DNA from: Zygnema cylindricum
Lineage: Eukaryota > Streptophyta > Zygnematophyceae > Zygnematales > Zygnemataceae
Reading direction: 5' to 3'
NCBI GenBank assembly: GCA_037447655.1
Contig: JBBHKE010002899.1
Span: 1-64,000 of the forward strand
DNA: 64,000 nt
Part shown: piece after piece, positions 1-64,000 of the stretch
How the letters are laid out: each line of letters begins with the position of its first letter
Position numbering within the stretch: the first letter of the stretch is position 1
Notes under the pieces: model-generated
Databases searched by the model: none
Told to the model about the DNA's origin: nothing
Seen by the model: the letters and a program-made list of their open reading frames with translations, nothing else
Translations under genes and position numbers: made by a program

Positions 1-628
1 ATATTGGGGTTGTGACTGTCAAGGGGTCAGTCACTTGGGTTTATATTAACTTGGAGTCGGCACTATCTAGATTAGCTTCTTTTGGATCTGCATACTCTGA
101 GGGCCAATGGAGGTCTCAGAGTTTCAATAATTTGTATATGGAATTGATCATGGCAGTGACTGTTTTGGTTGCGCACAGTCACTTAAGTCATTTTGTCAAA
201 AAATGTACGTTTGAAGTACATATTGGCACAAGTAAAGTATGATTGAGTCTAAATTTGACGCTCAATCGGTTGGACACCTTTGACTTTCAAAATATTGTTT
301 CAACCGCTTAAACCTTTGCCGCGCTTGCGAACGTCGACCGCCATAATAAAATTAGCAATTTACACGGTCGGCGAAGGTTTACGGTAACAAAACTGCGGCA
401 ACCACATGTAAATAAAAGTGTTGCGCACAGTCATTTTTTGTCGTTACGTGAGCTTCGCGGTGAGAACACGCGTTCGTTGAAAAATTAGTGTATAACTTTT
501 TTTTCAAAAAATTTCTAAGTCAAAATTAGTGTACATGACACTAAATTATTCTACACACTAATAATTTCTACACGCTAAATACGATCGACGGTGTACTGTA
601 CAGCGCAGTAATGTTTTATACTTTGGGT

Positions 629-934
629 CATAGTTCAAAAGTAGGCGTTTTTATGGTAGGCCTTTGGTCGGCGCCTTTATCGTAAGTTGTGTTATGGGCT
701 TTTCATGTGATCTTCTTAGATAGCTACTTTGATCAGAGACCGTCCGATCGTCCGAATCTGACGGTGTAAATAAAATGTTTTGGTCCGAATGTTTTAATTG
801 GTCCAATTTTTGGTCCGAATGTTATAATTGGTCCGAATAGGTCCGAATACAATATGGGTCTTAAGGTCATATTGTATGTTTTTTATACAATCGGCATATT
901 GTATGGGCCTACTTTCACCTAATTTTGAACTATG
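629..934. mobile_element. hAT-like MITE (F1) with 8-bp target-site duplication
   Basis: The 306 bp element starts CATAGTTCAAAAGTAGG and ends with the near-perfect complement CCTAATTTTGAACTATG. It is flanked on both sides by CTTTGGGT (621-628 and 935-942), an exact 8-bp duplication as made by hAT transposases. There is no coding capacity. A 5'-truncated relative occupies about 32177-32499, sharing the GTAAGTTGTGTTATGGG block, the CCGTCCGATCGTCC block and the ATATTGTATGGGC block. Confidence 0.75.
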
Positions 935-1355
935 CTTTGGGTCAATAACGAGAATCCTCGCCCAAAAAAAATCGATGTCGTAAAAACGTCCTCTAACGAA
1001 AAAAAGAGGACGAGAAGTTATAAAAGTGACAGCCCTAAGATAGATGTCGTCCGATATTTTTGAACCGTTTGAGCGTCACCACACAGTGAGCGCGAAACTG
1101 TCACATGTGGTCTGCCGCATGTGGTCTGCCGCAGAAACGAACATCAGGGTCGACAATTGTGAACTTCATGGAGCTCAGTATAGAGTGGCTTTTACTTTTA
1201 TTGTTTTAGCATTCATGGGTCGATTTTAAACCTTATGACGTCCGTTTAGGTCATCAAAGAATAAACTCAAAGAGTAAGCAACCAATAAAAGTGTTGTAAT
1301 ATCTAGTGTTACCAGTTAGGGTGTGTCTCCAGGTAAGTGAAACTAAGAGAACTTA

Positions 1356-2047
1356 GGGTAACATTCCATTAGGCGGTCCCAGTAAATGTATGGAGAAGTC
1401 TACTAACAGCGTTTACTGGAAGTCCGGGCCAATGAAAAACCTTTCGAAACAATGATTTGTGCCATGTAGTTAGAGTTCACATTTTGAAAATCTAAAAAAA
1501 ATTCTTCAAACGGTAAATGTGAACGATTATATCATTGCCAGCGGAGGTGGTTAATGATTCGTACAAAACGTTTTCGGCCAGATTTTAATTTTGAAAATGG
1601 AAATCAAAATTTTGAAACGGAATGGCAAAAAGACACCGCAAATTTTGAAGGTTGGTGGATGTCAGACGGAGCGTGCGATGATACTTTCGATTGACTTCTA
1701 TCCAGCGTGGCAGGCTGCACATGGCATGTACAACGTGTAGGCTTGTGATCGCTTGATCAAAGTGGATATTTGTTTGCTTTTTTCATGTGTACCAATGGTA
1801 CACGACCATTGGGAAGCAACTCTCCTCGCGAGGAGAGTTGCTTCCCACTGGATGAGGTACGCTATTGCTTCGCGGATCTCAAAAAGTGAGATATCCAACG
1901 GTCATAAATTACGCCTACATCATTATAGCATCCCGATAACTTTCCAGTAACGATGTTTTGTCTGACAAAAAAAATATTATGGTACGACTCTGTACGACGT
2001 TGTACGAAAACGTACGGCGTGCAGTAACGGACCCCACTTTGTTACCC
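1356..2047. mobile_element. PIF/Harbinger-like MITE (D2)
   Basis: The element begins GGGTAACATTCCATTAG and ends with a looser complement, TTTGTTACCC. TTA lies directly outside each end, the 3-bp duplication typical of PIF/Harbinger and Tourist-like MITEs. It shares its end pattern with 33675-34394 and 29288-29988. It is 692 bp long with no protein-coding frame. A 38-bp perfect palindrome sits inside it at 1810-1847. Confidence 0.7.
1810..1847. repeat. 38-bp perfect palindrome
   Basis: The sequence runs GGGAAGCAACTCTCCTCG then its exact complement, centred between 1828 and 1829, with one further T-A pair at the ends. There is no spacer. It lies inside MITE D2. Confidence 0.95.
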
Positions 2048-3744
2048 TTACTTTGTTTATAAACGCAGATCAGGCAAACTCGAATTTCAAGTGTCCCTAT
2101 GTGTAATAACGAAATTGTTACTTAAAGGTGTGACGATTGTATACGTTGTCAATGCTCGTGACAGCTGTCAACGTCTAAAATATGTGATGGCACACGTTAT
2201 TTTTCGTAATTGTTTGTGACGTCGCGTGACTTTTCGTGACATTGTAGACGTATCGCCTTCCATCCTGCGCGGTTTCATTGTTGAAGGAGATGCGCTTTGC
2301 CTTTCTGTCTCTCTCCGGTCGGCGTGAAATGGCATCGAAATCTTGAGACCAAAAAACTGTAATGGACGCAAACGGAGAAAATGAAACAAATTTTGCACAT
2401 TTCATCGTCGTATTCAACTTAAACGGACAAAACATAACAAACAGTGTATTTTTCGTCGTCGCTTGAATTCGTTCTAAATTTTGAAAAATGTCTACACCTG
2501 CGAATACGTGGTCCTGTTTGTTTTTCGTTTTAAAACACATCAGCCCTATGTTTTAAAGAAAAATTTGAAGATGACGTTTTTTGGCGTGGCCTTGGGTCGA
2601 AGAACACAAAAAGACAACATGTAGTACATCTTATTTCGATGATGACGCAAAATGTACTTTTACATTTTTTCTATTTTTTTGTACAGTTGAAACTTACGCG
2701 GTACCGCTCTAAGTTTTACTAGAAAATGATAGAAAAAACCCTTACTTTGGCACATGGAGACGCACCCTTATAAGTTAGCTAGTTAACTTTCACAAATAAT
2801 ACCATTATTTTTAACATTTTAAATGGCGATATGGTTAAGATATCATTTTAGGGGGAACCTTCATCAAGGGAAAAGTGAGGTTCATTACTATAAAAAGTGC
2901 ATTTTCGTACAGGGCCATCGCATTTTCGTACAAGGCCGTACAGTTTTTTTTTATATAAAACATGATTACTGGAGATTTGTCAAGATTCTCCAAACTTTTG
3001 AGCGAAAAATTTCGACCGTCTGATTTCGAGTTTTCGAAGCAAACGCTCCTTCTGTCCAGTGTGTGTAGTCTCCTCCACTCTCCCTAAGAGGAGACTTGCC
3101 ACACACAGGACATTTCGATTAGTACACTTGGAAACAAAAAATATGATCCACGCGTGGACGAGCGATTACAACCTAACATTTGACAAAGGTCATGTGCCTT
3201 CGTACACGATGGATTCAAATCTTAAAAAACGACGAAAAAATATTTGGCGGGGGATATCCCTCTGACGCTTTTTTTACTTCGCGGAAAGGATTTTGCGTTT
3301 GAATCATAATGGCATAATTGTTGATATTTGGGTATTTTCTAGGTCTGTATTAGGATAGAAAAAGAGCTGAGGCGGTCTGCCTCTAACTCCCCTATCCAAG
3401 CCCCCACACTTGTTGTAGTCACTGAAGGCTGGATAGGGAGGTAGAGCCATGGCTGCCTAGGCTCTCTAGAGAAGACAGCGGGTGAATTAGGAAGACTTAC
3501 CAAAAGTTAGTTGTCGGACGCGGGAATTGATCCTAGTACCTGCCGTCCGTCAACCAGCAATAGCCGTTAGCTCTAGCCGTTAAGTCTAGGAATGATATTA
3601 CGATATATAGGGTTTGATAAATATATAAATCTTTATATGTAGATAAATCCGTTTAACGGCTTATAGATACTTTGTACATAGATACAGTGAGCTCCGCGGT
3701 GAGAACACGTTGGATGTTAACTTAGATGCAAAATTGAAATTTAG
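2048..3744. other. Interior of E1: no gene recognised
   Basis: Only short unrelated open frames are present. Around 3390-3560 is a block containing GTTGTAGTCACTGAAGG and GGGAATTGATCC. Related phrases recur near 25325 and 26100 beside the copia remnant, so this may be an old LTR piece. Nothing else is identifiable. Confidence 0.5.
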
Positions 3745-4075
3745 TCGTCTAAGCATTACATTCAATTTAGACGCAAATTGAAACGAAAACTCTTTAAACC
3801 GAAGTACTCTACGGAAATATTAAAACGCACAGAACGAAATTTCGCTGTCAATGTAAGATTGTTGATTTATAGATAGTGTGGCTCGATTTCTTCGCGCGTG
3901 ACGACGCGCATTTTTTCATTTAATATCAATTGATAGTTATACGCCGGTTTGTTTTATTATAGTGTACAAAGTTTATTTCGTTTCGTGCGTTTTAGTATTT
4001 CTGTATAGTAATTCAGCTTAAAGAGGTCTCGTTTCAATTTGCGTCTAAGTTCAATGTAACGCTTAGACGACTAAT
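3745..4075. repeat. Small foldback element with ~100-bp arms
   Basis: TAGTCGTCTAAGC, then TTAGACGCAAATTGAAACGA, at 3745-3805 pair with their complements at 4015-4075. The arms continue inward: CGCACAGAACGAAATTTCG near 3824 pairs loosely with the complement near 3967. There is no coding content. Confidence 0.65.
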
Positions 4076-4914
4076 AGTACTTTCGCGTGTAACCAAAACT
4101 TAGTCTTGTTACTTTGTTTTTTAGCGAAGATTCTTCGTACAACTTTCAGAGCATTCGGATGTAAACACATATAACTTGTTACTTAAAAACGTGACTTACG
4201 TAGACGTGTACGAAACAACGTGACAGATGAAGTGGTACACAAAATGAGGCGAAACTTCCACTCGACTTCAATTTGAGGCGTCTCTCCGCACGCTGTACAG
4301 TTTTTGTGACTTCGTAATGTCTGTACGCCACATTGTCAACGTGTCAAAATCCTAAAATACATTTCGCTTTCGCACAAAAATGCGGTTTCGTTTTTCGTCT
4401 TCCCACTTGCCGACATGTGCCCAATATTTTTCCTACGCCGTATGTGTGAAGACACGTGTGTTTGAGAGAGACGAACCCTGTACATAAATTAGCGCACGGA
4501 AAATTGTTCGCACAGGTTGTAAACGTGCAGTGGTGTATTTTTTCCGTGCACAAAATTTGAAAAAACATCTGACACCTGTGACAACATCTGCCTATTCGCT
4601 CACCTTATTGGACTATATTTAAAATCACCTCGAGGTGATTTGATGTAAAGTTTGAACATGTGGCGGAAGGACGCGAAAATGGGTCGAAATGCGCTAAACG
4701 ACAAATTGCATCACGCTAGACGACAAATTACTGTATGTATAAAGTTTCAAGGTAACGCAAATTGTACGGTGGCGAATTCAATTTTTTGGTACGGCTGCGG
4801 ATTTTCTCGTTTTTTTCTAAGTTATGAAGGAAAATGACAGAAAATAACTGTAACTTTAGCACATGCGAAAGTACCCTAAATTTCGATTTTGCGGCTAAGT
4901 TAATATCCAATGTG
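4076..4914. other. Interior of E1: no gene recognised
   Basis: The DNA is rich in ACGTG/CGTAC words. A short palindrome, AATCACCTCGAGGTGATT, occurs at about 4622-4640. I see no gene or RNA. Confidence 0.5.
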
Positions 4915-5244
4915 CTCTCATCGTGGAGCTCACGTAACGACAAAAAGTGAATGTGCTCAACACTTTTATTTACATGTGATTCCCGCAGTTTTGATACCGT
5001 AAACCTTCGCCGACCGTGTGAATTGCTAATTTTATTTTGACGGTCGACGTTCGCAAGCGCGACAAAAGTTTAAGCGGTTGAAACGATATTTTGAAAGTCA
5101 AAGCTGTCCAACTGATTGACTGTCAAATTTAGACTCAATCGTACTCTACTTTTACCAATGTGTAATTCAAATGTACAATTTCTGACAAAATGACGTAAGT
5201 GACTGCGCGCAACCAAAGGCGGCACTGCCATGATCCCTTTGTAG

Positions 5245-5629
5245 TAGTGTTGGGTATCGAGGACCTTTTGTCGATATTCGATATATATCGAATTTCAGGT
5301 ACCCAATAATCGATATATCGAAAACCAAATTATCGCGATATATTGTATCGCCGATATATCGAGGCATTGATTTTTTTTTCCCGGTGTTTTTTCAAACCCA
5401 CCCCCCCCCCCCCCCCCCCCCCCACTGAGCGCGCGCCAGGGGGGGGGGGGGGGGGGGTATCCGTACGATTTTTTGTACTATTACTATACGGACACCCAGT
5501 TTTTGCGATATATATCGCGATAATTTATGTTGGTCCCGGTACGATATATCGAGGAATCTGCTCTATCGATATTCGATATATCGAATATTGAAATTATCGC
5601 GATATGAATTTACCCGATACCCAACACTA
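5245..5629. mobile_element. MITE family B, copy 1 (TAGTGTTGGGTATCG ends)
   Basis: The 15-bp ends are perfect: TAGTGTTGGGTATCG on the left and CGATACCCAACACTA on the right. The interior is dense in ATATCG/CGATAT self-complementary words. A C23 run, a 15-base spacer and a G19 run at 5401-5457 make a second hairpin. Other copies lie at about 6086-6205 (partial) and 24725-25072 (inverted). There is no coding capacity. The ends resemble hAT-type MITEs, but I see no matching duplication. Confidence 0.7.
5401..5457. repeat. C23 / G19 homopolymer hairpin
   Basis: 23 C residues, the spacer ACTGAGCGCGCGCCA, then 19 G residues. The two runs can pair with each other, and the G run could also stack as a quadruplex on its own strand. 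The inverted copy at about 24874 keeps only a short C run. Confidence 0.9.
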
Positions 5630-6226
5630 CACCGTCAATCGCTATTAGAGTAAATGAATAAATAGCGTTAAAAAAAAATTTAGTGTTATTAACACTAATC
5701 GGGATTTTTTTTTTTGAAAAAAAAATATATACTAATTAATCCCTAATTGTATTTTGGGTTGTCCTGAATAATAAATATCCGCCCTTTTGATGTCTACAGT
5801 AATATGTGTATCCGTACAAAATATGACAATTCGTACGCCGTCGCGCTGTTCACACGGTCGACGGATGAACATATGAGAACGTGATTTTTGTCGACGAGTT
5901 TGCGTCTCTTTCTTCTAGTTCACATTCACATGTGGGCGTAATATTGTTAAGTGCATTTTTATGCTTTTGTGATTCAAAAAGTACCATTTCGTACGGAGAT
6001 ACCATGTCCGTACGCCATCCTATTTCCATCACAGTGTACTTCCACTATTAACGCTAATTGAAAAAAAAAAAAAAAACTAAATAGAATATATCGCGATAAT
6101 TTATGTTGGTCCCGGTACGATATATCGAGGAATCTGCTCGATCGATATTCGATATATCGAATATCGAAATTATCGCGATATGAAACTACCCGATACCCAA
6201 CACTACTAATAGCGATTGACGGTGTA
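5628..6226. mobile_element. MITE family A, copy 1 (TACACCG... ends)
   Basis: The ends are exact 21-bp inverted repeats, starting TACACCGTCAATCGC and finishing in the complement at 6206-6226. Each end carries TA, which fits TA target duplication as in Tc1/mariner relatives. Part of a family B element (about 6086-6205) sits immediately inside the right end. Other members of the family are at 11462-11682, 18981-20228, 35268-37384 and 41203-41414. Confidence 0.75.
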
Positions 6227-7583
6227 CTTTGTATATCGATAAAATACGCACGTATACAAATTAAAGTTTAATACAGCTTTACAAATCTTAAATTTCGCCC
6301 GTGCGTACAGATATGCCGTTCAAATTCTGTACTTTTCAAATCTTTCAATATTCCCGCGGCCGGCTGAACACGATCCTACATGGTTCCAATCGCAATCCAG
6401 CACGTACGCAATTGGTGCCACGTTGGCACGACCTGATGGATACAAATATTACTGCCAGTAAACATTTCCGTACGATTACTAGAAACGCCTGATGGGGGTT
6501 CACCTTTAGTTGTGACTTTTCTAGAGTTTTACTGCTCCTTTTTGACGTTTATATCATTCAGTAGAAGCTCTACGGGCCAGTAAAAAAGTGGTTACAAATT
6601 CCACGTGTCATTAACTCCTCGTACAACCTTCTGCCACGTGGCCTATCAGTTTAGTTACGAAACCCTAAAGTCGTTTTCAAATTTCAACTGACCGGAGAAT
6701 CTCACGGACTTTCGCGGTGCGCCGAAAGCGGTCGATCCCATTCTTTTGTACGCCAAGAAACATCACCATATTGCCACGCATTATGACGTACGCATGACAT
6801 CATCATCTCCATGTATGGACTTCGGAAATTGCAGTCCACACTTTACTTCATTGCCGTTTTCTGGTGAACTGCTTCCCAGAAATTGTGGCGGTGCCTCTGC
6901 CCTTGATTGTGCCATCAGCAATATTTCCTCAGAACGAGATGCATCTTGGCCGTCAAATAAACACTGTGACGGCCACGATCGACTGACGCTGACGCTTTTG
7001 TCATTACAACTTTACAAGTATCGACATGGTCATTGAGCCCAAGGCTGGAGCCCGTCATAAAAATTTAGCGCCGTCAGACGCCAAAATAGACGCACGGAAA
7101 CCTGTCCTCAGAAATAACGACAGAACCTATTTTGTTTTTTTGGATCGAGCCGGACGGGCCTAAAGTTGACTCCTGACATATCATACGGGATCTCTGTCTC
7201 CAGATTGTCTGACATTACATAAGTACAGTACGGACATTTATTTTGCAACTGCATCACAATCTCACTATCCAGTACAGTACCACAGTACCACAGGACCACA
7301 GTACTGTGCAGTACATTACCGTACTGTAATATACTGTAATGTACAGTACTGTACTGTACTATATTGTCAATACTGATTAGTATTGAGTGTTGACTGCAAG
7401 CTCTGCCAAGATTGGCAATTCCAAGCAGCTCCTAAATATGCAATTCAAATCTTGCACTGAAAATTGTTGCTCACACATTCTTTTAAAATTGTCAACTCCT
7501 CTGCTTTCTTTATTCGCCTATTTCTTCCATTTCATTAAATAATGAAACAATTTATGACATTCTAATCTTTTTTCTCCACAATC
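6227..7583. other. Intergenic, no gene recognised
   Basis: Several short open frames overlap but none resembles a protein family. About 7268-7370 is an imperfect CAGTAC/GTACTG array able to fold on itself. The region runs up to the first exon assigned to gene 1, so promoter elements may lie here, but I could not single one out. Confidence 0.4.
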
Positions 7584-8369
7584 ATGACTTCTTCTCATCC
7601 TTTTCCACCTTCACCTCCACCACCTCAAACCACTCACTTCCTTGTACCTCTCCGTACTAATCCCGTACGGTACTACATTCTCCTCTCCACTCTCCTCTCC
7701 TCTCTCTCCCCAACCTCCTCCGCCTCTCCTCCTCCCTCTCCACTCCTCCTCTCCTCTCCCTCCTTTTCCCTCCTTTCGCCATCCCCTTGCCCTCCCAACT
7801 CCCAACCTGCCTCCGTCCAAACCCTAGCCACCTGTCTCTGCCCCATTGGCCACTACTTCTCCAACAACCTTTGCACAGAATACCTAATCCCTAACAACAT
7901 CACAACCTCCGGAATTTCCGCCGGAATATCCGCCGGAATCCCCGCCGCCATTTCCGCAGCCTACACCTACGAGTTCTCCTGGGAGCCTTTCACCTTCGTG
8001 CAGCAGAACCGGCAGGCTCTATTCTTCCTCGTGTCCCTCATACTCATAATAGTGTGGCTGGTCCTGAGCTGCGCCGTACGGTTTATCCCCCTGGGCGACG
8101 GCCACAAGCCGAGGGGAGGATGGCGGTTTCTGCTGCGGTACGAGCTGAGTCGGCTGGATCGACCGATATCACAGGAAGCATTGGCTGGTACGGACGGGGA
8201 TAAGCTTCACCGGGGGGGGGGGAGGGAGGGAGGGGGGGAGGGGGGAGGGAGGGAGGGGGGGAGGGAGGGGGGAGGGGAGGGAGGGAGGGGGGGAGGGAGG
8301 GGGGGAGGAGGGGGGGGGGAGGGGAGGGGGGGGGGAGGGAGGGGGGAGGGGAGGGAGGGGAGGGGAGGG
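7584..8369 (+). CDS. Gene 1 exon 1 (provisional): signal/TM segment
   Basis: An ATG opens a frame with a hydrophobic Ser/Pro/Leu start, then CLCPIGHYFSNNLC, an Asn/Ile/Gly stretch and a strong membrane span, then GWRFLLRYELSRLDRP. The only phase-0 donor I found that joins the next exon is GTGAGG at 8370, which would make the GA tract code for Gly/Arg/Glu repeats. A shorter exon with an unseen donor, or a start further upstream, is equally possible. The Cys pair and membrane span are the solid part (about 7828-8190). Confidence 0.45.
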
Positions 8370-11300
8370 GTGAGGAAACATTGGCTTGTAGGAACAAGCT
8401 TCACCTAGGGAGAGAGGGAAGGGGGGGAGGAGAGAGAATGAAGCATGTCGGAATGGAGAGGGGGGAGTCATTAGGACGAATGGATTATTCCACACTATTT
8501 GTGGTGTGAAGCAACTGAAGTAAATTTTGTCTGACTCGAAATCGGTAATGGATTTTTGAGGTGGTTTATATTATTTATGAACTGAAGTTTATTTTATAGT
8601 GTTTTAAGATTGTTCATTTATTATGAAATTGATGTCTATTTGATGATTTTTTGAGGTGGTTCGGTTCATTTTCTTAACGAAGTAAATCCTATTTCCTGGT
8701 CTGTAAGATAGTTTTTTAAGAGTTTTCGTTTAGAAGTAAAGTCTATTTTTATGATTTCGCAGGTTGTTCATTTCATTTATGAAATTTCATTTACAAACGG
8801 AATTTTACTTCATAGTTTTAAAATCGTTTTTGGTCCAAAATAACATCTATTTTTATGGTTTTCTTATGTGATTCACCTTCAAAGATGAACGAAATCCTAT
8901 TTCATGGTTTTAAGATTGTTTTTTGTTTAGAAATAAAGTCTATTTTCATAAAATTTTCATGTGGTTCATTTTATTCATGAACAAAATTCTAGCTGGTTGT
9001 GTTTTCATGTCAATTAAGGCGAGCTTGAGTGCAAAACATGAGTTGGTGGGAAAACACACGTCTTTGAAATATTGTACCTATATTAGTGTGGATTCGTTAT
9101 GGAAACACAGTTATCTGCATAAATTTGATTTGTTTAAAGTTCGCTAGTACGGCCCAATGTTAAATTGTGATCCTTATTGTGATCCTTTCTGCGAGCTTTG
9201 CAGCCACACTGTATTCTTGCATGTCAATTTTGGGGCCATTTTTGTACCATTTTCTGGACCGTTTTTTGGACCGCTTCTAGACCATTTTTTGACCTTTTTT
9301 AATCCATTTTTGGACCAAAATTTGGACCATATTTGGACCCTTTTTGACCATTTTTGGACCATTTTTGTCGGAGCATTTTTGGACCCTTTTTTTGACAATT
9401 TTTTGACAATTCTTGTGGAGTAGTGGTTTGAAGATGGTAACAACCAATGATTGTGGCAAAATGTGTGTGTAATTCGATAAAAAAAACTGTTATAAAATAC
9501 AATTCATTCATATACTGGACAGATAATGCAATGTGGAAAAGCTAAAGAGTTTTTTTTAGTGAATAAGCTTGGACTTGTTGATAACTGAGGTTTATGGAAA
9601 CGTAAAATCTCTTCTCCAGGATGAGCAAAAGGTTCTAATCAAGAGACGGTCGGAACTTGGAGGCATATGTTCCGTATCAAGTTACATTTTTACCGTCGGA
9701 AGTTTAGCAGGGTGAGTGAAATTACTGCAGTTCTTTTAATAATCGTTGTAATTTGTCAATTATATGCAAACCGTTAGCTCGTTCTGGGAACAATAAGGCT
9801 GTTGTTATTGGCACAATCGTATGTTTTTCTTCTCAGGTTTATGATTTTGTTTAATTAGGGTCAGCAAGGTTATTTTTCATGTTTTTTCCTTAGAGACGGG
9901 AGTTTGAAGATCTTTTGTTTTTCAACCACGTGACGAACTTGCTTTGAAGCTTTCCATTGTTTTTTTCAATTTGATGTTTTTTATTCAAACGCATGGTTTC
10001 CATTTCTTCTCAAATACAATTTTTTTCTTTTGATTGCAAACACGTGATGAAGTTGACGGGAGGCTGGACAAATGTAATTATTCCTCATCCTTACGAGCTT
10101 TGTTTGAAGCAAATAATTCTACACCCAACTTGAGAGACACTTCTCTTCACTCAAGTTTAGAAGGTTACTCACGATGTCACATGTCTGTTTTTTCCTGTAG
10201 GTTGACCTATCAGCAGTTTGCAGTAAAAGAACCAACCACTCAAAGCTTAGTCCCAAACTATGGCCGTGATCTTTCTCTGTTCGAGAATGATGTTTCGTGG
10301 CATTTTGATCTGATCAGTGGAATGAACTGCTCTCAGTACAACATTAGCAGTACAACAGTAGACTCAGCTCTTTCTATGAGAACGGTAAACGAAACGAAAC
10401 TCGGCGGTTTGTTTTATTGCAATTCGACGGATCGAGGGCTGAGAATGAGTTTCAAATGTCCCAAATGTCAACGTTCGGCAGACAATTATAACGTCACTAT
10501 TACGTTTTTCGATCTTCCGGGACAGCCTGCGATGGCAACTGGGTTGGAATTTTTTTTGGAAACAAAAAATGGAGAGCTCAGGTCAAGTGCGGGTGGATCA
10601 GCTCGACCAATGGGAGTTTTACGGGGACCAGGTGGCAATGTCCTTCAATGGCGTTTGATACCAAGGATACTGGAAGACGAGGATCCTTCTGAAATTTTTC
10701 AGTCGACGTTTCATCAATATTATCCAGGCACTGTGCTGAATAATACAGAATCGATTTTGGCTTCTGTCAACTCATCGAATGTGTTGAAGATAACTGTTTT
10801 TATTGAGGTTATGTCTCAATACATTGTTAAATCGGCCAAGAACAGCATATCCCTTGGAGATATTTGTATGTTTTACTTTTCTTGCCAAACTTTTAAACTT
10901 GTTCCTTGTGTTGGAAGTATCGTTAAACTCATCAAAATAATCGCTTGAACTCGAATAGTTTTTTTATTAATATTCGTCCATGAGTTGTAATTAAATACCT
11001 GTTTTGTAATAGTGTATTTCGTGTTGATAAATGATATCATTCCCACAAGTTCGATACGATATCATGTATCACGGTGTACCATCGCATCATGGAAAATAAC
11101 ATCGTAATGTCACCGTCATAACCATTTGTAAATATGTTTCCATACTAAGATGTTAATATCATATTGTTATGAACATCAAGAGCATACTAGTTCACAGTAT
11201 TGATTGTTGGTCACTCTCTAATGTTGTTTATGCAGACGCGATACACATTTTTTACTTCCCCTTTTGTGTTCCGTTGGTTGTCCATCCCACAACCTGAGCC

Positions 11301-14300
11301 CATGGTCTAATTCACGCATATTGTCTTATAGGTTTGGTTTTTCCGGTTTTTCTCGTCTTGCTTGTAGTCTTCCATGAGTTAGGGGTTATAAACTTGTCTA
11401 GTTCTGGTTGCATTCTGTTTTTTTTTTGTCATTATATTGCGTGATCTGAAGTAGTTTCAAGACACCGTGTACCGTTATTAGCGTCAATTATATTATATCA
11501 GTGCCCCTAAATTTTACCCCTGGAACCTAAAATAGTATCAATGACACTGGTTGTTTTTTTCTGAACGCTAAATCTTTAAAAAATATGGAATCAGCCATGT
11601 CATTTGGAAATGAATTAGAATCGATAACACATTTATAAACGCCAAGCTGATATTTCTTTACTCTAATAACGATTCACGTTGTCGTTTTTCTGCCATGCTG
11701 ACAAGAACGAATTCAACATTTTCTTTTTCTTTTTCGTTTTTCATTTTCTTTGGCTTTTTTTATTTTTTACAGTGACTTGGCTAGCAGAATTGGGAGGTAT
11801 GTACCAACTGAGTATCACCTTATTTTATCTCCTACAATTACAAGTAAATGCTAATACCTCCCTCTTTTATGTTGGAGTCTTTTGAAAGATGATGAGAACG
11901 TGGTTTGTTATCTTCGTTTTTTCTGTGTGAAAAATTGGAAGCATAGGATTTTCAAGTCTGGACATAACCATCCTCATTAGAAGAGCATCATAGAATAATT
12001 TTTTCTCTTTTAGGAATTATCAAATCTAGGATCTCGATTTCGACGTTTTAGACATTTTTGATACCATAGAATCAAGTGGTGGGAATGGTGAATGCATGGT
12101 AGTGGGAATCTTTAGAAGGAATTTTGTAAGAAAGAAACATGAAAGAAATGTGAATGAAAGATGAAAGAAATGATGGAAAGGTGAAAATAATGAAAGATGA
12201 AAGATGAATGTAGAAGAAAGATGAAAAACTGAATAAAGGATGAAAGAATATTGAAAATTAAATAGTACAAGATAGATGAATGAAGTTGAAAAGAAAAGGA
12301 AAAGTGGTACTATGATGCAAGAGGGATGGAATATGGTGGAAATATGAAAGAAATATGAATGAGTGATGAAAGAAGGACAAAGGAAAAGTGAAAGAAAATC
12401 TGACAGATAGATGAAAGAAAGATAAAAGAAGGTGAAAGGGAAAGATGACAGATGAAAAAAAAGGGGGGCGAGAGGAAAGGAAGATGTGTAAATATGAAAG
12501 GGCGCAGTTCAAGATTATGCCCGCGTTTAAGCATGATATGAGTTTTTTTATTTTGTCATTGACGCCTGCAATTTTGCGTTTCGCTCTCCCGCTCCCTCTC
12601 CATCCTCGTCCCTCTCCTCTCCCCTCCTCCTCCTCCCCGGACCCCACTCCCTCTCCATTTTCTTTGCTAAATTCCGTTGGGTTTTTTCTGGCCCTCAGCT
12701 TGAAATTCGACTTCGTTTTTTGGCATACGACGAAAGCCTTTTGAGAATGGTTCATAGAGTGGCTCGCAGAAGAGCTTTATGGAAAAAGGTGATAGTTTTC
12801 TTTTAGTTCTTTTAGCTCCACTGATGATCATACGATTTCCTGTAGTGATGGGAAAATTGGAGGTGGTTATTTCTGGTTTTCTATTTATAGCTCCTATCCT
12901 GGCTTAGAAATAAATCTGTGTTTATTTCACATTAGAAAACTGAACTTACTGTTGGATAAGTATATTCTAAAATGTTTTTCGAATCACGTGAAACATTTTT
13001 TTTTCAATTAATAACGTGTCATTTGAATCGTCAATTTGGCGATTAGCCTCAAAAAATGAAATTATGATAGAATATTGCCCATTTTCAGATAGAATATTAT
13101 TGACTTCCTTTTGTGGGTTTTTTCCCTAGGCCTGATACTGATAACCATTTTTGGCTGGCCTTTTTATTAAAGTCTGCTTATTATTAAACTGTCCTTATCT
13201 TGACTGTTTTGACTCTTCTCATCTGTTTTTATTTTAACATGTTTTCATTAGAGGTGGGATTTCAGCTTAGAGCTACTATGCGAGCATATTTTCTTCTTAT
13301 ACATTGGAAGGAACACAAGGCAAGATGGGACGAGGAACAGAGGCTGGAAGCTGAAAAGATGAAACTGGAAGAAGAAGAGAAGCTTCTTGGAAAAGAAACA
13401 AAGAAGAGCACACGGAAAGAAGGTTTTTACAGTGGGTTTTTGAAAAAACGTAGGGGAAATCGTTCACCTGAGTTTACTGAAGGACTAAGTCGACCCGCGG
13501 ACAATTCACCCAAACATGACATGATGAATAACGGAAAGAAGGTAAGTGCCAATAATAAGTTTTGATAATTTTACCTCTTACCGTTAGTTTGAAAATACTC
13601 CTTATGACAAAAATGGTGCTCCCATTCGTACCCATTTCTATTTTATCATAGTTTTATGGTGTTATCAAAGAATATTTTCTCGATTTTCAAAACAGGTTTC
13701 TGGAGTATTCGTTGGTATGTGGGTTTTTTTTCCCTGTTTCGTATCAAATGGAGATATTATTGAAAAGATTAACAAATGTGACCCTGATGATTATCGGAAA
13801 TTCAAAGAAAAGTTTTAGAGGGTTAAATTTTTAACAGTCCAAAATATCGCTCATTTTGGTCAGGGAGTCTAAAAGTAAACATAGCTATTTATTTTTATAT
13901 CATTTCTTTAATCATTTTTTTCAGTGTGAAATAATGGCCCGTGTGTAGAAGTGGGAAATGCATCAAAATGACTTGAAAGAAATAAGAGTTCTGTCCTCAC
14001 CGCGGTTAGCGTGGACAAACTAATTTCATGCATTGGTAGGTAGTCAAGAGTTTAAACCACCTTGTCTTCGGAAAAGAAGCGTCACATATCTCCCGTACCA
14101 TATCTTTGGTTCTCTAATAATTATTGTGGTCCTTACTATCATCATGTGTACATCTCAACATCACCGCTTAAATTCAATATCCTACATTAGCAACTGCGAA
14201 ACCCTAGAAGATCGGAAAGTTCCATGAACCCATATCCACTTTTGTTGTTACTGCGAGCTTTCCTCTTGTATATTTTTGAACCTTTCTCTTCATCTTGAGT

Positions 14301-16646
14301 GAAAAGATTCATTAGGCAGTGTATTTCTAGGATTAGCAGCTTTCTGTCTGTAATAACAAAAACAATATGTGTCAAGTTGTATGCTTTCTTTGTTTTTATT
14401 ACCGTTTTTTTCTTCCGATGTAGAAACTGGCTTCTCAAAGGAAAGTATCTCTGCTATTAAGACGACCTTTTTTTTTTTTTAGTTACCTTTTTTGTCTTTC
14501 GATGTTGTCAAAGGAAAGAAACTCCGATATCAAAAAGAAGGTTTTTTACAGACCTGCTATTAAAAGAACCCTGCTCTTGAGTATTTGAAGCTGTCACTTT
14601 GCTAAAACCAGATACTAAAAACATTTTCTTCTCACCATTTTATTTATATGCCTCTTGCACTGAATCAAGAGTTTCCAGCTGTAAAATGTCCTTCCACTTT
14701 CTTCCAAAGCGAGAGGCTCTCTGTCCTCTGTATCTTCCCGTTCCTCATTTCTCTTTCCCGTTTCTCTTTTCCCTCCTCCCTCCTCCCTCCCTCCTCTCTC
14801 CCTCCTCTCTCCCTCTCTCCATCTATCTCCCCAGTCTGATATTCCCTCAATCCTGGAGGAGACTGAGCCGTTTGTGGAAAAAGACAAAAACCAAACAGAA
14901 AATGATGAAAACGAAACGGAAAAAGGCGGAGAAAATCGTCATCACAAAGCTTCTTTCTCCGCAGTAAAAAGCATGGGCGAGGTTGGGAAAACAGTAGGAG
15001 CGGCTGTTACCTCTACCTCCTCTGCTATAGGAAATACAGTAATACAAGGAGGAAAAACTGTATTACATGGGGCACAAACCACAGGATCTCTTGTCCTCCA
15101 TTTAGGAACAGGAATAGTCCAAGGGGCACAAAGTGGGGCAACTGCAGTTGGGAGGTTTTTGGGTCCTTCGGAGAAGGAGAGAGAGGGAGAGGACTGCGAG
15201 GAGTCTCCTGGGAGAGGAGAGAGAGGGCGTATGCAGCATTGTGAAACTATGCCGGATACAAGAAGGCAGGATAAAGAGGTGGGCAGTTTGGGCAGTTTGG
15301 GGCAAGTTTTTGCAATTCTTCGGGCAGTTTTAGAAAAGTTTTGGGTAATTCTATTGCAAGTTTTTTCAGTTTTTTGGGCAGTTTTGGATAAGTTTTGGAT
15401 AATTGTGGGCAAGTTTTCTCAGTTCTTGGGCAGTTTGGGGCAAGTTCTCGCAATTTTCGGGCAGTATTGGACAAGTTTGGCAGTTTTATGGCAGTTTAGG
15501 GCACGTTTTGGTTGATTGTGGGCCAGTTTTCGCAGTTTTCCGGGCTGTTTTCTGACAGTTTTGTGCAAGTTTTGAAAGTTTCTGGGCAGTTTTGGGCAAG
15601 TTTTGTGCAGTTTTGGGCAAGTTTTGTGCAGTTTTGGGCAGTTTTGGGCAGATTTAAGCCAGTTTTTGGCAGTTTCCAGCAACTCTGGAAAGTCCTTTTT
15701 TTTTCTTTTTCCAAACGTGATTCAAAGGGGATGGTTTTCATGGGTCTGGGTCTGGGTTTTCTCTTTACACCTTTTCCTTCTGATACTGAGGTTTTTCGTT
15801 TATACGTCTCCTTTTGGTTGTTCTTTTTGATTACTTTGTAAACTTTTATCTTTCTTTTTTAAGTAAGTATTAAGTAATTGAACTTTGTAGTAAACAGTAA
15901 ATTCAAAATCTTGTTCTCCTTGACAGGATCCGGGAATGGATAGGAGAGCGAAATCTCTCAGAGATTCTCAGTGGGAAGAGCAAGAGGGAGAGGGAGAGAG
16001 GAGAAACGAGGAGTCGAAAAATCGAGGCTTCAGTGGGATTTTCACTCAAGGGCAAACTTTCCTTCATGATGCCGCCTCGTCTTTGCATGCCGCAGCCCAC
16101 TCTGTGAGAATTTTATTTATTTGTTTAAAAATTTGTTTATTTGTTGGTTTATTTGTGTATTTATTTGCTTGTTAGTTGACTTGTTGACTCATTTGTTTAT
16201 TTGTGTATTTGTCAAATTATTTGTATGTTTTTTTATTTACTCGATTTTTTATTTTTCATCAATGTTTTTGTAATTGCCAGGTTTTTCTCTCTCTCTCTCT
16301 CTCTCCCCTTGCTTCTAAAAAACTCAACCCCCCTCCCTCTCCCTCTCCCTCTCCCGCCCTCCCTCTCGACCAGATGCCGCGAATGCCCCACGTCTCCTTC
16401 AATTCGAGGCGTGTTCCGAGCTTTTTGAAAGGCCCGGATGAGCTGGCGGGGGCGCCTGTGGACAGTGACGTCGCACCTGAGGGACAGAAAAGGATGAAGT
16501 CGAAAAGTTATTTGACGTACGGAAGTAACTCGCACCACAAAGGAACGATTGTGAGAGAGTGGAGGAAGCCGTCGTGGCTCCTGAAGGAGGACAATTTGCC
16601 TGCAGCACCTTGTGAGTGTCTCTCTCTCTCGCTCTCACTCGTTTTC

Positions 16647-16701
<55 letters not shown>

Positions 16702-17927
16702 CCTCCCTCCCTCCCTCCCTCTCTCCTGTGTTTCCTCGTGGGAAGTAAGGGGAGTGGAGGGCAGGAGAGGCGGAGAATGTGCAAGCCTTTTTTTTTGGTC
16801 CTTTCATCGCCTGTCTTTCCATACGGAATTAAATATCAATAAAACGAATCTAGGACTAGGTGACGCGACGGCTGTCCCACTGTTTGGTCAGTGTATGAAC
16901 ACTATTGAGTGGATTTTGACCTTCCAAACACTTTTCCAAAATAGCTTTGTAAAAGTTAATATACTAATATAAGATGACGAATGTTTTAATGTAGTTAAAG
17001 ATTTTTCATCAGTGTTATTATGGCAAAAGGATTGTGGCTTTAGTTTGATTATCGACAACGGAAATTCGACATGTGTTCCCAAAATTGCATTTTTCTCAGT
17101 TTCACGGATAATTAGGGAAGAAGTTATAACAGAATTGCGAACAGTTGCAACTGCCGTTTTATTTTAAGCTACTTTTATTCAGTTTTCAGGTTATAAAAAA
17201 TGTGTGTTACGAAGAAAGAAAAGAAAAGGAAAGTGCCATCTGTAAAAGCTTTTTTTGGGAAACCTTTGAGAGTCTGTCTGCGGCTCGTAAATTCTTGTTA
17301 TCTCATTTTTTTTTGACTTGTTTTTTAAGAACGGCAGGTATTGGTAAATTTCTTGTGACCTCATCTTTTATCTCTCCTCATCTTTTATCTTACCTCATCT
17401 TTTATCTTTCCTCACCTCTTATGTTTTGCCTCATCATCTTCTGTCTTACCTCGTCCTTTGTCGTACTTTTTAATAATAGCCGGTATTAAGGCTGTCGTTA
17501 AAGACAAGGACCCTCTGACGCAGATATTGTACTCTGCATTCTACACGTATTAAGCGAATACTGTAAAATTTGTATTTTGACCTCCCTCTGTTTACCTATT
17601 TTTTTGTCTTTCCCCTTCTTGCCCTATTTCTAATAAATGGAAGGTATTGTTTCCTTATCTTCAATCTTACCTTTTAGTAATGGGAGGTTTGCGTAATTTC
17701 TTGATCCCTCATTTTTTGTCTCACCTAATATTTTTGACTTCTTTTTTTCAATAATAACAGGTATCGAGGCTCTCATAAAAGACGACGACCCTCTCACATG
17801 GGACGATTTGTACCGTCACGCCTACGACGTCTACCACTACAACGTTCGGTTAAGGGACGACTACTTGGCGTTTCAAACACAGATGGAGAACACCATTCAG
17901 TACTTCCGCCCGCAGAGCGACTTATGA
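7584..17927 (+). CDS. Gene 1: multi-exon membrane protein, family unknown
   Basis: I do not recognise the family. Ten exons join without breaking phase: 7584-8369, 9620-9711, 10201-10865, 11773-11843, 12699-12788, 13266-13541, 14835-15278, 15927-16103, 16374-16611 and 17761-17927, about 1001 residues. In order: a Ser/Pro-rich start; a Cys pair (TCLCPIGHYF); a membrane span (ALFFLVSLILIIVWLVLSC); RRSELGGIC followed by a second hydrophobic stretch; a ~220-residue domain with N-glycosylation motifs and CPKC; WLAELGG and a third hydrophobic stretch; a charged coiled-coil region; two blocks of apolar Gly/Ala/Thr repeats; and an acidic-aromatic tail ending QYFRPQSDL. Exon 1 is least sure. A polypyrimidine run ending CCCTAG at 7827 could be an acceptor, and its 3' end lies in a GA tract. 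The repeated GG-plus-hydrophobic motif suggests a membrane protein with a glycosylated domain between spans. Function unknown. Confidence 0.7.
8211..8370 (+). repeat. GGGA/GGGGA purine tract
   Basis: About 160 bases of uninterrupted G and A on the + strand, mostly GGGAGGG and GGGGGA units. It can form quadruplex or triplex structure. It sits at the 3' edge of gene 1 exon 1, so whether it is exon or intron matters for the protein. Confidence 0.95.
9225..9415 (+). repeat. Degenerate TTTTTGGACCA tandem array
   Basis: About a dozen imperfect units of TTTTTGGACCA and variants (TTTTTTGACC, ATTTGGACC) lie head to tail in intron 1 of gene 1. Open frames through it are by-products of the short period. 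Confidence 0.85.
10201..10865 (+). CDS. Gene 1 exon 3: predicted extracytoplasmic domain
   Basis: The exon starts after TTTTTTCCTGTAG and ends at TTTGTATG. It encodes about 221 residues between the second and third hydrophobic segments. Four or more N-x-S/T motifs (NCS, NIS, NET, NVT, NNT) and paired Cys (FYCNST, KCPKC) favour a lumenal or outer-face location. The next exon joins in phase to give SLGDILTWLAELGG. No catalytic motif was seen and I recognise no family. Confidence 0.7.
11462..11682. mobile_element. MITE family A copy in gene 1 intron 3
   Basis: The ends ACACCGTGTACCGTTATTAG and CTAATAACGATTCACGTTGT are imperfect inverted repeats of the family A type. Its interior (ATATCAGTGCCCCTAAATTT) matches the copy at 41203-41414, which lies in the first intron of the KDM5 gene, so the same subfamily has entered introns of both genes. 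Confidence 0.7.
12110..12480 (+). repeat. GAAAGATGAAAGA-type degenerate array
   Basis: Imperfect repeats of GAAAGATGAA, GAAAGAAATG and similar units run for about 350 bases in the intron before the 12699 exon of gene 1. It is purine-rich on the sense strand. Confidence 0.8.
12699..13541 (+). CDS. Gene 1 exons 5-6: basic/coiled-coil segment
   Basis: Exon 12699-12788 follows TCTGGCCCTCAG and encodes a basic stretch ending RVARRRALWKK. Exon 13266-13541 follows GGATTTCAG and encodes HWKEHKARWDEEQRLEAEKM and a Lys/Glu run typical of a coiled coil, ending NNGKK before GTAAGT. Both begin and end in phase 0. A basic patch just after the last membrane span suggests this side is cytoplasmic. Confidence 0.65.
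14835..16103 (+). CDS. Gene 1 exons 7-8: apolar 11-mer-like repeats
   Basis: Exon 14835-15278 follows a CT tract ending CCCCAG. Exon 15927-16103 follows CTCCTTGACAG. The first encodes an acidic start, then repeated Gly/Ala/Thr/Val segments such as VIQGGKTVLHGAQTTGS and GIVQGAQSGATAVGRF. The second ends GQTFLHDAASSLHAAAHS. The spacing of G-x-T/A and hydrophobic residues looks like amphipathic 11-mer repeats that coat membranes (LEA- or perilipin-like). That is an analogy, not a family assignment. Confidence 0.65.
15279..15690 (+). repeat. GGGCAGTTTTGGGCAAGTTTT tandem array in intron
   Basis: About 400 bases of imperfect units built from GGGCAGTTTT and GGGCAAGTTTT, starting directly at the donor site of the 15278 exon. 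Every frame across it is a by-product of the repeat. Confidence 0.9.
16286..16370 (+). repeat. CT/CCCTCT microsatellite upstream of an acceptor
   Basis: (CT)n followed by (CCCTCT)n, leading into the acceptor at 16373. It serves as, or has grown from, the polypyrimidine tract of that intron. Confidence 0.85.
16618..16725 (+). repeat. CT microsatellite
   Basis: An interrupted (CT)n run then (CCCT)n, starting about 7 bases after the donor at 16612. Confidence 0.9.
17455..17535 (+). pseudogene. Decayed tandem copy of gene 1's last exon
   Basis: AATAATAGCCGGTATTAAGG, then GCTGTCGTTAAAGACAAGGACCC and so on, parallels AATAATAACAGGTATCGAGG, then GCTCTCATAAAAGACGACGACCC at 17751. The acceptor AG has become CG and the frame soon hits a stop, so it cannot replace the real exon at 17761. 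Shorter echoes of the same junction (GGCAGGTATTGG near 17335, GGAAGGTATTG near 17641) suggest several rounds of local duplication. Confidence 0.75.
17761..17927 (+). CDS. Gene 1 last exon
   Basis: The exon follows TTCAATAATAACAG, completes the codon left by the 16611 donor, and encodes IEALIKDDDPLTWDDLYRHA and an acidic/aromatic tail ending QSDL before TGA. It is preceded by decayed copies of itself. No polyadenylation signal is obvious, but a GGGTTTT array follows. Confidence 0.75.
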
Positions 17928-17974
17928 AGTGGGAAGGTACAGACCCGGAGACTTTTGTTTCAAAAGGTTGATCT

Positions 17975-18095
17975 CAAAATTCGGGTTTTTTTAAGGGTTT
18001 TCAGGGTTTTCAGGGTTTTGTTAGGGTTTTTCCAGGGTCTTTTCAGGGTTTTTAGGGTTTTTAGGATTTTTTAGAGTTTTTTAGGACATGTATGT
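17975..18095 (+). repeat. GGGTTTT-rich array after gene 1
   Basis: About a dozen imperfect units of AGGGTTTTC, AGGGTTTTT and AGGATTTTT. They resemble plant telomere repeat TTTAGGG but are irregular in length and internal to the contig. Confidence 0.8.
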
Positions 18096-18980
18096 AGGTG
18101 GAACTGAAACGAAATTGTTCTCCGAAAGTCGATTTCTGTATGACTTTGTAGCTCGTTTTCGTGCGAACAAAGGATCGACTTTAAATAGTTAGAAAAAAAT
18201 AAGTAATAAAATTATTATCATGCAGGAGCAAATAATCACCCGAGGTTTTGGTTTCGGGATTGAGGTTTGAATTTTCAAATTTCATATATTTGGGTAAGAA
18301 TTAGTTTGTATAAATGCTTTCCAGGGTCTCTAAGACTAATGACATCTTCATATTTACAAGAATCTTTACATTGATAGGAACATTTAAAATATACTTGGAA
18401 ACATTCTGCCAGAAGCAATAAACATTTTACGGATTCCATAAAAAAATTATTTGATTCCCATGCGACATGTTTGGTAGCTTTGCCCTCTTTTTCTTTTCCT
18501 TTTTTTTTTTTTTGGTCACCTGTATTTTAATTTATATTGATTTCACGTTTATTTTCAAGAGGGAAAGTTTTGCGGCATACAATTCGATTGATTCAGTCAC
18601 GTACGTTTTTATGACTTTTGTGAGAAGGGACACTATTTACTTGGAACACCGTTTAAACGTTTATTGTTGTCAAAACTGTTTCAAAGGCAATTTATTTGTC
18701 ATGTCGCTTGTTACCCATCTCGATGAGGCTCTCAAATAGTATTGAAAAAAAAAAAAAACAACAACAACAACAACAAAAAGAACTTATTCGAAATGTTGCT
18801 CAAAATGTATGTTTTCTCCGCGTTTACCTCTTTCCGGGCACTCAGGTCAAACCATCTGAAAAGGGTACAACTGAAAATTATAGTAAATTATGCTCGAGTT
18901 ATGCGCATTATGAACCACTGTTAACGTTAATTATACTAATTAGTAACAAATTTTTATTTTTTGGCCCTTTGAACGTAAAC

Positions 18981-20228
18981 TACACCGTGAATCGCTATTA
19001 GCTTAAGAAATAAATAGTGTAAAAAATAAATTAGTGTTATTAACTCTAATTTGGATTTTTCGCGTTTCGGTAAAAAACCTTTTACTCTAATTTATTTATA
19101 ACTCTAATTTGGGTACAGTTCGCCTATAATGAATCTGCGATCAAGACCTTTACACTAAAATAGGTATGAACTCATTTTGCCTTTTATTCTGAGGGCAGTT
19201 TTAGGAGCGTTCGCGATTATTTTAATCCATGTTTCGTACTTTATTACTAGGCGAAGTACCATTTTGTATGAACTGACACGTTCCGTACACCACTCTATTC
19301 AAGATGACTATAAGTTAATGATGCTTATTAACTAGTACTTTAATTAACGTAAAACAAAAATAAGTGTTACTAAGGTTCTATTTGTTGAAGGTCATGGGCA
19401 TACTAACTCGGTTGCGATCTACTTGCACTTTAAGTCAAACATGCACTTTAAGTCACACTTGCACCAACTGGAATATTCGTCCCTGCGACCCACTTGCACT
19501 TTAAGTCACACCACTTTAAGTCACACTTGCACCAACTGGAATATTCGTCCCTGGAGCAGCAGGTGGAGCACTAGGGCTAAGAGGAGCACTTGGGCCAGCA
19601 AGAGCTGAGCCGCTGAGCCGCTGAGCCATTAACTGACATATTAGCATAAGCAAACCCAAAGAGGAATACCTTTCAGACTAGATCAATACTGTAAGATATG
19701 TAACTACAAATGAAAGAGGTCAGACAAACATATACCACAGGTAAATCAAGGACAATAGAAACACAACACACCTTAAATTGCACTTGGTGCTCCTATTTCT
19801 TTAACTCAGTAGAATGTACATTGTGTATCAAATTGATCATTCCTAAATTGAACTAAATACTCAAACGATCTAGAAAACATCTAAAACGTATGTACAGGAT
19901 TCACCTAAAGATCTATTTCCATAACTCTAAGTGGTTGGACCAAATTTATCTTGTAACAATATCTTTACCTAAAAATCCGATAAATTAGTTTCATGTCTAC
20001 ATTCATTGGCGGCCGTACGTATTTATTTACTCAAAAAAACTACCCGGGTAGATACTACAAAAATCCACACTAAATATGATCAATATTGAACAGGTGATAG
20101 TCTAAAAATATTCTAAGTCCTTGGATTCAAATTTCTAAGACTTACTAAAGCTTACTTTTCAATACTATTTAAGGTTTAAGCGTCAAAATTTAGGGGCGCC
20201 GCATTAGCTAATAGCGATTTAAGGTGTA
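18981..20228. mobile_element. Family A element, 1.25 kb copy
   Basis: The left end is TACACCGTGAATCGCTATTA and the right end is its near complement, finishing GGTGTA. The interior holds two copies, about 62 bp apart, of CACTTGCACCAACTGGAATA plus flanks, at about 19425-19560. No transposase frame was found. It may be a non-autonomous element or a composite of two family members. Confidence 0.65.
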
Positions 20229-22302
20229 GTGTTGATAGTACTACTAGTTTTTCTCTTCACTACTCGTTAACTTAGTAAGCGGTCAAAAGAATTGTCCGTG
20301 AGGACTAAATTAGACTTACTACACACCTAAATTAGTGTTGATAACACTAGAATATACTCCATGCTAAAATATTTCCGAACTCTAAATAATGATTCAAATT
20401 GCATTCTTTCTGTGGAACGGAAAATGTGATTTTTTCTATTTTTTTGCGAGTTTTTCGAGGGTGAGCCTCGAATCTTCTCTAACACACGGGATTTATCGCT
20501 CTTGCGACATGAAAACGAAAAAAAAAAAAAAAAAAAACGTCGGCGGTATTCCACTAACGGTATGGCTTCCGATTGCAAGATATTATTCCGTAAAAATGTT
20601 AAGTAACAAGACCATTTTTTGGACTAAAAACAAATTTATAAACTTCTAATGTAAAAAATTGTTTGAAAATCTTGTAATCTAAGTAATAAGACCATACTGA
20701 AACTTCAAAATTTTTAAATATCTACTAAACAAAGGTTTTGTACCCATTAAACTCCATTTTTTTTTTTTGTAATCTCCACATGGATCGGATTTCTAATTAA
20801 CACAATGGGATGGAAATGTCAAACTCTTTACCTTCACTAAAAGACAAAAATAGAAAAAAAATGGCATTGTTGCGTTGGCTGTTTTCACACAATCGTCGTC
20901 TTCTTTTGTATATTAAGGTTTTCCACAACATAATATAGTGCACATCTTTAACTTCTAGTGTGAAAAAAATAAATTTACGAGGATGGAAATGCAAAACTTT
21001 TTACCCCCCAATCGGTGGTTTCCTTTTTATCGAATAAAATCAACGATACGGTTTCTTTCCGTTTAATGCAAAAAATTTGTTTGTTGTTTTTGGGCAAAAA
21101 AAATGCAAAATCAATTTCCCTTCTTTATTTCTTTATCCTCTTGTAATTATTTCTTTATTACATTTCTTTATTAAATATTTTTAATATAATTCTACGTTAT
21201 GTTTCTCCCTTATAATCGCCTTTTTTCTTTACCTTGGTGAGCTTGGGCGTCCAAATAACCCTGATACCCATAACCAAAAAAACCCAAAAAACGCCCAGAA
21301 ACCGTTTAAACCCCACCAAGCCCGTTAAAACCACAACCCCCCCCCACAAAACCCGCTTATCCCTCCTAAAAACCGTTTTAACTCCCCCCTCCCAAAAAAA
21401 GGGGTCAAAAAAATAATAAAAAGCATGAACAACTAAAAAACGACAAAAAATGACTAAAAACACAATTGTGACAAAAAAACGAACAATCGTGAAAAACGGC
21501 AAAAAACAATAAATTGGAAGGAAATGAAAAAGAAAATAATAATAATAATAATAAAAAAAACCAAAAATACATAAATAAATAAATAAAACGCATATTTACT
21601 TGTAGAATATAGACGCAAATTTATCCGATGGTTTTGAAAATTACTCCAGCCAAAGTACCGTGAAATCTAAAAAGATCAGAATCCGAGAAGTGATAAAAAA
21701 AATACAGCGCTACGAAATAAAGAAAAAGGATCGGGGACGTCCAAGACAGGAATCCAAAAGTCAAAAGAAACTTTGGGGCAAGAGGGGAAAAAAAAAAGGG
21801 GAGGGGGGAGGTGGAGGGAAGACAAAAAAGGTACAGGTAGGTCTTCCACTCCATTGGACAAACAATAAATAAACTAAATTAATATAAATAAATGTACATA
21901 TAAAAATATTAATATTACTAATAATACACTATATAATATTATTATTTATTGCTCTTTTTTTTTCTCGAGATGATCGATTTTGGATTCCTCTTCAAATAAA
22001 AAAATTGGATAAAAGATAAAGAAACATTTTTTATTCAGAATTATAACGCTGATTTATTTTATGTTATTGCTAATTTCTTTTTCGTTGTTTTTTATTTTTA
22101 TTTTATATTTCTCTGTTTTCTTATCTATAAAGTTTTTTTTTTTACTATTTATTATAATTATGTTTCTTTGTGCATTTTTTCTTTATAAAAAAAAATAAAA
22201 AATCTAGAGCACTCACAGCGGTGGAAAGATTTTCGTTGAAAAAAAAAACGGTAAATTTTTAACTGAGGAGTTTTCTCGAATTTCGCATTAAAAAATCCGT
22301 TA

Positions 22303-22343
<41 letters not shown>

Positions 22344-22500
22344 AAAAAAAATATATATATAAAAAAAAAAAAAAAAAAAATGAAATTCAAATCTGAACTT
22401 CAACAAAATAGAAAAGAAAAACAAAAAGAAAAAGAAAAGAGGGGTAGAAATCCGGAATATGTTTTCATAAAAATTATGTTGGTTTTTAACTCCCTCCCTC
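20229..22500. other. Intergenic low-complexity DNA
   Basis: A-rich and T-rich homopolymer runs (20520-20536, 22310-22336, 22363-22381) dominate. I see no supportable gene. Scattered frames on both strands are artefacts of composition. Confidence 0.5.
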
Positions 22501-22520
22501 CCTCCACCTCTCTTCTCTCT

Positions 22521-23165
22521 CTCTCTCTTTTTCTTTTTTTTTGAGCTGACCGTTTTGTTGGGCTGCCCGGAAAATTCCGACGGATTTCCGACGACAATTC
22601 CTACGACTCCAAATTCCTTCACCTGAAAAACAAAAAAAATAACAAAAAAAATAAAAAAAATCTTAATAACAATAATGTTAGCCAAAAAAAAAAAAAAATC
22701 AAACTATTTTTTAATTTTAATAACATTAAAAAAAAAAAAACCAAAAAAGTGTATATATACATATTACATATTATATATTATTATATAACATAAAATATAA
22801 AATACAAGATGTAAAATATAAAATATAAAATTTAAAATACAAAAATGTAAAATATAAAATATAAAATTTAAAATACAAAATGCAAAACATAAAATGTAAA
22901 ATATAAAAAATGTAAAAAACAAAATATTATATATTTATGATGTAAAATTTAAAATACAAATATAAAAAAAATCAAATATAAAATATAGGAGTAAAGAGAA
23001 AGGAGGGGGGAGAGGGAGGAGGGGGGTGAGGAAGGAGGGGGGAGGGAGGAGAGGAGGGAGGGGGAGAGGAGGGGAGGAGGAGAGAGGAGAGAGGGGAGGA
23101 GGGAGGAGAGGAGAGGAGAGGGCATCCCACAGTTCAAAGAGTCGAGCGTTGAGGATGAGCAGAAA
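22521..23165 (-). CDS. Doubtful minus-strand exon(s)
   Basis: Read on the minus strand, TTTTTGTTTTTCAG ends at 22623 and is followed from 22622 by a frame encoding KEFGVVGIVVGNPSEFSG. This faintly recalls the VVGxP segment of YqgF/RuvX nucleases. A second short candidate lies at about 23117-23165, upstream on the same strand. The purine tracts at 22985-23250 are pyrimidine on the minus strand, as in introns of the other genes here. No flanking exons could be linked, so this is weak. Confidence 0.2.
22785..22985 (+). repeat. AAAATATAAAATGT tandem array
   Basis: Imperfect 8-14 base units of AAAATATAAAATGTA / AAAATTTAAAATAC. Pure A/T with occasional G or C. Confidence 0.85.
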
Positions 23166-23250
23166 ATATCCTTGGCGCAAACAAACGGAGGAGAGAGAAG
23201 GAAGAGGTAGGGGGAGATGGGGGAGAGGGGGGAGAGAGAGGGGAAGACAG
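22995..23250 (+). repeat. GA-rich tract
   Basis: GGAGGGGGGAG / GAGAGGAG repeats in two blocks, separated by a unique patch at about 23122-23175. On the minus strand this is a CT tract. Confidence 0.85.
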
Positions 23251-23869
23251 AGAGATAGAGATTGAGATTACTGTACCTCATCAAAAACCCTTTCCTTTCC
23301 TTCCTCCCCTCCTCTCCACCGGTCAAAGTACAACCTAATCTGTACGATCCATACAGTACGGACGGCCGATATCCGCACGTGCCGAACAATCAGAGGGACG
23401 TTTCAAGAGGCGACGCAGACCGCCACGTCAGAGAGAGCCTGACCACACTGCGCCGACATCCACCGACCAGACGACCGGGGAGGGAGGAGGAAGGAGAGGG
23501 AAAGAGAAGAAGGGGAGAGAAGGAGGGGAGGAGGGAGGGGAGGAGGGGAGTTGGAGAAGACAAGAGAGAGGGAGAGGGCGGGGAAAAAACGTAAAAACGG
23601 AAATCACGATTATATGGTTAAATCGCCGATACATGCCGAGGTGACGTACGGACGGAAGTGTCGTACACCCCTGCCAAATATGCTGTACCGTACAGTCATT
23701 CGTACATATTTAGTACGGATGGACTGAGGAATGTTGTCGGCGTTAAAGATTTGAAGCCGTAATTTATTAATTAAGCTCACCAGAAAATAACGGTTATTGT
23801 TCGGATTTGGAAATCTGACGGCCGTCAGTAAACTGACAACTGTACTGCACTGTAGCTCCGTTAGGTGCA

Positions 23870-24070
23870 CACTAGGTTCGGAAAAAACCGAACCTAACTA
23901 AGGCGTGCCGAACCTACTATAGCGGAGGAAAACCGAACGAGCTAAACCGAACCGGACTCAAAGGAGCCAAAATGAGCCGAACCGAGAAGAGACGTACGGA
24001 GGCGAACTGAACCGAATCGACGAGAACCGAACCGAAACTGGTGTGGCCGGAAGGTTGGTATGAATGATAG
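23870..24070. repeat. GGTTCGG/CCGAACC-rich element end
   Basis: Several CCGAACC, AACCGAAC and GGTTCGG words in both orientations, like subterminal transposase-binding repeats. From about 23986 the sequence is shared with 28386 onward (GAAGAGACGTACGGAGGCGA). Similar words flank the miniature LTR element at 62525-62640 and 63400-63560. Confidence 0.55.
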
Positions 24071-24217
24071 AACAAGTCAACGAAGTCGTACTGTATAAGT
24101 CAATCATATCGTACACTATGTAGTACAGTACGAAATATACTTTAGTCTGTGAAATTATAGTCTGTGATATTACGGTAATTTACAGTAGCGGGCGCTAATC
24201 CCCAGCATTACTATTCA

Positions 24218-25084
24218 GGGTATAAGTTACGAACAGTGATTTGAATTGTGATTTGGTATTGCGCTACGTGCTGTGTTTTCGTGAGTTTCTTGAAGCAACG
24301 TACGAAATGGGTTGCGATTTCCCGAAATATCGGGGAAGACATCGACCGTCGATTATATTTGTCTTCATCTGCGAAACATCGCTCATCCGCCTCTGTATTG
24401 GCAACACAGAACCACTCATTCCTACACCTGACAGGCGACAGTGTTGATGAAATGAAAATTTCACACGCCCCAAAGTCACGTGTTTCGGATTGTGACCGTA
24501 ATCTTGCCGAAAAAAATACGGTTTTGAAAGCAGCAGAGTGAAGGAGATTTATTACGCGGTACTTACGAAATACATTTGTAACCACTGGTCTGGATTTCCA
24601 TACGAAATGGTCGGTTTCAAATTTTGACGATTTTAGAATTGATCGTCGGCTACGTGGAACCCAAAACGAACCGCTAACCCACGTTCCATTCCGACCCGTT
24701 ACAGTCCCACTACCCTACCGTCCGGGTATCGCTATCAAATCTATTCGATATATCGAATATCGATCGAGCAGATTCCTCGATATATCGTACCGGGACCAAC
24801 ATAAATTATCGCGATATATATCGCAAAAAATGGGTGTCCGTACATTCATAGTACAGAAAATCGTACGGATATTATCCCCCCCCCGCACTGATTGAAAAAA
24901 AAATGAAAATTTTCATTTTTCTTGTGGTTCGATATATCGGCGATACAATATATCGCCGATATATCGCGATGATTTGGTTTTTGATATATCGAAGCGATGT
25001 ATCGATTATCGGGTACTTGAAATTCGATATATATATCGAATATCGGCAAAAGGTCCTCGATACCCAACACTAGTAACCATACCC
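24218..25084. mobile_element. PIF/Harbinger-like MITE C4, with nested element B3
   Basis: Left end GGGTATAAGTTAC and right end GTAACCATACCC are diverged versions of the family C ends (GGGTATGGTTACATC). Its left part matches 28648-29100. A family B element (24725-25072, inverted, ending CGATACCCAACACTA) sits inside it close to the right end, so B inserted after C. Confidence 0.65.
24725..25072. mobile_element. MITE family B, copy 3 (inverted, nested)
   Basis: Reverse complement of 5245-5629 in outline, with the same ATATCG-dense arms and the CCGGGACCAACATAAATT block. The right end CGATACCCAACACTA is intact; the left end has decayed to CCGGGTATCG. Confidence 0.7.
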
Positions 25085-25299
25085 AGGCCGTCCATTAGTA
25101 GCTGTGAACGCTGTAACGCGCATCGAATTTATCGCTCCATCAGGTTTGCCAATAACCCACACCAAATTCAAACCGATCGTCCACACGATCACCTAACCCG
25201 CAACCAACTCCACGTAATCGTGACCACACAATTGCCGAAACTAACAGACTCTGAGCACCCCATGGCCTAACACATGCCAAAGACAAAGACGGATAACTC

Positions 25300-26165
25300 C
25301 TTTACCTCCTTTCTAGCCTCATACTTGTAGTAGTCACTGAAGGATACAGAGGGTGGATGATGAAACTCTGTGACCTCCATTGGTCCACCGAATGTCCAGC
25401 CTATATGAAGCCTCTAGGATAATATTTGCAATTTTGACTTTGGCAATGAATAAGTGCCACCCTTGCACACAAAATCTCTGACCGAATAAACCCCTATGTA
25501 GCCTGGACTCTCCTGAGTCCGCAGCAAAAAGAATCACTGAATTTGCTCACTTGAGCATTAAGTTATGGCTGACCAAAGTTGGTCTATAAATACAGGTGCA
25601 CTCTGGGAGAGAGGCTGAAAAACCAAAAATATTTCAAGTCCTAAACTACCTCTCTAAACCTATTACTAAGGTACTAGACCAATCATATGACTGTAAAGTA
25701 CAAGAAGGTACAGGTACCGCTGTACTTCTTGTACGGGCATAGTACGGCATGGCCGGTCCGCTGACGCGTGTCAGTTCCGGAGCCGTAGTTGCTCCTCCCG
25801 TAATATCCTCTGTCCAACCATATGTTGCCACGTGTCATCCTCCGACATGTGGTCCGCAAACCGCCAAACTTCTATTCCGGCATTCGGGCTCCACTGTGAG
25901 CCGTTCGATCAGATCCGGACATTTGATTTCGTCCGTCGAAATTACATGTCGATTCGATATTTCAGGCGGTCCATGGCAACCTAGAGGTCATAGAGCGAGA
26001 ACGCCAGACGTTTTAAATATCGGCATATACGTGTATCATTCCCCAAGACCTATTGGATAAGGCCCACGGCTATTTTGTACCGGGTCATCCAAAGGTCCTT
26101 GGATCAATTCCCACAGCTGACAGCCTATGTTTTACAAAAACAATACTAGTGATCTGTCTGTCTCT
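25300..26165. other. LTR-like remnants; no gene
   Basis: TGTAGTAGTCACTGAAGG at 25327 recurs at 3412 and in altered form near 26200. A plant-like TATA word CTATAAATA at 25583 is followed about 30 bases later by a GAGAGAGG stretch. This may be the promoter part of an old LTR read on the + strand. Boundaries are not clear. Confidence 0.35.
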
Positions 26166-28384
26166 TTAGCTGCTAGAGGCAGCCATGGCTGCCTGCAGGT
26201 CCTCAGTGACTACGACAAGTATGAGGGCTGTAGTAAGGTCACAAAAGAGACTACAAAATACTTTTTTTTTCAACACTCCCCTTATTTTATAGTCTTTCTT
26301 TTGTTTCAGTCCACACTTCTCCCTATATAATATTAATTTAGGAGAAGGAACCGGTTTAGTCATCATATTTGCTACCATCTCACCATCTGGTCTATATTCC
26401 AGACTAATGATTTTATTCTCAACTTTCTCCCTAACAAAGCTCAAACGAATATCCATGTGTTTTGCTTTAAAATGATGCTTAGGGTTTGCTGCAATTGCAA
26501 TCGCAGCCTGATTATCACAAAATATCTTTTGTACTCCATTATTCATGTATCCCAATTTTTGAAGCAAAGATTTCACCCACATTAATTCTTTCACAACCGA
26601 ACAAGAGGCCATATACTCAGCCTCCATGGTGGACTGAGCAATCACCTTTTGTTGCTTACTGCTCTAACAACAAGCCCCATTCCCAACATACAACACATAC
26701 CCAGAAGTATACCTCCTCATCGGAGCATCCCCATAACTAGCATCACTCCAAGTAGTGATGTCAGTGTTATCCCCACCCAGATGCAACCACAAATCTCTTG
26801 TTCCTACCAAATACCGCATGACCCTTTTGGTCGCTTCCCAATCTTTCTTCCTAGGGTCATTCAGACTCTTACTTAATACTCCCACAGCTGCAGCTATATC
26901 AGGACGAGTACACTTCATAAAGTAGATCATACTACCGACAACCTGTCTGTATGGAATAGTTTGAATGAACTTGCTTTCCTCAAGTCCTAGCTCATTATCC
27001 AAGATCAAGAATCCCTCCTCTTAGCTCCCCTCATTTCCCTTCTTTAGGTCCATTGGAGTCGTACAACTATTTGCTTTTTCCATTTGAAATTTTTCAAGCA
27101 TATTCCCAATTGCTTCCTTTTGAGTTAGTCTAATTGTTTTCTTTTCTCTATCCCTCTCCATTTGAATTCCCAAAATGTACTTTGCCTCCCCCAAATCTTT
27201 CATTTCAAATCTACTCTTTAGATCCTTTTTCAATCTATTAATTTTCACCATTGATTTACTCAAAACAAGCAAATCATCAACATATATGGCAATGAAAATT
27301 ATACCTTCCTCATCCTCAAATAAGTAGATGGAATGATCCGAACTGATTCGGATATATCCCAAACTTGTCAAAAACTCGTCCAACTTTTTGTTCCATTGGC
27401 GTGGAGCTTGCTTTAGTCCATAAAGGGACTTTATCAATCTGCACACCTTGTTTTCTTCTCCTTTCTCCACAAATCCTTCCGGTTGTCGCATGAAGATCTC
27501 TTCTTCCAATTCTCCGTGTAAGAAAGCGGTTTTGATGTCCATCTGATGCACTTCTATGTCTTCCGCTGCCGGGAGACTAAGTAGAATTCGGACGGAGGGG
27601 AATCTGACAACTGGAGCAAAAGTCTCCTCATAATCGATTCCCTCCTTCTGTGTGAACCCTTTTGCCACTTATCTGGCTTTGTATCGCTCGATAGTGTTAT
27701 CTGGATTGAGCTTCAACTTAAATACCCACTTGCACCCTATTGGTTTTGTATCCGGAGGACAATCCACCAACTCCCAAGTGTTTGCTTCCATAATGGAAGC
27801 CATCTCATCATTAATAGCTGTCACTCATCTACCACCTTTCGGCTATTAACTGTTTTTGAGTAAGTCTGGGGTTCGCTCAAATGTGATAGCTTAGTTACCT
27901 TGTTGTTCACTTGTCTCTCTTGAAGTCTCCTGCTGCTTCTTCTTCCTCCTTGAAATTCTGACGAGGGAATCGAGGGTAATCTCGGGTTCCTCCGAACAAC
28001 TTCACCTTCTCCCCTATCCGTGGAGTCTATCTCCGGTCGTTCATCGTCCATTTCCTGTATTTCCTCGTTTTCTTCCTCGGTTTGAATCGAAAGATTTGAC
28101 TCCAAAAAAGGGTCACTCTCGGTCAGATTTTTCTCTTCCTGTGCACGATCAGGCTGAACCGAAGTTTGGTTAGTAGAATCTGCATCTAACTCATTTTTGG
28201 ATTCAATTCTAATTCTGACCGGTTTAGTATACTTAAAGGGATCTATGGATTTTCTTTCATCCATAACTACCAAGTGTTTTACTAAAATTATGTCTTCTCT
28301 ACCGAGATCATAAACTCTATACCTTTTTACGTTCTCATCATACCCAAGTAAGTATCCCGGCTTTCCTCTAGCATCTAACTTCCA
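26166..28384 (-). pseudogene. Ty1/copia retrotransposon remnant (RT-RNase H)
   Basis: Minus-strand frames give a complete copia-style reverse transcriptase and RNase H order: a hinge region (KLDARGKPGYLLGYDE), the RT start (VAKGFTQKEGIDYEETFAPV), MDIKTAFLHGELEEEI, SLYGLKQAPRQW, the catalytic IAIYVDDLL, then YRQVVGSMIYFMKCTRPDIA and the RNase H segment STMEAEYMA. The frame is broken near 26664, 27021, 27670 and 27822 by stops or shifts. Gag, protease and integrase are missing: copia sequence stops near 28385 against an unrelated repeat. A polypurine tract (AAAATAAGGGGAG on the minus strand) followed by TGTTGAAAAA marks the likely 3' LTR start at 26275. It is inactive. Confidence 0.92.
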
Positions 28385-28647
28385 GAAGAGACGTACGGAG
28401 GCGAACTAAACCGAATCGACGGAACCGAACCGAAATTAGTGTAGCTTTGGAAGGTTAGTAACTTAGTATGAATGATAGAACGAAGTCAACGAAGTCGTAC
28501 TGTATAAAGTCAATCTCATATCGTACGCACTTTATGTAGTATGGTATGAAATATGTACTTTAGTCTGTGAAATTCTTTAGTCTGTGAATATTACAGTAAT
28601 TTACGAAGTAAAGGGCGCTATTTTCGCCTTTTTGTATTTGCTATTTA
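28385..28647. repeat. Repeat flanking MITE C1, shared with two other sites
   Basis: From GAAGAGACGTACGGAGG through AGTCTGTGAATATTACAG to AAAGGGCGCTATTTTCGCC, this sequence is also found at 23986-24210 and, from ATGAATGATAGAAC on, at 32509-32685. A last fragment is at 37738-37800. The MITE sits at the same point in each, so the repeat and MITE multiplied together. Confidence 0.7.
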
Positions 28648-29284
28648 GGGTATGGTTACATCAGACGAAAAGTGAGGTTAAATACATAATTTTGTACTTG
28701 TCCGTACCATGACGTACTATATTTTCGTGAGTTTCTTGAAAACAACATTACAGAAAATAAGGTTACGATTCTCCAAGTATCCGGGAGAAGACGTCGACCG
28801 TCCGATTATATTTTGGTCTTCATCTGCGAAGCAATCGCTCCATCCGCCTCTGTATTGGCAACACAGAACCACTCAATTCACTACACCTGGACGAAAGACA
28901 AGTGCGTCGATGAAAAATGAAAATTTCACACGCCCCAAAAGTCACGTGCCTTCGGACAAGGTGACCGTAAAATCTTTGCCGAAAAGAAATACGGTTTTTT
29001 CCTGAAAGTCAGCAGAGCGAAGGAGATCTATGAGGTACATTGACGCGGTACACTTGCGAAGTACACGTACGTAATACACAAGTACGGATTTCCATACGAA
29101 AATGGTCGGTTTCCAAATCTTTGACGATTTTAGAGATTTGATCGTCGACTTACGTGGAACCACTCAAATACGAACACGTATGTAAAAACCTATTTACAGA
29201 CGTTACGCGATGTAACCGAGGCCTCTGTAATAAAGAAATTTTGCTTTCTGTACTATTACAAAGACCTCCGGATGTAACCATACC
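28648..29284. mobile_element. PIF/Harbinger-like MITE C1
   Basis: Begins GGGTATGGTTACATCAGACG and ends GATGTAACCATACC. Its interior is nearly the same as 32686-33326. There are no coding frames of note. TTA lies outside the left end and ATTA outside the right. Confidence 0.7.
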
Positions 29285-29287
29285 ATT

Positions 29288-29988
29288 AGAGCGTTGTTCC
29301 ATTAGGTAGTTTCAGTAAACGTCAAAAAATCGTTTACTGAAGCCATCGTTCCATTATGTCGGGTCAGTAACCGACATTTTATTTGCGTGGCAAAATTTGA
29401 TTGGTTCACGTCATAGATGATTACGATTCTAAAAATCTTCAAAGAATCTCTGACAGCGAATTGTGACCAGATATTTGTACCAGCGAAGGTAAAAAGTGAC
29501 TTGTACGACATATTGAATAAAATATGTACGGATAGACGAAATTTCAGATTTGTAAAAGCGTACAAAAATGTCAAAATGGTTAGTGGATGATAATAGAAGC
29601 GTGAAACAATATCCTCCGTCAAAGATTTTCTTGCTGCTTCCGGTGGCCACGCATCCTCTTTGGCGGAAGGCACATGTCATATGCGATGTGTACCTACATG
29701 GTCGCGCGGTCGTCGTGGATATTTGTTCACTTTTCTGCGCGGCACGATGCTATTAGTTCAGGCGCTAAGAATTGACCTACTCTGGGTCACTTGTTGCGAA
29801 CTGAAAGTGTCAGACGATGGCGTATCCGATTATGCATCCGACAATCCACGTTTACGCCAATAAACGTGGAGAATCGAATCCCTAATTCAGGCTTGTTTTT
29901 TTGACATTTTATTTTTTTTGGTACGACATTGTACGAAAGAGTACGGCTTTCAGTAAACAACGACATTTTTTCCCTAATGGAACCTTAC
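29288..29988. mobile_element. MITE family D copy (D3)
   Basis: GTTGTTCCATTAGGTAG at the left and CCTAATGGAACCTTACC at the right are inverted-repeat ends of the D type. It directly abuts MITE C1. A further D-like left end (GGGTGAAGTTCCATCATACG) begins at 29994, but its partner was not found. Confidence 0.5.
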
Positions 29989-29993
29989 CTTTA

Positions 29994-30798
29994 GGGTGAA
30001 GTTCCATCATACGTTTCTGTAATCGTACGGCCAACTCTACATATGAGTCAATGTTCCATCACGTTGACTCTATAAACCACGTGTTCTAATTTACTAGCGC
30101 CACACAAGTTATGATCCAAAAGTGAATATCTTTCACATTTTGAGCACCGACAAACTTAACTTCAAATCTTCTTTTGCGTACCATGTACCTGCGTACGAAA
30201 TCATCATACGGCAAAACTTTTATACTTTTTGCATACGCCAATCTGTACGCAAGCTTATTTTTTAGGGTTTATGTTTTCGAACATAACGAAAGTCATTTGA
30301 GAGAAATAGTGTGACGAACAAAACTTACCGAAAAATAGTGTGACGTAAGAATGTTACGAAATTTCGTTTTTATTTTTGGTTGTATTTTGGAAAGCGTGTG
30401 TCTTGTGCAAATCTTAAGTTTTTTCGTTGATTTTCCAATCTCACACGTAGCTTAATCGTCCAGCGTGTCACGATTTTTTTGTTCTTTATATGCCAACCAA
30501 CCTCCTCGAGGTGGGTTGACAATTACAAAGAGAAATGAAGCGAACTCCTCGCAAATGAACACCCAACGGCCAGTATTACCTCCAAGACCTTTGGAGAAAA
30601 TATTGAAATCATTATTGCAAAAATTACAATGGTAAAACCACCTGAGTACAAAAGGGGTAAAACTGAAAAAAAAACTTTTGGAGACTACGACGGTCACAAA
30701 AAAATAAGCTACGCCCAAAAACTAAAATGAAACACAACAATACTAACAAGAGCTAAGAACCAACACAAAACAATACCAGAGTTAGACGGCCTACAAAA
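29994..30798. other. No gene; possible D-type element start
   Basis: Starts with a D-like end, then gives no recognisable coding sequence. A short hairpin CAACCTCCTCGAGGTGGGTTG lies near 30496. Confidence 0.35.
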
Positions 30799-31860
30799 GG
30801 AAAAAACCTACACTAGCCTACCTATAAAAAGCTAAGGTCCACAACCACGAAGATCGTGGATGTGAACCGGGACCCTTGGTGGAAGGTCGGGAAGACCCCG
30901 CCTCTCATCAGCTAGTATGCTACAACGAAGGAGAGACGCCCCTTGCGGCCGCTTAAGTGCAATTGAGACACGTTGACGATATAACGAAACCAAAAGACAA
31001 GGTGGAGGACTCCCCAAACCTCGAGATTTAAACGTTAGTCACGCACACAGACGAAGAAAGTCATCGAAAGACTTGTCCAAAGATCAAAAAATCCCCACTG
31101 CAAAAGGAACAAACTGGTCTAACGGGTTGTGGTGAGCGTAGTCTCTTTCTTTTGAAGCCGCTCCGTCCCGAGCCGGCACACTTTTATGCGAAGCCGCGAG
31201 AGATCAAATTTGTGACCCAGTCGGATCCGTGAGGACCATATCGCCAAGCGTCCTCCCAGTACCATGAATAAAAACTAAGTGAACCCGAGGGCTCATACCA
31301 CCCTTGTATTGGGGCCGAGGTGGAAGAATTTGAGAAACCTCACGTTTGATAGTGTAGCCCGCCTCGGCGCCAATGGCAACAATGGCATCTCACACTAAAT
31401 CATGTGTAACAGTCCGTTCCCCCCCATGCGAGCAACCAAGCAAATGGATTCCTTCAGCATAAATGGTTTGGTTGCAAACGCACCGAGGCCCCCCTAAAAG
31501 CGGAGGGTGAGGCAAACCCTACCGCAAGCGTAGAGCAAAAGTGAGTTGGTCTAGTGATAGACGAAGTTTCGAAAAGGTTGGAGTCGCTTGTAGCCACGCA
31601 CTAGCTCCAAGCCCCGGACACGAACGTAAATGAGCACGCGCTTGAGCAGAAGGTAGCGCCTCCAAGAGGTTTGCAAAATTAGCAGTGACCACTTGCTCAA
31701 ATATGCGTTGTTGAAGTTAGAAGTTAGTGTCGGCCATGAGGGATTGAAAAGGTGGAACTTGGTTTTGAGCGTCTGGAGGTATTAGCGCACGAGCTGAAAA
31801 GAGAGCTTGTTGAAATGGAAATAGCCCGTCTTCCACTTTAGAGACAACTTGCGCCAGAAT
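30799..31860 (-). pseudogene. Non-LTR retrotransposon 3' part, copy 1 (cut by gap)
   Basis: Minus-strand translation gives a zinc-knuckle-like CVCNQTIYAEGIHLLGCSHG segment. After it come ERTVTHDLV, then RPQYKGGMSPRVHLVFIHG, GDMVLTDPTG and QFVPFAVGIF, the order seen in the C-terminal domain of many eukaryotic non-LTR reverse transcriptases. Stops interrupt it (after HDLV, after GSQI, after GIF). It is cut off by the 10-N gap at 31861. From about 31043 on it shows no difference from 35623-36440. Confidence 0.75.
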
Positions 31861-31870
31861 NNNNNNNNNN
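31861..31870. other. Assembly gap (10 N)
   Basis: Ten unknown bases. The left flank matches 36440 exactly up to the last base; the right flank is unrelated. Confidence 1.
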
Positions 31871-32176
31871 ACCGTACATAAATGTACCTTTTTTAAGTTA
31901 AAAAGTACAATAAATTAGTTTTAGTAACCGCGGACGCATGAGAATGTGCGTTCTAAAAAGGGAAAAAAACCATGTCGTAAAAAATCTCGTTCACACACAT
32001 TCGTCTGACAGCCGCGTTTCGACCGTGTGAACGCCAACGGGGTTGGTCCGTAGGTTTTTGTAATTTTTTTGGCAGTGTGGTATTTTTTTTTTTTTTATCG
32101 TCCCATACTGCCTGGTTGGTCAATTTGAGGCTTTATTTAGTGTGGCCCTCAAAATTGAAGACGCTAATATGACAGA

Positions 32177-32499
32177 TTGTCCTTTCGTAAGTTGTGTTAT
32201 GGGATTTTCATGTGATCTTTTTAAAATCGCCTACTTTGATCAGTGACCGTCCGATCGTCCAAATCTGACGGTTTAAATAAAAAGTCCTTCAAAACTCACA
32301 AAAATATTTGTTTTTGTCCGATTTTTTTTCAAAATTTAGACATGTCGTTTAATTCTCTATCGATCGATGTGCAACTCAACCCTGTCCCTATTTTATTTCA
32401 TTTTGCGGCCAATACAACATGGGTCTTAAGGGCATATTGTATGTTTTGCGTACAATAGGCATATTGTATGGGCGTACGGTCACCTACTTTTGAACTTTG
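32177..32499. mobile_element. hAT-like MITE F2, left-truncated
   Basis: Matches 681-934 of the intact copy and ends CACCTACTTTTGAACTTTG. The left end is missing, so no duplication can be scored. Confidence 0.6.
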
Positions 32500-32685
32500 C
32501 TTAGTATGAATGATAGAACAAAGTCAACAAAGTCGTACTGTATAAAGTCAATCTCATATCGTACGCACTTTATGTCGTACGGTACGAAATATGTACTTTA
32601 GTCTGTGAAATTCTATAGTCTGTGAATATTACAGTAATTTACGAAGTAAAGGGCGCTATTTTCGCCTTTTTGTATTTGCTATTTA

Positions 32686-33326
32686 GGGTATGGTTACATC
32701 AGACGAAAAGTGAGGTTAAATACATAATTTTGTACTTGTCCGTACCATGACGTACTATATTTTCGTGAGTTTCTTGAAAACAACATTACAGACAATAAGG
32801 TTACGATTCTCCAAGTATCCGGGAGAAGACGTCGACCGTCCGATTATATTTTAGTTTTCATCTGCGAAGCAATCGCTCCATCCGCCTCTGAATTGGCAAC
32901 ACAGAACCAGTCAATTCACTACACCTGGACGAAAGACACGTGCGTCCATGAAAAATGAAAATTTTCACACGCCCCCAAAGTCACGTGCTTTCGGACAAGG
33001 TGACCGTAAAATCTTTGCCGAAAAGAAATACGGTTTTTTTCTGAAAGTCAACAGAGTGAAGGAGATCTTTGAGGTACATTGACGTGGTACACTTGAGAAG
33101 TACACGTGCATAGTACGTAAGTACGGAATCCCATACGAAAATGGTCGGTTTTCAAATTTTTGAACGATTTTTGAGATTTGATCGTCAACGTCCAAGGAAA
33201 GCACTAAAATCAAAACACGTATGTAAAAACTTGTTTACAAACGTTACGCGATGTAACCGAGGCCTCTCTAATTTTGCAATTTTGTTGTCCGTACTATTAC
33301 AAAGACCACTTGATGTAACCATACCC
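32686..33326. mobile_element. PIF/Harbinger-like MITE C2
   Basis: 641 bp with ends GGGTATGGTTACATCAG and TGATGTAACCATACCC. It is nearly identical to C1, in the same flank. Its frames have no family resemblance. Confidence 0.75.
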
Positions 33327-33674
33327 CAAATAAGTAATTATATGAAAGGAATTGCTAATCGCAAAGACGATTTTTACTGCGCGCAGATAGTTGTCAGAAA
33401 TTGTACATTTGAAGTACAGTTTCGTACAGGCTACGTACCTTCAAGTTCAGATTTGACGGTCAATCCGTCGAACTACTTTGACTGGCAAAATATTGTACTG
33501 GTAGTTAAAAAAGTGTCGCACTTGCGAAAGTCAACCGTCATAAATAAATAAACAATTCACACGGTCGCCCCAGGTTTACTATAACAAAACTGCGGCAGCC
33601 ACATAAATAAAATGGTTGTGCGCAGGTAGTTTATCACTTCACATCTGTGAGCGCACACAGTGACATTTGACTTA

Positions 33675-34394
33675 GGGTAGAATTCCATTAGACGAAAAGT
33701 GTGGTTCGTTACTGGACGCCGTACAAGTTCGTACAGATTCGTACCACGCTGTACCTTTTTTTTGGTCAGAAGCTCCAATGATGTAGGCGTAATTCCTGGC
33801 CGTTGGATATTCCACTTTTTCAGATCCGCCAAGCAATCACGCACATCATCCAGTGTGACGATACTCTCATCGCGAGGAGAACTGTACGATATTAGACGTG
33901 CACCATAGGTACACATGAAAAAGCAAAAAATATCCGCTTTGAACAAGCGACCACAGGACTACACGTTGTATAGGCCATGTGCCTACGTCGTACGGTCCAT
34001 GTGCCGTCTGCCACGCTAGATGCAGGTGAGCCAAAAATATTTTGGCACGCTCCATCTGACATCCACCGACATTCAAAGTTTGCCGCGACCTTCAAAGTTT
34101 GCCGCGTCTTTTTGTCATTCTGTTTCGAAATTTTGATTTTCGCTTTCAAATTGAAAAATTTGGCTGCAAACTTTATATGAATCATTAACTACTTCCGGTC
34201 GTACAGATAGTTCGTTCCAACTTTCTGTTTGAAGATTTTCTTTAAGATTTTCAAATCTGGACTCTAACCTACGTGGCGCCAATCATAATTGAGGAAGGTT
34301 TGTTACTGGCCCCACAAAATGGAATAGTCTTCCAGTAAATGTTGCTAGTAGAATTTTCCGTATATTTCCTAGGACCGCCTAATGGAATTTTACC
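33675..34394. mobile_element. PIF/Harbinger-like MITE D1
   Basis: Begins GGGTAGAATTCCATTAG and ends CTAATGGAATTTTACC. TTA precedes the left end and ATTA follows the right. It is nested in E2. Confidence 0.7.
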
Positions 34395-34564
34395 ATTAGC
34401 CGCAAAAATGATATCTACTCGCGAACCGTTACATTGAACTTGGACACAAATTAAAGGACGACGTACAACATGTTTAAACTCGCACGAAACGGAATAAACT
34501 TCGTACAAAAAAAAAAAAACGTATCTGCGTATAAATATTGATGAAACTAAAATGACGCGTCTAA

Positions 34565-35231
34565 GGGTATGGTTACATTAGGAGGTCTCTGTAATAGTAC
34601 GGACAACAAAATTTATGTATTAAAAAGGCCTCGGTTACATCGCGTATCGTCTGTAAATACGTTTTTATATACGTGTTCTGATTTGAGTGGCTCCACATAA
34701 ATCAACGATCTAATCTCTATAATCGTCAAAAATTTGGAAACCGACCATTTGCGTATGGAAATCCGTACTTGCGTATTTCGTACGTGTACTTCGCGAGTGT
34801 ACCGCGCCAATTTACCTTAGAGATCTCCTTCACTCTGTTGACTTTCAAGAAAAAACCGTATTTCTTTTCGGCAGGGATTTTACGGTCACCTTGTCCGAAG
34901 GCACGTGACTTTGGGGGCGTGTGAAAATTTTCATTTTTCATCGACGCACGTGTCTATCGTCCAGGTGTAGCTAATTGACTGGTTTTGTATTGGTGAACTC
35001 ACCTCCGCGAGGTAGGTTCACTAATACAAAGGCGTATGGAGCGATTGCTTCGCAAATGAAGACCAAAATGTAATCGGACGGTCGAAGTCGTCTCCTAGAT
35101 ACTTGGAGAATCGTAATCTTATTTTTTGTAATGTTGTTTTCAAGAAACTCACGAAAATATAGTACGGCATGGTACGGGCAAGTACAAAATTTTGTATTAA
35201 ACCTCACTTTTTATCTGATGTAACCATACCC
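34565..35231. mobile_element. PIF/Harbinger-like MITE C3 (inverted)
   Basis: Begins GGGTATGGTTACATTAGG and ends CTGATGTAACCATACCC, with TAA on both outer sides, a 3-bp target duplication. It is inverted relative to C1 and C2. An imperfect hairpin lies at about 34988-35029. Confidence 0.75.
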
Positions 35232-35267
35232 TAAGTCAAATGTCAGTGTGTGCGTGAAGTGATAAAC

Positions 35268-37384
35268 TACACCGCGAATCGTTATTAGTGTCAAAGTTTA
35301 AATAGTGTTGAAGAATATTTACCGTAATTGATGCTAATTAAGAATTTGATTTAAAAAAAAAAAAAGGTGTATTCTAAGGAAAAAACCTACACTAGCCTAC
35401 CTATAAAAAAGTTAAGGTCCACAGCCACGGAGATCGTGGATGTGAACCGGGTCCCTTGGTGGAAGGTTGGGAAGACCCCGCCTGTCATCAGCTAGTGTGC
35501 TACGACAAAGGAGAGCCGCCCCTTACGCCCGCTGAAGTGCAATTGAGACACGTTGACGATAGAACGAAACCAAAAGACAAGGTGGAGGACACCCCAAACC
35601 TCGAGATTTAAACGTTTGTTGCGCACACAGACGAAGAAAGTCATCGAAAGACTTGTCCAAAGATCAAAAAATCCCCACTGCAAAAGGAACAAACTGGTCT
35701 AACGGGTTGTGGTGAGCGTAGTCTCTTTCTTTTGAAGCCGCTCCGTCCCGAGCCGGCACACTTTTATGCGAAGCCGCGAGAGATCAAATTTGTGACCCAG
35801 TCGGATCCGTGAGGACCATATCGCCAAGCGTCCTCCCAGTACCATGAATAAAAACTAAGTGAACCCGAGGGCTCATACCACCCTTGTATTGGGGCCGAGG
35901 TGGAAGAATTTGAGAAACCTCACGTTTGATAGTGTAGCCCGCCTCGGCGCCAATGGCAACAATGGCATCTCACACTAAATCATGTGTAACAGTCCGTTCC
36001 CCCCCATGCGAGCAACCAAGCAAATGGATTCCTTCAGCATAAATGGTTTGGTTGCAAACGCACCGAGGCCCCCCTAAAAGCGGAGGGTGAGGCAAACCCT
36101 ACCGCAAGCGTAGAGCAAAAGTGAGTTGGTCTAGTGATAGACGAAGTTTCGAAAAGGTTGGAGTCGCTTGTAGCCACGCACTAGCTCCAAGCCCCGGACA
36201 CGAACGTAAATGAGCACGCGCTTGAGCAGAAGGTAGCGCCTCCAAGAGGTTTGCAAAATTAGCAGTGACCACTTGCTCAAATATGCGTTGTTGAAGTTAG
36301 AAGTTAGTGTCGGCCATGAGGGATTGAAAAGGTGGAACTTGGTTTTGAGCGTCTGGAGGTATTAGCGCACGAGCTGAAAAGAGAGCTTGTTGAAATGGAA
36401 ATAGCCCGTCTTCCACTTTAGAGACAACTTGCGCCAGAATGGGGACATCATCCACAATGAAACGAGAAGTGATGGCAGGAACCACCAAGGCCCAACTACC
36501 CAGATATCCTGCTGGCGCAACTTTGGCCACGGAAATCAAACCTAACTCGCCGTTGAAAATTGGGAGGCTGGCGTGTTGACGAGCAAGTGCCCCCCCCGGA
36601 TGATCAAAAATACCATGACCAACGAGGTGGTGAAGTACACCCAAAAGATTGTCATCAAAATCTTTAAGGGAAGACAAAAATGAAGTTGTGGGTGGTATAG
36701 TCCGTGCAAGATAAAGAGGGCGCTAAGCAAAAAAACGGATTAAGATCGAAAAAGCCACCTGTGTGTCCGGCAGCTTAAGGAGGTCGTCGCTATGAGAAAG
36801 GTCTTTTAACAACGTATCTTGAATTACTTGGTTGGTGAAAGGAGCACCAATAGGGCAACCTAAGGCCTTTATACCCTCATCTTGGGATGCAAGACGAAAA
36901 CCATTGGGTAGCGGGCAATCCGACGACAAACCTCGTGGGCACCAAGCCACACACTTAGATGGTTTGACTGAGAGCTCGATTCGATGAAGTTGGTCCGCAA
37001 AATGAGAGAAAGCAAAAAAAAACTTGATCGCGCAGACCCACAATATGCGTGTTATCCGCAATTGAAGGGAATAAACAACATGGGAAGGCTGTAGCTGATG
37101 CTCGTTATGCTTGAAGATGGGCCAAAGAAAAATATGGCAAGATCTCTGTAATGTTGTTTTTCGAATAAAAACAAAATAGGCGGTAAAAATTGGTACGGAG
37201 AGTCATGGATTTCTGTAAACTACGCTACACCGCGAATCGTAATTACAGTTATGAACCGCATTGAGCGGGGTACCTCAAATAACGTGCAAAAACATTTAGC
37301 GTACTTTATTCTATTTGAGAATTTGCCCCAAAAAAAGGGGTACCCCAATTAGCGTCATGTACGCTAATAGCGATTCGCGGTGTA
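35268..37384. mobile_element. Family A element carrying a LINE insertion
   Basis: Left end TACACCGCGAATCGTTATTA; right end CTAATAGCGATTCGCGGTGT(A). A second left-type end (TACACCGCGAATCGTAATTA) at 37226 makes a short 159-bp member, 37226-37384, or a nested copy. The non-LTR remnant fills about 35377-37130. The TA at the insertion point and the restored E2 arm support TA target use. Confidence 0.6.
35377..37130 (-). pseudogene. Non-LTR retrotransposon remnant, copy 2 (RT end + C-terminal domain)
   Basis: On the minus strand, 36723-37061 encodes the end of a reverse transcriptase of LINE type (LSVKPSKCVAWCPRG, then EGIKALGCPIGAPF). 36297-36677 encodes the following linker, and the part to 35377 repeats the zinc-knuckle and FVPFAV domain of copy 1. 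Stops break the frame, and the catalytic FADD part is absent. Product inactive. The 3' end lacks a clear poly-A tail. Confidence 0.8.
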
Positions 37385-37734
37385 CCTGCGCGCAGCCATT
37401 ATATTTATATGTGGCTGCCGCAGTTTTGTTACAGTAAATCTGTGCCGGCCGTGTTAATTGTTTTTTTTTTTGACGGTCGACGTTCGCAAGCGCGACACTT
37501 TTTTAACCGCCGTTACAGTATTCCGCCAGTCAAAGTTGTTCGACGGATTGACCGTCAAATCTTACCTCGAAGGTACGTAGATTGTACGAAACTGTACTTC
37601 AAATGTACAGTTTCTGACAACTACCTGCGCGCAGCAAAAATCGTCTCTGCGATTAGCAATTCCCTTAGTTTATAACCGACTACGTATACTTATATCGTAC
37701 TTTTGTTCTACTGTTGAACTGTGAAAAAGTACAG

Positions 37735-39247
37735 AATATTATAGTAATTTACGAAGTAAAGGGCGCTATTTTCGCCTTTTTTGTATTTGCTATTTACTGT
37801 TTAGCCTATTTTAGTGTTTTAGCTCCTTTGTCCATTATGTACGTGATCGTATACGTTTATGTCTGATACGGACGCAGAAAGTACGAGGTGTAAATCTCAA
37901 AACCGAACAATAGAAGTTGTCGGTGTTGGTACTCAGCTTTAAGGGTCTATGTCGCAAAAAGACAAAACGTCAAGATAAGCGCTTTTTGTTGGTATGGACG
38001 GTGGGCGGTGTTACACAATCCAGCCGCTAAACCCTGGTATACATGACAGCTTAATATGGAATGCCACGTGTAAATTGTACGCATAGAATTCAGTAAGGGC
38101 ATGCCACGTCTTGCATAATATTGCTATACACTGACAAAAAGTTCATCTTCTCTTGACTTTTTGTCTTTTTACGCGCCACACCATAAAGCAGCGTACGTAC
38201 GCCGACAGTTTTCCATTGTTCGATTTAAAAAAATTAAACTTGTACTTAAACGTACGGATCACAGAACCAGAAAGAAGCATTTCTATGGTTAGGTACATTG
38301 GGATACAAATGGGCGAAATTAGCAAAAAAAAAAGGCGAAAATTGCTCCCACCGCCAAATATTGCAATACATAACAATGCATCAAAATAAAATATATTAAT
38401 TTACATTGCAGTACAATTTGTGTACTGTATTGTTCTACAATTAGATTATTGTACTGTATTCTAAAAACAATACGATTTTTCCGTAAGATGTGCAACTCTG
38501 CATTTTATTTCTCGTCGAAACCCTAAAAAATAGTACGAAATCACAAACAAAGTCCAAACATCCCGTTTTAGTACAGTGCGGTACTGTAGTTATGGACTTC
38601 CGGCGATCGCGTCCGTATGTATGATGACTTGATCAGGATCTTTGCGTGTACAATTCGGTTTCCATTCCAAAGTTATTAGTACGAAGTTGGCAGTACTTCT
38701 AAATACGTTCACACTTGTGATAATTTTTGGCTTCTTGCTGACTATGAAAGTTGTCCTCACATTTGAATTGACGAGAAATATAAAATGAATACCTCTCTAA
38801 CGTCAGTCATGGTTCTTTCGTAATTATCCAGTTGGGGTCGAGTATACTGAGTTCATATTCGAACACGGGTATAGCAAAGCAAGCCCTTTGTTGCCATTTC
38901 CTCGGCTTCACACGCTACTGACGATCGGAGTTAGAAGGAGTACACCGGAAATGTCGGTCCCATCTTTTTCAAAACAATCCTCACTGCCTCCGAGTACGAA
39001 TTCCACAATTTGCTGAGTACGGATTCTGCAATTTGAGGAATTCACAGCAGCGCCACGCTGTCCATGGCTGCCTTCCTCTCGGTAGCCATGGCCTCCAGGG
39101 CGTCTCAACTTCTGAACCCTAAATGAACAAAACCTGTTTTCAACGTCCTTTCAAACCTAAACTTGTGCTGCCAGTTTTGTTAAGCATTGTTTAAGCAATA
39201 AGGATTCCGCTCTTAACCCTAATTTGCTGTTTTCCTCTAAACTGGTG
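37735..39247. other. Upstream region of KDM5 gene
   Basis: A fragment of the C-flank repeat (37738-37800) is followed by unique sequence with scattered GTAC words and no gene. The last ~450 bases before the start codon lose the repeat character and probably hold the promoter and 5' leader. I could not identify a TATA box with confidence. Confidence 0.4.
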
Positions 39248-61567
<22,320 letters not shown>

Positions 61568-62741
61568 GTGAGTAAAAAATCCCCTTCTTTTAGGAAATTC
61601 CACTTCCCTCTTTTCTAACACTTAATTTTACACAAAAGCCCTATATCCGTTTTTGTCAGCGGTCATTTTATGTACAGCCTTTTAGAGCTTATCCTTGAAG
61701 ATTTAATATAACCAAAAGAATTAAGAAACTAACTAAATTTGTGGAAGGATTGTGGAGACAGTTGTCTCATTGTTCCAGAACAAGACTTAGAGAGAGGGGT
61801 CCTTTTTATTACATTTAACAGTTGTAAGCTACAGCTCTACTTTTTATTTGCCCTCGCTCTCACCCCTTTCCTGTGTGAGAAGCTCTTGTCTCTTCTCCTA
61901 TCCCCTCTTCTTTTTTAACTTCCATCAGCTCCTCTCTCCTGTATATTTATCATATTCTTTCGTCTTTACAGCTCATTTTCTGTCTTCAATTTTATGTCCT
62001 CTCTCTCTCCTTCCCTGTTCACGCCTCTTTCTCTTTTATCCTCTGTCGTCTTCTTTCGCTCCTTTCTCCCCTCATCGCCACACCTGCATTTGACTCTTTG
62101 CTCTTCCACTCTCAGCTTCTCTTTTATTTTGCTTTTTTTGGTGAGGAAGAGGGAGAGAGGAGTGATAGAAATACAAAGAGGAGGGGAGAGAAAAGAGGAA
62201 AGGAGGCCTATAGTAGAAAGAAAGTAAAAGGAGAGAGAGAAGAACTAAGAATGAATGCATAGGAGAGAAGTCTGTTCTGCTTTCCTTTCTCTCCTCCCTT
62301 TTCACTCTCCTATTTTGTGTACGTTTCTTTTTTTCAAGAGAAGGGAGGATAGGAGAAAGTAGAAAGAAGGAGAGAAAAAAGGAGAAGAGAGAAGGAGCCA
62401 GAAGGAGAGGATAAAGGAGAGAGACCGATAGAAGAGAGAGAATAAGACCAAAAAAGGCCCTTGATAAAAGGCCTTTTCATTTGGTCTCAGAAAAGTACCA
62501 GTTGACCAGCCCGTAATTAGTAAATAGCCCGGTTCAGTTTGGTTTCGTTTGACTTCGTTTTAGTCCGGAACGAACTAAACAGGTTAAACCCCGGTTTGGA
62601 AATTCTGAACCAAACCAAGCTATTAGATTTTGCTGAACCGCACAGCTCAAAACTGTTAAACCGTTAATTGTCTCCCAATTTAAAAAAATACGCAAAATAT
62701 GCCAGGAAACCCTAAAAGTTACGTTGTCAAAAACGTAATAC
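61568..62741. other. KDM5 downstream intron or flank: low complexity
   Basis: Pyrimidine-rich 61850-62110 and purine-rich 62140-62440 could pair. From about 62525 there are GGTTCAGTTTGG-type words like those at 23870-24070, marking another element into which the miniature LTR element has inserted. No exon recognised. Confidence 0.45.
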
Positions 62742-62987
62742 TGTTGGAGAACTGTCCACTTTGGACTCCACACGTGTGTATCGCGCTCTAAGCTGGTTCG
62801 CCAGTGCGCCGCTAATCGCCGTATAAATTCGGTATTAGGCGCTTGCGTACACATCGGCCGCGTAGCTCAGTTGGTAGAGCTAGTGTACGGTTCACGCAGG
62901 TCCCGGGTTCGAACTCCGGCTTGGCCATTTTCCAAAGTTAACACTTTGGCGCCCTTGCGATTAGTTGAATATCGCCTATTTCTAACA
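62742..62987 (+). repeat. 5' LTR of the miniature element
   Basis: 246 bp, TG...CA ends with TGTTGGA / TCTAACA inverted tips. Contains a TATA-like word, the tRNA-like unit at 62856-62927, and TTTT directly after it. Confidence 0.92.
62856..62927 (+). tRNA. tRNA-like unit in 5' LTR
   Basis: 72 nt, cloverleaf-capable. Compared with the 3' LTR copy it has C for G at acceptor position 6, which breaks one pair, G for A in the anticodon stem and T for C in the T stem (a wobble). The loop ACGGTTC lacks U33 and the usual purine at 37, so it is unlikely to decode. A and B boxes and a T run suggest it could still be read by RNA polymerase III. Confidence 0.65.
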
Positions 62988-63048
62988 TGGTATCAAAGCC
63001 AGGGGGCGATGGCAAGCCACACGAGATGGAGTACATCATGAGGGGGCG
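62988..63048 (+). other. Primer-binding site and polypurine tract of the miniature element
   Basis: TGGTATCAAAGCCAGG directly follows the 5' LTR; CATGAGGGGGCG directly precedes the 3' LTR. The 61-bp length is the same in the intronic copy at 53478-53538, where the site reads TGGTATCAGAGCCA. Confidence 0.85.
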
Positions 63049-63294
63049 TGTTGGAGAACTGTCCACTTTGGACTTCACACGTGTGTATCGCGCTGTAAGC
63101 TGGTTCGCCAGTGCGCCGCTAATCGCCGTATAAATTCGGTATTAGGCGCTTGCGTGCACATCGGCCGGGTAGCTCAGTTGGTAGAGCTAGTGTACGGTTC
63201 ACACAGGTCCCGGGTTCGAACCCCGGCTTGGCCATTTTCCAAAGTTAACACTTTGGCGCCCTTGCGATTAGTTGAATATCGCCGATTTCTAACA
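63049..63294 (+). repeat. 3' LTR of the miniature element
   Basis: 246 bp, same structure as the 5' LTR. The tRNA-like unit is at 63163-63234. Confidence 0.92.
63163..63234 (+). tRNA. tRNA-like unit in 3' LTR
   Basis: The best-formed of the three copies. 7-bp acceptor with two G-U pairs, D stem GCTC/GAGC, anticodon stem with four pairs (GTGT/ACAC) round the loop ACGGTTC, T arm CCGGG-TTCGAAC-CCCGG, discriminator A, no encoded CCA, then TTTT. A box TAGCTCAGTTGG, B box GGTTCGAACC. The loop is not a normal anticodon loop. Confidence 0.7.
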
Positions 63295-63399
63295 AATATT
63301 TTGTACATCAATCGTACATTAATACTGCTATTTTGCTGTACTTTTATTCACACGTACTTTTGTACTTTTGTACTTTCAGGTACCTTACTACTGTAAGTT

Positions 63400-63860
63400 T
63401 GTAATCGGTTCAAAATAGGTTCGGCTTGAGGGCTGAACCAAACTGTTTTTCAAATCGCCGGAACCAAACCAGACCGTTATAAACCTGAAAGCAAAGTTAA
63501 CGAACCTAACTGAGAAAACACCGGTTTAGTTTGATTCAGTTGGTTCACCACAAACCGGGTCGAGTGCTACCCGTAGTTCTGAGAGTGTGGAAAACAGGAC
63601 ATGATACGTTTTAATTGGATACAAAGTTGAATACTTTTTTTTTTTTAAGAATTTGGATTACTAACGTAAAATGTGTCCTCACTCTCCACACCTAGAGCTA
63701 TGAAGCAGTCGAGGGATGTTTCAGTGATGTACCTGAGCAGGATTTGCCGATAATTGATATGTACTTTTTTCAATGGTCTCGACAACCAATATCTCGAGCT
63801 GATAGCTATTGTCGCCGATTATCGACACCAATATCGTGATATTGTTGGTATCTGTACATT
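63400..63860. repeat. GGTTCGG-type element right part, then B-like sequence
   Basis: 63400-63560 has GGTTCAAAATAGGTTCGGC and further AACC/GGTT words in both orientations. 63770-63880 has ACCAATATC/GATATTG words and GTATCTGTACATTCAT, like the interior of family B. A possible small KDM5 exon at 63696-63728 (after CACACCTAG, encoding SYEAVEGCFSD) lies between them and is very uncertain. Confidence 0.35.
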
Positions 63861-64000
63861 CATTTTCATACTATTCAAACATATTTTTTCTCCATAAGCC
63901 CTTGCGGTATGATACATTGTACCGTACCATATTGAATTACCATGTGACAATTTGCTTGTACGAAATGTTAGACATTATACCTTGATTTTTATTTTCCAAA

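Follow-up and report, generated by a model that had tools for sequence, protein, structure and literature searches.

A 553-bp repeat at positions 62742 to 63294 of the Zygnema cylindricum DNA analyzed here (the window, a stretch of 64,000 nucleotides, G000:C2176:1-64000) raises two questions: what kind of element it is, and what a tRNA-like unit is doing in each of its two LTRs. Taken alone, the identification of this repeat as a TRIM, or miniature LTR retrotransposon, with a tRNA-like unit in each LTR is almost certain. The explanation as a whole, in which the TRIM would be mobilized in trans and the unit would act as a Pol III promoter and R region, appears probable to us; its individual steps differ in strength and are graded below.

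The element has an LTR-core-LTR layout, the coordinates of which are exact. Its two 246-nt LTRs, at 62742 to 62987 and 63049 to 63294 on the plus strand, are 97% identical (7 differences) and are separated by a 61-nt core (62988 to 63048, plus strand) without coding room. The element, like its 5' LTR, begins with TG and ends with CA (in full, TGTTGG...CTAACA) and is flanked by a near-perfect 5-bp target site duplication (TSD), AATAC at 62737 to 62741 and AATAT at 63295 to 63299, which agree in 4/5 letters. A primer binding site (PBS), TGGTATCAAAGC, adjoins the 5' LTR at 62988 to 62999, and a G-rich polypurine tract (PPT), GAGGGGGCG, interrupted by a single C, forms the 3' end of the core at 63040 to 63048; both lie on the plus strand. 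The TRIM hallmarks are thus all present: the element is shorter than ∼1 kb, has two LTRs but lacks coding capacity, and has a core bounded by a PBS and a PPT, and its family shows multiple copies, target site duplications, and solo LTRs. The preliminary description had proposed this anatomy, and every part of it was found. A second copy of the element flanks, representing an empty site, was not found within the 64-kb window.

The PBS matches 11/12 letters of the plant TRIM PBS motif, TGGTATCAGAGC, which we take to pair with initiator-Met tRNA; the initiator-Met primer site of the preliminary description is therefore borne out as a match to this motif, with the pairing itself being our assumption. 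The same motif is given as the PBS of Cassandra and plant TRIMs (PMC7215508, excerpts). Among 12 distinct internal sequences of the family, the PBS matches the motif in 10 to 12 of 12 letters (12/12 in the copy at 53 kb), and the PPT reads TGAGGGGGCG in 10 and TGAGAGGGCG in 2. The other 10 uninterrupted full elements have cores with 86.9 to 98.4% identity to that at 62988 to 63048. Self-priming by the element's own tRNA-like RNA was considered and rejected, as the complement of its CCA-added form matches the PBS in 8 to 9 of 12 or 11 to 13 of 18 positions, compared with 11 to 12 of 12 for the plant PBS motif.

Each LTR contains a 72-nt tRNA-like unit at LTR positions 115 to 186, located on the plus strand at 62856 to 62927 (5' LTR) and 63163 to 63234 (3' LTR). 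Both units are called as tRNA, as anticipated in the preliminary description, with Rfam RF00005 scores of 35.4 and 46.3 bits, respectively, and an ARAGORN assignment of Thr-GGT in each case. A third copy in the window, at 53296 to 53367, scores 44.8 bits; all three exceed the RF00005 gathering cutoff of 29 bits. A 30-nt probe taken from the unit matches the window at three places, and 100 shuffles gave no match; a 20-mer of the unit had no matches among viral contigs. The A box, TRGCNNAGTNGG, is exact in all three window copies (63170 to 63181 on the plus strand in the 3' LTR). The B box, GGTTCGANNCC, is exact in the 3' LTR (63213 to 63223, plus strand) and in the 53-kb copy and carries one change in the 5' LTR. 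Both boxes had been described as intact in each LTR and followed by a TTTT stop; this holds for the two A boxes, the two TTTT runs, and the B box of the 3' LTR, with the B box of the 5' LTR as the exception.

The cloverleaf forms 20/21 pairs in the 3' LTR unit, 19/21 in the 5' LTR unit, where a CT mismatch breaks one acceptor pair, and 20/21 in the 53-kb copy. An AA mismatch in the anticodon stem is common to all three window copies and recurs in 49/51 LTRs of the family. Minimum free energy folding gives a cloverleaf-like structure for the 3' LTR and 53-kb units and not for the 5' LTR unit; fold energies are near or mildly better than those of shuffled sequences (z scores of −1.4 for the 3' LTR, 0.1 for the 5' LTR, and −1.9 for the 53-kb unit). 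As read from the sequence, a C precedes the anticodon, at the place where tRNAs carry U33.

Several further signals surround the unit. TATAAAT occurs at LTR positions 81 to 87, 34 to 28 nt upstream of the unit, in both the 5' LTR (62822 to 62828) and the 3' LTR (63129 to 63135), on the plus strand. When the upstream LTR was shuffled 2,000 times, a TATAAA starting 28 to 37 nt before the unit appeared in 0.25% of cases, a frequency to be read in light of the fact that this interval was picked after the site had been seen. TTTT directly follows each unit on the plus strand (62928 to 62931 and 63235 to 63238) and is found nowhere else in the element; having a single TTTT per LTR is not significant, as one or none was obtained in 34% of 2,000 shuffles. 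In the 3' LTR, the TTTT is followed by a predicted 18-nt stem-loop (7-bp stem and 4-nt loop) at 63239 to 63256 on the plus strand.

The 3' LTR was used as the query for a search of the 352.8-Mb assembly (2,689 contigs). Since 40 of the 309 first-look candidates were scored, the resulting copy numbers are lower bounds: at least 51 distinct LTRs covering at least 237 of the 246 nt (from 46 loci plus the window, leaving out two fold-back LTR pieces at 53 kb) and at least 11 uninterrupted LTR-core-LTR elements. All 51 listed LTRs contain the tRNA-like unit. The A box is exact in 47 of them and the B box, GGTTCGANNC, in 45, while TATAAA is present in 47 and TTTT is kept in 48. The proposal that this family is a tRNA counterpart of Cassandra is anatomically correct. 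We note that copies lacking the unit would rank low with a whole-LTR query and could escape, which biases the test of both presence and conservation. Among 72 matches to the upstream LTR and 71 to the unit (overlapping loci counted), no upstream match lacked a unit match within 130 nt.

Over 37 insertions, the 5-bp TSD is perfect in 26, agrees in 4/5 letters in 3, and is poorer in 8. Among the two-LTR elements, 8 of 11 have perfect duplications, as do 18 of 26 single LTRs; C2257:361419 and C2428, both counted as perfect cases, have the two flanks in common and represent one event. The set of 37 leaves out C2014, in which 1,172 nt interrupt the LTR, and the fold-back copy on C1148. For C1002, C2527, and C1979, where blast stopped short, the outer ends were placed where the element should end, a shift of 2, 2, and 8 nt; of these three, C1002 alone has a perfect TSD after the shift. 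Given the 26/37 perfect duplications and the lack of matches to the 30-nt probe in 100 shuffles, the element and its family are far beyond chance. In the 11 elements, the two LTRs are 89.2% to 100% identical to each other, with 100% reached in one element and 99.6% in two; thus, the insertions range from old to recent. Some loci with low TSD scores have a particular structure. C720 is not a solo LTR, because a PPT adjoins it. At C2302:18115 (L046) and C2337:297625 (L034), an extra LTR lies ∼2 kb from a full element and has one flank in common with it; these extra LTRs look like segmental duplicates in which the LTR was duplicated along with its flank.

Two family members have a fold-back structure. 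The copy at 53182 to 53568 of the window consists of LTR positions 1 to 202 on the plus strand followed by the reverse complement of element positions 219 to 402. Its junction, at approximately LTR position 202, coincides with the base at which the 3' arm of the stem-loop following TTTT begins, and this copy may be a self-primed reverse-transcription product. CTAAT is present at both of its outer ends, where the LTR sequence itself has CTAAT. The second fold-back (L039, positions 1591 to 2000, on G000:C1148) comprises an LTR plus core on the minus strand, 33 nt, and a core on the plus strand.

The 53-kb copy sits within a gene for a KDM5/JMJ17-like (KDM5/JARID1) histone demethylase, between the exons encoding C5HC2 and PLU-1. 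This gene has long introns and spans 39161 to 56038 on the plus strand, perhaps extending to 57.6 kb; pieces encoding JmjN, ARID, PHD, JmjC, C5HC2, and PLU-1 were recognized between 39 and 56 kb. The best of its 1,049 protein matches is a Mesotaenium-like protein. In a first tree, the KDM5 protein groups with Closterium sp. NIES-53, P0010, and a presumed Spirogloea protein (98/94). In a second, the group also holds a presumed Mesotaenium protein (94/92) and falls outside the land-plant set (98/98); the last two species names are our reading of the protein identifiers. The trees contain 39 and 21 rows, hand-picked from 120 plus 120 listed, and 3/5 rows of the group are long branches. On these trees, a streptophyte alga as the host is likely. 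Elsewhere in the window, direct repeats of 1,065 bp at 30797 to 31860 and 35376 to 36440 are 98% identical and lack TG...CA ends; the first is followed by an N run.

The preliminary description had asked whether the tRNA-like part is conserved more strongly than the rest of the LTR, and the outcome is neutral. Mean diversity across the 51 LTRs is 0.0450 in the unit, 0.0465 in LTR positions 1 to 80, 0.054 in positions 88 to 114, and 0.091 in positions 191 to 246. Diversity within the unit is uneven, with a low value for the A box (0.019) and a high one for the B box (0.080), which includes a widely shared variant at nt 58. Compared with circularly shifted windows, the diversity of the unit is not convincingly lower (11%). 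Differences between elements (one LTR per contig, 36 LTRs) amount to 3.6% in the unit, 4.0% in LTR positions 1 to 114, 2.7% in positions 187 to 209, and 12.7% in positions 210 to 246. Conservation of the unit is thus similar to that of the upstream LTR and exceeds that of the 3' tip of the LTR. Variable sites shared by at least five copies number 4/72 in the unit versus 17/174 outside, which is not significant (P = 0.33). All four of the shared unit variants (nt 38, 39, 58, and 62) spare the cloverleaf, as they either fall in loops or replace a UA pair with UG or a GC pair with GU; of the variants found in one or two copies, several break pairs. Over the 51 copies, 1005/1069 cloverleaf pair cells are formed. 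The pattern of shared variants leans weakly towards constraint in active copies. The comparisons of diversity, shared variants, and LTR differences do not support stronger constraint on the unit than on the rest of the LTR; relative to the upstream LTR, they support parity at most.

LTR retrotransposons carry R at both ends of their RNA, are primed by a tRNA at the PBS, undergo R-mediated strand transfer, are primed again at the PPT, and produce a duplication of fixed length upon insertion. Because the 61-nt core encodes nothing, the proteins for these steps would be supplied in trans. Mobilization by an autonomous element, probably Copia, with priming by initiator-Met tRNA, is very likely; a Copia driver would be in keeping with the 5-bp duplication and the PBS, in analogy with published TRIMs (PMC10886601, excerpts). 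No autonomous partner was found within the 64-kb window, and a blast search with the element gave TRIM copies only. A Copia polymerase remnant is present at 26166 to 28405 on the minus strand, broken into several open frames with an RVT_2 match in one, and no link between it and the TRIM was seen.

The tRNA-like unit may serve as both an internal Pol III promoter and the R region, a reading for which we see the chances as evenly balanced. The A and B boxes would be bound by TFIIIC, and initiation would occur near the 5' end of the unit, at a position set by these boxes and possibly by the TATA box 34 nt upstream. The weak TTTT of the 5' LTR would then be read through by Pol III, which would terminate on reaching the identical TTTT of the 3' LTR. 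The product would be an RNA of ∼390 nt with the unit (75 to 80 nt with its surroundings) at each end, as strand transfer needs; a stop at the first TTTT would instead yield a short tRNA-like RNA that is useless for transposition. Under such a mechanism, the cloverleaf would be kept mainly as a promoter and not as a working tRNA. That the genomic RNA is made by Pol III is, judged from the sequence, roughly a coin toss. More tentative, at somewhat less than an even chance, is the specific proposal that the unit is R, such that a single block of 76 nt would provide promoter, terminator, and terminal redundancy, accompanied by a TATA box at approximately −34 that either polymerase could use. If this proposal is true, the family would represent a lineage of TRIMp3, the name proposed for Pol III TRIMs (PMC10886601, excerpts), in the algal relatives of land plants.

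Several observations count against this explanation, among them the parity in conservation and the modest fold energies given above. The TTTT of the 5' LTR could halt Pol III before the core is reached, and the TATA box would suit Pol II equally. Because this box would place a Pol II start at almost the same position, anatomy by itself cannot separate the two polymerases. The leading alternative is that Pol II transcribes the element from a TATA box in U3, starting ∼30 nt downstream at the 5' end of the unit, which would then be the head of R, an RNA structure, or a passenger. We consider this a serious possibility, if one with less than even prospects. TATAAA, located 34 nt upstream of the unit and present in 47/51 LTRs, speaks for it, but plant tRNA genes reportedly use TATA and CAA motifs as well (going by the title of Yukawa 2000, as cited in PMC12308677 and PMC3978253), so that the box does not discriminate. 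The parity in conservation between LTR positions 1 to 114 and the unit also suits Pol II, whereas retention of the A box in 47/51 and the B box in 45/51 LTRs, together with shared variants that leave the cloverleaf intact, speaks against it. Also in favor of Pol II, published nomenclature applies the name TRIMp2 to TRIMs lacking a small-RNA promoter and so takes them as users of Pol II (PMC10886601, excerpts).

A second alternative is chance capture, in which a tRNA gene or tRNA-derived SINE entered an ancestral LTR and has since been hitchhiking without function. A comparison of the paired LTRs within single elements, which measures decay after insertion, shows equal differences in the unit and the rest (28/792 versus 63/1,894 sites), and across copies the diversity of the unit approximates that of LTR positions 1 to 80, both in line with a passenger. 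Equal decay after insertion is, however, expected of any dead copy and is uninformative about the master, and the presence of the unit in 51/51 listed LTRs with 1005/1069 of its pair cells formed sits poorly with a lack of function; we regard chance capture as improbable. The preliminary description had named copies lacking the unit, or faster decay of the unit, as signs of such a capture. No listed copy lacks the unit and its decay is not faster, within a test biased by the whole-LTR query and the scoring of 40/309 candidates.

The ARAGORN scan covered 37 of the 46 loci (L001, L003, L005, L007, L011, L014, L016, L027, and L030, whose matched positions fall in the window or in scanned loci, were left out), with an LTR common to two scanned loci counted once. 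That the unit yields a working tRNA-Thr spread by the element is very improbable, as the resulting calls in 43/49 LTRs outside the window (39 Thr-GGT, 2 Thr-AGT, and 2 Asn-GTT) are set against the C in place of U33 and the anticodon-stem AA mismatch noted above. These calls nevertheless carry a warning for annotation: 41/49 LTRs outside the window are called as a tRNA-Thr gene, which would inflate a tRNA count of the genome.

Returning to the preferred reading of the element as a trans-mobilized TRIM with a candidate Pol III promoter in each LTR, we find that its design has precedent. The preliminary description knew of no described example; one has been published as Helenus, TRIMs with tRNA-derived sequence in their LTRs (Kojima 2024, PMC10886601, excerpts). 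Helenus hosts comprise Pucciniales, agaric fungi, six animal phyla, and, as the only plant, Selaginella (PMC10886601, excerpts). According to Kojima, Pol III transcription is unproven for Helenus too (PMC10886601, excerpts). Literature from 2023 on yielded Kojima's paper only for Helenus TRIMs (open-licence literature), and no streptophyte algal Helenus was among the matches listed in the open-licence literature. A TRIM survey of 48 plant genomes, including seven algae, reports 5S rRNA sequence in the Cassandra family only, and the term tRNA does not occur in the main text of that survey (PMC4717578, excerpts). The design is thus already described, and the novelty probably lies in the host lineage alone: Zygnema probably adds a second host from the plant lineage, and probably the first from the green algae, to a type listed in plants from Selaginella only (PMC10886601, excerpts). 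The type is documented here by many insertions and not by a single copy. Its tiny size and recent copies, one of which has identical LTRs, make the family suited to a direct test of Pol III use for the genomic RNA of an LTR retrotransposon.

Other known systems resemble the element in part. Cassandra, of vascular plants, is likewise a TRIM (565 to 860 bp; PMC10886601, excerpts) whose LTRs each carry a Pol III gene, and its PBS, TGGTATCAGAGC, is one letter off from the one here (PMC7215508, excerpts). Unlike the present element, Cassandra carries 5S rRNA sequence; here, the tRNA model is the only one to match in the LTR. Cassandra was ruled out by the lack of a 5S match in Rfam scans (E values up to 1). 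The Ajax TRIMs of nemerteans share a Pol III promoter in the LTR (predicted here) and a 5-bp TSD, but they have a 5S rRNA fragment and belong to another phylum (PMC10886601, excerpts). The tRNA-derived SINEs (SINE2) also use tRNA-derived A and B boxes as a promoter, a role predicted for those here. SINE2 elements lack LTRs, a PBS, and a PPT and are moved by LINE machinery, whereas the present element has LTRs and 5-bp TSDs; its LTRs, PBS, and 5-bp TSDs rule out a SINE.

The closest correspondence is with Helenus. Both have a tRNA-derived unit in each LTR with A and B boxes kept, a PBS and PPT, and solo LTRs, and both have a 5-bp TSD (in plants and fungi for Helenus; perfect in 26/37 insertions here) (PMC10886601, excerpts). 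The conserved Helenus boxes (A box, TRGCY...YGG; B box, GGTTC) have their counterparts here, where the patterns TRGCNNAGTNGG and GGTTCGANNC are matched in 47 and 45 of the 51 LTRs, respectively. The unit is implausible as a working tRNA in both cases. Isotype disagreement is seen in many Helenus families, which are judged nonfunctional as tRNAs, and this further counts against a working tRNA-Thr here (PMC10886601, excerpts). The dimensions differ from those of the Selaginella family Helenus-1_SMo, which, by its published description, has an LTR of 120 bp and a core of 85 bp, compared with 246 and 61 here (PMC10886601, excerpts). A further difference lies in the PBS, which here resembles a sequence complementary to a tRNA 3' end; in most fungal Helenus families, the anticodon loop is used instead (PMC10886601, excerpts). 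Taken together, the element has every Helenus-defining feature that was tested.
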